NCBI GenBank assembly: GCA_025210795.1
Contig: JAOAQZ010000039.1
Location: 1-64,000, forward strand
Source: Cohaesibacter sp.
GTDB lineage: Bacteria; Pseudomonadota; Alphaproteobacteria; Rhizobiales; Cohaesibacteraceae
Direction of reading: 5' to 3'
Length of the DNA: 64,000 nt
This document shows, one piece after another, positions 1 through 64,000 of this stretch. Under the pieces are notes generated by a model that saw only the letters and a list, made by a program, of their open reading frames with translations, did not search any database and was not told the DNA's origin. Each line of letters begins with the position of its first letter. Within the stretch, counting starts at the first letter, position 1. The translations under genes were made by a program, and so were the position numbers.

Positions 1-9
1 ACCCTTAAT

Positions 10-85
10 TGGCTCCCCAGGCCGGACTCGAACCAGCGACCCAGCGATTAACAGTCGCTTGCTCTACCAACTGAGCTACTGGGGA
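10..85 (-). tRNA. tRNA-Asn (anticodon GTT)
   Basis: Read on the minus strand this 76-base segment folds as a full cloverleaf. The acceptor strand TCCCCAG pairs with CTGGGGA, the D-arm has AGCTCAGTTGGTAGAGC, the anticodon loop reads CTGTTAA with GTT, the T-arm is GGTTCGAGTCC, and CCA is encoded at the 3' end. No neighbouring gene shares its transcript visibly. Confidence 0.97.
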
Positions 86-327
86 AAACTGTTTTCATCA
101 AAGCAGCTAAAAAGCGCTATCGATGTTGGTGAAGTGGTTTCTAATAGAGGGGATCGAACTTGCCAAGCATTTTTTTGCAAAGTGAGGGACTTTTTTTCAT
201 GGTGGTGGAAAATTTGCTTCAAAATTCTTCAGGGCTGGAATTGATCAGATTTTCCCCTATTTAAAGGCTGTCACATCACAGGTGCAACAGAGCCAATTTC
301 ATTCCCTCAAGCAATGCAGGTTGAAAC

Positions 328-612
328 ATGATTACGCCCAAGAAACAGATCTCCATTGGTCAATGGACTGTCTCTATGCCCGGCACACCTGCTGCACGGC
401 GCTGGCTGGGGCTGGGACTGGTTTTGGGCGGTGTTCTGGGCTTTCTGCCTGTGCTTGGTTTTTGGATGATCCCGCTGGGGCTCTTTGTTCTCTCAATTGA
501 TCAGCCCTATTTACGTCGTCTGCGCCGCAAATGGCAGATATTGGCAGAGCGAAAGAGCAGGGATGATGAGCTCATTATAAAAATTCAGGGCGGGCAAAAA
601 AGCCAGCAATAG
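328..612 (+). CDS. small membrane protein, PGPGW-like
   Basis: A 94-residue protein of unknown function. A hydrophobic stretch from about residue 27 to 56 (GLGLVLGGVLGFLPVLGFWM then IPLGLFVLSID) could form one hairpin or two short membrane helices. It is followed by a strongly basic segment (RRLRRKW), which by the positive-inside rule should face the cytoplasm. The layout resembles the PGPGW family of small putative transmembrane proteins, with FLPVLGFW in place of the usual Pro-Gly-Pro-Gly-Trp turn; this is a pattern resemblance only. The start codon has only a weak ribosome site. It lies 140 bases upstream of the nuclease-like gene on the same strand, so a shared transcript is possible. Confidence 0.55.
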   Translation: MITPKKQISIGQWTVSMPGTPAARRWLGLGLVLGGVLGFLPVLGFWMIPLGLFVLSIDQPYLRRLRRKWQILAERKSRDDELIIKIQGGQKSQQ

Positions 613-754
613 GGCGCGTTGACTCGTGTGGACTGCATGATGGATTTATCAAAGCAAAGCCATAGAGCAACTATATGAGACTGGTCGGCTTGAATAACTA
701 TGATAGTCTGTCTTTCTCTATTTGCTACCTGCCATAGGTTAAGAAGGACAAACA

Positions 755-1489
755 ATGCCCCAGCCAACGATTGCCGATCTGATCAAGAAAAAAGGGGCCT
801 GGCTTGATGAGGACAGAACCGGCAGCTTACGCTTGGCGCGCAAGCATTCTGCGGCCAGTGTGGCGATTGCCAACCAATATAGAGCCTTTGAGCGGATCAG
901 GACCCGTCTCTTTAAAGGAACGATTCGCCATTCTGATCTTAATCCAACCGAAGCATGCATTGTTGAAGCGCTGATGGACGCTGATTTGATCCGCGAGATG
1001 CCTGACGGTGGCCTCAGGGCAGATTCGGCTGGCTCTCGCCGCTACATCACCGGTGGCTGGCTGGAAGAGGTGGCCTGCCTTGCAGCATTGGAAGCCGGTG
1101 CTGATGAAGCACTCTACGGCCAATCAGTCAGTTGGCGGGTAGATGGCTATTACGGAGAAAACGAAATTGATGTCATTGCCCGCTATGGCTCGCGGCTGGC
1201 TTTTTACTCCTGCAAGGCTTTTGGGGCGTCTTACAGAAAGTCCAACGACCGCAGGCGCAAAAAGCTGATGGAAGCTCTGCACGAGGCTGATAATATGGCC
1301 GATCATTTCGGCTCGGAAAATGCCTTTGTCGGGCTGATCCTGTCAACAGATCTCTATGACCATTATAATCGCAAACCCAAATATGAAGCCCTGTTTGGTA
1401 AGGCACGCGCGCTCAATGTCCAACTGATCACCCTGGATGATCTCAAATGGCACAATCTGGTAAATGCCATGGGAAAAGCTACAGAATAG
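755..1489 (+). CDS. Card1-like (DUF1887) nuclease-fold protein without CARF domain
   Basis: A 244-residue protein. From residue 99 on it matches the DUF1887 endonuclease domain that forms the C-terminal half of Card1/Can2-type CRISPR ancillary nucleases: GGWLEE at 100-105, NEID at 136-139, a beta strand LAFYSCKA ending at 155, and a closing KARALNVQLITLDDL. In the PD-(D/E)XK scheme, D139 and K154 are present, but the acid normally found two residues before the Lys (ECK in the family) is Ser152. The first ~95 residues are helical, and residues 61-90 resemble a winged-helix. There is no CARF ligand domain and no CRISPR array or cas gene in the window. The product may be an inactive or altered nuclease; its substrate is unknown. 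Family assignment is by motif recognition. Confidence 0.65.
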   Translation: MPQPTIADLIKKKGAWLDEDRTGSLRLARKHSAASVAIANQYRAFERIRTRLFKGTIRHSDLNPTEACIVEALMDADLIREMPDGGLRADSAGSRRYITGGWLEEVACLAALEAGADEALYGQSVSWRVDGYYGENEIDVIARYGSRLAFYSCKAFGASYRKSNDRRRKKLMEALHEADNMADHFGSENAFVGLILSTDLYDHYNRKPKYEALFGKARALNVQLITLDDLKWHNLVNAMGKATE

Positions 1490-1572
1490 GTAGCTTGGAG
1501 AGCTTGCAGGGCCATGCACACGAGCCTGTTAACGGCCAGATTGCTGTTTTGGGATTATACAAGGGAGAGAAT

Positions 1573-1646
1573 TGGAGGCTCGAGCCGGAATCGAACCGGC
1601 GTACACGGATTTGCAATCCGCTGCGTCACCACTCCGCCATCGAGCC
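1573..1646 (-). tRNA. tRNA-Cys (anticodon GCA)
   Basis: On the minus strand the 74-base segment gives acceptor GGCTCGA pairing with TCGAGCC, then T and CCA. The anticodon loop ATTGCAAAT carries GCA, and the T-arm is GGTTCGATTCC. It sits between the nuclease-like gene and pcm, antisense to both. Confidence 0.97.
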
Positions 1647-1918
1647 TTCCGCGTTGTGGTGGGAGGTGTATAGCGAAAGCGATGGAAGGGGACAAGTCGA
1701 TATCCACCAAAATTTGAACTTTTTATCGAAACTCGCCTAATGAGTTGTTCAAACTGCGACATTTACGGCTAAAATCACCAATCCACTCTTGCAACAGCGC
1801 CAAGGCGGCGATAATCACGAGGGGGTAGGCGGGAATGCGTGGAATCCGGGCTTTGACCAAGCGCGATCCATTCTATCTCCTAGCCTTTAGGGATCAACAA
1901 ATACAGGATATTTCTGTC

Positions 1919-2572
1919 ATGGGCGAATATGCAGACGCGCGCCGTCAAATGGTGGATAACCAAATCAGAACCACCGATGTGACCGCATATAATGTGCTGG
2001 ATGCTTTTGGCTCTGTGCCACGAGAATTGTTCGTCCCGACCAATCAGCGCGCGCTGGCCTATAGCGATGCCGATATCCAGATTTCTAACAGCCGCATGAT
2101 GATGCAACCATCCCCTTTGGCCAAGATGCTGCAACTGGCAGACATCACGCCAGACGATGTGGTGCTCGTCATCGGTTCCAATAGCGGCTATTCAGCAGCT
2201 CTTGCTTCCAAAATGGGCAACACAATCGTTGCCGTTGAAAGCGACGAAGCGCTGGTAGAACAAGCCCAGACGACACTGTCGGAGCTTGGGTGCGATAATG
2301 TTGCCGTCATAGCGTCTGACATTACCAAGGGCTATGCATCAGAAGGCCCTTACGATGTTATCTTCATTGAGGGGGCGGTTGAAGCTGTGCCACAAGATTT
2401 GCTGGCCCAGCTTAAAGAAGGCGGATGCCTTGTTTGTGTGGATGGTAAGGAACGCCGCGCAGAAGCTGTGAAGATCCTGCGCAATGGGGATAACTTCTCA
2501 TCGATGCCAGCCTTTGACACCAATGCCCCGGCCTTGGAAGAATTTGCAAAGCCTGCTGTTTTTAAATTCTGA
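1919..2572 (+). CDS. pcm: protein-L-isoaspartate O-methyltransferase family protein
   Basis: A 217-residue SAM-dependent methyltransferase of the PCMT family, which repairs isoaspartyl residues in damaged proteins. The N-terminal signature MVDNQIRTTDV is typical of the alphaproteobacterial branch found beside tolC, as here. The SAM-binding motif I reads VVLVIGSNSGYSAALA (about residues 81-96), where the family usually has GxGSGY; an Asn occupies a Gly position. The motif MMQPSPLAKML (about 61-71) matches the substrate-loop region. The frame stays open upstream to 1835, but the ATG at 1919 gives the normal family start and length. Enzymatic isoaspartate activity in this branch is inferred from the family. 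A rho-independent terminator follows the stop. Confidence 0.88.
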   Translation: MGEYADARRQMVDNQIRTTDVTAYNVLDAFGSVPRELFVPTNQRALAYSDADIQISNSRMMMQPSPLAKMLQLADITPDDVVLVIGSNSGYSAALASKMGNTIVAVESDEALVEQAQTTLSELGCDNVAVIASDITKGYASEGPYDVIFIEGAVEAVPQDLLAQLKEGGCLVCVDGKERRAEAVKILRNGDNFSSMPAFDTNAPALEEFAKPAVFKF

Positions 2573-2600
2573 ATAAAAACACAAACTTAAAACTATACAA

Positions 2601-2629
2601 ACCGCCTGTATCTTTGCAGGCGGTTTTTT
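2601..2629 (+). terminator. terminator of pcm
   Basis: Inverted repeat ACCGCCTG (2601-2608) and CAGGCGGT (2617-2624) followed by six T residues, 29 bases after the pcm stop. Confidence 0.9.
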
Positions 2630-2715
2630 GTTATCTATGTTCAAAAGTGCGAAAATACATTTAGTTACAAAAGTTCTGTATAAACTTAGGGCCAATCTGT
2701 TGCCTGAATGCAGCA

Positions 2716-2731
2716 TTAATGGTTTTTTAAC
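2716..2731 (+). promoter_or_regulatory. possible CtrA box upstream of tolC
   Basis: The sequence TTAATGGTTTTTTAAC fits TTAA-N7-TTAAC, the full recognition pattern of the alphaproteobacterial cell-cycle regulator CtrA. It lies about 130 bases before the tolC start, in an AT-rich intergenic stretch. Pattern match only; such a site can arise by chance in T-rich DNA. Confidence 0.35.
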
Positions 2732-2860
2732 ATCCAAATTAGTCAGGGCTCTAGGAATGTAACGTCACACCCCCTATGTTGGCCCGATATATGAAGAATC
2801 GGACTGGGCTGTCTCTTCCCCCGTTGGGGTCGTGATGCTGGTTGGAGTAGGAGTGTGGGC

Positions 2861-4252
2861 GTGAAAAGCTTGAAAATGGCAACCCTGTGCGCAGTTGCAG
2901 CACTTGCCCTAAATGTATCTGATGCGTCGGCAGAAAATCTGCAGCAAGCTTTATCAATGGCTTACGGAAATAACCCGACCTTGAATGCAGCCCGTGCCGA
3001 ACTGCGTGCGATTGATGAAAATGTCTCACAAGCGCTTTCAGGCTATCGTCCAACCGTGACCGGCTCAGGCTCAGCCACCCGCCAATGGACTTCCATTGAA
3101 CAGCTCTCTGGTCCATCCAAAAGAAATGAGACCAACTCCACTTCTCTTGGCGTGCAGGTCAATCAGATCCTGTTTCGTGGCATGCGCACGAAAAATGGTG
3201 TGAAACAGGCCGAAGCCAGTGTCCGCGCCGCGCGTGCTACTTTGGAAAATACAGAACAGACCATCCTGTTTAATGTTGCAACAGCCTATATGGATGTGCT
3301 CCGCGATCAGGCTATTCTGGAACTGCGCAAGCAGAATGTTTCTTTTTTGAGAGAACAAGTCCGGTCCGCAAAGGATCGGTTTGCGGTAGGTGAAACCATT
3401 TCAACCGATGTCGCTCAGGCCGAAGCGCGTCTGTCCGGTGCTATATCGCAAGTCAATTTTGCAAAGGCAAATCTGTCTTCCAGCCGTGCTAACTATCAAT
3501 TGCTCGTGGGCAAAAAGCCAGGCAAGCTGTCGGCAGGTTATGCCGTCGATAAGCTGTTCCCACGCAAACTGTCTGGTGCCATTGGTGCAGCACTTAGTGA
3601 ACATCCGACCATTCGTGCATCTCAGCATAACGTAGATGCCGCGCAAATGGCTGTAAAAGTTGCACAGGGCGAGCTGATGCCGACAGTAAGCCTGCAAGGG
3701 ACGGCCAATCGTTCATGGAGTGATCAATCTGGTGGCGGCACATCAAGCCGGGATACCACGACCAATAGTGCTCAGATTACCGGCTCTATCTCTGTGCCGC
3801 TTTATCAGGGTGGGCGGGTTAGTTCGCAAGTGCGTCAAGCCAAGGAAACACTTGGTCAGCGCCGTATCCAGCTTGATCTGGCGCGTGATCAGGTTCGCTC
3901 CAATGTCATTTCTTCATGGGGCGTTCTGGAAGCCGCCGTTCCGCAAATTACTGCAGCCCAAGCTCAGGTGGAAGCCTCTCGTCTTGCTTTGCGCGGTGTG
4001 ATTGAAGAGCGCGGAGTAGGGCAGCGGACCACTCTTGATGTGTTGAACTCCCAAGGGGAGTTGATTGATGCACGCATCTCACTGGTTACTGCACAAAGAG
4101 ACCGTATCGTTGCCTCTTACCGTATTGCCTCTGCTATCGGTCGCTTGTCTGCGCAAAAACTGAACTTGCGCGTAACCCATTATAATCCCAAGAAGCATTA
4201 TAATCAGGTTCGCGATAAATGGTTTGGTCTGCGCACGCCAGATGGCCGCTAA
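2861..4252 (+). CDS. tolC: TolC family outer membrane efflux channel
   Basis: A ~463-residue outer membrane protein of the TolC family, the exit duct for type I secretion and tripartite efflux pumps. It begins with a signal peptide (MKSLKMATLCAVAALALNVS, cleavage near DASA/ENL). Two repeats of the coiled-coil/beta-barrel unit follow: the first opens with LQQALSMAYGNNPTLNAAR, the second with ALSEHPTIRASQHNVDAAQ near residue 245. Two GTG codons are candidate starts, 2855 and 2861; 2861 has a GGAG-type site at better spacing. The order pcm-tolC-popZ-valS is conserved in this bacterial group. It has its own terminator. The RND pump at 26513-30733 has no outer membrane gene beside it, so this TolC could serve it; that is inference. 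Confidence 0.93.
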   Translation: MKSLKMATLCAVAALALNVSDASAENLQQALSMAYGNNPTLNAARAELRAIDENVSQALSGYRPTVTGSGSATRQWTSIEQLSGPSKRNETNSTSLGVQVNQILFRGMRTKNGVKQAEASVRAARATLENTEQTILFNVATAYMDVLRDQAILELRKQNVSFLREQVRSAKDRFAVGETISTDVAQAEARLSGAISQVNFAKANLSSSRANYQLLVGKKPGKLSAGYAVDKLFPRKLSGAIGAALSEHPTIRASQHNVDAAQMAVKVAQGELMPTVSLQGTANRSWSDQSGGGTSSRDTTTNSAQITGSISVPLYQGGRVSSQVRQAKETLGQRRIQLDLARDQVRSNVISSWGVLEAAVPQITAAQAQVEASRLALRGVIEERGVGQRTTLDVLNSQGELIDARISLVTAQRDRIVASYRIASAIGRLSAQKLNLRVTHYNPKKHYNQVRDKWFGLRTPDGR

Positions 4253-4275
4253 TAGAGCCAAATTTGAGTTTGAAA

Positions 4276-4303
4276 AGCCGGAGCATTAAGCTCCGGTTTT
4301 TTT
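4276..4303 (+). terminator. terminator of tolC
   Basis: CCGGAGC (4278-4284) and GCTCCGG (4290-4296) with a five-base loop and a run of seven T residues, 25 bases after the tolC stop. Confidence 0.9.
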
Positions 4304-4471
4304 ATGTCCAGCCTCAAAGGCAAAGAAAATGGACATCTTGTTTTCTGTGGGAGGAAGTGCGGGATAGTGGGGAAATCGCTTCTTGTGCTGTTTCTTGCCC
4401 ACAAGAATGATGCTTTTTTACTGAACAGATTTTCAGTTCAATCTAAACCGCCTATAGTGATAGAAGGAACG

Positions 4472-4496
4472 AATCATATCTGCGGTGGATATGATT
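4472..4496 (+). promoter_or_regulatory. perfect inverted repeat upstream of popZ
   Basis: AATCATATC (4472-4480), seven-base spacer TGCGGTG, GATATGATT (4488-4496). It lies 37 bases before the popZ ATG and just downstream of a plausible promoter (TATAGT at about 4453-4458, with TTTCAG 16 bases earlier). It could be an operator or a hairpin in the popZ leader RNA; the sequence alone does not decide. Confidence 0.5.
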
Positions 4497-4533
4497 TGTA
4501 ACGTTGCTGGTTTATCAGTTTTCGGGTGAGGCC

Positions 4534-5316
4534 ATGTCAAATACCAATGCAGCTCAGGAACCTTCAATGGAGGAAATTCTGGCGTCTATTCGCCGGATTA
4601 TCTCCGATGAAGAAGCCGCTATTGGCGGAGAAGAACCTGCCCAGGCAGAAGCTGCAGCGGAGCCGGAAGCGGACGCAAATACGGAGATGGATCAAGACGA
4701 TCTTGATGCATTGTTTGATTCTCCCGCATCCGAACCAGAAGAAGAACCTGCCGCAGAAGATGATATGGCTGCAATGATGGCTGCCATGGAAGCGGATGCC
4801 GAGCCTGAGGCCGCTGAAGAAGACGTGCTTGAACTCTCCACCGAGTGGCAAGAGCAGGATCTGGTGCAGCCACAGGAAGATGATCTGGTCTTCATGGAAG
4901 ACGAGTTCGAACCCGCGCCAGAGCCGGAGCCCGTTGCCGTAACGCCAGATCCAACCCCCGAGCCAGAGCCAGCCCCTGCACTTCAGGACGCCTTGCATCG
5001 CGAGCTCGAGGAGAAGGTTCCACCGCTTCTCAAAGCAACGATTGAAACCGCTCCCACGCCAATTGACAATCTTCCAGATGTCGAAAAAGGCATGCCTCTG
5101 GTCTCCAGCCAGACAAGTGAAGTGGTGACCAATGCTTTTGACAATCTGACCCACACAATTTTAAGCAACAATACCCGCACCATGGAAAATGTGGTGGAGG
5201 ATATGTTGCGCCCCATGCTCAAAGCATGGCTGGATCAGAATTTGCCTGTAATGGTAGAGCGCCTTGTCCGCGCCGAGATCGAACGAGTGTCCAGGGGCGA
5301 GCAGCATTACCGCTGA
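4534..5316 (+). CDS. popZ: PopZ-type polar organising protein (DUF2497)
   Basis: A 260-residue acidic protein of the DUF2497/PopZ family. In Caulobacter, PopZ forms a polar matrix that anchors the ParB-bound chromosome origin and recruits cell-cycle proteins. The N-terminal helix EPSMEEILASIRRIISDEEA (residues 8-27) is the conserved partner-binding helix. A long Glu/Pro/Ala-rich disordered region follows (about 30-160). The C-terminal helices, including NVVEDMLRPMLKAWLDQNLP and VMVERLVRAEIERVSRGE, form the oligomerisation module. The frame is open ten codons further upstream, but the ATG at 4534 has a GGGTGAGG site and puts the conserved helix at the usual distance. It sits just upstream of valS, as in related genomes. 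Confidence 0.9.
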   Translation: MSNTNAAQEPSMEEILASIRRIISDEEAAIGGEEPAQAEAAAEPEADANTEMDQDDLDALFDSPASEPEEEPAAEDDMAAMMAAMEADAEPEAAEEDVLELSTEWQEQDLVQPQEDDLVFMEDEFEPAPEPEPVAVTPDPTPEPEPAPALQDALHRELEEKVPPLLKATIETAPTPIDNLPDVEKGMPLVSSQTSEVVTNAFDNLTHTILSNNTRTMENVVEDMLRPMLKAWLDQNLPVMVERLVRAEIERVSRGEQHYR

Positions 5317-5583
5317 TCGCCCGCACCAACCTTTCTCAAATTTACTCCCATCCGCTGTGGTTTTCTTAGCTCTTTTGGGCGAAAAACCACCCGATAAAGG
5401 CCAGATAGCATCAAGCATCTGGCCAGACGGTTGACAGACCTGTGGCGATGGGATTTACACCATATCCAAGACACCTAGCGATCTGTGCGCGCATAGGGCA
5501 CAAGCACAGAAGCCAATCTTGCAAAGGCAAGGGCAGGGCGCATCTGCATTTCATGCGCGGGTCCCTTGCAACATGGAAGTACA

Positions 5584-8301
5584 ATGCTGGAAAAAACATT
5601 CGATGCGGCCTCAGTTGAGCCGCGCCTTTATCAAGCGTGGGAAGAAACCGGTGCTTTTAATGCCGGTGCAGGCAAAAAAGACGGCGAAGACAGCTTTTGC
5701 ATTGTGATTCCGCCGCCGAATGTGACCGGCTCTTTGCATATGGGCCATGCGCTGAACAACACCCTTCAGGATATCATGATCCGCTACCATCGCATGGGCG
5801 GCAAGGATGTGCTGTGGCAGCCGGGCATGGACCATGCGGGCATTGCAACGCAAATGGTTGTTGAGCGCCAGTTGGCCGCCAATAATGAGCCGGGCCGCCG
5901 CGATATGGGACGTGAAAAGTTCCTTGAGCGGGTTTGGCAATGGAAAGGGGAATCTGGCGGCACTATTTTCAACCAGCTTCGCCGCCTTGGTGCCTCTGCC
6001 GACTGGTCTCGCGAGCGCTTCACAATGGATGAAGGCCTCTCACGCGCTGTGCAGAAAGTCTTTATCGAGCTCTATAACGAGGGCCTGATCTATAAGGACA
6101 AGCGTCTGGTTAACTGGGACCCGCATTTCCTCACCGCCATTTCCGATCTGGAAGTTGAGCAAAAGGAAATGAACGGCCATATGTGGAACCTGTCTTACCC
6201 GATCGAAGGGGAAGAGGGCCGCACCATTACCGTCTCCACCACCCGGCCAGAAACCATGCTGGGCGATACCGCCGTCATCGTTCATCCAGACGACGAGCGC
6301 TATAAGGATCTGATCGGCAAGAATGTCATGCTGCCGCTTGTTGGTCGTCGCATCCCGATCATTGCCGATGATTATGTCGATCTAGAAACCGGCACTGGCG
6401 CGATGAAAGTAACGCCTGCTCACGATTTCAATGACTTTGACATCGGCAAGCGTCACGACCTGCCAATGATCAACATCATGACACGCGAAGCCAATATCTG
6501 GCTCAAAGACAATGAAGATTTCCTGGCGGGCGTTGAACAATCTGACGAACTGGCCGAGACCATCGCTGCTCTCGACGGGGTTGAGCGCTTTAAGGCACGT
6601 AAGATCGTTGTCGAGATGTTCGAGCAGAAAGGCTTGCTCGCCGGCATCGACGATCATGTCAACATGACCCCGCATGGCGACCGCTCCGGCGTTGTGATCG
6701 AGCCATACCTGACCGACCAGTGGTTCTGCGATGCACAAACGCTTGCAAAACCTGCCATTGCGTCCGTCAAGGAAGGGCGCACCAATTTCGTGCCCAAAAA
6801 CTGGGAAAAGACTTACTTTGAATGGATGGAAAATATCCAGCCATGGTGTATCTCTCGCCAGCTTTGGTGGGGCCACCAGATCCCGGCCTGGTATGGTCCG
6901 GATGAGAAGGTCTTTGTAGCTGCGACTGAGGCAGAAGCCGCCGAGCAAGCCAAAGCCCATTATGGTAAGGATGTTGAACTGACCCGCGATGAAGACGTGC
7001 TCGACACATGGTTCTCGTCCGCGCTGTGGCCATTCTCTACCCTTGGCTGGCCAGACAAAACCCCGGAGCTTGATAAATATTATCAAACAGACGTGCTCGT
7101 CACCGGCTTTGACATCATCTTCTTCTGGGTTGCCCGTATGATGATGATGTCCCTTCACTTCATGAAGGAAGAGCCATTCCACACGGTCTATGTCCATGCT
7201 CTGGTTCGCGATGAAAAAGGCGCGAAAATGTCCAAGTCCAAGGGCAATGTGATCGACCCGCTTGATCTGGTTGACGAATATGGCGCCGATGCCGTTCGCT
7301 TCACGCTGGCTGCGATGGCCGCGCAAGGGCGCGACATCAAATTGGCCACCAGCCGCGTTGCGGGCTACCGTAATTTCGGCACCAAGCTGTGGAACGCCAC
7401 CCGTTTTACCCAGATGAATGGCTGTGCCCGCGCCGAAGGGTTTGACCCTAATGGCGTGACGGAAACAGTCAATCGCTGGATTGTCACCGAGCTTGCCAAA
7501 ACAGCAGGGGAAGTCTCCGATGCTATTGAAACCTATCGCTTTAACGATGCCGCCAATGCGCTTTATCGCTTTGTCTGGAACATGTATTGCGATTGGTATA
7601 TCGAGCTGACCAAACCAATCCTGCAAGCTGAGGGCGATAGCGCAGCCAAAACCGAGACCCAAGCTTGCGTGGCATGGGTTCTCGATCAGATCTGCCTGCT
7701 TCTGCACCCCTTCATGCCTTTCATCACCGAAGAGCTGTGGGCGGAAACCGGCAAAACTGGCCCGGCGCGCGAAGGCTTGCTGATTTTGGAAGAATGGCCA
7801 AGCTACCACATCGAAGACACGGGCGCGGCTGACGAAATCAACTGGTTGGTTGATGTAATCACCGCGATCCGCTCGGTCCGCGCCGAGATGAATATCCCGC
7901 CATCCACCCAGCTCAAACTGGAAGTGGTGGGAGCGTCTGACGCATCGCAAAGCCGCCTTGAAGGCCAGAAGGCCATCATCAAGCGCATGACCCGCGCCGA
8001 AGAGATCAAAATCTCAAGCGAAGTCCCGCAAGGCTCCGCTCAGGTCGTGGTCGGAGAGGCAACCCTTTGCCTGCCACTTGCCGGCGTCATCGATCTTGAG
8101 GCAGAAAAAGCCCGCCTTGAAAAAGAGATCGACAAGATCTCAAAGGTAGCCGCCAAATTCTCCGGCAAGCTGAACAACGAACGCTTCGTCGCCAATGCAC
8201 CAGCAGAAATCGTCGAAGAGCAAAAAACAAAACTGGCCGAGCAAGAAGCCCTTAAAGCCAAAGTACAAGAAGCCCTAAACCGCATCCTGTCAGCGCTTTA
8301 A
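5584..8301 (+). CDS. valS: valyl-tRNA synthetase
   Basis: A 905-residue class I aminoacyl-tRNA synthetase that charges tRNA-Val. The HIGH-type motif is PNVTGSLHMGHAL (around residues 45-57) and the KMSKS motif is AKMSKSKGN (around 548-556). The editing CP1 domain lies between them (TTRPETMLGDTA; the TPAHDFNDFDIGKRH segment is present). The C-terminal end is the coiled coil typical of ValRS (AEKARLEKEIDKISKVAAKF). The ATG at 5584 follows a GGAAG site; an in-frame TTG at 5566 is less likely. Length is normal for the family. It ends at a strong bidirectional terminator shared with the convergent LysR gene. Confidence 0.97.
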   Translation: MLEKTFDAASVEPRLYQAWEETGAFNAGAGKKDGEDSFCIVIPPPNVTGSLHMGHALNNTLQDIMIRYHRMGGKDVLWQPGMDHAGIATQMVVERQLAANNEPGRRDMGREKFLERVWQWKGESGGTIFNQLRRLGASADWSRERFTMDEGLSRAVQKVFIELYNEGLIYKDKRLVNWDPHFLTAISDLEVEQKEMNGHMWNLSYPIEGEEGRTITVSTTRPETMLGDTAVIVHPDDERYKDLIGKNVMLPLVGRRIPIIADDYVDLETGTGAMKVTPAHDFNDFDIGKRHDLPMINIMTREANIWLKDNEDFLAGVEQSDELAETIAALDGVERFKARKIVVEMFEQKGLLAGIDDHVNMTPHGDRSGVVIEPYLTDQWFCDAQTLAKPAIASVKEGRTNFVPKNWEKTYFEWMENIQPWCISRQLWWGHQIPAWYGPDEKVFVAATEAEAAEQAKAHYGKDVELTRDEDVLDTWFSSALWPFSTLGWPDKTPELDKYYQTDVLVTGFDIIFFWVARMMMMSLHFMKEEPFHTVYVHALVRDEKGAKMSKSKGNVIDPLDLVDEYGADAVRFTLAAMAAQGRDIKLATSRVAGYRNFGTKLWNATRFTQMNGCARAEGFDPNGVTETVNRWIVTELAKTAGEVSDAIETYRFNDAANALYRFVWNMYCDWYIELTKPILQAEGDSAAKTETQACVAWVLDQICLLLHPFMPFITEELWAETGKTGPAREGLLILEEWPSYHIEDTGAADEINWLVDVITAIRSVRAEMNIPPSTQLKLEVVGASDASQSRLEGQKAIIKRMTRAEEIKISSEVPQGSAQVVVGEATLCLPLAGVIDLEAEKARLEKEIDKISKVAAKFSGKLNNERFVANAPAEIVEEQKTKLAEQEALKAKVQEALNRILSAL

Positions 8302-8315
8302 GAAGCAATCGGTTT

Positions 8316-8369
8316 CAAAAAAACAAAAGCCCCGGCGGAGAGTAATCCGCCGGGGCTTTTGTTTTATAT
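8316..8369. terminator. bidirectional terminator between valS and lysR-type gene
   Basis: A 16-bp perfect stem (8324-8339 with 8346-8361, core AGCCCCGGCGGA) and a six-base loop. T runs lie on the plus side (8362-8365) and, on the minus side, opposite the A run at 8317-8323. It can end both the valS transcript and the convergent regulator transcript. Confidence 0.92.
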
Positions 8370-8445
8370 GTCGTTAACTTGAAGCACCATCTTTGCTTCA
8401 AGCCCTCTTTTTGATCTTCGCTGTGATGGTTAGAGGCTTCACCAA

Positions 8446-9345
8446 TCAGGTCAGACCCGCTTCATAGGCTATGGCGAAACGGGGTTGCAGATAGTCCATC
8501 AGCGTTTTTACCCGATGGAGCTGATGGCGCAATGGCGGCGAGACCATGAATAGAGGTGTCGTCTGGGTCCAATTAGGCAGAACATTTATAAGCCTGCCAG
8601 CCGCGATATCCCTTTGGACATAGATATCGGCAAGGCGTGTTACCCCCAGTCCTTCCAAAGCTGCCAGCCGCATAGCTCTGCCGCTGATTAATCTTATTCC
8701 GTTCTGCACATGCACCAGCCGGGTTTCGCCTTTTCTCGTCAACGCCCAATGATCGACCGAACCGGTAATTAGAGGCAAATTGCTCAAATCTTCTGGCTCC
8801 TTGATGGACCCATGCTGCGCAATAAAGTCGGGGCTGGCGACATAACAGGTTCTGACCTGGTGTAGTTTTCGGGCAATCAGCGTGGAATCGGGCAATTCAC
8901 CCATCCGAACTACAAGATCGTAATGTTTCTCAATCAGATCCACCTTTGGAGAAGAAAAATCGAGATAGACCTGAATACCGGGATGCTCCTTCTGAAAAGA
9001 GACGACGCTGGCCGCTACAAGCTCCTCCCCAATGGGGCCGCCTACCGAATTTATGCGAATGCTACCGGTCAATTTTCTGGTCGATTGACTGGCCCAATCA
9101 GCCGCCGCATCTAGCTGTTGCATAGCCGCTTCACATTGGCGGAAATAGCCTTCTCCCACTTCGGTCAACCTGAGCTTACGCGTCGTCCGGACAAAAAGCT
9201 GGGCACCCAGTCTAGCCTCAAGCTCGGAAACCTGTTGGCTCAGATTGGCTTTTGACATACCAGCCGCATTAGCCGCAGCGGTAAAGCTGCCATGTTGCGT
9301 TACAAGGAGGAAAGAACGAATGGCATGCAGGGATAAATTGTTCAT
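8446..9345 (-). CDS. LysR family transcriptional regulator
   Basis: A 299-residue LysR-type regulator. The N-terminal winged helix-turn-helix (about residues 1-60) includes SFTAAANAAGMSKANLSQQV and LEARLGAQLFVRTTRKLRLT. The effector-binding domain follows (about 90-295), with the class features GSIRINSVGGPIGEEL and VASPDFIAQHGSIKEPEDL. The form resembles the subgroup that controls nearby oxidoreductases. It is transcribed divergently from a short-chain dehydrogenase gene with 106 bases between the starts, the usual arrangement for a LysR regulator and its target. The ligand cannot be read from the sequence. Confidence 0.92.
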   Translation of the reverse strand: MNNLSLHAIRSFLLVTQHGSFTAAANAAGMSKANLSQQVSELEARLGAQLFVRTTRKLRLTEVGEGYFRQCEAAMQQLDAAADWASQSTRKLTGSIRINSVGGPIGEELVAASVVSFQKEHPGIQVYLDFSSPKVDLIEKHYDLVVRMGELPDSTLIARKLHQVRTCYVASPDFIAQHGSIKEPEDLSNLPLITGSVDHWALTRKGETRLVHVQNGIRLISGRAMRLAALEGLGVTRLADIYVQRDIAAGRLINVLPNWTQTTPLFMVSPPLRHQLHRVKTLMDYLQPRFAIAYEAGLT

Positions 9346-9405
9346 TTTTATCTAACAGTCATTTCGGGTGAAGTCTGTTTTTCTTGATAATAAAAAGAAC
9401 TATCA

Positions 9406-9442
9406 CCTGTCCAGACAAATTCTATTTCCTCTACTGGACAGG
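9406..9442 (+). promoter_or_regulatory. inverted repeat overlapping the SDR ribosome site
   Basis: CCTGTCCAG (9406-9414) and CTGGACAGG (9434-9442) form a perfect 9-bp inverted repeat with a 19-base spacer. The right arm contains the AGG of the ribosome site for the SDR gene at 9452. It may be an operator for the divergent LysR regulator or a translation-controlling hairpin. Confidence 0.5.
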
Positions 9443-9451
9443 ATGTTCCAA

Positions 9452-10174
9452 ATGACCAAGTCTCTCATTGCTATTACTGGCGCCAGCTCCGGCATTGGTG
9501 CCGCTATGGCCAAACGTTTCTCGGAAGCCGGCTATTCTTTGCTACTGCTTGCCCGTCGTATCAACAAACTCAAAGCGCTTAACCTACCCGACACGCTCTG
9601 CAGGTCCGTTGATGTCACAGATCGAGAAGCAATGGCCGCGGCAATCCGCGAGGCTGAGACAATCCATGGCCCGGTTGATTGCATGATCAATAATGCCGGT
9701 GTAATGTTGCTCGGTCAGGTTGATGATCAGAACCCTGCCGAGTGGCAACAGATGTATGATGTCAATGTGATAGGCCTACTGAATGGTATACAGGCGGTGC
9801 TTGCCGACATGAAAGCCCGCAATGGTGGCACTATCATCAATATTAGCTCCATCGCAGGCAAGAAGGCCTTCCCCAATCATGCGGCCTATTGCGGCACCAA
9901 GTTCGCCGCTTCAGCTATCACCGAGAATATCCGCGAAGAGGTGGCCGACGCCAATGTCCGTGTCATGGCAATCTGCCCCGGTGCAGTCGAGACCGAGCTT
10001 TTGGGCCATACCACCTCGCAGGACATCATCAGCGGTTATCAGGACTGGAAAAAAGCCATGGGTGGAGTCTTAATTGCGGACGACATTGCCCGCTCGGCGC
10101 TGTTCATGTATCAGCAGCCGCAGAATGTATCTATCCGTGATATCGTCATAACGGCCACGCGTCAGCAGCCTTGA
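9452..10174 (+). CDS. short-chain dehydrogenase/reductase (classical SDR)
   Basis: A 240-residue NAD(P)-dependent oxidoreductase of the classical SDR family. The cofactor motif TGASSGIG lies at residues 9-16 from this start, NNAG (about 80-83) follows, and the catalytic set is Ser132/133 (NISSIAG), Tyr146 and Lys150 (YCGTK). An Arg-Arg after the second strand (LLARRINKL) suggests NADP preference. The most similar well-known group is the YdfG-type 3-hydroxy acid dehydrogenases, but the substrate is not certain. The frame is open upstream to 9368; ATG codons at 9443 and 9452 are both possible, and AGGA at 9440-9443 is best spaced for 9452. It is divergent from the LysR gene that probably controls it. 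Confidence 0.9.
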   Translation: MTKSLIAITGASSGIGAAMAKRFSEAGYSLLLLARRINKLKALNLPDTLCRSVDVTDREAMAAAIREAETIHGPVDCMINNAGVMLLGQVDDQNPAEWQQMYDVNVIGLLNGIQAVLADMKARNGGTIINISSIAGKKAFPNHAAYCGTKFAASAITENIREEVADANVRVMAICPGAVETELLGHTTSQDIISGYQDWKKAMGGVLIADDIARSALFMYQQPQNVSIRDIVITATRQQP

Positions 10175-10548
10175 GCTATCCTTAATTCTATTGACTGCAG
10201 ACCTATGTGAATAAGTGATCATCGCATTCGAACGGATTACGGTGGTCGCTCATTGGTTTCGCCAAAAACCATTTTTCTGAGGTGTCAGCAAAGCGATTTT
10301 CGCAACCCACACTGAAGCCGATCCAGAGACCAGAGAAAAGCGCTTAGGCCATATTGGGCATAATCGATCCGTATTGCGCTCGCGCGATGCTTGTCACGGC
10401 CTGCCATATTTGGTCGTGATATAGAGAACAGGTAATGAATTTTAGAAAAACCCCGGCAGGTTATCCTTTGCCGGGGCTATGGGTATCGTGTGCTGCGATA
10501 GCCGATAACGAAAGACGCGCACAGTTCCAAAACTGCGCCGCAACAAGA
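10175..10548. other. intergenic stretch
   Basis: 374 bases between convergent genes. Apart from the minus-strand terminator at 10445-10476, no gene, repeat or conserved RNA was recognised. Its reading frames are short and lack ribosome sites. Confidence 0.5.
10445..10476 (-). terminator. terminator of the YHS-domain gene
   Basis: On the minus strand CCCCGGCA (opposite 10469-10476) pairs with TGCCGGGG (opposite 10451-10458), followed by a T run opposite the A run at 10446-10450. Confidence 0.85.
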
Positions 10549-11004
10549 TTATTTCAGCACATTTGGCCAGTTTTTATCAGCGGATTTGATGTTGCCCGGA
10601 ATGTCTTGTTCCCATTGTTTGCGAACCGCTTTGCTATAATTGAGGTAGAGTTTTCCATCCACAATCGACCAGGCCTCCGGGTCAGTTGAAGCTGTATAGC
10701 CCTGCGATACGGCCCAAGCGCAATAACCGCCATATTGAGGGGCATATTTTTCCGGTGCAGCTGCAAACAGATCCCTGTTCTCATTGCTGGCAAAACGCCA
10801 TGTCGCACCATTCCATTCATAGGTAATATTGGATTTTCCCTCTATCGGGCGTCCATCCTTAAAATAGCTGACAGGGTCGGTTCCACTAATCGCTGTTCCC
10901 AGAAAACTCTGATAAACAGGATCTTTCGCCGCCCACGCGGAACTCGAAACCCACCCAATAGATGCAAGTGCCAGGGCAAAAAACACAACAAATCTGCGCA
11001 ACAT
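10549..11004 (-). CDS. secreted YHS-domain protein
   Basis: A 151-residue protein with a signal peptide (MLRRFVVFFALALASIGWVS, cleavage near SAWA/AKD). The mature part carries one YHS domain: TDPVSYFKDGRPIEGKSNI, then YEWNGATWRFASNENRDLFA and PEKYAPQYGGYCAWAVSQG. YHS domains are short and often occur in metal- or redox-linked proteins; the Tyr-Gly-Gly-Tyr-Cys segment holds the single conserved Cys. The function of this secreted type is not known. It has its own terminator and no obvious operon partner. Confidence 0.85.
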   Translation of the reverse strand: MLRRFVVFFALALASIGWVSSSAWAAKDPVYQSFLGTAISGTDPVSYFKDGRPIEGKSNITYEWNGATWRFASNENRDLFAAAPEKYAPQYGGYCAWAVSQGYTASTDPEAWSIVDGKLYLNYSKAVRKQWEQDIPGNIKSADKNWPNVLK

Positions 11005-11215
11005 AAAAAGCTCCTCTGCTTAGCTGTTTCAACTTCACTCCCATGAGTGGATGATGAAGCTTAGACTAGAAATAGGAACAGATTTAGGATTCTCTTGCAG
11101 CCTAACGGACTTGTGATGATCTGTTATCTGGTGGTGGGGAACTGCTCTAATAACAAGCATGTCGGCGACCGCTTAAGGGCACCAACATACTTGTTTTGTT
11201 TGATCTGCAATAGGT

Positions 11216-11611
11216 TTATAAAACCTGACAACCAATTACTTGAAACGAGTAACTAGCAACAGGAATAGCGCCAGACTTTGTGCAGCCAAGATATTGGCGG
11301 CCGCCAGCAGGGATGGTTCGGGTTGCCTGATAACTACCACTATCAATCCCTTGAGTCCAATTCACTCGAATAGTGGCTTTTACCGATCTGTCTGCTCGCC
11401 TGTTTTGAACATATGCTTGACTTCCGGAATTCGCAAAACCACAATTCCCATTAAATACTATAAATGCACATAAGGTTCGATCTTCGAGTTCTTTATCGTC
11501 TCTGATGGCCTCTGCATATGCTTCCAGAACCTTTTTATCTTCGGCGGAAAGAACAACCAGCTCATCACTTCCATGAAAAAACGCGCCTAGATTTTCCAAA
11601 TGATTTTCCAT
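11216..11611 (-). CDS. unrecognised 131-residue protein
   Basis: Not recognised. The ATG at 11611 follows a very strong ribosome site (GGGAGGAG eight bases upstream), so this start is preferred although the frame is open to 11779. The N-terminal ~45 residues are acidic and helical (LSAEDKKVLEAYAEAIRDDK, ELEDR). The remainder is beta-rich, with four Cys (48, 57, 110, 128) and a Gly/Ser/Thr-rich texture (VKATIRVNWTQGIDSGSYQA, TRTIPAGGRQYLGC, VIGCQV). There is no signal peptide or membrane segment. It stands alone in AT-rich DNA between the YHS gene and the DUF815 gene, which hints at recent acquisition or a fast-evolving locus. Confidence 0.6.
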   Translation of the reverse strand: MENHLENLGAFFHGSDELVVLSAEDKKVLEAYAEAIRDDKELEDRTLCAFIVFNGNCGFANSGSQAYVQNRRADRSVKATIRVNWTQGIDSGSYQATRTIPAGGRQYLGCTKSGAIPVASYSFQVIGCQVL

Positions 11612-11896
11612 TATTTCTCCTCCCAAACATAATATGGATAAAACTATAAATCTGTTTATAGCCCATCCATTATGAATACACTCTAGAGTAGAGTCTATAT
11701 TAAATGCTCGTATAAAGAGATGATGCCATCGGAAAATTTCAGAAAAGGGTCTCCTTATAGGCTCCGATTTAAAACTCATGGCACTAGTTTTTCATCGGAT
11801 GGTTTTGGATACTAATTCTACTAAGGTTTGCGGAATCTGGAGTTTAAGACAAAATAGTGCCACATGGGGGGGCAGGGCGATTATGCACGAGATAGA

Positions 11897-12775
11897 TCAG
11901 CGCAGAACAACACCTTTTCGGCCTGCTAAATCCTGAATGAATTGCCATGCAACACGGCCGGAGCGGGAGCCTCGAGTGATGGACCATTCAAGGGCGCTGG
12001 CGCGCAGCTCATCAGCATCCTCTTCAATGCCGTAGGCGGCGACATAGCCGTTGATCATGTCCAGATAATCGTCTTGAGAGCAATTGTGAAACCCGATCCA
12101 AAGCCCGAAGCGGTCGGAGAGGGAGACCTTTTCCTGCACTGATTCTCCGGGATTGATGGCAGTGGAGCGCTCATTCTCGATCATATCGCGCGGCATCAGG
12201 TGACGGCGGTTGGAAGTGGCATAGAAGAGAACATTCTCGGGCCGCCCTTCAATGCCGCCATCCAAAATGGCCTTGAGCGACTTATAGGCATTCTCGCCAC
12301 TATCAAAGGATAAATCATCGCAAAAAAGGATGCAGCGCTCTGACCGACCGCGCAGAATATTCATCAAGGTGGGGAGCGATTCGATATCTTCGCGGCTGAT
12401 TTCGATCAGTTTCAAATTGCTGCCAGCGCCGCTTTTCTCTTCATTTACCTGCGCGTGAGCCGCTTTGACCAAAGAGCTTTTTCCCATGCCCCGCGCACCC
12501 CACAAAAGGGCGTTATTGGCGGGGAAGCCATTGGCAAAACGGCGAGTATTTTCAAGTACCATATCACGGTTGCGATCAATACCTTGAAGCAAGGACAGAT
12601 CCACACGGTTGATGCTTTGAACCGGCTGCAAGTAAGGAGCAGGGTCTTTGTGCCACACAAATCCATCGGCTTGCCCAAGATCGGATTTTGGGGCTTTCTC
12701 CGGCACGGCCCGCTCCAAAACCTTGTGGATTTTTTTCAGGCTTTTAACGATGGATTTCAACTCACTCGCCGACAT
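11897..12775 (-). CDS. DUF815 family AAA ATPase
   Basis: A 292-residue P-loop ATPase of the DUF815 family. Walker A is GARGMGKSS at residues 93-101 and Walker B is ILFCDDLSF at 149-157. A sensor-like segment (VLFYATSNRRHLMPRDM) and an arginine-finger region (SDRFGLWIGFH) follow. The family is widespread in proteobacteria, usually next to the yajC-secDF cluster as here, but its role is not established. The start at 12775 has an AGGAG site. It is divergent from yajC. Confidence 0.88.
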   Translation of the reverse strand: MSASELKSIVKSLKKIHKVLERAVPEKAPKSDLGQADGFVWHKDPAPYLQPVQSINRVDLSLLQGIDRNRDMVLENTRRFANGFPANNALLWGARGMGKSSLVKAAHAQVNEEKSGAGSNLKLIEISREDIESLPTLMNILRGRSERCILFCDDLSFDSGENAYKSLKAILDGGIEGRPENVLFYATSNRRHLMPRDMIENERSTAINPGESVQEKVSLSDRFGLWIGFHNCSQDDYLDMINGYVAAYGIEEDADELRASALEWSITRGSRSGRVAWQFIQDLAGRKGVVLR

Positions 12776-13023
12776 GGGAACTCCTATTGACCAATCAGGG
12801 CCGAATTCTACTGAAAAACTCTGAAAATCAGGTCTTTTACGTGATCAAGGGCCTTCCAACTTGGCCCAAGGAACACTATTTGTATCCCTTGATTAGCAGA
12901 GATGGGCAGAGAGTCCAGAGCAGTGTTTGCAAAGCTTGCCTGGGCCGCTATAGTCCGCTCAAACCCAATTGGGGCGCGATCGCCACTAAGGCAGGTCTGT
13001 GATCCCCTGTTAAGGAGCAACCA

Positions 13024-13359
13024 ATGTTTGTAACGCCCGCTTATGCCCAGGCCGCTGGTGCCGCAGGAAGCCAGGATTTCCTACTTTCCGTTCTGCCTTT
13101 CGTGCTTATTTTCGTGATCATGTATTTCCTGATCATCCGCCCGCAGCGCCAGCAGATGAAAAAGCATCAGGAAATGATCGCAGCTGTTCGTCGCGGCGAT
13201 ACCATCGTCACCACCGGCGGCATCGTTGCCAAGGTTACCAAAGTGATTGACGATAACGAAATTCAGGCTGAAATCTCTGAAGGCGTTAAAGTGAAAATCA
13301 TGCGCAAGGCAATTGCCGAGCTGCGCTCTAAAGGTGAGCCTGCTGGCGACGCTGCCTAA
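13024..13359 (+). CDS. yajC: preprotein translocase subunit YajC
   Basis: A 111-residue single-pass membrane protein of the Sec accessory complex. The membrane helix is FLLSVLPFVLIFVIMYFLII (about 19-38), followed at once by the family signature RPQRQQMKKHQEM and a small beta-rich domain (GDTIVTTGGIVAKVTKV). It binds SecDF at the inner membrane. AAGGAGC lies just upstream of the start. It is the first gene of the run yajC-secD-secF. Confidence 0.96.
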   Translation: MFVTPAYAQAAGAAGSQDFLLSVLPFVLIFVIMYFLIIRPQRQQMKKHQEMIAAVRRGDTIVTTGGIVAKVTKVIDDNEIQAEISEGVKVKIMRKAIAELRSKGEPAGDAA

Positions 13360-13445
13360 TAGCAAACTGCTGTTTCTCTCCATCATGAATTGCCAAGAGC
13401 GGCTCTTGTTACGCCGCTCTTTCTACCGCCTGACTGGATGGCCGT

Positions 13446-15053
13446 ATGTTACATTTTGCACGTTGGAAGGTAGGCTTGATCCTGATCACAATCGTCCTTG
13501 GACTATTGTTTTCCCTGCCTAATCTTTTCTCTGAAAAAACGCTGAATAGCCTGCCAAGCTGGCTCCCGAAAAACCAACTGGTGCTGGGGCTGGATTTGCA
13601 GGGTGGCTCTCATATCTTGCTGCAAGTAGAAGAAGAGGGCGTGATCAAAGAGCGCCTCGAAGTTCTGCGCGGCGATGTGCGGTCCCTTCTGCGTGAAGAC
13701 AAAATCGGGTATACCGGTCTGGCGATCAAGGATAACTCCGTGCAAGTGCGCGTGCGGGATCTGACACGGCTGGAAGATGCACGCACCAAGCTTCGCACAC
13801 TGGTTCAGCCTGTCACCCAATCCCTTATCGGGGGCGGTGGCGCGCTTGAGACCAGCCTTGAGGCCAGCGATGATGGCATCTTGCGCCTCTCGCTTACAGA
13901 CGAAGGCATTTCTTCGCGCGTAAGCACAGCGGTTGCACAATCCATCGAAGTTATTCGCCGCCGTGTTGACGAACTTGGCACCACCGAGCCCTCCATCCAG
14001 CGTGAAGGCAATAGCCGCATTCTGGTTCAGGTGCCGGGCCTGCAAGATTCAGATCGCCTCAAAACGATTTTGCAATCAACAGCCAAACTGACCTTCCGCC
14101 TTGTTGACAACACAATGGGCGTGGATCAAGCACTCAACAGCCGCCCGCCCGTTGACAGTGAGGTTCTCTATTCAGCTGATGATCCTCCGGTTCCTTACCT
14201 TGTTAAGAAGCGGGTGCTGATTTCAGGTGATGAGCTGGACGACGCCCAGCCAACCTTTGACCAGCAAACAAACGAGCCGGTTGTGTCCTTCCGTTTCAAC
14301 ACGTCAGGTGCACGCAAATTCGGTAAAGTCACCAGCCAGAATGTTGGCCTGCCTTTTGCCATTGTGCTCGATGAGGAAGTCATTTCCGCACCGCGCATCA
14401 ATGAGCCAATCCTTGGCGGCTCAGGCATCATTTCCGGCTCTTTCACCGTTGAGAGCGCCAACGATCTGGCCGTTTTGATGCGGGCAGGGGCTTTGCCCGC
14501 CGACCTTACCATCATCGAAGAGCGAACCGTTGGCCCCGGCCTTGGTAAAGATTCCATCGATTCAGGCAAGATTGCCGGTATCGTCGGTGCGCTGGCTGTG
14601 GTCATCTTCATGTTCCTCAGCTATGGCCTGTTCGGTCTGTTTGCCAATGTCGCTCTGTTTGCCAACATCACCCTGATCATCGGCGCATTGTCTGCGCTTG
14701 GTGCAACGCTCACCCTGCCGGGTATTGCCGGTATCGTGCTGACCGTTGGTATGGCGGTGGATGCGAACGTTCTGATTTATGAGCGTATCCGCGAAGAAAA
14801 CCGTTATGGCCGATCAACCATCGCAGCCATTGATGCAGGTTATAGCCGTGCGCTTGGCACCATTTTGGACGCCAACATCACCACCTTCATTGCGGCAATC
14901 ATTCTGTTCTCGCTCGGCTCTGGTCCGGTTAAGGGCTTTGCGGTCACGCTGGCGATTGGTATTATTACCACCGTCTTCTCAGCCTTTACTTTCAACCGCC
15001 TGCTGGTAGCTGGCTGGATCAAATCCCGTCGCCCATCTGAGCTGCCGATCTAA
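13446..15053 (+). CDS. secD: protein translocase subunit SecD
   Basis: A 535-residue RND-superfamily membrane protein that, with SecF, uses the proton gradient to help pull secreted proteins into the periplasm. One N-terminal membrane helix (about 8-26) is followed by the P1 head domain with the signature GLDLQGGSHILLQV. Five more helices fill the C-terminal part, including AGIVLTVGMAVDANVLIYER with the conserved Asp. Length is normal for a SecD without fusion to SecF. It is followed after 18 bases by secF. Confidence 0.97.
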   Translation: MLHFARWKVGLILITIVLGLLFSLPNLFSEKTLNSLPSWLPKNQLVLGLDLQGGSHILLQVEEEGVIKERLEVLRGDVRSLLREDKIGYTGLAIKDNSVQVRVRDLTRLEDARTKLRTLVQPVTQSLIGGGGALETSLEASDDGILRLSLTDEGISSRVSTAVAQSIEVIRRRVDELGTTEPSIQREGNSRILVQVPGLQDSDRLKTILQSTAKLTFRLVDNTMGVDQALNSRPPVDSEVLYSADDPPVPYLVKKRVLISGDELDDAQPTFDQQTNEPVVSFRFNTSGARKFGKVTSQNVGLPFAIVLDEEVISAPRINEPILGGSGIISGSFTVESANDLAVLMRAGALPADLTIIEERTVGPGLGKDSIDSGKIAGIVGALAVVIFMFLSYGLFGLFANVALFANITLIIGALSALGATLTLPGIAGIVLTVGMAVDANVLIYERIREENRYGRSTIAAIDAGYSRALGTILDANITTFIAAIILFSLGSGPVKGFAVTLAIGIITTVFSAFTFNRLLVAGWIKSRRPSELPI

Positions 15054-15071
15054 CCGCCCGGAGATTAAAAA

Positions 15072-16013
15072 ATGAAACCACTTCGTTTAGTCCCGGATGG
15101 AACAAATTTCCGGTTCATGACGCACAGAAAATGGAGCTTTCCGCTTTCTGTGCTGCTGATTGTTGGCTCGCTAGCCCTCTATGGTCTCTTTAACCTCAAT
15201 TTCGGTATCGATTTTAAAGGCGGCACGCTGATTGAAATCAAAACCGCCGAAGAGGTTGCAGATCTAGGGGCTATCCGCTCCCAGTTGGGCGAGCTGCGTC
15301 TTGGCGATGTCGAGGTGCAGGAATTTGGTGCCCCCAACGATGTCCTCATTCGTGTGGAGACACAAGAAGGGGGCGAAAAGGCCCAGCAACAAGTCGTTGA
15401 TCGGGTCAAGGCAACGCTGGGGGATAATGTAACCTATCGCCGCGTTGAGGTTGTCGGCCCCCGCGTCTCTGGCGAGCTGGCCTCTGCCGGTACAATTGCG
15501 GTTCTCTCGGCACTGTTTGCGGTTCTTGTCTATATCTGGTTCCGGTTCGAATGGCAGTTTGCGCTGGGTGCCGTGATGGCCACAACCCACGACGTGATCC
15601 TCACTATCGGTATGTTTGCTTTGGTTGGGTTGGAGTTTAACCTCTCCTCTATTGCTGCGATCCTTACGATTGTGGGCTATTCTCTGAACGATACGGTGGT
15701 CGTGTATGACCGTATCCGCGAGAATTTGCGCAAATATAAGAAGAAGGAACTCAAGGATATCCTTGATCTGTCCATCAACCAGACCCTGTCACGGACAGTG
15801 CTCACCTCGGTCACAACCTTGCTGGCTCTTGGTGCGCTCTATTTCCTTGGTAGTGCGGTGATCAAAAGCTTTACCTTCGCTATGATCTGGGGTGTGTTTG
15901 TTGGGACCTATTCTTCTATCTTTATCGCAGCACCACTGCTTATTTTCCTCAACCTTCGCCCCGAGCAAGTCTTGAGAGAGCAGGACAAAGACCCGGAAGA
16001 GGCCACTGCCTGA
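15072..16013 (+). CDS. secF: protein translocase subunit SecF
   Basis: A 313-residue partner of SecD. The signature GIDFKGGTLIEI lies after the first membrane helix, and the transmembrane motif VGYSLNDTVVVYDRIRENL marks the proton-relay helix. Six membrane segments are predicted from the hydrophobic pattern. The stop is followed one base later by the start of the Mth938-like gene, so the two are surely cotranscribed. Confidence 0.97.
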   Translation: MKPLRLVPDGTNFRFMTHRKWSFPLSVLLIVGSLALYGLFNLNFGIDFKGGTLIEIKTAEEVADLGAIRSQLGELRLGDVEVQEFGAPNDVLIRVETQEGGEKAQQQVVDRVKATLGDNVTYRRVEVVGPRVSGELASAGTIAVLSALFAVLVYIWFRFEWQFALGAVMATTHDVILTIGMFALVGLEFNLSSIAAILTIVGYSLNDTVVVYDRIRENLRKYKKKELKDILDLSINQTLSRTVLTSVTTLLALGALYFLGSAVIKSFTFAMIWGVFVGTYSSIFIAAPLLIFLNLRPEQVLREQDKDPEEATA

Positions 16014-16014
16014 C

Positions 16015-16524
16015 ATGATATTCAAATGGGGTAAAAAACAATCTGACCAGCCTGACAAAGGCGACCAATCCGGCAATGCCAAGCCAGACGCTGCGCAAGA
16101 CAAACCCGACGGGTTTGTCGAAAATGCAGTGGCTCTGGCAACGGGGCTGGAAATGGTCGATGCTTTCTACCCCGGTCATGACCCCATAGACTATTATGGG
16201 CAAGGGGGCTTTCGCTTTGGGAGCTATTCCCATCAGGGTTCTTTAATGTTTTTGCCCAGCGGCACGCGCCGCTGGGACATTGCCTCCCCAAAAGAAATGA
16301 CAAAGGAAGCCTTTGAGCATGTCTTTAAAGAGGCGGAGGAAATTGAAATTCTGCTGATCGGGTCAGGGACACATTTGGTGCCTGTCAATCCGGAATTAAA
16401 AGCGATGTTTAGAGAGCATGGCATCATGGCCGATGTCATGGATACCGGAGCTGCGGTTCGCACGCTCAATATTTTGCTTGCGGAAGAACGCGCCGTTGCC
16501 GCCGCTATGCTGGCCGTCGACTAG
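16015..16524 (+). CDS. Mth938/NDUFAF3-like domain protein
   Basis: A 169-residue soluble protein of the Mth938 (DUF498) family. A Lys/Gln/Asp-rich lead of about 35 residues precedes the domain: YGQGGFRFGSYSHQGSLMFL, IEILLIGSGTHLVPVNPEL and MDTGAAVRTLNILLAEER. The human relative NDUFAF3 is an assembly factor of respiratory complex I. Alphaproteobacterial members sit beside secDF, as here, where the gene starts one base after secF. The bacterial role is not settled; a role in membrane complex assembly is suggested by family and context. Confidence 0.88.
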   Translation: MIFKWGKKQSDQPDKGDQSGNAKPDAAQDKPDGFVENAVALATGLEMVDAFYPGHDPIDYYGQGGFRFGSYSHQGSLMFLPSGTRRWDIASPKEMTKEAFEHVFKEAEEIEILLIGSGTHLVPVNPELKAMFREHGIMADVMDTGAAVRTLNILLAEERAVAAAMLAVD

Positions 16525-16577
16525 GCCTTGCCTTTATAAGCGCAAAGCGCGACCAGACTTGATCTTAAGGGCATTCC

Positions 16578-17477
16578 ATGCCGGACCAACACACAGACCA
16601 ACAGGCAGATCAGTTGGATCAAGCCTTTTGTCAAGACCATCTGCGCAAGCTCGACCCTTTGCGCCATTTCATGGCTTTGACCGCTGGAGAGACGCACCGC
16701 GACGATCTGATAGCCTTCTACGCCTTTCTTGGCGAGATAGAGCGCATCCCCATGCAGGTGACTGAACCCGCTATGGGCGAGATCCGTCTTCAGTGGTGGA
16801 GGGATATTATCGCTCAAGGTGCTGATCTTGGCCCGGAGATATCTGGGCAGCACGACATGAGTGCCAATGCCATCGGGCCACTGGCCAAAAGGCTGCAGCA
16901 GCTTCAGGCTAAGTATAACTTGCCCAAAGGACAATTGGATCAGATTGTCGAGGCTCGAACATTCGACCTCTATCATGACGTTATGCCCGATTGGGAGGCT
17001 TATGAGACCTATGTGGGCGAAACATCAGCCTTGCCCATCATGCTCGCCTGCCAGATTCTCAATAACGGAGACCATCCGGATCTAGCCGATCTATGCGGAA
17101 ATACCGCCATGGCACTTTCGCTCACAAGTCATCTTTATGAATGGAGTGCGCGAGCCAATCAAAAACAGCTCTTTTTGCCACTGGCTGCCTTTAAGGCCCA
17201 CGGTCTTGATCAAAACGAGCTTTGGGCGCAAGAACCGGCCGAAAAGATCACTCAAAGCTTGAGTGAGTTGCGGGAGAAAGCCGCAGACTATCACAAGCTT
17301 GCAAGGGCTGATTATGATGGTTTGAAACAATCAGGTAAAGGGCATCTGGCTACGGCCTTCTTGCAATTATCTTGCGTGCCGCCCCGCCTTAAACAGCTGA
17401 GAAAGTCGCCATTTTCCGCACGTAAAGTGCCGCTTTGGCAGCTCTACTGGGCCATTTGGCGTCTCGCAGGCAGATAA
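16578..17477 (+). CDS. squalene/phytoene synthase-like protein, NDUFAF6 type
   Basis: A 299-residue protein with the all-helical squalene/phytoene synthase fold: DDLIAFYAFLGEIERIPMQV, MGEIRLQWWRD and TAMALSLTSHLYEW. The Asp-rich DxxxD magnesium motifs of active prenyl synthases are absent at both expected places, so catalysis as a terpene synthase is unlikely. This matches the NDUFAF6 branch, whose human member is a complex I assembly factor. It follows the NDUFAF3-like gene by 53 bases and ends the Sec cluster. It is convergent with trmFO. Confidence 0.85.
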   Translation: MPDQHTDQQADQLDQAFCQDHLRKLDPLRHFMALTAGETHRDDLIAFYAFLGEIERIPMQVTEPAMGEIRLQWWRDIIAQGADLGPEISGQHDMSANAIGPLAKRLQQLQAKYNLPKGQLDQIVEARTFDLYHDVMPDWEAYETYVGETSALPIMLACQILNNGDHPDLADLCGNTAMALSLTSHLYEWSARANQKQLFLPLAAFKAHGLDQNELWAQEPAEKITQSLSELREKAADYHKLARADYDGLKQSGKGHLATAFLQLSCVPPRLKQLRKSPFSARKVPLWQLYWAIWRLAGR

Positions 17478-17535
17478 CACATTCCAGTGGAGCAAAAGAA
17501 GAGAGCGGCAAAACCATATTGCCACTCATAAGGCC

Positions 17536-18948
17536 TTACGCGATCTGTTTCAGCCAGTTCTTCACATCGTCAAGCGCTCGTTTCGTAAGCGCTTTTTTCT
17601 TTGATAGCTGCTTTTCCACCCCGCGCATTTTGGACCCATCTTCCCGCCTTTTGGAAAATTCAACGGCTGGAAACAGACCAAAATTCACATTCATAGGTTG
17701 GAAGGAGCGCTGCCCGCCATTGCTGTCAATCAAATGGCCACCCGTGATATGCGCAAGAAGGGCACCAAAAGCTGTTGTCTCAGGCGGTGTCATCGCCTCG
17801 CGCCCCTTGGCTTCTGCGGCGAAAAAACGACCGGTTAGCAAGCCGATTGCCGCACTCTCCACATAACCTTCACAACCGGTGATCTGACCGGCAAATCGCA
17901 AATGCGGATGGCTTTTAAGGCGCAAAGTCCCATCAAGCAATTTGGGGGAGTTGAGGAAGGTGTTACGATGAATGCCGCCCAAACGGGCAAATTGCGCATT
18001 TTCCAAACCGGGGATCATACGAAACACCTCGGTCTGTGCTCCATATTTCATTTTGGTCTGGAACCCGACAATATTGTAAAGCGTGCCCAGTTTGTTATCT
18101 TGGCGCAACTGAACAACCGCGTAAGGGTCGGTCTCAGGGTCATTGGGGTTGGTTAGGCCAACAGGTTTCATCGGGCCATAACGCGGGGTATCAATACCGC
18201 GCTCTGCCATAACTTCAATAGGCAGGCAGCCATCAAAGTATTTGGCTTTTTCCCATTCCTTGAACTCGGTTTTCTCCGCGGCCAGCATCGCCTCGATAAA
18301 GGCCTTATATTCAGCCTCATTCATACCGCAATTGATATAGTCGGCAGAAGTTCCGCTCGGCCCAATCTTGTCATAGCGGGACTGGAACCAGGCCTTATCC
18401 ATATCAATGGAATCAAAATGCACAATTGGCGCGATCGCATCGTAAAAGGCGAGCGAATCCTCACCAGTTGCCGCCAAAATAGATTGCGACAGGCTCTGGG
18501 AGGTCAGCGGTCCTGTTGCGACCAGCACGGACCCATCTTCAGCAGAAGGCAGTTCGGTAAGTTCGCAGCGTTCAATAGTGATCAGTGGATGGGTACTCAG
18601 TTTTTCCGTGACCATTTCAGAAAAAGCTTCGCGGGCAACGGCCAAGGCACCGCCAGCAGGCACGCTATTGGCATCCGCGCAGGCCATGATCAAGCTGCCG
18701 GCCTCGCGCATTTCCTGATGCAGAAGCCCAACCGCATTGGCACTTGCATCGTCTGAGCGGAAAGAATTGGAGCAAACCAGTTCAGCGCAATGATCCGTGA
18801 TATGGGCATCCGTCGTCTTGACCGGACGCATTTCATGCAGCACCACGGGAATGCCATGATTTGCCAATTGCCAAGCGGCCTCAGATCCTGCCAGCCCTGC
18901 ACCAATAATTCGGATCGCTTTATCTTCTTTGCTCACAATATCAACCAT
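17536..18948 (-). CDS. trmFO: methylenetetrahydrofolate-tRNA-(uracil-5-)-methyltransferase TrmFO
   Basis: A 470-residue FAD enzyme that makes 5-methyluridine at position 54 of tRNA, using methylenetetrahydrofolate as the carbon source. The N-terminal dinucleotide motif is [16 protein letters not shown], followed by the family signatures [25 protein letters not shown] and, near the middle, [20 protein letters not shown]. The C-terminal part has [20 protein letters not shown]. The ATG at 18948 has a poorly spaced ribosome site; a GTG at 18936 is an alternative. The 3' end of the gene, read on the opposite strand, contains the likely terminator of the convergent Sec cluster. Confidence 0.96.
17571..17598 (+). 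terminator. plus-strand terminator inside the trmFO 3' end
   Basis: AAGCGCT (17572-17578), nine-base loop, AGCGCTT (17588-17594) and a run of six T residues (17593-17598), 95 bases after the stop of the squalene synthase-like gene. It lies within the trmFO coding region, antisense to it. Confidence 0.75.
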
Positions 18949-19099
18949 CCTGTGAAAAGTGGAAGCGCTTCTCTAGCACTGGCCGCAGAATAAGAAAAGC
19001 CTTCACATTGCTCCGCGCCGATTTTAAAGCTTGGCATAGCGGATTGCGAAGTGATACATCCAAAAGGCATCGGGGCGATTAAGTGGAGTCGATCAGGAA

Positions 19100-19726
19100 A
19101 TGGGCAATTGGAGCACAAGAATTTCCATGCTGGTTATAGCCGGTTTCCTGTCAGGCTGCATGGCGCAGATCGCCCCAACGCCAGAGCGGTGGATCAAAAC
19201 CACAAAAATGCGGGCACCAAGCGATAGCACGCTCTATATTTGTCACGCTTTTGGTTGCAAACTGAGCTATGCTTTTAAAACCAATCAGGATGATCTTGAC
19301 GCTATGACCAAGATCCTGACGAATGATCAGGAAAATGCCGAGCAAGAGCGCAAGGCTATGGGCAAGCTCATCCAGTATTTTGAGGTGCGCGTCGGACCAT
19401 CCGTTGGTTCGGACAAGGATAAAGGCGGGCTTGATCTACATAACTCCGGCACGCCGGGCCAAATGGATTGCATTGACGAAGCGTCAAACACCACGTCCTA
19501 TCTGCTCTTTGCGCAGCAAAAAGGCCTTCTGAAACATCATACCGTTTCTTCGCCAGTCGCACGCGGCTTCTTCCTTGACGGCCGCTATCCTCATGCCAGC
19601 GCAGTGGTCAAGCAAAAGATTAGCGATAGCCTTTATGCCATTGATAGCTGGGTAAAGGATAATGGGGAATTTCCAGTCATCAAACCGCTGGATGAATGGT
19701 TCGCCGAAAGACCGCAAGGCCTTTAA
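19100..19726 (+). CDS. lipoprotein with possible Cys-His-Asp protease-like fold
   Basis: A 208-residue predicted lipoprotein. The signal sequence ends in the lipobox LSGC (Cys20), so the mature protein should be anchored to a membrane facing the periplasm. The C-terminal half contains GQMDCIDEASNTTSYLLF (Cys124), RGFFLDGRYPHASAVV (His165) and LYAIDSWVKDNG (Asp182). This order and spacing resembles transglutaminase-like cysteine peptidases, where Cys, His and Asp form a triad. The assignment is a pattern inference; no family is recognised with certainty. It is divergent from trmFO with 151 bases between starts. Confidence 0.6.
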   Translation: MGNWSTRISMLVIAGFLSGCMAQIAPTPERWIKTTKMRAPSDSTLYICHAFGCKLSYAFKTNQDDLDAMTKILTNDQENAEQERKAMGKLIQYFEVRVGPSVGSDKDKGGLDLHNSGTPGQMDCIDEASNTTSYLLFAQQKGLLKHHTVSSPVARGFFLDGRYPHASAVVKQKISDSLYAIDSWVKDNGEFPVIKPLDEWFAERPQGL

Positions 19727-19851
19727 AAAATCAAAACAGATCTTCTAACCGGCAGAAACAAGGTCCAATGCGCCAAAGCATAAGGTGCATGATTGTCTGT
19801 GTGCAATTTTTCGGATGATGATCGTCTGGATCGGCCCACAAAAGGGCTCTT

Positions 19852-19965
19852 TAAAAAACGAAAGCCTACCGGGGGAGGAGGTCCGGCAGGCTTCGTTTTT
19901 TTGTTTCAAAACGGGGAGGATCGTTCTGAAACCCATCAGGTTTCATGGGAGGAGGAAGAAACCTG
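19852..19965 (-). ncRNA. three CCUCC-loop hairpins in the DUF1127 3' UTR (CcsR/cuckoo RNA-like)
   Basis: Reading the minus strand from seven bases after the DUF1127 stop: hairpin 1, 8-bp stem CAGGTTTC/GAAACCTG (19965-19958 and 19944-19937), with CCTCCTCCC in a 13-base loop. Hairpin 2, 11-bp stem (19932-19922 and 19913-19903, one G-U pair), loop ATCCTCCC. Hairpin 3, stem of about 15 bp with a bulge (19897-19883 and 19872-19858), loop containing CCTCCTCCC, followed by a T run, so it doubles as the terminator. Loops matching the anti-Shine-Dalgarno CCUCC, placed after a DUF1127 gene, are the hallmark of CcsR/cuckoo small RNAs, which in Rhodobacter are processed from the ccaF1 transcript. Structure was judged by eye. 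Confidence 0.8.
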
Positions 19966-19971
19966 AAATTC

Positions 19972-20124
19972 TTATTTCTTTGCCGCGCGGCGGGCAACGA
20001 ATTCAATATCTCCGCGTCCAATACCCAGATCATTAAGATCGCGGCTGGAGAGGCGGCTCAGCTCATTAACCGTTGTACGGTAATTACGCCACTGCCGATA
20101 GTTTTTCACGACATTATCAAACAT
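19972..20124 (-). CDS. DUF1127 small basic protein (CcaF1/YjiS-like)
   Basis: A 50-residue protein: N-terminal MFDNVVKNYRQWRNYRTTV, then the DUF1127 core ELSRLSSRDLNDLGIGRGDI and a basic tail ending in ARRAAKK. The motif L-x-x-L-S-x-R-x-L-x-D-L-G-I is complete. In Rhodobacter sphaeroides a member, CcaF1, is an RNA-binding protein that affects maturation of the small RNAs encoded behind it. Other members act in stress and nutrient responses. The start has AAGGATG about ten bases upstream. The 3' UTR carries the hairpin array described at 19852-19965. The leader contains a further hairpin (20168-20189). Confidence 0.93.
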   Translation of the reverse strand: MFDNVVKNYRQWRNYRTTVNELSRLSSRDLNDLGIGRGDIEFVARRAAKK

Positions 20125-20153
20125 TGCAGTCATCCTTGGTTGTTATGCAACGT

Positions 20154-20245
20154 GGCACAATTATTTTGCCGAGGGTTCGCTCCCTCAGCATGTTGAAAAG
20201 AGATATAATATAGTTCGCACAATTTTGCATCGCACAATTTTGCAT
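20154..20245. repeat. three related dyads upstream of the DUF1127 gene, two in a 15-bp tandem repeat
   Basis: CGCACAATTTTGCAT occurs twice in direct tandem (20216-20230 and 20231-20245). A longer relative, GGCACAATTATTTTGCC, lies at 20154-20170. All share the near-palindrome GCA-c-AATT-t-TGC with one mismatched pair. Between them, GCCGAGGG (20168-20175) and CCCTCAGC (20182-20189) form a leader hairpin. On the minus strand the tandem copies overlap possible promoter elements (TTGTGC and TATATT/TATAAT-like sequences around 20205-20240). They may be operators. Confidence 0.55.
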
Positions 20246-20436
20246 AGCTGCCGTGCGATGCATGCATTCCTAGCCCTAGCAAATGGTTTAGACAGATGGG
20301 GAAATATCTGTATCCCAATGATTCTATTGCAGTTTATTTGGCGGTTATGTGCATTTCTCAGATGTGGTATGACTAGAGGGAATGACAAGGAGCAGGGAAG
20401 GAGGGAATGACGGATGAGGTCAGCCGGCAACTGCAA

Positions 20437-20468
20437 ACAAAAAGCCGCCCCAAAAATGAGGCGGCTCT
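20437..20468 (-). terminator. terminator of uvrA
   Basis: On the minus strand AGCCGCC (opposite 20460-20466) pairs with GGCGGCT (opposite 20443-20449), then a T run, about 55 bases after the uvrA stop. Confidence 0.88.
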
Positions 20469-20521
20469 TGTAAGATCTGCGTCGTTAATGCGTTGATGGC
20501 TGGAACAATGCGCAAGCGGGC

Positions 20522-23422
20522 TTATTCCGCCGCTGCTGCCATTCGCCGTTCCAAAAGCTCTTTAAGGAAAATGCCGGTATAGCTTTTCGGGATTTTGATA
20601 AGATCCTCCGGCGTGCCTTGGCCAACAATCGTGCCGCCCCCATCACCCCCTTCAGGGCCGAGGTCGATAATCCAGTCAGCGGTTTGAATAACCTCCAAAT
20701 TATGCTCAATCACCACAACGGTGTTGCCCTGGTTCACAAGTTCATGCAGCACTTCCAGCAACTTGGCCACATCATGGAAGTGAAGACCGGTTGTCGGCTC
20801 ATCCAGAATGTAAAGCGTACGGCCGGTTGAGCGTTTAGACAGCTCTTTAGACAGCTTCACACGTTGTGCTTCCCCGCCTGACAGAGTGGTTGCCTGCTGA
20901 CCAACCTTGATATAGCCCAGCCCCACACGCTGAAGGGTGATCATCTTGTCCCGCACTGACGGCACGGCAGAAAAGAAGTCCGCTGCTTCATCAACCGTCA
21001 TTTCCAGAATGTCAGCAATGCTCTTGCCCTTAAAGAGCACTTCCAGTGTCTCACGATTATAGCGGTGACCCTTACAGACATCACAAGTAACATAGACATC
21101 TGGCAGAAAATGCATCTCAATCTTGATAACGCCGTCGCCCTGACAGGCCTCGCAACGACCGCCTTTCACATTAAAGGAAAAGCGCCCCGGCGCATATCCG
21201 CGCACTTTGGCCTCAGGCAAGCCTGCAAACCATTCCCGAATGGGCGTAAAGGCTCCGGTATAGGTGGCCGGGTTAGAGCGTGGTGTCCGGCCAATCGGGG
21301 ATTGGTCGATATCAATGATCTTGTCGATATGCTCCAGTCCCTCGATACGATCATGGGGGGAGGGCATAGCCCGCGCCTTGTTAAGGCGCATGGCCGCTCC
21401 CTTATAAAGCGTGTCGATCAGGAAGGTGGATTTGCCGCCACCAGAGACGCCAGTGACACAGGTAAAGGTGCCAAGGGGAATGGACGCTGTGACATTCTTT
21501 AGATTGTTGCCCGTGGCATTGACAACGGTAAGCTCGCGCCCTTTTTGCGGCGGCCGGCGATCATTCTCAACGCCAATACTTTTTGCCCCAGACAGATACT
21601 GCCCTGTTAAAGATGCCGGATCCGCCAAAATCTGCTCAGGCGTTCCTTCCGAGACGACCCGCCCCCCATGGATGCCAGCACCGGGACCAACGTCAATCAC
21701 ATGATCTGCGCGCAAAATAGCATCTTCGTCATGCTCACCCACGATGACGGTATTGCCCAAATCGCGCAAATGGCAAAGGGTCTCAAGCAAGCGCGCATTA
21801 TCGCGCTGATGAAGACCGATGGAAGGCTCATCCAGCACATAAAGAACGCCGGTCAGGCCCGAACCAATCTGGGAGGCCAGACGAATACGCTGGGATTCAC
21901 CACCCGAAAGGGTGCCGGAATTGCGCGACAGCGACAGATAATCAAGCCCGACATCATTCAGAAAGGCCAGACGCTCGCGAATCTCTTTTAAAATCCGCTC
22001 GGCAATTTCCTTTTGTTTCTCACTCAGGCTATCAGACAGGGAAAGGAACCAGTGGGTGGCATCTTTAATGGACAATTTGGAAATATCGGCAATATGTTTG
22101 CCATCGAGCTTAACAGCCAAAGCCTCTGGCTTGAGGCGATTGCCCTCACAAGCCGAGCACGGATGGCTGGACTGGTATTTTCCAATCTCTTCGCGGGCCC
22201 AATTGCTCTCTGTTTCACGCCAGCGCCGCTCAAGATTGGGAATCACGCCTTCAAAAGGTTTGTTGGCTTTGTAAGAGCGAGAGCCGTCATCATAGACAAA
22301 CTGGATCTTCTCTTTGCCCGTGCCATAAAGCAGAACCTCTTGCGCTTTAAATGGCAGCTCAATCCACGGAACGGTCAGCTCAAACTCATAATGTTTGGCC
22401 AGCGCCTCAAGAGTTTGGCGATAAAAAGGAGAAGTGCCCTTGGACCATGGCGCAATCGCCCCGTCTTTAAGGCTGAGAGATGTATCAGGAATGACCCGCT
22501 CGGCGCTGATCTGCAATTCGCTACCCAGACCATCACAGGTCGGGCACGCCCCGAATGGATTGTTAAAGGAAAAGAGGCGCGGCTCGATTTCCGGAATGGT
22601 AAAACCAGAGACCGGACAGGCAAATTTTTGCGAGAAAATCACTCGTTTTGCCGCGCCATCCTCTTCGTTTTGATCTGCAAATTCGGCAATAGCCAGACCG
22701 TCAGCCAAATCCAATGCAGTTTCAAGGGAATCGGCGAGGCGGGATTGCATATCAGGCCGCACGACAATCCGGTCTACCACAACCTCGATATCATGCTTGA
22801 ACTTCTTATCAAGAGCAGGGGCGTCGGCAATCTCGTAAAATTCCCCGTCAATCTTGACCCGCAAAAAGCCCTTTTTCATAAGCTCAGCCAGCTCTTTGCG
22901 ATATTCCCCCTTGCGCCCCCTTACAATCGGTGCCAGCAGATAAAGGCGGGATTTTTCGGGAAATTCCAAAATCCGGTCAACCATCTGGCTGACAGTCTGA
23001 CTTTCAATCGGCAGCCCCGTTGCAGGAGAATAAGGCACCCCAACCCGCGCAAAAAGAAGACGCATATAGTCGTAAATCTCGGTCACAGTGCCAACGGTCG
23101 AACGCGGATTTTTCGACGTGGTCTTCTGCTCGATGGAAATGGCAGGAGAGAGGCCGTCAATCTGGTCCACATCCGGCTTTTGCATCATTTCAAGGAACTG
23201 GCGCGCGTAAGCTGAAAGCGATTCCACATAGCGGCGCTGACCCTCGGCATAGATGGTATCGAACGCCAAGGAGCTTTTGCCAGAGCCCGAGAGCCCGGTC
23301 ATCACAATCAGCTTGTCGCGCGGAATATCCAGATTGACATTCTTAAGATTATGCTCGCGCGCACCGCGGATAGAAATCGACTTGAGAGATGAGGGCGACA
23401 AATCGGTTTTTGAGCTACACAT
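20522..23422 (-). CDS. uvrA: excinuclease ABC subunit A
   Basis: A 966-residue ATPase that finds DNA damage and loads UvrB in nucleotide excision repair. There are two ABC ATPase halves: Walker A motifs [14 protein letters not shown] near the N-terminus and [14 protein letters not shown] near residue 640. ABC signatures are [12 protein letters not shown] and [12 protein letters not shown], and CxxC zinc modules are present ([16 protein letters not shown] with CDVCKGHR). The frame runs upstream to 23530, but the ATG at 23422 (MCSSKTDLS) gives the normal length. It is divergent from ssb, and a LexA-type box lies between them, fitting SOS control. Confidence 0.97.
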
Positions 23423-23582
23423 GTTCCCAGATAGTTCCTTGGGGCCGTGCTGGAATGGACAGCATGAGGGATGATGGACGGTTAGAAAGTAGGAAATAAT
23501 GGCTGCCCTTTTAAAGAGCAAGACCACCAATCTTCAAAAATGATTCCCTAGATCATGAGATATAGCTCTTTTTTGTTGATTT

Positions 23583-23597
23583 GTACATGATTTGTTC
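23583..23597. promoter_or_regulatory. possible LexA (SOS) box between uvrA and ssb
   Basis: GTAC-ATGATTT-GTTC matches the alphaproteobacterial LexA pattern GTTC-N7-GTTC at seven of eight fixed positions. It lies 161 bases before the uvrA start and 118 before the ssb start, in the shared promoter region of two genes commonly under SOS control. Confidence 0.55.
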
Positions 23598-23714
23598 TTA
23601 AAAAGAATAGCAGCATAGAAAAGTAGTGGGTAGGGCATGTGCGTTCTGGCCTCAAAGGTTAAAAATGCGTATGCTCGTCAGCCAATATGAAATCTCAAAC
23701 TATGGAACTGAACT

Positions 23715-24266
23715 ATGGCCGGTAGCGTGAATAAAGTCATTCTTGTTGGTAATCTGGGCGCTGATCCGGATATCCGTCGTACGCAGGATGGGCGGCCGAT
23801 TTGCAACCTGTCTATTGCAACATCCGAAAACTGGAAAGATCGCAATACCGGCGAGCGCCGCGAGCGGACAGAATGGCACCGGGTTGTCATTTTCAATGAA
23901 GGCCTGTGCCGCGTTGCTGAAAATTATCTTCGCAAAGGCTCCAAGGTTTACATCGAAGGCCAGTTGCAGACCCGCAAATGGCAGGACCAGAATGGTCAGG
24001 ATCGCTATAGCACCGAGATCGTTTTGCAAGGCTTCAATTCCACTTTGACCATGCTGGATAATCGCGGCGAAGGTGGTGGCGGCGGCTTTGGCGGTGGTCA
24101 GCAAAGCGGTGGCTTTGGTGGCGGCCAAGGCGGCGGTCAACAGGGTGGCGGCTTCGGTGGTGGCCAGCAAGGGGGCGGCTTTGGCGGATCCCAAGGCGGT
24201 GGCCAGCAGGGCGGACCGCAAGGCGGTGGTTTCCGCGATGAAATGGATGATGACATTCCATTTTGA
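23715..24266 (+). CDS. ssb: single-stranded DNA-binding protein
   Basis: A 183-residue SSB. The OB fold fills about residues 1-115: [18 protein letters not shown], then [15 protein letters not shown] and [20 protein letters not shown]. The linker (about 117-172) is an almost pure Gly/Gln/Phe repeat built from units like [10 protein letters not shown]. The acidic tip DDDIPF at the C-terminus is the docking tail for repair and replication proteins. It is divergent from uvrA and followed by its own terminator. Confidence 0.97.
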
Positions 24267-24301
24267 TCTATTCGCGTTTAAGAACGCAATCATAATTCAA
24301 G

Positions 24302-24337
24302 AAAGCCCGGTATGGTGTGAAACCTGCCGGGCTTTTG
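24302..24337 (+). terminator. terminator of ssb
   Basis: AAGCCCGG (24303-24310) and CCGGGCTT (24327-24334) with a T run, about 37 bases after the ssb stop. Confidence 0.85.
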
Positions 24338-24456
24338 CAATTCTATTGATACGCCCGCAAAGCTTAAAGAGCATAGCGGTTGCGGGCCGGGCGCAACTTA
24401 GCAATATTTATCAAATCGCCTTGGGATATGCATGAAATTGCAAGGAGGTTCTGAGC

Positions 24457-25308
24457 ATGAACAAACATATGCAAGACAGCTATCTTAAACGTATTGAGCG
24501 GGTGCTGGCTTATCTGTCAGATCATCTGGATGAAGATCTTGATCTGGACAAATTGGCCGATGTGGCATGTTTCTCACGGTGTCATTTTCATCGCATCTAT
24601 CACGGTATGATGAATGAAACTGTGATCCAGACCGTTCGCCGATTGCGCATGCATCGTGCAGCAGGTGATTTGATCCGCACCAGTAGTGACATCGCAGCCA
24701 TTGCCAAACGTGCCGGATATGGCAGCGTTGAAGCATTCAGCCGCGCCTTCAAATCATCTTACGGCGCTGCCCCTGCATCTTATCGTTCATCACGTCAGGA
24801 CATTCCCGTTGTGTCTATTCCAACAATGGAGATGAAGAAAATGTTTGACGTTGAAATCAAATCAATCGATCCGATAAAACTGGCCTGTGTCGATCACCAT
24901 GGCGATTATATGCAAGTCGGAAAAGCCTTTGAAAAGGCGGGGATCTGGGCCGCAAGAAATGGTCTGCTTAATGAAAATGCCAAATCCATCGGCATCTATT
25001 ATGACGATCCGGCCTCTGTTGAAGTGGACAAGCTTCGCTCTGCCGCAGGCTTTGTTGTCGATAAGGACTATACCGACGAAGACTATGGAATCTCAACGCG
25101 CACCATTGGCGGCGGACGGCATGCAGTTTTGATCCATAAAGGGCCATATGCCGAATTGGAAAAGGCCTATCAGTGGTTCTTCGGCGCATGGCTCTCTGAA
25201 AGTGGCGAGGAAACAGCCGAGGCTCCATGCTTTGAATGTTATCTCAATGATCCCAAAACGACGGCACCATCAGAGCTGCTCACCGAAATCCATATGCCGC
25301 TCAAGTAA
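24457..25308 (+). CDS. AraC-type regulator with GyrI-like effector domain
   Basis: A 283-residue transcription regulator. The N-terminal AraC DNA-binding domain (about residues 8-112) shows both helix-turn-helix motifs: LDKLADVACFSRCHFHRIYH and IAAIAKRAGYGSVEAFSRAF. The C-terminal half (about 125-283) is a GyrI-like/SbmC effector-binding domain (IKLACVDHHGDYMQVGKAFE, HAVLIHKGPYAELEKAYQWF), a fold that binds hydrophobic or cationic drugs. The Rob/MarA-type pairing suggests a role in drug response; the target is unknown. A good site (AAGGAGG) precedes the start. An RND pump lies 1.2 kb downstream, beyond the CDF gene; a regulatory link is only a possibility. Confidence 0.92.
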   Translation: MNKHMQDSYLKRIERVLAYLSDHLDEDLDLDKLADVACFSRCHFHRIYHGMMNETVIQTVRRLRMHRAAGDLIRTSSDIAAIAKRAGYGSVEAFSRAFKSSYGAAPASYRSSRQDIPVVSIPTMEMKKMFDVEIKSIDPIKLACVDHHGDYMQVGKAFEKAGIWAARNGLLNENAKSIGIYYDDPASVEVDKLRSAAGFVVDKDYTDEDYGISTRTIGGGRHAVLIHKGPYAELEKAYQWFFGAWLSESGEETAEAPCFECYLNDPKTTAPSELLTEIHMPLK

Positions 25309-25313
25309 AAGAA

Positions 25314-25344
25314 AAAGGCTAAAGGAGGCGCCCCTTTAGCCTTT
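25314..25344. terminator. terminator between convergent araC-type and CDF genes
   Basis: A perfect 12-bp stem, AAAGGCTAAAGG (25314-25325) with CCTTTAGCCTTT (25333-25344). The T-rich flank is better on the minus strand, so it mainly serves the CDF gene but can act in both directions. Confidence 0.85.
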
Positions 25345-25374
25345 CATCTATTCTGAATTTTACTCGCTACGGAT

Positions 25375-26319
25375 CTAGATGTGCTCGCCTTGCTCGGTTG
25401 CAACATCAACGTGATCTTTATAGCTCTGCGCTTCGATGAAGATGCGCTTGATAAGCGGGAAGCGCTCACGGATCTGGCGTTCCAGATCGGCAATCACCAC
25501 CTCAAGCTGGCCGACGATCATGCTGTTCTCGAAATCAAGGCTCAGCGTCAGCAATACGTCATTAGGTCCACGATGCAGTGTACGGATCTCGTTGACGATG
25601 GTAACCGCCGGATGGGACGTGACCATCTGGGCCAGCTCATCCTCGGTTTCAGGCGAAGCAGATTCGCCAATCAGAAGCCCTTTGGTCTCATAGGCAAGCA
25701 GCATGGCCGTGCCAGCCAGAATGATGCCAATGACAATGGAGGCTGCACCATCCATCCATGGAATGTTCATGTAGTAGGAAATCGCGATGCCAACGCCAGC
25801 AACGATCAGGCCGAGCATGGCAGCCGAATCCTCAAACAGAACGGTAAAGACAGTTGGATCCTTGGAATCCTTGACGGCTTGCATCCAGCCGCGCTTACCT
25901 TTTGTGGTTCTGAACTCTCTAAAAGCAACCCACCAGGCCCAGCCTTCAAAGATGATGGCGGCACCCAGAACAACGAAGTTGATGGTTGGGTCTGATACCG
26001 GGTGCGGATTCAGAACTTTTTGAATGCCTTCGTAAATGGATAGGCCTGCGCCAACAGCGAAGATCAGCAGCGCCACCACAAATGCCCAGAAATACAACTC
26101 TGATCCATATCCAAATGGATGTTTTCTGTCGGCGGGGCGGCTCGCGCGTTTCATACCATAAAGAAGCAAACCCTGATTGCCGGTATCGACAAGGGAGTGA
26201 ATGCCTTCTGACAACATAGCTGACGAGCCTGTTACAGATGCTGCAAAAAATTTCGTGACAGCAATCAGGCCGTTACCAATCAAAGCTGCATAAATAACCT
26301 TCTTTGAGCCAGAGGCCAT
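25375..26319 (-). CDS. CDF family cation efflux transporter
   Basis: A 314-residue inner membrane transporter of the cation diffusion facilitator family. Membrane helices span the first ~215 residues and a cytoplasmic ferredoxin-like domain fills the rest. Helix 2 carries SEGIHSLVDTGNQ (His and Asp of the metal site) and helix 5 carries FEDSAAMLG, where most zinc CDFs have HxxxD. This Glu-Asp form is typical of the SLC30A9-like branch, so the transported ion is uncertain (zinc, manganese or other). It is divergent from the efflux adaptor gene. Confidence 0.92.
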   Translation of the reverse strand: MASGSKKVIYAALIGNGLIAVTKFFAASVTGSSAMLSEGIHSLVDTGNQGLLLYGMKRASRPADRKHPFGYGSELYFWAFVVALLIFAVGAGLSIYEGIQKVLNPHPVSDPTINFVVLGAAIIFEGWAWWVAFREFRTTKGKRGWMQAVKDSKDPTVFTVLFEDSAAMLGLIVAGVGIAISYYMNIPWMDGAASIVIGIILAGTAMLLAYETKGLLIGESASPETEDELAQMVTSHPAVTIVNEIRTLHRGPNDVLLTLSLDFENSMIVGQLEVVIADLERQIRERFPLIKRIFIEAQSYKDHVDVATEQGEHI

Positions 26320-26383
26320 TGCTCTTTCCCTCTCATCGTTCTGCGCCGCGCCTATTGTCTAAGCGATTCTTGTCGTCAGGTCT

Positions 26384-26425
26384 TTGACATTTGAATAAGT
26401 TTCATATATTCGATATTACTAATAT
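26384..26425 (+). promoter_or_regulatory. promoter-like elements and palindrome ahead of the RND efflux operon
   Basis: TTGACA at 26384-26389 fits a -35 element, and TATATT at 26405-26410 is a -10 candidate with a short 15-base spacer. The perfect palindrome ATATTA-C-TAATAT (26413-26425) lies directly after, where a repressor could block transcription of the pump genes starting at 26513. No regulator gene adjoins it. Confidence 0.4.
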
Positions 26426-26512
26426 AAAGATTCTTAGCCAGAGAGACCGACACAAATGCGCAAAGCACAGTCGTTTGGAAGCCTCCCCATGGAACTCGCA
26501 AAAGGCGAAACC

Positions 26513-27532
26513 ATGAACAAGGAAGCCATGAAAATGGGAGCGATGAAACCAGCCCTAATCGCGCTATCGCTGATCGTGGGTAGCAGCATCTCCTCCCAAG
26601 CTCAGGACTTTACAGTCAAACTGGTCACAATCGAAGACAAAAAAGCAGTCTTTGCCACAGTTGAAAGCACTGATTCCATCGCCGCTCGCGTGCGCATCCC
26701 CGGTACGGTCTCTGAACTGAGCGTTACCGAAGGCTCCATGGTCAAGGAAGGCGAGACCATCGCGCTGGTGGGCGACCCCAAGCTGCCATTGCGCATTCAA
26801 GCCATCGACGCCCAGATCAGGGCAGCCCAGCGCGAGATTGATAATATCAAAACCGACAAAGACCGTGCCGAGAGCCTTTATAAAAAGGGCACAATCTCCA
26901 AGGTCCGGCGTGACCAGATCCTCACCCAGTTCGATGTTGCCTCCAACAAGCTGGAAGCAGCCGAGGCTGAGCGCGCGGTGATCGTCAAGCAAATGGAAGA
27001 AGGTGCGGTTTTAGCTCCTCAGTCAGGGCGGGTGCTGGATGTGCCGCTTACCGTTGGCTCAGTGGTCATGCCGGGTGAAGCGGTTGCCACAATCGCCAAG
27101 GAAAATTACATCCTGAGGCTGGCCCTGCCAGAACGGCATGCAAAATTTCTTAAAAAAGGCAATGAAGTCGACGTTGCTGGCCGCGGCACCAATTGCGATG
27201 AAAGCTGCACCCGCACCGGCATCATAGAAAAGGTCTATCCGCGCATCAGCAATGGCCGCGTGCTGGCAGACGCTCGCGTTGACGGTCTTGGCGACTATTT
27301 CGTCGGCGAACGGATACAGGTGCGTGTGGGGGCGGGCAGCCGCCAATCCTACCTCATTCCTGCCGATATGCTCTTCACCCGCTATGGGGTTGATTATGTG
27401 CGCGCCATCTCTGAGCAAGGGGACGAAACCGATATCGCCGTGCAGGCCGGTCATGCCTATAAGCGTGATGGCAAGGATATGATGGAAATTCTCTCTGGCC
27501 TGAGCGACGGCGATCGCCTTGTAAAGCCATAA
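26513..27532 (+). CDS. RND efflux pump periplasmic adaptor (membrane fusion protein)
   Basis: A 339-residue HlyD/AcrA-type adaptor that links an RND pump to an outer membrane channel. A signal-like hydrophobic stretch (MKPALIALSLIVGSSISSQA) precedes the mature part. The lipoyl half-motifs are RVRIPGTVSELSVTEGSMVK and GAVLAPQSGRVLDVPLTVGS. An alpha-hairpin lies between them (IDAQIRAAQREIDNIKTDKD) and a beta-barrel follows. It lacks the lipobox of many adaptors. The frame is open to 26456; 26513 was chosen because the signal peptide then has a sensible length. It ends nine bases before the pump gene. Confidence 0.92.
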   Translation: MNKEAMKMGAMKPALIALSLIVGSSISSQAQDFTVKLVTIEDKKAVFATVESTDSIAARVRIPGTVSELSVTEGSMVKEGETIALVGDPKLPLRIQAIDAQIRAAQREIDNIKTDKDRAESLYKKGTISKVRRDQILTQFDVASNKLEAAEAERAVIVKQMEEGAVLAPQSGRVLDVPLTVGSVVMPGEAVATIAKENYILRLALPERHAKFLKKGNEVDVAGRGTNCDESCTRTGIIEKVYPRISNGRVLADARVDGLGDYFVGERIQVRVGAGSRQSYLIPADMLFTRYGVDYVRAISEQGDETDIAVQAGHAYKRDGKDMMEILSGLSDGDRLVKP

Positions 27533-27541
27533 GGATCCGCT

Positions 27542-30500
27542 ATGAAACTCGGTATTTCAGGTAATCTGGCGAAATCCTTCATTTCATCGCCAATGACACC
27601 CCTTATGCTCATCACCGCCTTTGCCTTGGGGCTGGTTGCCCTTATGGCATTGCCGCGCGAAGAGGAGCCGCAAATCTCGGTGCCTATGGTCGACATTCAT
27701 GTGCGGGCAGACGGCTTGCGGGCGGAAGACGCGGTAAAGCTCATCACTGAACCGCTTGAGACCATCGTCAAAGGCATTGATGGCATTGAGCATGTCTATT
27801 CCCAGACTATGGATGACATGGTGACGGTCACAGCACGCTTTCTGGTCGGCACCAGCTCCGATGCAGCCGTTTTGCGGGTGCATGACAAGGTAAGAGCCAA
27901 TCTGTCACAAATTCCGGTCGGCATTCCCGAACCTTTGATTGTGGGGCGCGGCATTGATGATGTTGCAATCACGGTGCTCACATTGTCACCCCATCCAGAT
28001 GTTGCAGACAAATGGACCGACAACGCCATTTATAACATTGCAGATGAATTGCGCGTGGAGCTGGCAAAGCTTGACAATATCGGCCTAACCTATCTGGTGG
28101 GCGGCCAACAGGATCAGATCCGTATCGAGCCGGACGCAGAAAAACTGGCCCTTTATGGCATCACCTTGCAGCAGCTTGTCGGCAAGGTGAAATCAGCCAA
28201 CACGTCCTTCATGGTCGGTGCTATGCGCGAGCAGAACAAATCTCTGCCAGTTGCTGTGGGGCAGACCCTCTCAGGAGTGCCAGATATCGGCCTTTTGCTG
28301 CTCACAAGCCGCGATGGTCGCCCTGTCTATGTGCAGGATGTTGCCAAGGTGGTTGTCGGCGCTGCACAAAAGGAACATCGCGTCTGGCATATGCCGCGCC
28401 TTGAAAATGGTTCTTTGGGGCGCTTTCCTGCGGTCTCTATTGCGCTGGCCAAGCGCAAAGGGGCCAATGCCGTCAATATCTCCGCTGCCATCATGAAACG
28501 GGTGGACGAGGTCAAAGGCCAGATCATTCCCGAAGGCATGCGCGTTGATATTACCCGCAATTATGGTGAAACCGCCAATGAAAAGGCTAATGAACTGCTC
28601 TACCATCTGGGCTTGGCAACGGTTTCAATTGTGGTGCTGGTCGGCCTTTCCATTGGCTGGCGTGAGGGCATTGTTGTTTTCATCGTCATCCCGACCACCA
28701 TCTTGCTCACCCTCGCAGCTGCCTATTTGATGGGATATACCATCAACCGAGTCAGTCTGTTTGCCCTTATCTTTGCAATCGGCATCTTGGTGGATGACGC
28801 AATCGTCATGATTGAAAATATTGCCAGGCACTGGGCGATGAATGACGGGCGATCAAAAATTCAAGCCGCGATTGAAGGGGTTGCAGAGGTTGGTAATCCA
28901 ACCGTTGTGGCAACGCTCACCGTGGTGGCGGCTCTTCTACCCATGATGTTCGTCTCCGGCCTGATGGGGCCTTATATGAGCCCGATTCCGGCTGTCGCAT
29001 CAGCTGCTATGATCCTGTCTTTCTTCGTGGCTGTTATGCTGACCCCTTGGCTTATGGATCTTATTGGCAAGGGTGGTCATGCAGAAAGCGCCGATGGCGG
29101 CCTTTTGGGCAAATCCTACCGCTTTGCAGCAAAGCCTATTCTGGCCGGACGCGGTCGGGCGTGGATTTTCCTTCTCATCGTTGGCATTGCCACCATTGCC
29201 TCGACCATGCTCATCTATACAAAAGATGTAACGGTCAAACTGCTGCCCTTTGATAACAAATCCGAGCTTCAGGTCATTGCAGATTTGCCCGAAGGCAGCA
29301 CCCTTGAGACAACAGACAGGGTGCTGGCAAAGGTTGCCCGCAGTCTGGAAGGCGTGGCCGAAATCACCAATATCCAGTCTCACGCTGGCACCGCGGCACC
29401 CTTTGGCTTTAACGGTCTGGTGCGCCACTATTACTTGCGTGCCATGCCAGAGCAGGGCGATTTGCAAATCAATTTGAGCGAAAAGCACAATCGCGATCGC
29501 ACCTCCCACCAGATTGCACTGGAAATCCGCGAGCGGATCAAGACGCTTGATGTACCTGAGGGCACCAGCCTTAAAGTAGTGGAAGTGCCCCCCGGACCAC
29601 CGGTTCTCTCAACTCTTCTGGCCGAGATTTACGGACCGGATGCCGACACCCGCCGCGCGGTCGCAAGCGAGGTGCGCAAACTGTTTGAAGAAGTGCCTTT
29701 CGTGGTGGATGTCGATGACAGCTTTGGCACCCCGACCACACGAGCCCGCCTGCGCATTGATCAGGATAACCTTGAATATCACCGCGTAGAGCAGGGAGAT
29801 GTCTATCAGACCATTCAATATTACCTCAATGGTCAGGTGGTCGGCTATTCCCATAAGGGCAATGGACGCCGTCCGGTCGAGATTGCGGTCAAGCCAAACA
29901 AGGCGGATCTTGCCATCTCGGAACGGCTCTTGAGCATTCCCGTGCCGCAAAATGTCATCCCCGGTGAGCGCGGCGTTGTAGAGCTGGGCGATGTGGTGCG
30001 GGCTGACAGGGAGAAAGTCAGCTTCCCGATCTTCCGCCATAACGGCCGTTCGGCTGAAATGGTTATGGCAGAGCTTGCTGGTGAGTTCGAAGCTCCCATC
30101 TATGGCATGCTCGCCATTCAGGACAAGATCGACGCCCATGATTGGGGAGATTTGCCAAAACCGGACATTATTCTCCACGGTCAACCAGATGATGAAAGCA
30201 AGGTTGCTATGTTGTGGGATGGCGAATGGGAGGTAACTTGGGTAACTTTCAGGGATATGGGTGCTGCCTTTGGCGTTGCCATTCTGGCCATTTATGCCTT
30301 GGTTGTGGCTCAGTTCCATTCCTTCCGCGTTCCGCTTGTCGTGCTCACCCCCATCCCGCTCACGCTTATTGGCATTATGGTCGGGCACTGGTTATTTGAT
30401 GCAGCCTTTACGGCGACATCCATGATCGGCTTTATCGCTCTTGCAGGGATTATCGTAAGGAACTCAATTCTCTTGGTCGATTTCGTTGGCCATGAAAAGG

Positions 30501-30733
30501 GATCGGGACGTGAGCTGAAAGAGGTACTAATGGAAGCTGGATCAATTCGCTTCAAACCCATCATGCTCACAGCACTTGCTGCCATGATCGGAGCGGCAGT
30601 TATTCTGGCTGACCCGATCTTCCAGGGCCTTGCCATCTCGCTACTATTCGGGCTTGCCTCTTCTACCTTGCTTACGGTGCTTGTCATTCCCGCCATCTAT
30701 GTGGCGCTCAAAGGACCAGAAAAGAAGATGTAG
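27542..30733 (+). CDS. RND family efflux pump permease
   Basis: A 1063-residue inner membrane proton-driven pump of the hydrophobe/amphiphile efflux type. Helix 1 is near the N-terminus (MTPLMLITAFALGLVALMAL), followed by the periplasmic porter domain, a block of helices with the proton-relay GILVDDAIVMIENIARH in helix 4, a second periplasmic domain and a second block (SMIGFIALAGIIVRNSILLVD). It forms an operon with the adaptor. No outer membrane factor is adjacent; the tolC at 2861 may fill that role. The substrate is not readable from sequence. Confidence 0.94.
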   Translation: MKLGISGNLAKSFISSPMTPLMLITAFALGLVALMALPREEEPQISVPMVDIHVRADGLRAEDAVKLITEPLETIVKGIDGIEHVYSQTMDDMVTVTARFLVGTSSDAAVLRVHDKVRANLSQIPVGIPEPLIVGRGIDDVAITVLTLSPHPDVADKWTDNAIYNIADELRVELAKLDNIGLTYLVGGQQDQIRIEPDAEKLALYGITLQQLVGKVKSANTSFMVGAMREQNKSLPVAVGQTLSGVPDIGLLLLTSRDGRPVYVQDVAKVVVGAAQKEHRVWHMPRLENGSLGRFPAVSIALAKRKGANAVNISAAIMKRVDEVKGQIIPEGMRVDITRNYGETANEKANELLYHLGLATVSIVVLVGLSIGWREGIVVFIVIPTTILLTLAAAYLMGYTINRVSLFALIFAIGILVDDAIVMIENIARHWAMNDGRSKIQAAIEGVAEVGNPTVVATLTVVAALLPMMFVSGLMGPYMSPIPAVASAAMILSFFVAVMLTPWLMDLIGKGGHAESADGGLLGKSYRFAAKPILAGRGRAWIFLLIVGIATIASTMLIYTKDVTVKLLPFDNKSELQVIADLPEGSTLETTDRVLAKVARSLEGVAEITNIQSHAGTAAPFGFNGLVRHYYLRAMPEQGDLQINLSEKHNRDRTSHQIALEIRERIKTLDVPEGTSLKVVEVPPGPPVLSTLLAEIYGPDADTRRAVASEVRKLFEEVPFVVDVDDSFGTPTTRARLRIDQDNLEYHRVEQGDVYQTIQYYLNGQVVGYSHKGNGRRPVEIAVKPNKADLAISERLLSIPVPQNVIPGERGVVELGDVVRADREKVSFPIFRHNGRSAEMVMAELAGEFEAPIYGMLAIQDKIDAHDWGDLPKPDIILHGQPDDESKVAMLWDGEWEVTWVTFRDMGAAFGVAILAIYALVVAQFHSFRVPLVVLTPIPLTLIGIMVGHWLFDAAFTATSMIGFIALAGIIVRNSILLVDFVGHEKGSGRELKEVLMEAGSIRFKPIMLTALAAMIGAAVILADPIFQGLAISLLFGLASSTLLTVLVIPAIYVALKGPEKKM

Positions 30734-30774
30734 ACCATCTCATTTCACAAGAAATGAAGGTCATAATCAATAAT

Positions 30775-30804
30775 GGGGCTGCCGGTAATGGCAGCCCCGT
30801 TTTC
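30775..30804 (+). terminator. terminator of the RND operon
   Basis: GGGGCTGCC (30775-30783), loop GGTAAT, GGCAGCCCC (30790-30798), then GTTTT. The reverse strand lacks a T run, so it acts for the plus strand. Confidence 0.88.
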
Positions 30805-30839
30805 ATTTGTGATGAGCTTGCAAGGTCTATCGCAGGTAA

Positions 30840-31475
30840 TCAGCCCGCCATAATGGACTTAACGCCATCGACGATAAACTGGATAGAGAGAGCGGCAAGC
30901 AACACGCCAAGCAGGCGCGTCAGAATATTGCGGCCATTGCTGCCAAGCAGTTTCTCAACCGGACTGGCCAGTGAGAACATCAACAGCACTAGCGCCAACA
31001 CCACAAAAATGATAAAGAGGACAGATCCCTGTTCAACCCAGTCAGCGGATTTGGACGAGAGAAGCAATACCGCGGATATTGCGCCCGGGCCGGAGATCAG
31101 CGGGATTGCCAGCGGGAACACGGCAATATTATGGATCTCGTCATCGGTGAGAGCTTTTTGAGCCGATTTGGATTTCCGCTCTTTGCGCTTTTCAAACACC
31201 ATTTCAAAGGCAATGACAAAAAGTAGAATGCCGCCTGCAATCCGAAACGCCCCAAGCGAAATACCAAGAACCGACAGGATGGCCTGTCCGATAAGCGCAA
31301 AGGAGATCAGGATAAAGGCTGCCGTGATCACCGAGCGAAAGGCAATGCGCAGCCGCTCATTTTTGCTGGCACCCGACGTGATAGCCAGAAAGATTGGCGC
31401 CAGCCCAAGCGGGTCAATGGTGACAAACAGCGTGATAAAGGCGTTGAGCATCAAATCAAGGGGCAATGCATCCAT
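30840..31475 (-). CDS. MarC family integral membrane protein
   Basis: A 211-residue protein with six predicted membrane helices. Family hallmarks are LFVTIDPLGLAPIFLAIT at the start and FPLAIPLISGPGAISAVLLL in the middle. MarC proteins were once linked to multiple antibiotic resistance, but that link has not held up, and the function is unknown. A basic loop (EKRKERKSKSAQK) sits between helices 3 and 4. The start has a GGAGG site. It is convergent with the RND operon and divergent from gyrA. Confidence 0.92.
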   Translation of the reverse strand: MDALPLDLMLNAFITLFVTIDPLGLAPIFLAITSGASKNERLRIAFRSVITAAFILISFALIGQAILSVLGISLGAFRIAGGILLFVIAFEMVFEKRKERKSKSAQKALTDDEIHNIAVFPLAIPLISGPGAISAVLLLSSKSADWVEQGSVLFIIFVVLALVLLMFSLASPVEKLLGSNGRNILTRLLGVLLAALSIQFIVDGVKSIMAG

Positions 31476-31622
31476 ATCCGGCCTCCGGTGCGATGAAATA
31501 AGGGTCTGAGCTTAGTTGCATTTTCTCTAAGACGAAAGTGGAAGAGGGCCTCTGCACACCATTAAGTCGGCATCTGCAGACTTTCCTCACAGGCAGCCAT
31601 AACCTGACTTGGCTGCACACCC

Positions 31623-34460
31623 ATGAATCGGATATACAGAACTACCCTTTTGCCAAGGATTCGAGACACTCCTTTGACAGACACAAATGAAACACTTCCG
31701 GGCGATGCTCTGGCAACAGATATCAAGCCCGTTTCCATCACCGATGAGATGAAACGCAGCTATCTTGATTACGCCATGAGCGTGATCGTAAGCCGTGCGT
31801 TGCCTGATGTGCGTGATGGACTGAAGCCGGTTCATCGGCGCATTCTCTATTCCATGCATGAAAATGGCTATGAATGGAACAAGCCTTATCGCAAATCCGC
31901 TCGCGTGGTCGGTGATGTGATGGGTAAATATCACCCTCATGGTGATAGTGCCATTTATGATGCCCTTGTGCGTATGACGCAGGATTTCTCCCTGCGCTTG
32001 CCTTTGATCGACGGGCAGGGGAACTTTGGCTCGGTTGACGGCGATAGCGCTGCGGCCATGCGTTATACGGAATGTCGTCTGGAAAAGGTCACCACAACGA
32101 TTTTGGGCGATCTGGACAAAGACACCGTCAATTTCGTTGACAACTATGATAATTCCGAGAGCGAACCATCGGTTCTGCCATCCCGCTTTCCAAACCTTTT
32201 GGTCAATGGAGCGGGGGGGATTGCGGTTGGTATGGCAACCAACATTCCGCCCCACAATCTGGGCGAGGTGATTGATGCCTCTATCGCGCTTATCGACAAT
32301 CCCGCTCTTATGGCCGAAGAGTTGATGGAATATGTGCCGGGGCCGGATTTCCCGACCGGCGGCATCATCCTTGGTCGTGCTGGTATTCGCAGCGCATATA
32401 ACACCGGCCGCGGCTCTATCATGATGCGCGGCAAGGTCGATGTGGAAGAAATCCGCAAAGACCGCAATGCTCTCATCATCACCGAGATTCCCTATCAGGT
32501 GAACAAGGCCTCGATGATCGAGAAAATTGCCGATGCAGTTCGCAATAAGCGCATTGAGGGCATTTCCGATATTCGTGACGAATCTGATCGTCAGGGCATG
32601 CGGGTTGTGGTGGAACTGAAACGCGACGCCGTACCGGATGTTGTTCTCAATCAGCTTTATCGCTTCTCGCAGCTGCAAACCTCCTTTGGCACCAATATGG
32701 TGGCGCTCAATGGAGGCAAGCCAGAGTTGATGAATTTGCGCGATGTTCTGGTTGCCTTTAACGCCTTCCGCGAAGAGGTTGTCAGCCGCCGTACCAAGTT
32801 CTTGCTGAATAAAGCCCGCGAGCGCGCTCATATCTTGGTGGGGCTGGCCATTGCTGTTGCCAATATTGATGAAGTGATTGCACTGATCCGCAAGGCACCG
32901 GATCCGGCGACCGCCCGTCACGAATTGATGACACGGCGCTGGAAGGCGCAGGATATTGAAGCGCTCATCCAGCTTATCGACGACCCGCGCCACAAGCTTA
33001 ACGATGATGGCACCTATCATCTGTCAGAAGAGCAGGCGCGTGCGATCCTCGATCTGCGCTTGCAGCGCCTGACCGCACTTGGCCGGGACGAAGTCAGCGA
33101 CGAGCTCAACGCCCTTGGCGAAAAGATCAAGGATTATCTTGATATTCTGCGCTCTCGCGAGCGGATCTATAATATCGTCAAAGAGGAAATGCTTGAACTC
33201 AAAGAAGCATTTGCCACACCACGCCGCACCGAAATCGTTGAAGGTGGTGCTGATTTTGACGACGAAGATCTGATCCAGCGCGAAGATATGGTCGTGACCG
33301 TCTCCCATGCCGGTTACATCAAGCGCGTGCCGCTCTCCACTTACCGCGCCCAGCGTCGTGGTGGTAAGGGCCGCTCTGGCATGGCCACAAAGGACGAGGA
33401 TTTTGTAACGCGGCTCTTTGTGGGCAATACCCACACGCCGGTTCTCTTCTTCTCTTCACGCGGCATTGCCTACAAAATGAAGGTTTGGCGCCTGCCACTG
33501 TCTGCTCCGCAAGGCAAAGGCAAGGCTCTTATTAATCTGCTGCCGCTTCAGCAGGGCGAGCGCATCACATCCATCCTGCCCCTTCCTGAAGATGAGGAAA
33601 GCTGGGAAACTCTGGATCTGATGTTCGCAACCGTCTCCGGTTCCGTTCGCCGTAACAAGCTGTCCGACTTCAAGCTGGTCAACAGAAATGGCAAAATCGC
33701 CATGAAGTTTGAAGAGGGCACAGAAGACGGCATTGTCGGGGTCGAGACCTGTGACACCGATAGCGACGTCATGCTGACGACCGCCAAAGGGCAATGTATC
33801 CGCTTCTCCGTTGAAGATGTCCGCATCTTCCAAAGCCGCGGATCCACTGGCGTGCGCGGGATCAAGCTAGAGGACGATGACAAGGTTATCTCCATGTCCA
33901 TCTTGCGTCACTTTGATGCCGATCCGGACGAGAGAACCGAATATCTACGCCGCGCCAATGCCATGCGTCGTGCCCTGAATGGAGAAGATGCTGAAGAGGC
34001 ACCGGCGGATGTTCCGGCAACCTCCCTTGGGGAAGACCGCTATGCTGAAATGGGAGCTGCAGAACAGTTTGTTTTGACCCTGTCCGAAAATGGCTTTGGC
34101 AAACGCACCTCATCCTATGAATACCGGATTTCCGGTCGTGGCGGCAAAGGCATTGCGGCCATGGCGGTGAATGATCGCAACGGCCGTCTTGTTGCCAGCT
34201 TCCCGGCGGAAGAGAGCGACCAGATCATGCTGGTAACCGATGGTGGTCAGCTCATCCGCTGCCCGATTGATGGCATCCGCATTGCTGGCCGTGCCACACA
34301 AGGGGTGACCGTCTTCAAAACAAGAGACAGCGAAAAAGTCGTCTCTGTCGAGCGGATCTCTGAAGATGAGTCTGAAGAGGGCACCGAGTTTGAAGGTGGC
34401 AATGATCAGCCATCCTCAGATGGCCCAAGTGGTGATCAGGGCGAATCTTCCCAAGAATAG
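31623..34460 (+). CDS. gyrA: DNA gyrase subunit A
   Basis: A 945-residue subunit (928 if the in-frame TTG at 31674 is used) that breaks and rejoins DNA during negative supercoiling. The active-site tyrosine lies in [10 protein letters not shown]. The quinolone-determining region [17 protein letters not shown] has Ser109 and Asp113 from this start, matching E. coli Ser83 and Asp87, the drug-sensitive residues. The C-terminal beta-pinwheel has the GyrA box [10 protein letters not shown] near residue 577 and a second similar blade ([10 protein letters not shown]). The acidic tail is rich in Glu, Ser and Asp. It heads the conserved run gyrA-coaD-ppi-ppi-queA-tgt. Confidence 0.97.
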
Positions 34461-34486
34461 CCAGAGACTGCCAATCACAAAGACAC

Positions 34487-34518
34487 AAAAGGGCCTTCCT
34501 GAGCGAAGGCCCTTTTTT
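34487..34518 (+). terminator. terminator of gyrA
   Basis: AAAAGGGCCTTC (34487-34498), six-base loop, GAAGGCCCTTTT (34505-34516) running into a T stretch. Confidence 0.92.
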
Positions 34519-34578
34519 ATTGGCATTTCAATTTGCGCTCCACGCCTTCAACACTCTCTATTCCTAGAGAATTACAAA

Positions 34579-34603
34579 CAAAAAAAGAGGCCCGAAGGCC
34601 TCA
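34579..34603 (-). terminator. terminator of the small secreted protein gene
   Basis: On the minus strand GAGGCC, tetraloop TTCG, GGCCTC (opposite 34602-34587), then a long T run opposite 34579-34586. The TTCG loop makes a very stable hairpin. Confidence 0.85.
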
Positions 34604-34657
34604 TTTTAAATCTGCAAAAAGAAGGTCAGATTTTTGCAAAGAAACAGCTGTTAATCC

Positions 34658-34954
34658 CTATTGTGTCGCAACAAGGGCCAGTTTGTCCTTGCTCAATCGG
34701 GCAGCAGTGCCTTTGGAAGATAGAAATGTTGCTTTTTCAGGCGCAACAAAGGGCGTGATCTGATCAACAGCATCACAGCGCATGCGCCCTTTAACTGCGA
34801 TACATTCCCCGGCGGATGAAAGACCGTAAGAAAAACCGAGCGGTATTGGTTTGGAATCGGCCTGCGCACCAGAAAAAGCGATAAAACCAAGGCTCGCAAC
34901 ACATACGGCAATACCGCCCATCACGACCAATCTTGTCTTCTGTAAAGAATTCAT
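34658..34954 (-). CDS. small secreted protein of unknown function
   Basis: A 98-residue protein, not recognised. The N-terminus is a clear signal peptide (MNSLQKTRLVVMGGIAVCVA then SLGFIAFSGAQA, cleavage before DSKP). The mature part of about 66 residues has two Cys (GECIAVKGRMRCDAVDQ) that could form a disulphide, and a basic Ser/Lys-rich C-terminus. The frame is open to 35059, but the Met at 34954 directly precedes the signal peptide and has a G-rich ribosome site. It is inserted between gyrA and coaD, which are usually near neighbours, and is transcribed in the opposite direction with its own terminator. Confidence 0.65.
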   Translation of the reverse strand: MNSLQKTRLVVMGGIAVCVASLGFIAFSGAQADSKPIPLGFSYGLSSAGECIAVKGRMRCDAVDQITPFVAPEKATFLSSKGTAARLSKDKLALVATQ

Positions 34955-35063
34955 CAAAAGCCCCCCGAAAGCCAACCGGACACACATTTGATGTCCCGCA
35001 GCTCTGCTGCTTTGTTTTGCATGCCAATCCAGCGTTTCTACGCTTGTGATAGAGATCATGCAC

Positions 35064-35078
35064 TGGGCATATTGCCCA
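35064..35078. promoter_or_regulatory. palindrome between the small secreted protein gene and coaD
   Basis: TGGGCA-TAT-TGCCCA is a perfect 15-base palindrome in the 351-base divergent intergenic region (34955-35305). A second smaller one, AGGCA-TGG-TGCCT, follows at about 35104-35116. Either may be an operator. Nothing else was recognised in this region. Confidence 0.35.
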
Positions 35079-35305
35079 TTTGTTAATGATTAAGACTTTT
35101 CTAAGGCATGGTGCCTGAAAGAGATATGATCACCTCATTCATCTTGCATTCATCAACCTGAACGGGTGCTGATCAAACAGGCAAGATCACGTCTCTTACC
35201 TCTAGGACGAGGTGAACAGGCAAAAGGTTCAAACAAATATACATTATGATAAAAATCAGTAGCCAAGACTTGTGATTGAAGAAAAGGAACGCTAGGAACA
35301 AAGGC

Positions 35306-35806
35306 ATGACCAAAAAAATTGCACTTTATCCCGGCTCCTTCGACCCCATCACATTGGGGCATATCGATATTGCAAGGCGGGCCTGCCAGGTGGTTGATAA
35401 ACTGGTGCTGGCCGTTGGTGTTCACCATGGCAAGAAACCCTTTTTTACCGCGCAGGAACGCTTTGACCTTATTGGAGAAGTGATCGGCCCCATCGCAAGC
35501 GAAACCGGCACCGAACTAGACGTCATTTCTTTTGACGGTCTGGTTGTGGATGCCGCGCGCAAGACAAATGCCACTCTGATGATCAGGGGGCTGCGCGATG
35601 GCACGGATCTTGACTATGAAATGCAGCTGGCTGGCATGAATGAAGCCATGGCGCCAGACATTTTCACCCTTTATTTGCCCTCAAGTGGCGAAGTTCGCCA
35701 TATTGCTGCCAGCCTCGTTCGTCAGGTTGCCACAATGGGAGGCGATATTACGCCTTTTGTTCCTCCTGCAGTCAATGCGGCTGTGGCCCAAAAGCTATCA
35801 ACATAA
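35306..35806 (+). CDS. coaD: phosphopantetheine adenylyltransferase
   Basis: A 166-residue enzyme for the fourth step of coenzyme A synthesis: ATP plus 4'-phosphopantetheine gives dephospho-CoA. The nucleotidyltransferase TxGH motif appears in LYPGSFDPITLGHIDIARRA (residues 6-25). MIRGLRDGTDLDYEMQLAGM and a C-terminal VRHIAASLVRQVA follow. In the last motif the usual Ser-Ser is Ala-Ala. The ATG at 35306 is preferred over an upstream TTG because it places the motif at the family position. The stop is followed almost immediately by the secreted cyclophilin gene. Confidence 0.96.
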   Translation: MTKKIALYPGSFDPITLGHIDIARRACQVVDKLVLAVGVHHGKKPFFTAQERFDLIGEVIGPIASETGTELDVISFDGLVVDAARKTNATLMIRGLRDGTDLDYEMQLAGMNEAMAPDIFTLYLPSSGEVRHIAASLVRQVATMGGDITPFVPPAVNAAVAQKLST

Positions 35807-35818
35807 ATGGACGCAAGA

Positions 35819-36358
35819 ATGAAACTCTTTGTTCGTCTTTTGGCCGTTCTGGCCATGATCAGCACCTTATCCTTCGCAGGCGCCGCCTCAGCGCAGGATA
35901 AGGAAAACACTCTTTATCTCGATACCAATTATGGCCGCGTAGTCATCAAACTGCGCCCCGATATTGCCCCCAACCATGTTGCACGCATTAAAAAGCTGAC
36001 CCGACAAGGCTTTTATGATGGTCTTAAATTTCATCGCGTGATTGAAGGCTTCATGGCGCAAACAGGCGACCCGCAAGGCATTGGTATTGGTGGCTCTTCC
36101 CTTCCGGATCTGAAAGAAGAATTCAACCCGCGCCCGTTCGAGCGCGGCGTTCTTGGCATGGCCCGCTCATCCGACCCCAACAGCGCAAATTCCCAGTTCT
36201 TCATTATGTATGGGGATGCAGCATGGCTGAACGGCCAATATACCGCTTGGGGTGATGTCATATCTGGCATGGAATTTGTTGACCAGATCAAAAAGGGTGA
36301 GCCACCCGCAAAACCTGATGTGATCGTCAAAATGCAAATCGCAGCCGACGTCAAATAG
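35819..36358 (+). CDS. secreted cyclophilin-type peptidyl-prolyl isomerase
   Basis: A 179-residue cyclophilin that speeds cis-trans isomerisation at proline bonds, here in the periplasm. The signal peptide is MKLFVRLLAVLAMISTLSFA with cleavage near ASA/QDK. The catalytic region reads FHRVIEGFMAQTGDPQGIGI with the key Arg, Phe and Gln, followed by ARSSDPNSANSQFFIM. An ATG at 35807, one base after the coaD stop, is an alternative start. It is a close paralogue of the next gene, which lacks a signal peptide; the pair serves the two compartments. Confidence 0.94.
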   Translation: MKLFVRLLAVLAMISTLSFAGAASAQDKENTLYLDTNYGRVVIKLRPDIAPNHVARIKKLTRQGFYDGLKFHRVIEGFMAQTGDPQGIGIGGSSLPDLKEEFNPRPFERGVLGMARSSDPNSANSQFFIMYGDAAWLNGQYTAWGDVISGMEFVDQIKKGEPPAKPDVIVKMQIAADVK

Positions 36359-36510
36359 GCACGTTTGAGCATACTTTGCTTTGGGGACTGGCTAATTTCT
36401 TTAGACAGGCCTCAAGTGAAGACTTATAACAGAGTCTAGCAAATCCAGCGCCGGTCCCCTTGACCGTGATACGGCGTGGATGACCGAATGAACCGACAAA
36501 GGAATGAATT

Positions 36511-36984
36511 GTGGTAGATATCAAGGATCCAGAAAACACACTGGTAATGGAAACCACCAAAGGCAAAGTTGTTATCGAACTGCGCCCTGATCTGGCACCA
36601 AACCATTGCGCACGCCTTAAAGAACTGGCTCGCGAAGGCTTTTATGACGGCATCGTCTTCCACCGCGTGATCGACGGCTTCATGGCTCAGGTTGGCTGCC
36701 CGCACGGCACCGGCACCGGCGGTTCTTCCAAGCCTAATCTGGCTCAGGAATTCAACCCGACCAAACATGGCCGCGGTGCTTGCTCCATGGCTCGTTCCAT
36801 GGATCCAAACTCTGCCAACAGCCAGTTCTTCATCTGCTTTGCCGATGCTCCATGGCTCGACAACCAATATACCTATTGGGGTCAGGTCATTGATGGCATG
36901 GACAATGTCGATCAGATCAAGCGCGGCGAGCCTGTACAGGATCCTGACAGCATTGTCTCCATGAAGGTCGCAGCCGACCTCTAA
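36511..36984 (+). CDS. ppiB: cytoplasmic cyclophilin-type peptidyl-prolyl isomerase
   Basis: A 157-residue cyclophilin without a signal sequence, so it acts in the cytoplasm. The catalytic segment FHRVIDGFMAQVGCPHGTGT and the core ARSMDPNSANSQFFICF are intact. The start is a GTG with AGGA eight bases upstream. It lies 152 bases after its secreted paralogue and before the queA leader, from which it is separated by a terminator-like structure. Confidence 0.94.
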   Translation: MVDIKDPENTLVMETTKGKVVIELRPDLAPNHCARLKELAREGFYDGIVFHRVIDGFMAQVGCPHGTGTGGSSKPNLAQEFNPTKHGRGACSMARSMDPNSANSQFFICFADAPWLDNQYTYWGQVIDGMDNVDQIKRGEPVQDPDSIVSMKVAADL

Positions 36985-37004
36985 GGCAATCTCTGCAAAG
37001 CTTT

Positions 37005-37084
37005 AAAGCCTGAGCCAGCCCCTTGGTGCCATGCCATCCGAACAGGTATGCAGGCGCAATAAGGACGCTGCCTCAGGCTTTTTT
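37005..37084 (+). terminator. long-loop terminator after ppiB
   Basis: AAAGCCTGAG (37005-37014) and CTCAGGCTTT (37072-37081) form a perfect 10-bp stem with a 57-base loop and a T run of six. The loop may hold further structure. The rest of the 362-base gap up to queA (37085-37346) shows no gene or recognised riboswitch. Confidence 0.65.
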
Positions 37085-37346
37085 GTGCGCTTATTACTGC
37101 AATGACTAGAGAGCGACCTTGCGCGCCAAAAATTGGGTTGCGGCAAGGGCTGAGATAAGTTACGACCCGTCCATCATAAAGCCTGCGGAACAAGACTTGC
37201 CTGTTAGCCCACAGGGCCATTGGGAGGCTTTTCTCCACGCTTTATGAGTTATTTGCACCGGCAAATAGCCAGGCCTCGCTCATTGCCAATAGTGCGATAT
37301 GGGATCTGGATTTTACTCAACGCCAATTCTGCCTTCTGGAGAGACC

Positions 37347-38402
37347 ATGCGCGTCGACCTTTTCGACTTTGATCTTCCCCAAGATAACATCGCCTTGCGT
37401 CCCCATGCACCACGCGATGAAGCCAAACTGCTTCTGGTCCATGGTGCCTGTGAAACCGGCAAGGCTTTCGAAGATCATTCGGTTCTGGATCTGCCTAAAT
37501 TTCTTGAGGCCGGCGATGCTCTTGTTTTCAACAATACCAAGGTCATTCCCGCAGAACTTGCAGGCATTCGCGTTCGTGGCGAGATCGAGGCAAAGGTCGG
37601 CTTTAACCTTCATAAGCGCGAAGACGCCAAAACCTGGCGCGCATTTGCAAGGCCAGCCAAAAAGGTGCAATGCGGAGATCTTGTCCGTTTTGGCGCAGAG
37701 CTAACCGCAAAGATTGAAGAAAAGGGCGATGCAGGCGAAGTCGTACTCTCTTTTAATTGCTCAGGCCCCGAACTTGATCAGGCTATTGCCGAGGTGGGCC
37801 ATATTCCGCTGCCGCCGTATATTGCGTCCAAACGCAAGGAAGACGAGCGCGACAAGCACGACTACCAGACCATCTATGCCAAGGAAAAAGGCGCAGTTGC
37901 AGCGCCAACAGCGGGCCTGCATTTTACGGATCGCCTGTTTGACGCGCTGGATGAAAAGGGCATTGAGCGCCATTTCGTCACCTTGCATGTGGGGGCAGGG
38001 ACCTTTTTGCCGGTAAAAGCCGACGATACCGACGACCATAAAATGCATTCCGAATGGGGCGAATTGCCAGAAGATCTTGCCAATCATCTTAATGAAGTCC
38101 GCGCGCGCGGCAATAAAGTCATTGCCGTTGGCACCACATCACTGCGCCTTCTTGAAAGCGCGGCGCGAGAGAGCGGCAAAATTGAAGCCTTTTGCGGAGA
38201 CACCGATATCTTCATCACGCCGGGCTACGAGTTCCGTGCCATTGATGGCTTGATGACCAATTTCCACCTGCCCAAATCAACGCTCTTTATGCTTGTTTCG
38301 GCCCTGATGGGACAAGAGCGAATGCAGGCGGCCTATGCCCATGCCATCGAGCATGATTACAAATTCTACTCATACGGAGATTCATCTTTGCTGCTGCGTT
38401 GA
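37347..38402 (+). CDS. queA: S-adenosylmethionine:tRNA ribosyltransferase-isomerase
   Basis: A 351-residue enzyme that transfers the ribosyl part of SAM to preQ1 in tRNA, making epoxyqueuosine. N-terminal [20 protein letters not shown] is typical, followed by [29 protein letters not shown] and [16 protein letters not shown]; the C-terminus has [20 protein letters not shown]. The ATG at 37347 has a GGAGAG site; sixteen more in-frame codons upstream are unlikely to be translated. It is paired with tgt, which inserts preQ1 into the same tRNAs, so the two genes cover consecutive steps. Confidence 0.96.
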
Positions 38403-38441
38403 TATCAGCCCGCCTGATACCCCCGCGCAGATAGAAGGATT

Positions 38442-39695
38442 ATGAAAGAGATGACCAAGATGACCGCCGATACAATCGCCGCGCAGGACGACAATCCGTC
38501 CGCAAATCAGGTAAATGGACTTGATCGCGACAAAATGGGGTTGGGACAGCCGCTTCCCAATCCTGCGCCAAAGGAGTTTGGCTTTAAACTGCTAGCCCAG
38601 GACGGCAAGGCTCGCCGGGGTGAGGTCTCCATGCCAAGGGGCACCATCCGCACCCCCGCCTTCATGCCGGTTGGAACAGCGGCAACGGTCAAATTCATGT
38701 ATCCCGGACAGGTGCGTGATCTGGGGGCTGATGTCATTTTGGGCAATACCTATCACCTGATGCTGCGCCCTGGCGCCGAGCGGATCAATGCGTTGGGCGG
38801 ATTGCATAAATTCGCCAATTGGCAATATCCGATTCTGACAGATTCCGGCGGGTTTCAGGTCATGTCTCTGGCCAAATTGCGCAAGATGAGCGAAAAGGGC
38901 GTTGAGTTCCGCTCCCATGTGGATGGCGTCAAACATATGATGACCCCTGAGCGCTCCATTGAAATTCAGTGCCTTTTGGGCTCCGATATTCAAATGCAGC
39001 TTGATGAATGCACCAAGCTGCCAGCAACAGAAGACGAAATCGAGCGCGCCATGCAATTGTCCCTTCGCTGGGCCGAGCGCTGCAAAACCGAGTTCGGCGA
39101 CCGTCCGGCACAGGCCATGTTCGGCATTGTGCAAGGGGGGGATATTCCTCGTCTGCGTGAAGAATCGGCGCTGGCGCTGAAAGCCATGGACCTTAAAGGC
39201 TACTCCATCGGCGGCCTTGCTGTCGGCGAGCCGCAGCATGTTATGCTTGATATGCTGGATGTCACTTGCCCGCTCTTGCCCGAGCATAAACCGCGTTACT
39301 TGATGGGGGTTGGCACGCCGGATGATCTGATCGAATCTGTCTCACGTGGCATCGATATGTTTGACTGCGTCATGCCAACACGGGCAGGGCGTCATGGTCT
39401 TGCCTATACCCGCTATGGTAAGGTCAATCTCAAAAATGCCCGCCATAAGGACGATCCGCGGCCGCTGGATCCTTTAAGCTCCTGTCCAGCCGCGCGCGAC
39501 TATAGCCGCGCCTATCTCTATCACCTTGTCAAATCAAACGAGGCGCTTGGCTCCATGCTGCTGACATGGAACAATCTGGCCTATTATCAAGAGCTGATGC
39601 AAGGCATGCGTGATGCCATCGAAGCTAAGCGATTTGATGATCACAAGGCAGAAGTAAAGGAAGCTTGGGCTAAGGGAGATATTCCGGCTCTTTAA
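38442..39695 (+). CDS. tgt: queuine/preQ1 tRNA-guanine transglycosylase lacking zinc ligands
   Basis: A ~417-residue enzyme that swaps guanine 34 of target tRNAs for preQ1. The barrel core is intact: [32 protein letters not shown] with the catalytic Asp, and [20 protein letters not shown] with the nucleophile Asp. The zinc site is not. Where E. coli has CxCxxC, this protein reads SSCPAA before [11 protein letters not shown], keeping one Cys, and 26 residues later Asn (TWNNLAYY) replaces the ligand His. There is a ~45-residue N-terminal extension relative to E. coli. Starts at 38442, 38451 or 38460 are all possible. It follows queA by 39 bases and should be cotranscribed with it. Confidence 0.93.
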
Positions 39696-39747
39696 TGAAG
39701 AGCAATCTCAACCTTTAGGGCATCCGGCCCACAGCAGCTTTTAAAAC

Positions 39748-39780
39748 CAGTGCCCAAATTGTTCGGGTGCTGTTTTTTTT
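39748..39780 (+). terminator. terminator of tgt
   Basis: CAGTGCCC (39748-39755) and GGGTGCTG (39765-39772), eight pairs including two G-U, followed by eight T residues. Confidence 0.8.
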
Positions 39781-39855
39781 GATCTGCTGTTTGTTATGCA
39801 TTTTCGAACTCATAATTATCATCCAAACCTGCATTTGCGCCGGGATGTCTGTGCA

Positions 39856-40362
39856 TCAGGTCGGTGTGCCTGGTGCCAGGGTAATAACCGTTGAAACAAT
39901 ACGCCATTTCTTATTGCCCATATCTTTCAGACCATAAGACACGCGCCAACGCAGCCCCTTGGTGTCAATCAGATATCCATGCTGGACAGGAACATCACCA
40001 GAGAGGCTAAGCGTATCAAGCTGGAAGCTCTTTCCGTGGCGCACGGGGAAATAGCGGCGCGAGAAGAAGGCAAGCATTTGATCTGCTGACTTGAAATGAT
40101 CTTGCGTTTTTTGCGTAAAGGTCTTGGAAAACTGATCAGGCTTTTGCTGCGATAAACTCCCAACATGCATCCGCACGACAAAGGCAATGATGGCTTTATC
40201 GATCACACTGATCTTTAAGGGTTTCATTGCCGGTGCAGGCAATGTCTTGTCGATGGCTATATTCTGAGCCGGTGGTTTGATGATAGATTGATCGGCATTC
40301 GCCACTCCAGCAGACAAGACTGCTAAAGCAAGCGCACCGCTAACAAAGTAGCGTTTCATCAT
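39856..40362 (-). CDS. secreted DUF4864-like protein
   Basis: A 168-residue secreted protein: signal peptide MMKRYFVSGALALAVLSAGV, cleavage near NADQS. The mature domain resembles DUF4864: a helical start (VIDKAIIAFVVRMHVGSLSQ), ADQMLAFFSRRYFPVRHGKS, and a beta sheet with DTKGLRWRVSYGLKDMGNKK followed by a Trp-Arg-Ile strand. The fold is probably NTF2-like. No enzyme activity is known for the family. It is convergent with tgt and stands alone. Confidence 0.75.
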   Translation of the reverse strand: MMKRYFVSGALALAVLSAGVANADQSIIKPPAQNIAIDKTLPAPAMKPLKISVIDKAIIAFVVRMHVGSLSQQKPDQFSKTFTQKTQDHFKSADQMLAFFSRRYFPVRHGKSFQLDTLSLSGDVPVQHGYLIDTKGLRWRVSYGLKDMGNKKWRIVSTVITLAPGTPT

Positions 40363-40645
40363 AACTTGTCTCCTACATAAAGTTGCGTCGTCTCCTTTTT
40401 GTCGAATCCGCGAATTACAGACTATTCCTTATAATATAGCGCAATAAGTGCGCATTGTCAGACCATTCAAGCCAATTACACTTAAATTTGACTAAATATG
40501 AGGAGGGGATTACACCTGCGAAAAACAGATATATCGAGTGAAAGAACGGATATTTACGATGGGAGAACAAGACCTTAGTCGCACGTTTACTATGCGATAA
40601 ATGCGCTATCAGCGAGAAGAAAAAGATTGGTCTTGAAGGGAGAAA

Positions 40646-40721
40646 TGGTGTGCCCGGAAGGATTCGAACCTTCGACCGTCCGATTAAAAGTCGGATGCTC
40701 TACCAGCTGAGCTACGGGCAC
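40646..40721 (-). tRNA. tRNA-Lys (anticodon TTT), copy 1
   Basis: 76 bases on the minus strand: acceptor GTGCCCG pairing with CGGGCAC, anticodon loop CTTTTAA with TTT, T-arm GGTTCGAATCC, encoded CCA. The sequence is identical to the copy at 40995-41070. Confidence 0.97.
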
Positions 40722-40994
40722 TTACCGTTTTGGTGAGGCAACTTTTAGCAGATTTTTCGCCCCAGTCGATAGCTGATTTGATACAAAATGGGTTTTCACC
40801 AACATTCTTAAGAAGGAAAAGTCCAAACTCATAATTTGCCAATCTGGCAGACAAAAAATTACCAGATCTCCAAGGAGGCATGAATGCAGCAGAAGCTGTA
40901 TGTGAAAATCCATACAACCTCAACGACTTGCGCGCAACTGGCACTGCACGAGACTGCTGGCAAAAAAAGAAAATCAAATAAAGCAGGGGGAGAA

Positions 40995-41070
40995 TGGTGT
41001 GCCCGGAAGGATTCGAACCTTCGACCGTCCGATTAAAAGTCGGATGCTCTACCAGCTGAGCTACGGGCAC
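40995..41070 (-). tRNA. tRNA-Lys (anticodon TTT), copy 2
   Basis: Same 76-base sequence as the copy at 40646-40721, also on the minus strand, with the same anticodon and CCA end. Confidence 0.97.
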
Positions 41071-41509
41071 TTACCGTGTTCGGTGAGCGCCTTTTTAATG
41101 GATTTTTCGCCCCAGTCAACCGCTAGTCGCTTGATGGCGAGTTTTTTCATGGGAAAACTCCAATCTCATCCATCCTTTACACAGAATGGCACAAAAACTA
41201 AAAAGCAGCAGAGGCCAAAAAGTGGCTATTTCAAAGACTTAGATTGTGCTCAAGATCGAGAAAAGCGGTTTTCCATAATGCCAAACATGAACAAAATTTA
41301 AATGTAAATTGTTTAAACCAGAGGCCAAGATTGAATTTGATCAATGTGACGGACCATATATCACGCCAAAAAGTAAGCAATCGTGGCCTGTGACTCTGTC
41401 TCACAGCCAATTGAATGGAACGCGACCAAGAAACCCTCTATATAGGGCGATATATCCTGGCGGCCTTAATGCAATGTCCGCCATTTGGAGAAATTCCCAG
41501 GAGCCTTGA
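41071..41509. other. intergenic stretch between tRNA-Lys and ccdA
   Basis: 439 bases. The first ~47 belong to the duplicated tRNA flank. The rest is AT-rich, with AAAATTTAAATGTAAATTG near 41293-41311, and holds no convincing gene. The ccdA ribosome site CAGGAG is at its end. Confidence 0.5.
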
Positions 41510-42247
41510 ATGGAAATTGATGTCACACTCACAGGGGCCTTTATCGCGGGCTTGCTGTCTTTCATTTCCCCCTGTGTGCTGCCGCTGGTGCCTCCCTATC
41601 TATGTTATATGGCAGGGGTTTCCATGGATCAGCTTACAGGAAGTAATGACACCAACCGGGCTGCAACCCGCGTTATTCTTTCAGCCCTTGCTTTTGTTTT
41701 GGGTTTTACCACCATTTTCGTTCTGCTTGGGGCAGGGGCATCTGCAATTGGGCAGACCCTGAAAACCTATTCCGGTATTCTCAATTATATTGCAGGTGGC
41801 GTGATCATTGTCATGGGCCTGCATTTTCTCGGCGTGTTTCGTATTGGTCTGTTATACCGCGAAGCGCGGGTGAATGTTCAGCGCAAACCAGCAGGCTTCT
41901 TTGGTGCCTATCTGATCGGTCTTGCTTTCGCTTTCGGCTGGACACCCTGTATTGGTCCCGTATTGGGCACCATTCTGCTTGTTGCCGGTATTGAGGAAAG
42001 CGTCCAGCAGGGTATGATTCTGCTAACCGCCTATAGTCTGGGGCTTGGCGTTCCCTTCATGCTCGCCGCTGCCTTCGCCGGTCAGGCATTCGGCGTTATG
42101 AATCGATTCAAAAAACATATGGGCACTATCGAGAAAATGATGGGCGGGCTGCTCGTTGTAACCGGCATTTTGTTTATCACAGGCCAAATTCAAAATGCAG
42201 CTTTCTGGCTGCAGGAAATGCTGCCAGCACTCAATTCCATTGGCTAG
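41510..42247 (+). CDS. ccdA: cytochrome c biogenesis protein CcdA
   Basis: A 245-residue inner membrane protein of the short DsbD/CcdA type with six predicted helices. It carries electrons from cytoplasmic thioredoxin across the membrane to reduce periplasmic thiols for cytochrome c maturation. The redox Cys pair lies in SFISPCVLPLVPPYLCY (helix 1) and FGWTPCIGPVLG (helix 4). A CAGGAG site precedes the start. It has its own terminator and stands apart from other ccm genes in this window. Confidence 0.94.
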   Translation: MEIDVTLTGAFIAGLLSFISPCVLPLVPPYLCYMAGVSMDQLTGSNDTNRAATRVILSALAFVLGFTTIFVLLGAGASAIGQTLKTYSGILNYIAGGVIIVMGLHFLGVFRIGLLYREARVNVQRKPAGFFGAYLIGLAFAFGWTPCIGPVLGTILLVAGIEESVQQGMILLTAYSLGLGVPFMLAAAFAGQAFGVMNRFKKHMGTIEKMMGGLLVVTGILFITGQIQNAAFWLQEMLPALNSIG

Positions 42248-42270
42248 AAAATCACATTCCAGCCAAAGCA

Positions 42271-42298
42271 AAAAAGGGGCTCATGTGAGCCCCTTTTT
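42271..42298 (+). terminator. terminator of ccdA
   Basis: AAAAAGGGGCTC and GAGCCCCTTTTT separated by four bases (42271-42298), with A and T flanks that also allow action on the minus strand for the convergent transporter gene. Confidence 0.88.
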
Positions 42299-42323
42299 CA
42301 TTGAATTGGAACCGATAGACAGC

Positions 42324-43265
42324 CTAACGCTTAAACAGGCGCTCAAACGGCAGGGTTGCGGTTATAACTCCAGACATAACCAAAATAAGCCCAACCAGAT
42401 GGAAATCTAGAAAAGCCTCTCCAAGAAAGGTAACGGCCAACAACACGCCAACGGGCGGCAGTAGATACATGAAAATACCCGCTGTAGCAGGCCCAAGCAC
42501 CTTGATACCATATTGATAACAAATAAAGGCCAGCACGCTGGAGACAAAGCCAAGGCCCAAAAGAGAATACCATTGCTCTGGCTCCGTTGGCCAAAAAGCC
42601 GCATTTTGAGCCTCCATTATCGAGAACGGGACCATCATCAAAGCCCCAACCAGCGCCACAATGGCGAACATTCCAATGGTAGAAACCGGCTGAAGAACCC
42701 GTTTCTTTGACAAAACAGAGTAAATAGCCCAGCCAGTCGCGGCCATCACAAACAAAAGATCACCGGAATTGAACTCAAGCGCCAGAAGTTGCTCAAGATT
42801 TCCTTGCACCACAATATAAACAATGCCGAGAATCGCTAAAATAATGCCCAGAACCTCACGTGCAGAAATGGGTCTTCCTCGGAAAATCCTTTCCATGATT
42901 AGTATCAGAACGGGAGAAGAGGTGTAAATCAGTGTTCCATTGGTAGCGCTGGTATATTTAAGCGCAAAATAAACACCTGCGCCGCAGATGCCGATACTCA
43001 AAAAGGCATTCAACCCAACCAGCTTCCATTGCTCCAGCAAAACTTGCCTGCTTGACCAGATGGCAGACCAGGCAAACGGCAATATCATTGCAAATGCGAG
43101 TCCCCACCGAAAAAGGGTCAGGGTAAAAGGCTCGATCGACTTAACCGCAATGCTTCCAATAATCAGATTGGAGGAAAAGAAAAAAGGGCTCAGCAATAGC
43201 AGCCCATAGGCAAGCAACTTGGAAGGCACAGCTTCTATCTCGCAGCAGGGAGGAGAGGAATGCAT
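42324..43265 (-). CDS. DMT superfamily (EamA) transporter
   Basis: A 313-residue membrane protein with ten predicted helices in two EamA repeats: LLLSPFFFSSNLIIGSIAVK and LTLFRWGLAFAMILPFAWSA in the first, SGDLLFVMAATGWAIYSVLS and YLLPPVGVLLAVTFLGEAFL in the second. Family members export amino acids, nucleosides or other small metabolites; the substrate here is unknown. The N-terminal 14 residues (MHSSPPCCEIEAVP) are hydrophilic. It is convergent with ccdA. Confidence 0.92.
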   Translation of the reverse strand: MHSSPPCCEIEAVPSKLLAYGLLLLSPFFFSSNLIIGSIAVKSIEPFTLTLFRWGLAFAMILPFAWSAIWSSRQVLLEQWKLVGLNAFLSIGICGAGVYFALKYTSATNGTLIYTSSPVLILIMERIFRGRPISAREVLGIILAILGIVYIVVQGNLEQLLALEFNSGDLLFVMAATGWAIYSVLSKKRVLQPVSTIGMFAIVALVGALMMVPFSIMEAQNAAFWPTEPEQWYSLLGLGFVSSVLAFICYQYGIKVLGPATAGIFMYLLPPVGVLLAVTFLGEAFLDFHLVGLILVMSGVITATLPFERLFKR

Positions 43266-43446
43266 CCGCTATCGTCAAGCTTGTTCAAGGCCAGCTTAAA
43301 GAGGCAGGCAATAAAAGATGCATGATTGAAAGGAAGATCCAATCGTCAGACTAGTAACCAACTTGGAAAACAAAGACAAGACGAGAAATTGCCTCAGCAA
43401 CTTCAAAGAGCAATGGAAAGGGAGGCAATGCGAACAGGTTTCTCGC

Positions 43447-44589
43447 TCAGCGATTAAGAACCAAGGCCTGACCTTGGAAAGGAGAAACATTGCAACCATA
43501 GCCGCGGTCTTTCAAGCGAGCGCAAAGAGCAGCCGCATCCGCAGCATTTTGAAGCGGGCCGACAAGTAGATTGAGATTAATCCGATTGCCATCCCCTTGC
43601 GCGATAGAAGTGACAGGGCGCAAATCTCCGATAATCTGGTTTTGTGTCCCGGCAATTTCAAGCCATGCCGAACGCAACTCGGGCAGAGAAACAAATTGCC
43701 CAAGATTAAGAGCAAAACTTGTCTGGCTTGTGGTTAGAATTTGCTTGGGAGGCGGAACAATCTTGCTAATGGGGGAAAGCCGAGTTTGAGCAGACCCAAT
43801 CACCCCTGCCGCGGGCTTTGTTTTTGGCAAAACCTGCTGGCTAGAAGCTGCTTTTTCAGATTTTGTATCTAGATCCATCGGCGCGCGCTTTAGCTGCATA
43901 TTCGCTTGGGGGCGCACTGAGAAAGGATCAAATTGCTGCTGCGGTTTCACCGGAACAAGCGGCCGAATAGAGCCAGTGGCCTGCTTGTCAACCATCACAG
44001 CCCCCCCGTTTTTAAATTCGGCCTGTGAATTCTGGCCGGGAAGCGGCACAACACGCACGCGCCGTTTATCCCTTGATGCTGCCGCATTCTTTTGTTTCGC
44101 CTCAAGGCGATTCTGGGCCTCAAGGCTTTCAAGCCTTTGGCGCAAGCGTAGATTCTCGGTGCGGAGCCGCTTGCTTGTGGTGTGAAACGCTTCGATCTCG
44201 CGCTGCATTTCGTTGAGCTGCTTGCTCAATCTGGCCATAAGCGCTTGCTGTTTTCTATCCTCCGCGAAGGGATCAAAACTGGCGCTCTGCTGCTCCAAAA
44301 GGATCTGAGGCTTTAGCCCGCTCGCCACATCGTCACTATCTGGAAGGTTAGAAGAACCCGAGGCTAACGCAGAGTGATTAATAGAGGCCGTTGCAGGCTC
44401 ATCTTTGTCGATAGATCCAGTAATAATTGGCGCAGACGGACGCTCCAGAGATGCAACATCTCCAGAGGACAGATTCGTTTGATTGGAAGTATCAACTACC
44501 GTCAAAGCAAGCATGCCGGTAAGGCCCGCTACAAATGCCCAACCGACCATCATGCTTGCGTCGAAAATAGTTTTCCCACGCCGCGCCAT
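43447..44589 (-). CDS. membrane-anchored coiled-coil protein with SPOR-like C-terminus
   Basis: A 380-residue protein. A short basic lead (MARRGKTIFDAS) precedes one membrane helix (MMVGWAFVAGLTGMLALTVV), so the rest should lie in the periplasm. A coiled coil spans about residues 118-170 (ALMARLSKQLNEMQREIEAF, LRTENLRLRQRLESLEAQNR). A Pro/Gln/Lys-rich linker leads to a C-terminal domain (about 295-380) with NLLVGPLQNAADAAALCARL and KDRGYGC. This pattern resembles SPOR peptidoglycan-binding domains. The ATG at 44589 has a perfect AGGAGG site; the upstream TTG is rejected. It is divergent from glmU. A cell-envelope role is inferred. Confidence 0.75.
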   Translation of the reverse strand: MARRGKTIFDASMMVGWAFVAGLTGMLALTVVDTSNQTNLSSGDVASLERPSAPIITGSIDKDEPATASINHSALASGSSNLPDSDDVASGLKPQILLEQQSASFDPFAEDRKQQALMARLSKQLNEMQREIEAFHTTSKRLRTENLRLRQRLESLEAQNRLEAKQKNAAASRDKRRVRVVPLPGQNSQAEFKNGGAVMVDKQATGSIRPLVPVKPQQQFDPFSVRPQANMQLKRAPMDLDTKSEKAASSQQVLPKTKPAAGVIGSAQTRLSPISKIVPPPKQILTTSQTSFALNLGQFVSLPELRSAWLEIAGTQNQIIGDLRPVTSIAQGDGNRINLNLLVGPLQNAADAAALCARLKDRGYGCNVSPFQGQALVLNR

Positions 44590-44754
44590 AAATAGCCTCC
44601 TCAAGCGCGAATCTTTTAATTCACGCTTTATTAAGCAAAGTCTTTTTTTTAGTAAGCTGCAAGCCTCGTTCTAAATTCTGTATCAATTGTTCATTAGGTA
44701 AAAATGCCTTAAAGACTACTGAACAGAGATATTTGCACTCTAAGGAGACGCTCC

Positions 44755-46095
44755 ATGACGCTTCGTTCATGCCAGGCCATTATTTTGGCTGCAGGACAGG
44801 GAACCCGAATGAAGTCAAGCAAACCAAAGGTTTTGCATGAAGTTGCGCATTTGCCCATGGTCTGCCATGTCGCCAAATCCGCTCTTGGGGCCGGGTGCGA
44901 CCAGCTATCACTGGTTGTTGGGCCTGATATGGAACAAGTGCATGATAGCGTTAAAAAAATCCACAGCAACATTGTGGCCCATTCCCAAATCGAGAGATTG
45001 GGTACTGCCCACGCTGTACTGGCCGCACAAGCAGATCTGCTCGATCCATGCGATGATGTCATCATCCTTTATGGCGACACGCCACTGGTGCGCACCGAAA
45101 CAATAGAGCAAATGCGCAAAAATTTGGCAGGCGGAGCCGATATAGTGGTGCTGGGCTTTAAAACGGAAACACCCGGTCCGTATGGCCGCCTTTTGGAGAA
45201 AGATGGCCAACTGGTCGCCATTCGCGAAGCCAAGGATGCATCACCCGATGAACTGAAAGTCAATTTCTGCAATGCCGGTATTATGGCCTTTGCAGGCGGC
45301 TCCATCCTAGATCTGCTAAAGGCGATTGATAATAACAACGCGCAAGAGGAATATTACCTCACCGATGCGGTTGAGCTGGCCAATGCACGAAGCCTTTCCG
45401 TTGTGGCTTTGGAGGCGGACGAAGTAGAAGTGCAGGGCGTAAACAGCCGTGCAGAGCTGGCAAAAGTAGAAGAGACTTTCCAGATAAATGCCAGAAGCAA
45501 AGCCATGGCTCAGGGCGTTACCCTCACTTCGCCGCAAAGTGTTTTCTTTGCCCATGACACCAAGTTGGGCAAGGATATCGTGATCGAGCCCAATGTGATA
45601 TTCGGCCCCGGCGTTGAAGTCAGCGACAATGCCACAATCAGAGCGTTTTGCCATCTGGAAGGGGCAAAAGTAGCCTCCGATTGCGTCATCGGCCCCTATG
45701 CCCGCCTGCGTCCCGGAGCCGATTTGAAAGAAAAAGCCAAAGTGGGCAATTTCTGCGAGGTGAAAAAGTCCGTCATTGAAGAAGGGGCCAAGGTGAATCA
45801 TCTCAGCTATATCGGCGATGCCCATGTCGGGGCAAAAGCCAATATCGGGGCGGGGACCATTACCTGCAACTATGACGGTTTCAACAAGTTCAAAACCACC
45901 ATTGGAGAGGGAGCCTTTATCGGATCCAACACGTCTCTGGTCGCACCGGTAACCGTAGAAGAGGGCGCAAATGTCGGTGCTGGCAGCGTTATTACCAAAA
46001 CAGTTGAAGCCGGGGCATTAGGCCTTACGCGAGCAAAGCAGGTCTCCCTTGCCAATTGGGCAACCCGCTTTCGGGCCAAGCAAGCCAAAGATTAG
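44755..46095 (+). CDS. glmU: bifunctional UDP-N-acetylglucosamine pyrophosphorylase / glucosamine-1-phosphate acetyltransferase
   Basis: A 446-residue enzyme making UDP-GlcNAc, the precursor of peptidoglycan and lipopolysaccharide. The N-terminal uridyltransferase has ILAAGQGTRMKSSKPKVLHE (residues 10-29) and ILYGDTPLV. The C-terminal left-handed beta helix has hexapeptide repeats (VIGPYARLRPGADLKEKAKV, VNHLSYIGDAHVGAKANIGA, then GTITCNYDG). AAGGAG precedes the ATG. It lies 138 bases upstream of glmS, which supplies glucosamine-6-phosphate for the same pathway. Confidence 0.97.
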   Translation: MTLRSCQAIILAAGQGTRMKSSKPKVLHEVAHLPMVCHVAKSALGAGCDQLSLVVGPDMEQVHDSVKKIHSNIVAHSQIERLGTAHAVLAAQADLLDPCDDVIILYGDTPLVRTETIEQMRKNLAGGADIVVLGFKTETPGPYGRLLEKDGQLVAIREAKDASPDELKVNFCNAGIMAFAGGSILDLLKAIDNNNAQEEYYLTDAVELANARSLSVVALEADEVEVQGVNSRAELAKVEETFQINARSKAMAQGVTLTSPQSVFFAHDTKLGKDIVIEPNVIFGPGVEVSDNATIRAFCHLEGAKVASDCVIGPYARLRPGADLKEKAKVGNFCEVKKSVIEEGAKVNHLSYIGDAHVGAKANIGAGTITCNYDGFNKFKTTIGEGAFIGSNTSLVAPVTVEEGANVGAGSVITKTVEAGALGLTRAKQVSLANWATRFRAKQAKD

Positions 46096-46233
46096 GTCAA
46101 GAACGACGTGATCAAATTATATTTCAGTCTGTAATTTCAGATTGTTAGAAAGTGCAACCGGATTTGATTTCCCATTTTGGGGCATTCCAAGGTAGCTAGT
46201 AAAAATCAAATCATTGCGAAAAGAGATAAGCAT

Positions 46234-48060
46234 ATGTGTGGTATCGTCGGAATTCTTGGCAAACAGGATGTAGCACCCCTTTTGGTGGATGCTCTCAAGC
46301 GGCTGGAATATCGTGGTTATGATTCAGCAGGTGTTGCAACCTTGCAAGAGGGACATCTTGATCGCCGCAGAGCTGCAGGCAAATTGCGCAATCTTGAACT
46401 CATTCTCAATGACAACCCCTTGCCTGGCTCCATCGGTATTGGCCACACCCGCTGGGCGACCCACGGCATTCCCAACGAAACCAACGCCCACCCCCATCAG
46501 GCAGGTAGTATCGCAGCCGTTCATAACGGCATTATTGAGAATTTTCGCGAATTGCGCGAAGAACTGGCCGCGCGCGGCCACGTTTTTGAATCCGAGACCG
46601 ATTCTGAAACCATTGTGCACCTGATCAAATGCGAAATGGATAAAGGCGCCAAGCCTGCTCAGGCTGTAGGCAATATCCTCCAGCGCCTGCATGGCGCCTT
46701 CTCTCTTGCCATCATCTTTGGTGGCGAGGAAGATCTGATGATCGGCGCGCGGCGCGGCAGCCCATTGGCCATTGGGCACGGGGAAGGGGAAATGTTCCTT
46801 GGCTCCGACGCCTTTGCCCTTGCTCCCTTTACCGATCAGGTCACCTATCTTGAAGATGGCGACTGGACGGTGCTGACCCGCAACTCCTATGTGGTCTTTG
46901 ATGAAAATGACAAGGAAGTCCAGCGTCCGCAAACCATGGCAATGGCCTCAACCCAGGTGGCAGACAAAGGCAACTACAAGCATTTCATGGAAAAAGAAAT
47001 GCATGAGCAGCCGGAAGTCATCCAGCATACCTTGGCCCATTATGTGGATTTTGCCTCCGGCAAGGTCCGCCTTAAAGACAAATTGCCGTTTAATTTCAAA
47101 GATCTTAAACGCATCACCATGTCCGCTTGCGGCACTGCCTATATTGCCGGTCTCGTTGCCAAATATTGGTTCGAGAAGATCGCCCGCATTCCGGTTGATA
47201 TCGACGTGGCATCCGAGTTCCGCTATCGCGAAGTCCCGATGGAAGAGGGTGGGCTGTCGCTCTTTATCTCCCAGTCTGGTGAGACGGCGGATACTTTGGC
47301 TTCCCTGCGCTATTGTCGTGATCAGGGCCAACATATTGCCTCTATCGTCAATGTTACGGAAAGCACAATCGCGCGCGAAAGTGATGCTATCTTCCCAACC
47401 ATTGCCGGACCGGAAATTGGCGTTGCTTCAACCAAGGCCTTTACTTGCCAGCTCTCAGTTTTGCTGTCGCTCGTCGTTCTGGCCGCTCGGGAGCGCGGGC
47501 AAATCACGGCAGAGCAGGAAGACGAGCTGGTGCAGGCTATCAGCGAATTGCCGAAATATATCCGTCAGGCTCTCAAACTCTCACCATCCATTGCTCATCT
47601 GGCCCGCCGCCTCTCCAAAGTCCATAACATTCTCTATCTTGGTCGCGGCACCAGCTTCCCGCTGGCTCTGGAAGGAGCGCTGAAGCTGAAAGAAATCTCC
47701 TATATCCATGCCGAAGCCTATGCAGCAGGTGAGTTGAAACACGGCCCCATCGCCTTGATTGATGAAAGCATGCCCGTTGTGGTCATTGCCCCGTCAGATT
47801 CCTCATTTGAGAAAACGGTCTCGAATATGCAGGAAGTCGCGGCCCGCGATGGTCAGATCATTCTGATTACCGATCAGGAAGGCGCGGACAAAAACACGCT
47901 CGACGAGTGCGAAACAATCATCATGCCCAAGGTGCCAGACATCCTAAGCCCAATCGTCTATGCCTTGCCTATTCAGCTGCTTGCCTATCATACGGCCGAT
48001 TTTATGGGAACAGATGTCGACCAGCCACGTAATCTGGCCAAATCGGTCACCGTCGAATAG
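46234..48060 (+). CDS. glmS: glutamine-fructose-6-phosphate aminotransferase (isomerizing)
   Basis: A 608-residue enzyme that makes glucosamine-6-phosphate from fructose-6-phosphate and glutamine. The ATG at 46234 is fixed by the invariant MCGIVGILG, in which Cys becomes the N-terminal nucleophile. HTRWATHG marks the glutaminase domain (about 1-240). Two SIS domains follow (ACGTAYIAGLVAKYWFE; GRGTSFPLALEGALKLKEIS). The C-terminal DQPRNLAKSVTVE is the family ending. No glmS ribozyme was seen upstream. A terminator follows. Confidence 0.98.
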   Translation: MCGIVGILGKQDVAPLLVDALKRLEYRGYDSAGVATLQEGHLDRRRAAGKLRNLELILNDNPLPGSIGIGHTRWATHGIPNETNAHPHQAGSIAAVHNGIIENFRELREELAARGHVFESETDSETIVHLIKCEMDKGAKPAQAVGNILQRLHGAFSLAIIFGGEEDLMIGARRGSPLAIGHGEGEMFLGSDAFALAPFTDQVTYLEDGDWTVLTRNSYVVFDENDKEVQRPQTMAMASTQVADKGNYKHFMEKEMHEQPEVIQHTLAHYVDFASGKVRLKDKLPFNFKDLKRITMSACGTAYIAGLVAKYWFEKIARIPVDIDVASEFRYREVPMEEGGLSLFISQSGETADTLASLRYCRDQGQHIASIVNVTESTIARESDAIFPTIAGPEIGVASTKAFTCQLSVLLSLVVLAARERGQITAEQEDELVQAISELPKYIRQALKLSPSIAHLARRLSKVHNILYLGRGTSFPLALEGALKLKEISYIHAEAYAAGELKHGPIALIDESMPVVVIAPSDSSFEKTVSNMQEVAARDGQIILITDQEGADKNTLDECETIIMPKVPDILSPIVYALPIQLLAYHTADFMGTDVDQPRNLAKSVTVE

Positions 48061-48084
48061 AGCGCGATCATCATATAGTAAACC

Positions 48085-48120
48085 AACGAAGCCGGGGATC
48101 TCTCCGGCTTCTTTCGTTTT
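48085..48120 (+). terminator. terminator of glmS
   Basis: GAAGCCGG (48088-48095) and CCGGCTTC (48104-48111) with an eight-base loop, followed by TTTCGTTTT. Confidence 0.82.
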
Positions 48121-48210
48121 GGCAGCCCCATTCAGCAACATTACGCTAGTGCAATAGCTTTCAGGCCAGTAGGGTCACGCTCAAAAGATACCTTAAAGGC
48201 ACTTTGTTTG

Positions 48211-49074
48211 ATGAATAGTCAGATCTCCCCCACAGCAATCCTTCTTATGCTTCTTGCCATGATTTTCATCCCCGGCGGGGATAGTGCTGGCAAGGTCTTA
48301 AGCACCAGCCTTGGGGTTGAACCTCTCTTCATTGCCTGGAGTCGTTTTGCAATCGGCTTTCTTTTCATTTTATGTCTTATGAAACGAAATTCGGTTCAGC
48401 TGGAGCTCTTTAAAAACTGGCGTATTTGGTTGCGTGCCCTCTTCATCATTGGCGGCATCACCTGCATCTTAACGGCCCTTAAAACCGAGCCTTTACCCAA
48501 TGTATTCGCAGCCTTTTTCATTGGCCCGATCCTGTCTTATTTTGTCTCGGCTATCTTGCTCAAAGAGCCGATCACGCTTGGGCGAACCATCCTGCTCTTC
48601 ATCGGCTTTGCAGGGGTGTTACTGGTGGTCAAGCCGAGCGCGAATTTGTCGAGCGGCATGGCCTTTGCGATTCTGGCTGGCTGTTTCTACGGCTCTTTTC
48701 TGGTTGCCAGCCGCTGGCTCGCCCCATTGGCCTCGGGCAAAATGATGCTTCTTAGCCAGCTTTTGATCGGCACCATCCTTTTAGCCCCTTTCGGCCTTGG
48801 CAAGCTGCCTGATTTTTCTTGGGAATTGTCAGCCTATACCATGGCCAGCGCACTTGGCTCTGCCATTGGCAACCTGTTTTTGATCCTTGCCTATCAGCAA
48901 ATGCAGGCCTCACGGCTGGCACCTCTTGTTTATGTGCAACTGGTCGCGGCCACGCTTTTCGGCTTCCTACTATTTGGAACCTTGCCGGACCTCATCAGCT
49001 TTGCCGGTCTTGGCCTGTTGCTTCTGTCCGGCTTTGCTTCATTCCTGCTCAAGACGCCACAAGCCAAAGCCTAA
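48211..49074 (+). CDS. DMT superfamily (EamA) transporter
   Basis: A 287-residue membrane protein with about ten helices in two EamA repeats: LLMLLAMIFIPGGDSAGKVL and FIAWSRFAIGFLFILCLMKR; LEYQQMQ-type closing region LAYQQMQASRLAPLVYVQLV followed by LFGFLLFGTLPDLISF. The substrate is unknown. It is unlike the DMT gene at 42324-43265 beyond the shared fold. It ends with a four-base overlap with the convergent ybaN gene. Together these two genes separate glmS from DUF502/recG, which are often neighbours in related genomes. Confidence 0.9.
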   Translation: MNSQISPTAILLMLLAMIFIPGGDSAGKVLSTSLGVEPLFIAWSRFAIGFLFILCLMKRNSVQLELFKNWRIWLRALFIIGGITCILTALKTEPLPNVFAAFFIGPILSYFVSAILLKEPITLGRTILLFIGFAGVLLVVKPSANLSSGMAFAILAGCFYGSFLVASRWLAPLASGKMMLLSQLLIGTILLAPFGLGKLPDFSWELSAYTMASALGSAIGNLFLILAYQQMQASRLAPLVYVQLVAATLFGFLLFGTLPDLISFAGLGLLLLSGFASFLLKTPQAKA

Positions 49075-49463
49075 TCCAGTAGGTCTTCCTCTTGCGGCCC
49101 GTCAGGACGGGTGCCGACATAATAGGCGCAGGCAACAAAGAAGACACCGACACAGATAAACAGGATGGGGCCGGGCTGGGCAAAATAGGTAAAGCTGATC
49201 ATTCCGATGAGCATACCCGTAAAGGCAAGATATTTAGCCCGTCGGGGGATAGCCTGATAGTCGCGCCACGCAAGAATAGGCGGGCCAAACAGGGGATGCT
49301 CAAGCAGCCAAGCCTCAAGCTGGGGTGAGGAGCGAGCAAAGAAAAAGGCCGCTGCCAAAAAGAAAATCGTCGAGGGCAGGATCGGCAAGATGACCCCGAT
49401 CAGACCAATGGCAACCATGCTCATGCCCAACAGAAGGAAAATGCCTCGTTCCAGTTTTTTCAT
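49071..49463 (-). CDS. YbaN family (DUF454) inner membrane protein
   Basis: A 130-residue protein of the DUF454 family with three to four membrane helices. Typical parts are LERGIFLLLGMSMVAIGLIG, VILPILPSTIFFLAAAFFFA and RSSPQLEAWLLEHPLFGPPI, followed by a pair of helices and a hydrophilic acidic tail. The function is unknown. The Met at 49463 matches the family start; sixteen further codons upstream look non-coding. The stop overlaps the stop of the convergent transporter. Confidence 0.88.
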   Translation of the reverse strand: MKKLERGIFLLLGMSMVAIGLIGVILPILPSTIFFLAAAFFFARSSPQLEAWLLEHPLFGPPILAWRDYQAIPRRAKYLAFTGMLIGMISFTYFAQPGPILFICVGVFFVACAYYVGTRPDGPQEEDLLD

Positions 49464-49647
49464 GCGTTCCTCAAATCTGGCCCTCAAAAATCGGTCATGA
49501 GACTCTCCCACACAGAGAAGTCTTCATTATACAGGGTAAAAATAGTGCACGGACGAAAGAATGAAACCTTTTCACCACCAGATTGACGCATTATCTGCTA
49601 TGCATTGATAAGTGAACGGTATCTATTCAGGTTCAAGTGGAAGAGAC

Positions 49648-50382
49648 ATGAAGAAGAGCAGTGAAAAACACAATCAGGAACGGGTGAGGCTGACGTTTGG
49701 TGCCCGGCTGAGGAACTATTTTTTCACTGGTCTGGTGATCACCGCACCGATTGGAATCACGGTCTTTCTTACTTGGTCTTTCATCCAGTGGGTTGATGAC
49801 TGGGTAAAACCCTATATTCCTGACGTCTATAATCCGGATAATTACCTTCCATTTTCCGTGCCCGGCGTGGGGCTGATTTTTGCCCTGATCATCATCACGA
49901 TTCTGGGCTTTTTGACCGCCAATTTTGTTGGCCGGTCTTTTGTGTCTTTTGGCGAGATTATGCTGGGGCGCATGCCGCTGGTGCGTAATCTCTACAGAGC
50001 ACTCAAACAGATTTTTGAAACGGCTTTGTCACAGAAAGGACAAACTTTCACCAAAGCTGCGGTGATTGAATATCCGCGGCGGGATCTTTGGGCGCTGGCT
50101 TTTGTCGCCACCGATACAGTGGGGGAAGTGGCTCATCGCATTAGCGACAAGGCAGGCAATGACGAAGGGTTTTTAAGCGTCTTTCTACCAACCACACCCA
50201 ACCCGACTTCGGGTTTCCTCCTTTTTGTTCCGCGCAAAGATGTGATCTTGCTTGACATGTCTGTGGAAGATGCAGCCAAGCTGGTTATTTCTGCAGGGCT
50301 AGTCACACCCGGCTTCATCGCTGAAAATGCAGCGGAAGAAGACAAGGAAAAGGCGCTGGAGCTACTGGCTGAGCAAAAGTGA
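49648..50382 (+). CDS. DUF502 family membrane protein
   Basis: A 244-residue protein of the DUF502 family. After a basic N-terminus come two membrane helices (YFFTGLVITAPIGITVFLTW; VPGVGLIFALIIITILGFLT), then a soluble beta-rich domain with GRMPLVRNLYRALKQIFETA, FLPTTPNPTSGFLLFVPRKD and SVEDAAKLVISAGL. The signature PNPTSG is characteristic. The role is unknown in bacteria; plant relatives are known as LIKE-COV. The start has GGAAGAG. It is convergent with recG, a conserved arrangement in this group. Confidence 0.93.
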   Translation: MKKSSEKHNQERVRLTFGARLRNYFFTGLVITAPIGITVFLTWSFIQWVDDWVKPYIPDVYNPDNYLPFSVPGVGLIFALIIITILGFLTANFVGRSFVSFGEIMLGRMPLVRNLYRALKQIFETALSQKGQTFTKAAVIEYPRRDLWALAFVATDTVGEVAHRISDKAGNDEGFLSVFLPTTPNPTSGFLLFVPRKDVILLDMSVEDAAKLVISAGLVTPGFIAENAAEEDKEKALELLAEQK

Positions 50383-50434
50383 GCGCTATTTGCTCACGCA
50401 TAGCCCCCAATCCGCAATCCCGTAAAGCACAGCT

Positions 50435-52540
50435 TTATCCAGCCTTGAGCAACAAGATTGCCTCATCCCGCCCGAATAAATAGAGAAGATCGCGCAGCGC
50501 CTTGCCGCGCGGGGACTGAAGTCCGGGGTCCTTTTCAGTAATCAAGCGGGCATCATCACGGGCCGCTTCCATAAGCTCTTGATGAAACTCCATCTGCGCA
50601 ATCCGAAAGCCGGGCATGCCGGACTGTTTCGTGCCCAGCAAATCCCCTTCACCGCGAAGGCGCAAATCTTCCTCAGCAATGCGAAAGCCGTCTTCGGTCT
50701 CGCGCATGATAGAAAGCCGCGCTTTGGAGACTTCTCCCAAAGGCCCTTTAAAGAGCAAAATACAAGAAGAGGCCTTATCACCGCGCCCAACACGACCGCG
50801 CAGCTGGTGCAACTGGGCAAGGCCAAAGCGCTCGGCATGCTCTATCACGATAATGGTGGCGTCAGGCACATCGACACCCACTTCAATAACAGTGGTCGCA
50901 ACAAGAATTTGCGCCTCACCATCCTTGAAATTGTCCATTGCCTGCTTCTTTTCATCCGGCGTCATCCGGCCATGAACCAGCGCGACATGAGATCCAAAAA
51001 TGTTCTTGAGGGAAGCAAAACGGTCTTCAGCCGAGGTGACATCAAGAACATCGGATTCTTCCACTAACGGGCATACCCAATAAACCTTGGCCCCATTTTG
51101 CACTGCCCGCCCAATACCGCTTACCAGTTCGTCAAACCGGTCTAGCGACATGGTCCGTGTGGCAATTGGCTTTCGGCCCGCAGGTTTTTCAGTGAGCAAA
51201 GATACATCCATGTCACCAAAATAGGTGAGAACCAAGGTGCGCGGAATGGGCGTTGCCGTCATAACCAGCAGATCCGTTGCCTGCCCCTTGGAGGAGAGCA
51301 TAAGGCGCTGATGCACCCCGAAACGGTGCTGTTCATCCACAATGGCGAGGCCAAGATCGGCAAATTCCACCGTGCCTTGAAACAGCGCATGAGTGCCAAT
51401 CAAAAGGTCAATATCACCTTCTTTAAGTGCTTTGAGTTTTGCCTTCTTATCGCCCGCGCTGTCTTTGCCGGTAAGGGTGGTCACCCGCACGCCAATGGCG
51501 TCACATAACGGTTTGATGGACTGCAAATGCTGGCGGGCAAGCAGCTCGGTCGGCGCCATAATGGCAGTTTGCGAGCCTGATTCAATCACCGCAATCGCGG
51601 CAAAGAGAGCCACCATGGTTTTGCCGCTGCCGACATCCCCTTGAACAAGGCGTAACATCCGCTCGGGAGAGGCAAGATCCTTTTCAATATCGGCAATGGA
51701 ATTGAGCTGACTTTGCGTAAGGGCAAAGGGCAGGGCAGCCGTTAGCGCCTTTGCCAGCTTGCCACTCCATCGGCGGGCAATCCCTGCCTCCTTCTTGATG
51801 GAATTGCGCACAAGCGACAGAGCAAGCTGACTTGCAAGGCATTCATCATAGGCAAGACGCAGGCGGGCAGGGGCAATCGGCTCAACATCCTTGACCTCAA
51901 GAGGATTATGCACCCGTTGCAGGCACTCGCTAAATCCCGCCCAGCCATGCTTGTCGAGCCATGCCTTATCCTGCCATTCTCCTATCACCGGCAAGTCATC
52001 AAGGGCCACCTGCATGGTCTTGTGAACCACCTTGCTCGAAAGACCTGCAGTCAGCGGATAGACAGGCTCAATCAGGGGAAGGGAGGCAAAATCTTCTTCG
52101 CTCACCACATGATCAGGATGAGCAATCTGGGCCTCTCCATTATAGCGCTCAAGCCGCCCTGAGACATACCGCACCTCACCAACGGGCATTTGCCGCTCAA
52201 GATAGCCCCCCTTGGCATGGAAAAAGATCAAAGTCAGACTATCCGTCTCATCATGACAAAGAATACGATAAGGCACGCGCCGGTTATGGCGCGGAGGTGG
52301 CATATGCTTGTCGATGGTCACCTTGACGGTGACGATACCCCCATCGGGCGCATGGGCAATACCGGGTTGTAAGCTGCGGTCGATCAGCGAGTGGGGCATA
52401 TGAAGCAGCAAATCAATCCGCCGCGCCTCAAGCAAGGCATCGCCGCGCAGCAATTTTGAAAATGTCTGGCTCATCTTCGGGCCGACACCCTTGATTCCCA
52501 GAAGCGAGGCGAACAATTGGTTGAGGTAAAGCGGACGCAT
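50435..52540 (-). CDS. recG: ATP-dependent DNA helicase RecG
   Basis: A 701-residue superfamily 2 helicase that regresses stalled replication forks and processes recombination intermediates. The wedge/OB domain is N-terminal (about 60-160). Walker A is GDVGSGKTMVALFAA, the DExH box is DEQHRFGV, and motif III is TATPIPRTL. RGRVGRGDKASSC is motif VI. The frame is open 21 codons further upstream; the ATG at 52540 (MRPLYLNQLFASLLGIKGVG) is the family start. It is divergent from sdhE-mfd. Confidence 0.96.
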   Translation of the reverse strand: MRPLYLNQLFASLLGIKGVGPKMSQTFSKLLRGDALLEARRIDLLLHMPHSLIDRSLQPGIAHAPDGGIVTVKVTIDKHMPPPRHNRRVPYRILCHDETDSLTLIFFHAKGGYLERQMPVGEVRYVSGRLERYNGEAQIAHPDHVVSEEDFASLPLIEPVYPLTAGLSSKVVHKTMQVALDDLPVIGEWQDKAWLDKHGWAGFSECLQRVHNPLEVKDVEPIAPARLRLAYDECLASQLALSLVRNSIKKEAGIARRWSGKLAKALTAALPFALTQSQLNSIADIEKDLASPERMLRLVQGDVGSGKTMVALFAAIAVIESGSQTAIMAPTELLARQHLQSIKPLCDAIGVRVTTLTGKDSAGDKKAKLKALKEGDIDLLIGTHALFQGTVEFADLGLAIVDEQHRFGVHQRLMLSSKGQATDLLVMTATPIPRTLVLTYFGDMDVSLLTEKPAGRKPIATRTMSLDRFDELVSGIGRAVQNGAKVYWVCPLVEESDVLDVTSAEDRFASLKNIFGSHVALVHGRMTPDEKKQAMDNFKDGEAQILVATTVIEVGVDVPDATIIVIEHAERFGLAQLHQLRGRVGRGDKASSCILLFKGPLGEVSKARLSIMRETEDGFRIAEEDLRLRGEGDLLGTKQSGMPGFRIAQMEFHQELMEAARDDARLITEKDPGLQSPRGKALRDLLYLFGRDEAILLLKAG

Positions 52541-52722
52541 GGCAACAACGTGATTCTGCAAGTTTTGACAAATCAGATAAGAGCATGGCGACCCTTTACT
52601 CAATCGTCAAGCAATGTTCTCTCTTTGTTTTTTGTTGATAGAGCGCAGGGAGGCTGACAAAGCCCTCTTCACCCGCTATATACAATCATCTTTTTCAGGC
52701 CATAAGGATGGAGAATTCTCCC

Positions 52723-53007
52723 ATGTCACAAGGATCTACACGAAGCAGCGATGGTCTGGATGTCCGCCGTAAGAAAATTCTTATGCGTGCCTGGCATCGC
52801 GGCATCAAGGAAATGGACCTGATGTTTGGCCGCTTTGTTGACCGCGAGTTGGAAAATCTCTCCGACCAGGAGCTTTCCGAGCTGGAAATGATCATGGACC
52901 AGCATGACCGCGACCTGATCCAGTGGTTCACCGATGAAGTGCCGGTCCCGCAGGAATTTGATTGCCCCATTTTCCACCGTATCAAAACCTATCACGAAAC
53001 ATTCTAG
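52723..53007 (+). CDS. sdhE: FAD assembly factor SdhE (SDHAF2 family)
   Basis: A 94-residue helical-bundle protein that promotes covalent FAD attachment to succinate dehydrogenase. The conserved RGxxE motif appears in WHRGIKEMDLMFGRFVD (about residues 25-41), followed by LSDQELSELEMIMDQHDRDL and WFTDEVPVP. An ATG at 52708 is possible, but 52723 has a GGAG site at better spacing. It lies 67 bases upstream of mfd, the common order in alphaproteobacteria. Confidence 0.94.
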   Translation: MSQGSTRSSDGLDVRRKKILMRAWHRGIKEMDLMFGRFVDRELENLSDQELSELEMIMDQHDRDLIQWFTDEVPVPQEFDCPIFHRIKTYHETF

Positions 53008-53074
53008 GGCTAACCTCACAGGCGGGGCGTACAACGCTCCAATCCCGTCTGTCTGGTCTTTACTGCCGTTTCCT

Positions 53075-56000
53075 ATGCAAAGTCTGCCCATGCTCTCGCT
53101 CAATGATGCTCTTGCCCAATCCATGATGGTTCATTACAGCCATGTCCCCGATGGCATGGAAGGCTATGCCTTGGCGCAGATTGCAGAACAGAACCTCAAA
53201 AATGATGGCTCGGGCAAAGTTGCTGCCTTCTATGTAGCGCGAGACTATCAGCGCCTTGTTTCCATGGAACAGGCTTTGCGGTTTTTCGCGCCCAATATGG
53301 ATGTGATCAGCATTCCCGCGTGGGATTGCGTGCCTTATGATCGGGTCTCTCCCAATGCGGAGATTTCTGCCCGCCGCATGACTGCTCTGTCGCAGCTGGC
53401 CTATGGCGCGTTTGAACGTCCGGTTATTGTTCTCTCCACCATCAATGCTCTGTTGCAGCGCGTGCCAAGCCGCACTTCGATCAAAAAGCAAAGCTGGTCG
53501 GCAAAGCCGGGGCAGATTGTTGATATGGATGCGCTGGTTGGCTGGCTGGAAACCAACGGCTTTTTGCGCACGCCAACGGTGCGCGAACAGGGGGAATATG
53601 CGGTCCGCGGCGGCATTGTCGACTTGTTCGCGCCGGGCAAGGAAGAGCCCATCCGCCTTGATTTCTTCGGAGACACCCTTGAGAGCATCCGTACCTTCGA
53701 GACCGAAAGCCAGCGCTCTGTAGGGCAATTGCGCAGCATTGATCTGGTCTCGGCCAGCGAGGTGGTGCTGACAGAGGAGGCAATCTCGTCTTTTCGCAGC
53801 AAATATACCGGCTCCTTTGGCGCATCCACCCGTGATGACCAGCTCTATCATGCCGTCACCGAAGGGCGACGTTATCAGGGGCTGGAACATTGGCTGCCCT
53901 ATCTCAATAGCGACCTTGAGGCACTGACCGATTTTACCGGCACAGCGCCACTCGTGCTCGATCATCTATGTGATGAAGCTGCAAGCGAGCGCATTGAACT
54001 CATTCAGGATCATTATGAAAGCCGCAAAGAGGCTTTTGAGAGCGAGCTTGATCAGGGCGTTCCTTACAAACCCATCGCACCCAACCTTCTTTATCTCAGC
54101 GAAGAAGACTGGAAAGGCACCTTGGGCACGTTTAAGCGCGTGCGCCTGTCTCCCTTTGACCGGCCTGACAACAACCTTGGCGAAATTGTCGATTGTGGCG
54201 GCAAGCAGGGGCGCAATTTTGCAGCGGAACGAAGCTCCGGCAGCGTCAATATTTTTGACGCGCTCATCAAGCATATTGCTGAGCTAAAAGAAGCCAGGAA
54301 ACGGGTGACCATCGCCTGTTGGTCCGAAGGCTCTGCCGACCGGATGCATCAGGTACTGACCGATCACGGGCTCACCGGTCTTGTGCCTTACAAGACATGG
54401 CAAGCCCGGCAGGTCATCACCCAAAAACAGGTTGGCATCACCGTCCTTGAGCTGGAAAGCGGCTTTGAGACCACAAAAGATGCGGTGATTGGCGAGCAGG
54501 ATATTCTTGGTGACCGGCTAATCCGCAACAAACGCCGACGCAAGAAAAATTCAGACTTCCTGACCGAAGCAACCAGCCTGTCCCAAGGGGACATCGTTGT
54601 TCATATCGAGCATGGCATCGGCCGTTTTCAAGGGCTGAAAAGTGTGGATGCCGCAGGCGCCCCCCATGATTGCCTCGAGATCCACTATGCTGGCGGTGAC
54701 AAGCTCTTCCTGCCGGTTGAGAATATCGAGCTGCTTTCCCGCTATGGCAATGCAGACACCGAGGCACAATTAGACAAGCTGGGCGGCGTTGCATGGCAGG
54801 CGCGCAAATCCAAAATGAAGGCGCGGATCCGCATGATGGCGGATCAGCTTATCAAAGTGGCTGCGGAGCGCGAATTGCGCACGGCCGAACGGATTGCACC
54901 GCCCGAAGGTCTCTATGATGAATTTGCGGCCCGTTTCCCCTTTGATGAAACGGATGACCAGTTTAATGCAATCGAGCAGGTCTTTGACGATATGGGCTCC
55001 GGTCGCCCTATGGACCGCCTGATCTGCGGCGATGTGGGCTTTGGCAAAACTGAAGTTGCCCTACGTGCCGCCTTCATTGCTGCTATGAATGGAAGGCAAG
55101 TTGCGGTGGTCGTGCCCACAACCTTGCTCGCCCGCCAGCATTACAAAACCTTTGCCGAGCGTTTTGCAGGCTTCCCGCTCAATGTCGCGCAGGCCTCCCG
55201 ACTGGTTAGCTCCAAGGATCTGTCAGCCACTAAGAAAGGCCTTAAAGAAGGCAATGTCGATATTGTCGTCGGCACGCATGCCTTGCTTGGCAAAACCGTT
55301 GGCTTCCGCGATCTCGGGCTACTCATCATTGATGAAGAACAACATTTTGGCGTCAAACACAAAGAGCGACTCAAAGAGCTGCGCGCCGATGTGCATGTGC
55401 TAACCCTATCGGCCACCCCAATTCCGCGTACCTTGCAACTGGCTCTAACCGGCGTGCGGGAACTGTCTCTGATCGCCACACCTCCGGTGGACCGGCTTGC
55501 GGTGCGCACCTTTATTTCGCCCTTTGATGCCCTGACAATCCGAGAAGCTTTGCTGCGCGAACATTATCGCGGCGGCCAGAGCTTCTATGTCTGCCCGCGC
55601 GTCTCTGATATTGCAGAAATCCATCAATTCCTTACCGAACAGGTACCCGAGGTCAAAGTCGCTGTCGCCCATGGCCAAATGCCCGCAGGCGAACTTGATG
55701 ACATCATGACCGCTTTCTATGACGGACAATATGATGTGCTGCTTTCAACCACTATTGTGGAATCGGGCATTGATGTGCCAACCGCCAACACCCTTATCGT
55801 CCACCGCGCCGATATGTTCGGCCTCTCTCAGCTTTATCAGCTACGCGGTCGGGTGGGGCGCTCCAAAACGCGGGCTTATGCACTCTTCACCATTCCGGTG
55901 AAAAAGATCCTTACCCCAACTGCCGAGCGCCGTCTCAAAGTCTTGCAAAGCCTTGATACACTGGGCGCAGGATTCCAACTTGCCAGCCATGATCTTGATA

Positions 56001-56587
56001 TCAGGGGCGCAGGCAACCTGCTGGGCGAAGAGCAGTCGGGCCACGTCAAGGAAGTGGGTTATGAACTCTATCAGCAAATGCTGGAAGAGGCTGTGGCATC
56101 GCTCAAATCCGGCGACATGTCCATGATGGACGACAAGTGGTCGCCGCAAATTTCCATCGGCACGCCGGTTCTGATCCCTGAAACTTACGTGGCAGATCTG
56201 CAATTGCGCCTCAGCCTCTATCGCCGTCTTGCTGATCTGGTGGAAGCCGACGAGATTGATGAATTTGGCGCTGAATTGATTGACCGCTTCGGGCCGCAGC
56301 CTGACGAGGTCAAACATCTGCTCAAGATTGTTTTCATCAAGGGTCTATGCCGTAAGGCCAATGTCGAGAAAATTGACGCAGGTCCAAAAGGCGCGGTGAT
56401 CGCACTGCGCAATGGCGAATTCGCCAATCCGGCAAAGCTGATGCAATATATCTCGGAGCAGGGCGTCCTCGCCAAGGTCCGCCCGGATATGAAAGTCGTG
56501 CTGATCCGCAACTGGGACCGGCCAATGGATCGCCTCAAAGGTACAGCCATCATCATGACCCAGCTTGCAAAACTGGCCCAATCCTGA
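53075..56587 (+). CDS. mfd: transcription-repair coupling factor
   Basis: A ~1170-residue DNA translocase that removes stalled RNA polymerase and recruits UvrA. The UvrB-like N-terminal module (about 10-350) is followed by the RNA polymerase-interacting domain (around 480-560; GDIVVHIEHGIGRFQGLKSV). The translocase has Walker A GDVGFGKTEVALRAA near residue 652, DEEQHFGV near 754 and RGRVGRSKTRAYAL. The C-terminal regulatory domain closes the protein. The frame is open to 52934 inside sdhE, but the ATG at 53075 (MQSLPMLSLNDALAQS) gives normal length. It is convergent with the PleD-like gene. Confidence 0.96.
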   Translation: MQSLPMLSLNDALAQSMMVHYSHVPDGMEGYALAQIAEQNLKNDGSGKVAAFYVARDYQRLVSMEQALRFFAPNMDVISIPAWDCVPYDRVSPNAEISARRMTALSQLAYGAFERPVIVLSTINALLQRVPSRTSIKKQSWSAKPGQIVDMDALVGWLETNGFLRTPTVREQGEYAVRGGIVDLFAPGKEEPIRLDFFGDTLESIRTFETESQRSVGQLRSIDLVSASEVVLTEEAISSFRSKYTGSFGASTRDDQLYHAVTEGRRYQGLEHWLPYLNSDLEALTDFTGTAPLVLDHLCDEAASERIELIQDHYESRKEAFESELDQGVPYKPIAPNLLYLSEEDWKGTLGTFKRVRLSPFDRPDNNLGEIVDCGGKQGRNFAAERSSGSVNIFDALIKHIAELKEARKRVTIACWSEGSADRMHQVLTDHGLTGLVPYKTWQARQVITQKQVGITVLELESGFETTKDAVIGEQDILGDRLIRNKRRRKKNSDFLTEATSLSQGDIVVHIEHGIGRFQGLKSVDAAGAPHDCLEIHYAGGDKLFLPVENIELLSRYGNADTEAQLDKLGGVAWQARKSKMKARIRMMADQLIKVAAERELRTAERIAPPEGLYDEFAARFPFDETDDQFNAIEQVFDDMGSGRPMDRLICGDVGFGKTEVALRAAFIAAMNGRQVAVVVPTTLLARQHYKTFAERFAGFPLNVAQASRLVSSKDLSATKKGLKEGNVDIVVGTHALLGKTVGFRDLGLLIIDEEQHFGVKHKERLKELRADVHVLTLSATPIPRTLQLALTGVRELSLIATPPVDRLAVRTFISPFDALTIREALLREHYRGGQSFYVCPRVSDIAEIHQFLTEQVPEVKVAVAHGQMPAGELDDIMTAFYDGQYDVLLSTTIVESGIDVPTANTLIVHRADMFGLSQLYQLRGRVGRSKTRAYALFTIPVKKILTPTAERRLKVLQSLDTLGAGFQLASHDLDIRGAGNLLGEEQSGHVKEVGYELYQQMLEEAVASLKSGDMSMMDDKWSPQISIGTPVLIPETYVADLQLRLSLYRRLADLVEADEIDEFGAELIDRFGPQPDEVKHLLKIVFIKGLCRKANVEKIDAGPKGAVIALRNGEFANPAKLMQYISEQGVLAKVRPDMKVVLIRNWDRPMDRLKGTAIIMTQLAKLAQS

Positions 56588-56638
56588 TCGGAAAGGGCCA
56601 GCCTCTGGCTTACACTGAATGCGCACAGGACCTGAGCG

Positions 56639-57988
56639 CTAGAATCGGGTGACGGGATTTTCAAAAAGATCTTTGAGGATTTTATCCGCATCCATTGTGG
56701 CCTGCTTGCTATCAAAATAGTGCAAAGAGAAATCAAGCGAAACCTTAATACCTTGCTGTGAGCTTTGCTCAACAAAAGGAGAGAGCTGGACAATGGCACG
56801 AATGCGCTGGAGCGCCGTGCGGGTTTCCTGAAGATCAGTATCGGGGAAAAGTGCAACAAAACGACCATTATCAAGGCGGGCCAGCATGTCTTCTGCTCGC
56901 ATGAGCGAGGAAATCAATCGCCCGACACGGGATAAAAGGCCATTTTCATTGATGCTGGACATCTCACGCCCGCCAATCAGGTCGAACCTGATATCAATCC
57001 CTGCAAAACTCACGCACGGCTTGGAGGCCTCATTGGGTAATGCTTCAAGATGGGTTTTTAAGAAGGTCTCGGAATAAAGCCGTGTCACCTCGTCGGTTGG
57101 CATCAACAGGCGCGCTTCAGAAAAAATCTTGCGCAATTGCTGGCGATATCGCTCTTCCCGCACCAGAATATCAATCCGGTTTTCAAAGAAGCTACCAGAG
57201 AACGGAAAGGAGACAATATCATTGGCACCTGATGCCAGACCTGCCAATCCGTCCTGCGAAGCCTTTTTGTGGCAAATGAGAATAATCGGCAGGGAAAAAT
57301 AGGATGGGTTACGACGCAGATCCTCAATGAAGGCAATCAGATGGGCGTTATAGTCGCTCAGCTCCACAATCAGGGCATCAAATTGCTGCTCTTTGAGCAT
57401 ATCTTCCGCCATGGCGGGGGTAAGGGCCGCAACGGTTTCTACGTCGTCTGGCAAAGCACTCTGAATGGGCAGAAAAGCCATGCCTGAGCCAATGAATAAC
57501 AGTCGCTGCTGTGTCATATCCCGCGGAGGGGGAACCACAGGAAGACCAACACCGAACCGCTTAAAGGTCGTCGCACGGCGCTCAGCTTCCCGCCTCATGG
57601 TTGAAAGGCGCATCAGCGAAATAAGCCGATTGGAAATAAGATCGCCTGTAAGGGGCGGCTGCAAGATATCACTAAAATGCGCAAGTTGATCTTCGCTCAG
57701 ATCCACGCCTGGCTGCGCAATTGCCACAAGGGGAATGCGCGCAGCGTCTAAGCCATGCTGACTGCGCAAGGCAATTGCCTTTTCGATCACATCCCCAATC
57801 TGCGCATCCTCGACATTGAGCAAATCAAGCAAAAGAATATCAGCTTGCAACTCAACCGATGATGGCTCTTTCTCAAGCAGGACACAGTGCGACCAGACAT
57901 CAAAGTCATTATCCATGAGCAACGAGGCCCATTCCGGCACATCATAGCCAAAGTCCTGCTCAGTAAGGACGAGTGCTTGTTTTCCCAT
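56639..57988 (-). CDS. PleD-like protein: two receiver domains and degenerate GGDEF
   Basis: A 449-residue protein laid out like PleD. Receiver 1 (about 1-130) has the acceptor Asp55 in ILLLDLLN. Receiver 2 (about 160-280) has Glu209 (FDALIVELSD) where the Asp should be. The C-terminal domain (about 290-449) aligns with a diguanylate cyclase, but GGDEF is replaced by DNGRF at 373-377 (LARLDNGRFVALFPD), so cyclic di-GMP synthesis is very unlikely. The fold could still bind nucleotide or dimerise. It follows the ANL-like gene by 88 bases on the same strand. It is probably a signalling adaptor; the partner is unknown. Confidence 0.82.
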   Translation of the reverse strand: MGKQALVLTEQDFGYDVPEWASLLMDNDFDVWSHCVLLEKEPSSVELQADILLLDLLNVEDAQIGDVIEKAIALRSQHGLDAARIPLVAIAQPGVDLSEDQLAHFSDILQPPLTGDLISNRLISLMRLSTMRREAERRATTFKRFGVGLPVVPPPRDMTQQRLLFIGSGMAFLPIQSALPDDVETVAALTPAMAEDMLKEQQFDALIVELSDYNAHLIAFIEDLRRNPSYFSLPIILICHKKASQDGLAGLASGANDIVSFPFSGSFFENRIDILVREERYRQQLRKIFSEARLLMPTDEVTRLYSETFLKTHLEALPNEASKPCVSFAGIDIRFDLIGGREMSSINENGLLSRVGRLISSLMRAEDMLARLDNGRFVALFPDTDLQETRTALQRIRAIVQLSPFVEQSSQQGIKVSLDFSLHYFDSKQATMDADKILKDLFENPVTRF

Positions 57989-58076
57989 TCTTTATCTCTT
58001 TCGCAGTAAGCGTGATGCACTCATTAAAAAGGAGAGGAAGGCTGAAGGCCACCAGATCCAAAACAGGACCGGACGA

Positions 58077-59777
58077 TCAGGCAACCTTCTGAGTTTTGAT
58101 GATATCTTGCAAGGATGTGCGCAGAACACTGCCATCATCTCGCCTTGGAACCTCATCAACCACAAGAATGTCTTCCGGCCATTTGTGGCTGGAAATTCCA
58201 GCTTTGGACAAGGCTTCATGAAAGTCTGCAAGCGCATAACCAGGATCACCCACGACAAGCGCTGCCAGAATGACGACATCGCCGGACTGGTCCCGCCGCG
58301 TAAACACAGCGGCATCGTCAATCCCCTCACAGGATTGATAAAGTCCATCAAGATCTTGCGCCCGTTCGGCAAAGCCGCCCAGCCGGATAACGTCACTCAA
58401 ATCGCCCAAGGGAGAAAAGAAGACTTGTTCATCCTGTTGATCGGTCACGCGGCAACCCACATCGCAATGGACATGCCCTTTGCGAGAAGCGGGAAGGGGG
58501 ATAGCGTCTTGTTCCCCCGGCTCAGGGAAACGAGTTCGCGGAACCATGGGGCCCTTAACGCATAGCTCACCTCCCAAAAGAGAGGCATCAAACTGCGCCT
58601 TGGCTTCTTCAAGCCCGAACAGATCAGTCTCTAGCCAGACTTTACTGCCATCCTCATCACTGGTTTTAATGGCACCAAGGGGAATTGGGCCAACAAAACC
58701 GGGCTTGCGACGAATCTGACTAAAGAGAGCCAATTCGTTGAAAATTGTAAGATCCACCAATCGGGCTGCAGTTTCATTGCCTCTGAAACTCTCACCGCTC
58801 GTATGGATACGGTTCCAGACAAGGGAAACACTTAACAGTTGCTCCCGCACTTGGTCACTCAACTCACAATGAAACATTTCCCATTGATGAGCCGGAAGCA
58901 TGACATGCTGGCCACCAAACTCGGCCAAATGAGCCGCCATGCGCGGATAGTGAGTAAAATGGTGGAACTGAATCCGCGCACCGCTATAAAGAGCAGCCCC
59001 GAAGGCCGCAGAGAGGCCAGACAACCCGCTCCAATGATGGGTCATGAAAAGGCATTGATCCGCGCCAAGATTGATTTGTGCCGCATGAAACCGGCTTGCA
59101 GCCAAAATCTGGTTGTGACTGCGCCCGACAGGGGCGGAAGGGTGATTGGTTGCTGTGGTCCACTGAACCGCAAGAATATCATCCGCCCCATGATCAAAGC
59201 CGTCTGCGCTTAACGCATCCTCGTCCAGCTCCTCATGCCCTTCAAGCATGGGCGCAAGCTCAACAAGGCCATCAGGAATATCATCGCCAAGGCAAAACAC
59301 AAAGCGGATGGAGAACATTTCAGCTGCAACATTTCGAACGCGCTCGGCTACCGGCTCGTCTTCATACCGCGAGCAGCAAACCACAGCCTTGGCACCAACA
59401 GCCTCTAGCTGGGCTTTCAGATCAGCCTCGCCAAGCGACAGCGGAAGAGGGGCCACAACAAGCCCTGCCCGGCTTGCCGCCAGAATTAGCAACGAAGCGT
59501 CCACACAAGGAGGCAGCAGCATTGCAATGACAGTATCACTCTTCACGCCAATACTGGACAAAAACCCAGCCAGCCCGACCGTGCGGCGATAAGCTTGATC
59601 GAAGGTGAGACACTGGGGCTCACGCCCACAAATATCGTGCAAGTCAGAATCATCAACAAAACCCAGAGCATCCGGGCGGTCTTTCGCATGGGTGAGAAGA
59701 ATTTGATCCAGACGTTTGTCTTGCCAAACGCCAGAGGCGTGATAAAGCTCACGTTCTTCCGTGTCAGAGAGGAGCAT
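58077..59777 (-). CDS. ANL superfamily (AMP-binding) protein with degenerate catalytic motifs
   Basis: A 566-residue protein with the acyl-CoA synthetase fold: LTFDQAYRRTVGLAGFLSSI and VIAMLLPPCVDASLLILAAS are clear family segments. The working motifs are altered. The phosphate loop (normally TSGSTGxPK) reads TTATNHPSAPVGRSHN at 207-222. The A5 region is IFNELALFSQ, the hinge motif (normally GRxDD) is LGDLSDVIRLGG at 457-468, and the catalytic Lys of the A10 motif (PxxxxGKxxR) is Ser550 in VPRRDDGSVLRTS. Adenylation activity is therefore doubtful; it may be a binding or scaffold protein. It lies between a binding protein gene and the PleD-like gene on the same strand. Confidence 0.78.
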   Translation of the reverse strand: MLLSDTEERELYHASGVWQDKRLDQILLTHAKDRPDALGFVDDSDLHDICGREPQCLTFDQAYRRTVGLAGFLSSIGVKSDTVIAMLLPPCVDASLLILAASRAGLVVAPLPLSLGEADLKAQLEAVGAKAVVCCSRYEDEPVAERVRNVAAEMFSIRFVFCLGDDIPDGLVELAPMLEGHEELDEDALSADGFDHGADDILAVQWTTATNHPSAPVGRSHNQILAASRFHAAQINLGADQCLFMTHHWSGLSGLSAAFGAALYSGARIQFHHFTHYPRMAAHLAEFGGQHVMLPAHQWEMFHCELSDQVREQLLSVSLVWNRIHTSGESFRGNETAARLVDLTIFNELALFSQIRRKPGFVGPIPLGAIKTSDEDGSKVWLETDLFGLEEAKAQFDASLLGGELCVKGPMVPRTRFPEPGEQDAIPLPASRKGHVHCDVGCRVTDQQDEQVFFSPLGDLSDVIRLGGFAERAQDLDGLYQSCEGIDDAAVFTRRDQSGDVVILAALVVGDPGYALADFHEALSKAGISSHKWPEDILVVDEVPRRDDGSVLRTSLQDIIKTQKVA

Positions 59778-59903
59778 TAGAGGACCTCATGCAACCAGTT
59801 GATAGAATCATAATTTGGCCCATATTAGCTGATTCCTCCTAGTTTGCGCGTACCAAACCCCTAAATCATGGCGAAGATGGCAGCTTTTGGGCACAAACCC
59901 GCG

Positions 59904-61814
59904 TTAGCGAATGCGTTTATCCCACCATGTTGAGGGATGATAACCCGAAAGAGGTTGCCCTTTGGGCATGCCAATATGCGACCAGATGCCAAGCCATTGG
60001 TCAGACTTATGAAAAAGCGGCACTACATAATAGCCATTGATCAAAACCCGATCAAAAGCGCGCACCGCGGCCGTGAAATCTTCCTGCGAACGGGCTGCCA
60101 GCAATGCAGCAATCATTGCATCAAGCGCCGGATCATTGGCACCAGCCTGATTGAACCAGCCATCCTTGTTGCGCTGGGAAGAATGCCATCGGGAAATCTG
60201 CTCATTGCCGGGCGAAAGAGAAGCGGACCAGGACATTTTCATCATGTCAAAATCCATGGTCTTGCGCCGCTCCCAATATTGGGCGCTATCGACAGTTCGG
60301 ATCGACATCACAATACCGATCCGCTCCAGTATACGGCTATAAACAAGAGCAAGGCGTTCTTGTTCCTTGGATGTTGCAAGAAACTCAAACTGCAATGCCT
60401 TACCGGTAGAGGCCTCTTTCATTATGCCGTTATCAAGCTGGTAACCGGCTTTGCCAAGTATCTTGATGGCCTGCGCCATAACCCGCCGCATATCACGGCC
60501 ATTTTTAGCCGAGACCGGCAGATAACGCCCCTCAAGAATATCCGCATCAATCACATCAAGGTAAGGCTCCAATAATTTCAATTCCAATGAATTAGCCTTA
60601 AGCCCGAGCGAAGAAAGGGAAGAATTCTGAAAATAGCTGCCGCTTCTTTTAAAGAGGGAGTGATAGAGATTCTTGTTCACCCATTCAAAATCAAACAACA
60701 TCGCAAGTGCGCGGCGCACCTCGCGTTTGGCAAAAACGGGTCGGCGAGTGTTAAAAACGAAGGCTGACATGCCCTTGGGCAATTGAGACAAAAAAGTCTT
60801 TTGCAGCACCTTGCCTTCTTTGGCCGCTGTAAAATCATACTGGTTGGCCCAGCGAGCCGGATCTGATTCCGGCTGCATATCAAATTCACCCTTTTTGAAG
60901 GCTTCGAACAGCGCCGTATTGTCCCTGAAATATTCGATGCGGATCTGATCAAAATTATCCATTCCCCGCTTGATCGGGAGATCACGCCCCCAATAATCAG
61001 GATCCCGCTTCAGGATCAGTTTGCTGCCTGCATCAACCTTGTCGATGAGATAGGGACCAGAGCCAATAAACTGATACAGACCTGATTTTGCAAATTTTTG
61101 CGGATCAATGGCATGCTTGGGTAACACCGGCAGCATACCAATCAATAATGGCAACTCCCGATCATCACCATTTTCAAAAACGAATCTAACCTGACCTTCC
61201 TCAGGTTGTTCAATGCGGGCGATTCGCTTAATTCGGCTCTGATAAGAGGGCCGCCCGTGCTCTTTCAACAGATCAACGGTAAAAAGCACATCTTCTACGC
61301 TGATTGGATGACCATCAGAAAAGCGCGCTTCAGGGCGAATCTTAAAAGTAATAGAGGCGCGATCTTGCGGCAAATCCACCCATTCAGCAATAAGGCCGTA
61401 AAGAGAGAAAGGTTCATCGCCAGCCCGCATCATCAGGGGTTCATATACATTCAGCCCCAGTGAAACATCCCACAAACCTCGCGGTGATACACCCTTGAGC
61501 AGAAACGGATTAAGGCTGTCAAAGCTGCCCTGCAGGCCAAAAGCAATTCTACCGCCCTTGGGTGCGTCGATGTTGATATAATCTAGAGCGTTGAAATCTT
61601 GAGAATATTTAGGATCACCATGCATCGCGACACCATGGGAGGGCGCAGCACGGGCCGCTACAGAAACAAACAGGCAGAGAACGAAAGCAACAAAAATGAC
61701 CAAAAAAGACGCATAAAACTGGTCTTTATGCCAGAGAGATGAGGCATAACGCACAATCGCATAATTGCTACCTCGGGGCATCTTACCCAACATGCTGGCT
61801 CTCATTGTTTGCAT
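59904..61814 (-). CDS. YejA-like ABC transporter substrate-binding protein (SBP family 5)
   Basis: A 636-residue periplasmic solute-binding protein of the oligopeptide family 5, YejA branch. A long N-terminal lead precedes the hydrophobic signal segment FLVIFVAFVLCLFVSVAARA (about 38-57). DYINIDAPKGGRIAFGLQGS and FDSLNPFLLKGVSPRGL are branch signatures. SDGHPISVEDVLFTVDLLKE and GSGPYLIDKVDAGSKLILKR follow. Such proteins take up peptides, including microcin C in E. coli. The true start may be one of the Met at residues 4, 8 or 12. No permease or ATPase genes (yejB, yejE, yejF) follow it in this window. Spacing to the ANL-like gene is 126 bases. Confidence 0.88.
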   Translation of the reverse strand: MQTMRASMLGKMPRGSNYAIVRYASSLWHKDQFYASFLVIFVAFVLCLFVSVAARAAPSHGVAMHGDPKYSQDFNALDYINIDAPKGGRIAFGLQGSFDSLNPFLLKGVSPRGLWDVSLGLNVYEPLMMRAGDEPFSLYGLIAEWVDLPQDRASITFKIRPEARFSDGHPISVEDVLFTVDLLKEHGRPSYQSRIKRIARIEQPEEGQVRFVFENGDDRELPLLIGMLPVLPKHAIDPQKFAKSGLYQFIGSGPYLIDKVDAGSKLILKRDPDYWGRDLPIKRGMDNFDQIRIEYFRDNTALFEAFKKGEFDMQPESDPARWANQYDFTAAKEGKVLQKTFLSQLPKGMSAFVFNTRRPVFAKREVRRALAMLFDFEWVNKNLYHSLFKRSGSYFQNSSLSSLGLKANSLELKLLEPYLDVIDADILEGRYLPVSAKNGRDMRRVMAQAIKILGKAGYQLDNGIMKEASTGKALQFEFLATSKEQERLALVYSRILERIGIVMSIRTVDSAQYWERRKTMDFDMMKMSWSASLSPGNEQISRWHSSQRNKDGWFNQAGANDPALDAMIAALLAARSQEDFTAAVRAFDRVLINGYYVVPLFHKSDQWLGIWSHIGMPKGQPLSGYHPSTWWDKRIR

Positions 61815-62051
61815 TCCTTATTCCGCTCCTTATGTCGCAGCAGCCACTCGAATCGACATTCCCAACGCTATCATAAAATGGAATATCCACCTGTTTGTTT
61901 TCCGCACTGGTATTTTTAAGCGTCTGCTTGTAGAACAAATCCAAAGAGCCACTATTCTGCCCAATTCATTAGGGATGTTGGGCCAGAAACAAAAACACGA
62001 AGTTGGCCAGACTGGCTTCAACCACATTGAATTACATACGGGATTTCATTC

Positions 62052-62696
62052 ATGATCATGATTGACAAGGCAGCAAAGCTGTTAAAGCCTTTTATGCTTG
62101 GTGCTTTCGCCGCAACCCTGTTTTCTGCCACAGCCTCTGCTCAGGCTCCCGCGCCACAAGCTGGCGAAGCGCTCAAGCAGGCCAACAAAAACTGGGTCAA
62201 AATCTGCTCTCAGGATCCTAAGACCAAGAAAAGCCTCTGCATGATCGTTCAGGAATTGCGTGCTGAGACCGGTCAGTTTCTGGCCTCTGTCGCGGTTCGC
62301 GAGATTGAAGGTAAAAAGCGCAAGAGCCTCGTGATTGCCATCACCCCCGGCATGCTGCTCCAGCCTGGCCTTTCTTTGCAAATTGACAAGGGCAAACAGA
62401 ATAAAGGCGCTTACGGCATTTGCTTCCCGAACGCCTGTTATGCAGAAATCGTGATTGATGCCAATTACATCGCTCAGATGAAAAAAGGCTCTCAACTGTC
62501 TTTGACCACACTGAACCAGCAGGCACAGCCAGTTCGGTTTGATCTGACACTCTCAGGATTTACTGCAGCCTATGATGGCAAAGCGCTTGATCCAACCAAG
62601 GTCGCAAGCGAGCAGAAAAACCTGCAGGAAGAACTACGCAAGCGCGCAGAAGAGCAGCGCCAAAAGCTTCTTGAGCAGAAGAAAAAAGCCAACTAA
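62052..62696 (+). CDS. invasion-associated locus B (IalB) family protein
   Basis: A 214-residue secreted protein. The signal peptide (KLLKPFMLGAFAATLFSATA, cleavage near SAQA) precedes the IalB domain (about 38-175): WVKICSQDPKTKKSLCMIVQ, LVIAITPGMLLQPGLSLQID and YGICFPNACYAEIVIDANYI, with the usual Cys pairs. A Lys/Glu/Gln-rich helix ends the protein (EEQRQKLLEQKKKAN). IalB was named for host-cell invasion in Bartonella, but the family is common in free-living alphaproteobacteria and its role is not known. It is divergent from the YejA-like gene. Confidence 0.92.
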   Translation: MIMIDKAAKLLKPFMLGAFAATLFSATASAQAPAPQAGEALKQANKNWVKICSQDPKTKKSLCMIVQELRAETGQFLASVAVREIEGKKRKSLVIAITPGMLLQPGLSLQIDKGKQNKGAYGICFPNACYAEIVIDANYIAQMKKGSQLSLTTLNQQAQPVRFDLTLSGFTAAYDGKALDPTKVASEQKNLQEELRKRAEEQRQKLLEQKKKAN

Positions 62697-62775
62697 AGAT
62701 GAAATCGGCGGGCCTCTTTTACAACAGGCCCGCTAACATCATCCAAGGCCCGAAGCCTTCAAGGCCATATGAATC

Positions 62776-62816
62776 AAAAGCCCCCCGGTTGCCAATAAGC
62801 ACCGGGGGGCTTTTTA
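62776..62816. terminator. bidirectional terminator between ialB and hspQ
   Basis: A perfect 14-bp stem, AAAAGCCCCCCGGT (62776-62789) with ACCGGGGGGCTTTT (62801-62814), and an 11-base loop. It serves both convergent genes. Two smaller hairpins lie before it: GCGGGCCT/AGGCCCGC (62708-62733) and AAGGC/GCCTT (62745-62759). Confidence 0.92.
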
Positions 62817-62846
62817 TTTCAGAATAATAGGACCAAGACAGCCCAA

Positions 62847-63179
62847 TCAGTTCAGCAAATCATCAATCGGTTGATAAATGCCACTTTTGCGACCTTTGAA
62901 AACCTGATGAACCTGAGGGTGCCTGACGGGTTCTCCACTCTCATCTTCCAACAAATTTTGCTCCGAGACATAGGCGACATATTCTGTCTCCTCATTCTCG
63001 GCAAACAAATGATAGAAGGGTTGGTCCTTGCGCGGCCGAACATCTTCGGGAATGGCCTCATACCATTCCTCACTATTGTCAAATTCGGGATCCACGTCGA
63101 AAATAACGCCACGGAACGAATAGACGCGATGCCGAACCACCTGACCAATCTGAAATTTGGCAGTTTTCATCTTTGTCAT
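62847..63179 (-). CDS. hspQ: heat shock protein HspQ
   Basis: A 110-residue protein of the HspQ/YccV family. The signature KFQIGQVVRHRVYSFRGVIF opens the domain, followed by VDPEFDNSEEWYEAIPEDVR, PFYHLFAENEETEYVAYVSE and QNLLEDESGEPVRHP. In E. coli HspQ binds hemimethylated DNA and acts as a specificity factor for the Lon protease; here the role is inferred from the family. Two Met codons (first and fourth) are possible starts. It is convergent with ialB. Confidence 0.94.
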   Translation of the reverse strand: MTKMKTAKFQIGQVVRHRVYSFRGVIFDVDPEFDNSEEWYEAIPEDVRPRKDQPFYHLFAENEETEYVAYVSEQNLLEDESGEPVRHPQVHQVFKGRKSGIYQPIDDLLN

Positions 63180-63313
63180 GCAAACAGGCTCCGCTTACAG
63201 CTTTTCAATTTAAATCTTTGTCCAAGACGATCGAACAAATTGCAAGAGCCGTAGAGGCCACGAGCCTGCCTGCTTGTCAAGTAACAAATCCGATTTTGGC
63301 AGAAATACAGCCC

Positions 63314-64000
63314 TTAAAGGCCGTATTTCTCCGCCATGTCAGGATCTTTGGCAGCAACCTGCTTTGCAAGGTCAACAATAACCTTGGCCTGCTTCCATGT
63401 GGCATCATCCTGCATCTTGCCATCAATCATCACAGCACCGGTGCCATCTGGCATGGCTTCAAGAATGCGGATGGCCATTTTAACCTCATCCACCTCAGGG
63501 GAAAAGACACGCTTTGCAATCTCGATCTGAGTAGGATGCAAAGACCATGCGCCCATGCAACCAAGCAAAAAGCTGTTCTGGAACTGGGCTTCACAGGCTT
63601 CCAGATCGGAAAAATCACCAAAGGGACCGTAAAAGGCTTTAAGGCCGTGAGCCATACAGGCGTCAACCATCTTGGCAATGGTAAAGTGCCACAGATCCTG
63701 CTGGTAGATAGAGCGCTCTTTGCCTTCTTCCATGTCAGAGAGAACACGGTAACCGGGATGGCCACCACCAACGCGGGTGGTCTTCATGCCGCGAGAGGCT
63801 GCAAGATCAGCAGGCCCGAGCGAGATGCCATGCATACGCGGGGAGGCACCACAGATCGCTTCCACATTGTTGACGCCTTCTGCTGTCTCCAAAATAGCGT
63901 GAATCAGGATTGGCTTGGTGATTTCATGCTTGGCTTCAAGCTGGGCGAGCAGCTGATCAAGATAATGGATATCCCAAGGGCCTTCCACTTTGGGCAGCAT
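63314..64000 (-). CDS. malyl-CoA lyase (HpcH/HpaI family), partial
   Basis: The C-terminal 228 residues of a malyl-CoA lyase; the N-terminal third lies beyond the right edge of the window. Recognisable parts are [40 protein letters not shown] (with the metal-binding Glu), [20 protein letters not shown] (with the conserved Asp), [20 protein letters not shown] and a C-terminal lid ([12 protein letters not shown]). The enzyme splits malyl-CoA or beta-methylmalyl-CoA into glyoxylate and an acyl-CoA, as used in the ethylmalonyl-CoA pathway and serine cycle. No partner gene is visible. Confidence 0.93.

Follow-up and report, generated by a model that had tools for sequence, protein, structure and literature searches.

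Locus structure

The window, a 64,000-nucleotide stretch of a Cohaesibacter sp. contig analysed at its full length, carries on its minus strand a short DUF1127 gene that is followed directly by a small RNA of the alpha-r14 family and preceded by a promoter region with an LsrB/VtlR-type box. The features, listed from the promoter towards the terminator, are as follows:

20266-20254, minus strand: TGCA-N6-GCA element TGCATGCATCGCA, resembling the LsrB motif in the promoter of NfeR1
20254-20242, minus strand: LsrB/VtlR-type box ACGGCAGCTATGC, form A-N3-CA-N3-ATGC (exact consensus match; conserved in the genus)
20208-20203, minus strand: probable -10 hexamer TTATAT (assigned from its position)
20137-20133, minus strand: Shine-Dalgarno sequence AAGGA, 8 nt 5' of the ATG (from the sequence)
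20124-19972, minus strand: DUF1127 small protein, 50 codons, 50 aa (Pfam PF06568, E 3.2e-15)
19971-19857, minus strand: alpha-r14 (ar14, RF02344) small RNA, with a terminator tail to 19853 (Rfam)
19966-19936, minus strand: hairpin 1, loop UUCCUCCUCCCAU (fold and covariation)
19932-19903, minus strand: hairpin 2, loop AUCCUCCC, with a shortened motif (fold; compensatory stem changes)
19901-19853, minus strand: hairpin 3, the intrinsic terminator, loop ACCUCCUCCC, U tail UUUUUU (fold and covariation)

The 50-codon minus-strand DUF1127 gene of the original prediction was confirmed by its ATG behind the AAGGA site and by the Pfam match. A second in-frame ATG further upstream would give a protein of 53 aa, but it overlaps this ribosome site. 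The DUF1127-ar14 locus is neighboured by a convergent gene (19100-19726, plus strand), a GidA/TrmFO-family gene, and uvrA. The product of the convergent gene is 208 aa long, carries a signal of lipoprotein type (LSGC), and had no Pfam match. A plasmid-collection search with the uvrA neighbour yielded no match.

Three hairpins had been predicted to begin seven bases after the DUF1127 stop codon. Their number stands, as does the identity of the third with the terminator, but the start had to be corrected: in the minimum-free-energy fold, hairpin 1 is separated from the stop codon by 5 unpaired bases. On the minus strand, the loop motifs are CCTCCTCCC at 19955-19947, CCTCCC at 19919-19914, and CCTCCTCCC at 19881-19873. 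The fold agrees with the loops as first described (CCUCCUCCC, CCUCCC, and CCUCCUCCC), with the anti-Shine-Dalgarno (aSD) motif unpaired in all three, in full in loops 1 and 3 and as CCUCCC only in loop 2. Given its short loop, the hairpin 2 module is perhaps weaker than the others. The folding energy of 19971-19853 was -52 kcal/mol, against a mean of -24.4 for shuffled sequences (z -8.3), and 0 of 200 shuffles folded as well.

Assignment to the alpha-r14 family

The Rfam model RF02344 matched the locus over its whole length (model positions 1-123 of 123) at 78.2 bits against a gathering cut-off of 58.8, with an E-value of 2e-12 in a search of the whole window. With this match, and with loops and stems kept in relatives, the hairpins are not due to chance. 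Our own covariance model, R1, which was built partly from the sequence of this locus, gave 117.7 bits for 19971-19857. The genome holds a single Rfam copy over the ar14 cut-off, the one at 19971-19857, so there are no close paralogues that would mask a knock-out.

Two further R1 matches within the window, at 62702-62823 (plus strand) and 8405-8316 (minus strand), were rejected as extra copies, since they are ordinary GC-rich terminators without aSD loops. Both are strong, look like the third stem of ar14, and match the model weakly.

The locus had been placed in the cuckoo/CcsR-like class of CCUCCUCCC-loop RNAs that lie downstream of DUF1127 genes, and the Rfam match to ar14 supports this placement. 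The particular family model named for it did not fare as well: ar14 is the closest Rfam family, while the CcsR1 model (RF02791) had no match at E <= 1 in 19700-20450, and membership of CcsR1 was rejected on this result. It had also been suggested that three single-hairpin modules in a row may represent a variant architecture. That suggestion has to be dropped, because three hairpins, bearing an identical CCUCCUCCC aSD motif on highly variable stems, are the defining form of alpha-r14/NfeR1 (PMC10746234, PMC7143759); the three-hairpin form is the family norm, and an independent variant was rejected. A 2011 study reported S. meliloti families in which the number of such hairpins is two, three, or four, and proposed a single family that varies in its number of modules and takes in the two-hairpin Rhodobacter RNA (PMC3927594). 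DUF1127 genes paired with cuckoo/CcsR-like RNAs have likewise been described before, as the "CIN1 locus" (PMC10253847). Both the three-hairpin form and the DUF1127 link were thus known already.

Conservation in relatives

Conservation was surveyed in 60 relatives and the window's own genome, with the DUF1127 genes of relatives detected by HMM. We found ar14 in 18 of 18 genomes of the genus, counting the window's own, and the family's two other genera have it as well. In 38 of the 40 family copies over the cut-off, a DUF1127 gene lies 0-55 nt 5' of ar14, the exceptions being L118 (genome G013) and L119 (genome G008). The original prediction had considered that the loop motifs might be lost in relatives while the coding region was kept; the opposite was observed, as all 31 distinct genus sequences retain the CCTCCC core in every loop (93 of 93). 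Shortening of single loops recurs among these sequences.

The stems were assessed across 40 distinct sequences in a model-based alignment, which leans towards structure: 29 of the 33 pairs had changes on both sides, and such cells numbered 117, where shuffles gave 28.5 and none of 500 reached the observed value. Sliding the pairing partner lowered every covariation measure. Helix 2 was partly misregistered in this alignment and was recounted from individual folds, in which most of its positions showed two or more alternative standard pairs.

The hairpins lie directly 3' of a stop codon and end in a terminator, and they could on that account be read as no more than a stabilising 3' UTR and terminator for the DUF1127 message, inactive in trans. 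We consider this very improbable, because the CCUCCC core is kept in all loops while the stems vary with compensation, and because L118 and L119 have a promoter region 77-80 nt 5' of the RNA and the hairpins without a DUF1127 gene. NfeR1, which belongs to this family, is trans-acting (PMC10746234). Among named Rhizobiaceae and Phyllobacteriaceae, most ar14 copies stand alone, with a DUF1127 gene at 60 nt or less in 1 of 30 and at ~165-360 nt in 7 more, so the RNA as such can do without a DUF1127 partner. At the Cohaesibacter locus, the alpha-r14 RNA is very probably a 3'-UTR-derived sRNA of the DUF1127 transcript.

Promoter and regulator

The reverse complement of the upstream box, GCATAGCTGCCGT, agrees with GCAT-N3-TG-N3-T, the form that the VtlR/LsrB box takes in Brucella and Agrobacterium (PMC7486931), a box also noted in the AbcR1 promoter (PMC8844928). 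VtlR targets in Brucella, DUF1127 genes included, carry the motif CAATGCAGCCATGCA (PMC12595884), with which the window shares 12 of 15 positions in the same orientation. The LsrB motif of the NfeR1 promoter is TGCA-N6-GCAT (PMC10746234), and the similar TGCA-N6-GCA element lies directly 5' of the box in many of the operons of the genus.

We observed the exact A-N3-CA-N3-ATGC consensus within 260 nt of the DUF1127 ATG in all 35 DUF1127-ar14 operons of the genus (35 of 35). It is present in the copy from genus g3 and absent from the two copies from genus g2. The L118 and L119 boxes have one consensus position changed (CT for CA), with the rest mostly kept, and the consensus stands before about half of the named Rhizobiaceae ar14 copies. 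The longer form of the box, ANNNCAGCTATGCA, occurs twice in the window's own genome; the second occurrence, at G000:C28:19462, lies inside an ORF and was set aside as a chance match.

Some 39 nt separate the TTATAT hexamer from the CTATGCA of the box. In relatives the hexamer reads CTATAT or CTATCT, and the distance from the box to the CTATAT-like -10 is near constant across them. A sigma-70 consensus promoter scan of the upstream region gave no match and no consensus -35, which fits an activator-dependent promoter and makes the transcription start site a predicted position only.

A query with the LysR gene that stands beside tandem AbcR copies in an Ensifer genome identified an LsrB orthologue with LysR domains at G000:C29:3674-4561 (61% identity, 416 bits), well separated from the next LysR protein (129 bits, 29-32% identity). 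The Rhizobiaceae arrangement of AbcR beside lsrB was rejected for this genome, where the single suhB/AbcR-type match lies in another context.

From the box and the orthologue together, LsrB/VtlR probably switches the DUF1127-ar14 operon on. With 36 LysR-like matches in the genome and a consensus as loose as A-N3-CA-N3-ATGC, the box might instead belong to another LysR-type regulator, in which case the operon would answer another signal. This appears somewhat unlikely, given that the box fits both the VtlR form at Brucella targets, DUF1127 genes among them, and the Agrobacterium form, and that the same consensus recurs before Rhizobiaceae ar14 copies. The conserved LsrB-type box over a DUF1127-alpha-r14 dicistron is the one element of the locus for which no description was found in the literature surveyed.

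Comparison with known systems

The window RNA shares with alpha-r14/NfeR1 (Smr14C2, SmelC397; RF02344) a length of ~115-120 nt, three CCUCCUCCC-loop hairpins of which the last is the terminator, a score over the Rfam cut-off, an LsrB-type box upstream, and variable stems with conserved pairing. It differs in having loop 2 shortened to CCUCCC and in lying directly behind a DUF1127 gene, whereas the RNAs of Sinorhizobium and other Rhizobiaceae mostly have their own promoter and no adjacent DUF1127 gene. SmelA075 and SmelA099 (Reinkensmeier 2011, PMC3927594) likewise consist of three or four consecutive CCUCCUCCC-loop hairpins with variable stems, but occur in several copies per genome, against one copy over the ar14 cut-off here. 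The short DUF1127 genes that belong to the VtlR/LsrB regulon in Agrobacterium (atu1667/SDPs) and Brucella (BAB1_0914, BAB2_0512, and BAB2_0574), compared here from their published descriptions, resemble the window gene in their product length of ~50 aa and their VtlR-type promoter box; the literature surveyed mentions no alpha-r14 RNA attached to them.

The arrangement at the CIN1 locus, with a short DUF1127 gene directly upstream of the RNA on the same strand and no terminator between, is also that of the window. In Rhodobacter sphaeroides ("cuckoo", "CIN1 locus"), ccaF1 is followed on the same strand by the CCUCCUCCC-loop hairpins of CcsR1-4 (RF02791) and a terminator. This gene order, the loop motif shared with CcsR1, and weak CcsR1 matches in two relatives (29-30 bits, cut-off 65) would be expected if the locus were of the Rhodobacter type, encoding a heat- and oxidative-stress RNA under RpoHI/RpoHII control whose maturation depends on a CcaF1-like DUF1127 protein. 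Such an identity is quite improbable for the window. It has the single three-hairpin ar14 unit and no CcsR1 match at E <= 1, while CcsR consists of four tandem two-hairpin RNAs. The elements recognised upstream are a conserved LysR-type box and a CTATAT-like -10, whereas ccaF1-CcsR uses an RpoHI/HII promoter. The proteins also differ in size (50 aa against 71 aa for CcaF1).

Proposed mechanism and targets

We propose, with a probability of roughly 0.85, that the locus produces an LsrB-activated dicistronic RNA yielding a DUF1127 protein and an alpha-r14 sRNA that would silence mRNAs with G-rich ribosome sites. It is built on the DUF1127 gene, the assignment of the RNA to its family, hairpin covariation, synteny, the promoter box, and the LsrB orthologue; how the locus is transcribed and processed, which mRNAs are targeted, and what the protein does are predictions. 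An activator-dependent promoter, probably used by LsrB/VtlR, would give one transcript encoding the 50-aa DUF1127 protein and carrying the alpha-r14 (NfeR1/cuckoo) sRNA at its 3' end. The sRNA would start at or just after the DUF1127 stop codon, and an RNase E-type cut within the AU-rich junction AAGAAAUAAGAAUUUC would probably release it. The three loops of the sRNA, presenting CCUCC(UCC)C, may then pair in trans with GGGAGGAGG-like ribosome-binding sites and block translation, mainly of uptake genes, as NfeR1 and the candidate sites suggest.

A pattern search of the window's own genome found GGGAGGAG 4-13 nt before an ATG in 27 places, against 1 for the reversed pattern. About 10 of the 27 sites open long reading frames, and the list includes spurious ORFs. 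Transport is represented among these candidate targets by DctP (a TRAP solute-binding protein), two ABC solute-binding proteins, and an ABC permease; also among them are LutB, an AMP-binding enzyme, a flavocytochrome c sulfide dehydrogenase flavoprotein, and a thioredoxin-like protein. DctP and Peripla_BP_6 genes with GGGAGGAG correspond to candidate loci L157 and L165. The NfeR1 targets are mostly transport genes (PMC7143759). The small list obtained here points to transport as well, in a way that is suggestive only, as genes would in any case be expected to have strong Shine-Dalgarno sites in front of them.

The DUF1127 protein may aid RNA maturation as CcaF1 does in Rhodobacter, or it may act separately through partners such as PhoR. 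CcaF1 is described as binding RNA and aiding CcsR maturation (PMC10253847). Short DUF1127 proteins of Agrobacterium act on PhoR, and CcaF1 can replace them; YjiS of Salmonella showed no RNA binding (PMC12501420). The 38 of 40 linkage favours a shared purpose of protein and RNA, but L118 and L119 carry the RNA without a DUF1127 gene in cis.

Implications

The locus is a clear further case of a DUF1127-alpha-r14 operon, this one from outside Rhizobiaceae and Rhodobacter, and offers a simple setting for asking whether DUF1127 proteins act on RNA or on proteins. Its conserved box joins three separately reported findings, namely the activation of DUF1127 genes by VtlR, that of NfeR1 by LsrB, and the co-occurrence of cuckoo RNAs with DUF1127 genes. 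In Rhizobiaceae and Brucella, the short DUF1127 protein and the aSD sRNA, as two arms of the LsrB/VtlR regulon, are separate genes. We tentatively suggest, at somewhat less than even odds, that this bacterial family fuses the two arms in one dicistron under one LsrB box, an arrangement that may be ancestral both to stand-alone NfeR1 and to stand-alone VtlR-dependent DUF1127 genes. If so, protein and riboregulator would always be co-expressed, and L118 and L119 would exemplify the split of an ancestral operon.

Other arrangements in relatives

Several relatives carry more elaborate arrangements. Tandem arrays with four DUF1127 genes in a row each were seen at L026:864-2530 (G026) and L138:421-2550 (G019), where most of the genes have a two-hairpin aSD unit and a terminator of their own behind them; in neither array does the first gene have a clear CCTCC loop. 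At L132:857-1825 (G018), three DUF1127 genes are interleaved with two ar14 RNAs in 1 kb, and a search of this region for an LsrB-type box found none. L003-L016, L113-L117, and L120 mostly have an extra small hairpin (AGTCTTTCGCT...AGCGAAAGC) in a DUF1127-ar14 spacer of 40-55 nt, a hairpin absent from the window's own sub-clade. In the Rhizobiaceae copies L184, L185, L189-L191, L202, and L204, a further CCTCCTCCC element (ATGCACCTCCTCCCGCAAAGC) lies just 5' of ar14 and probably represents a four-hairpin form.
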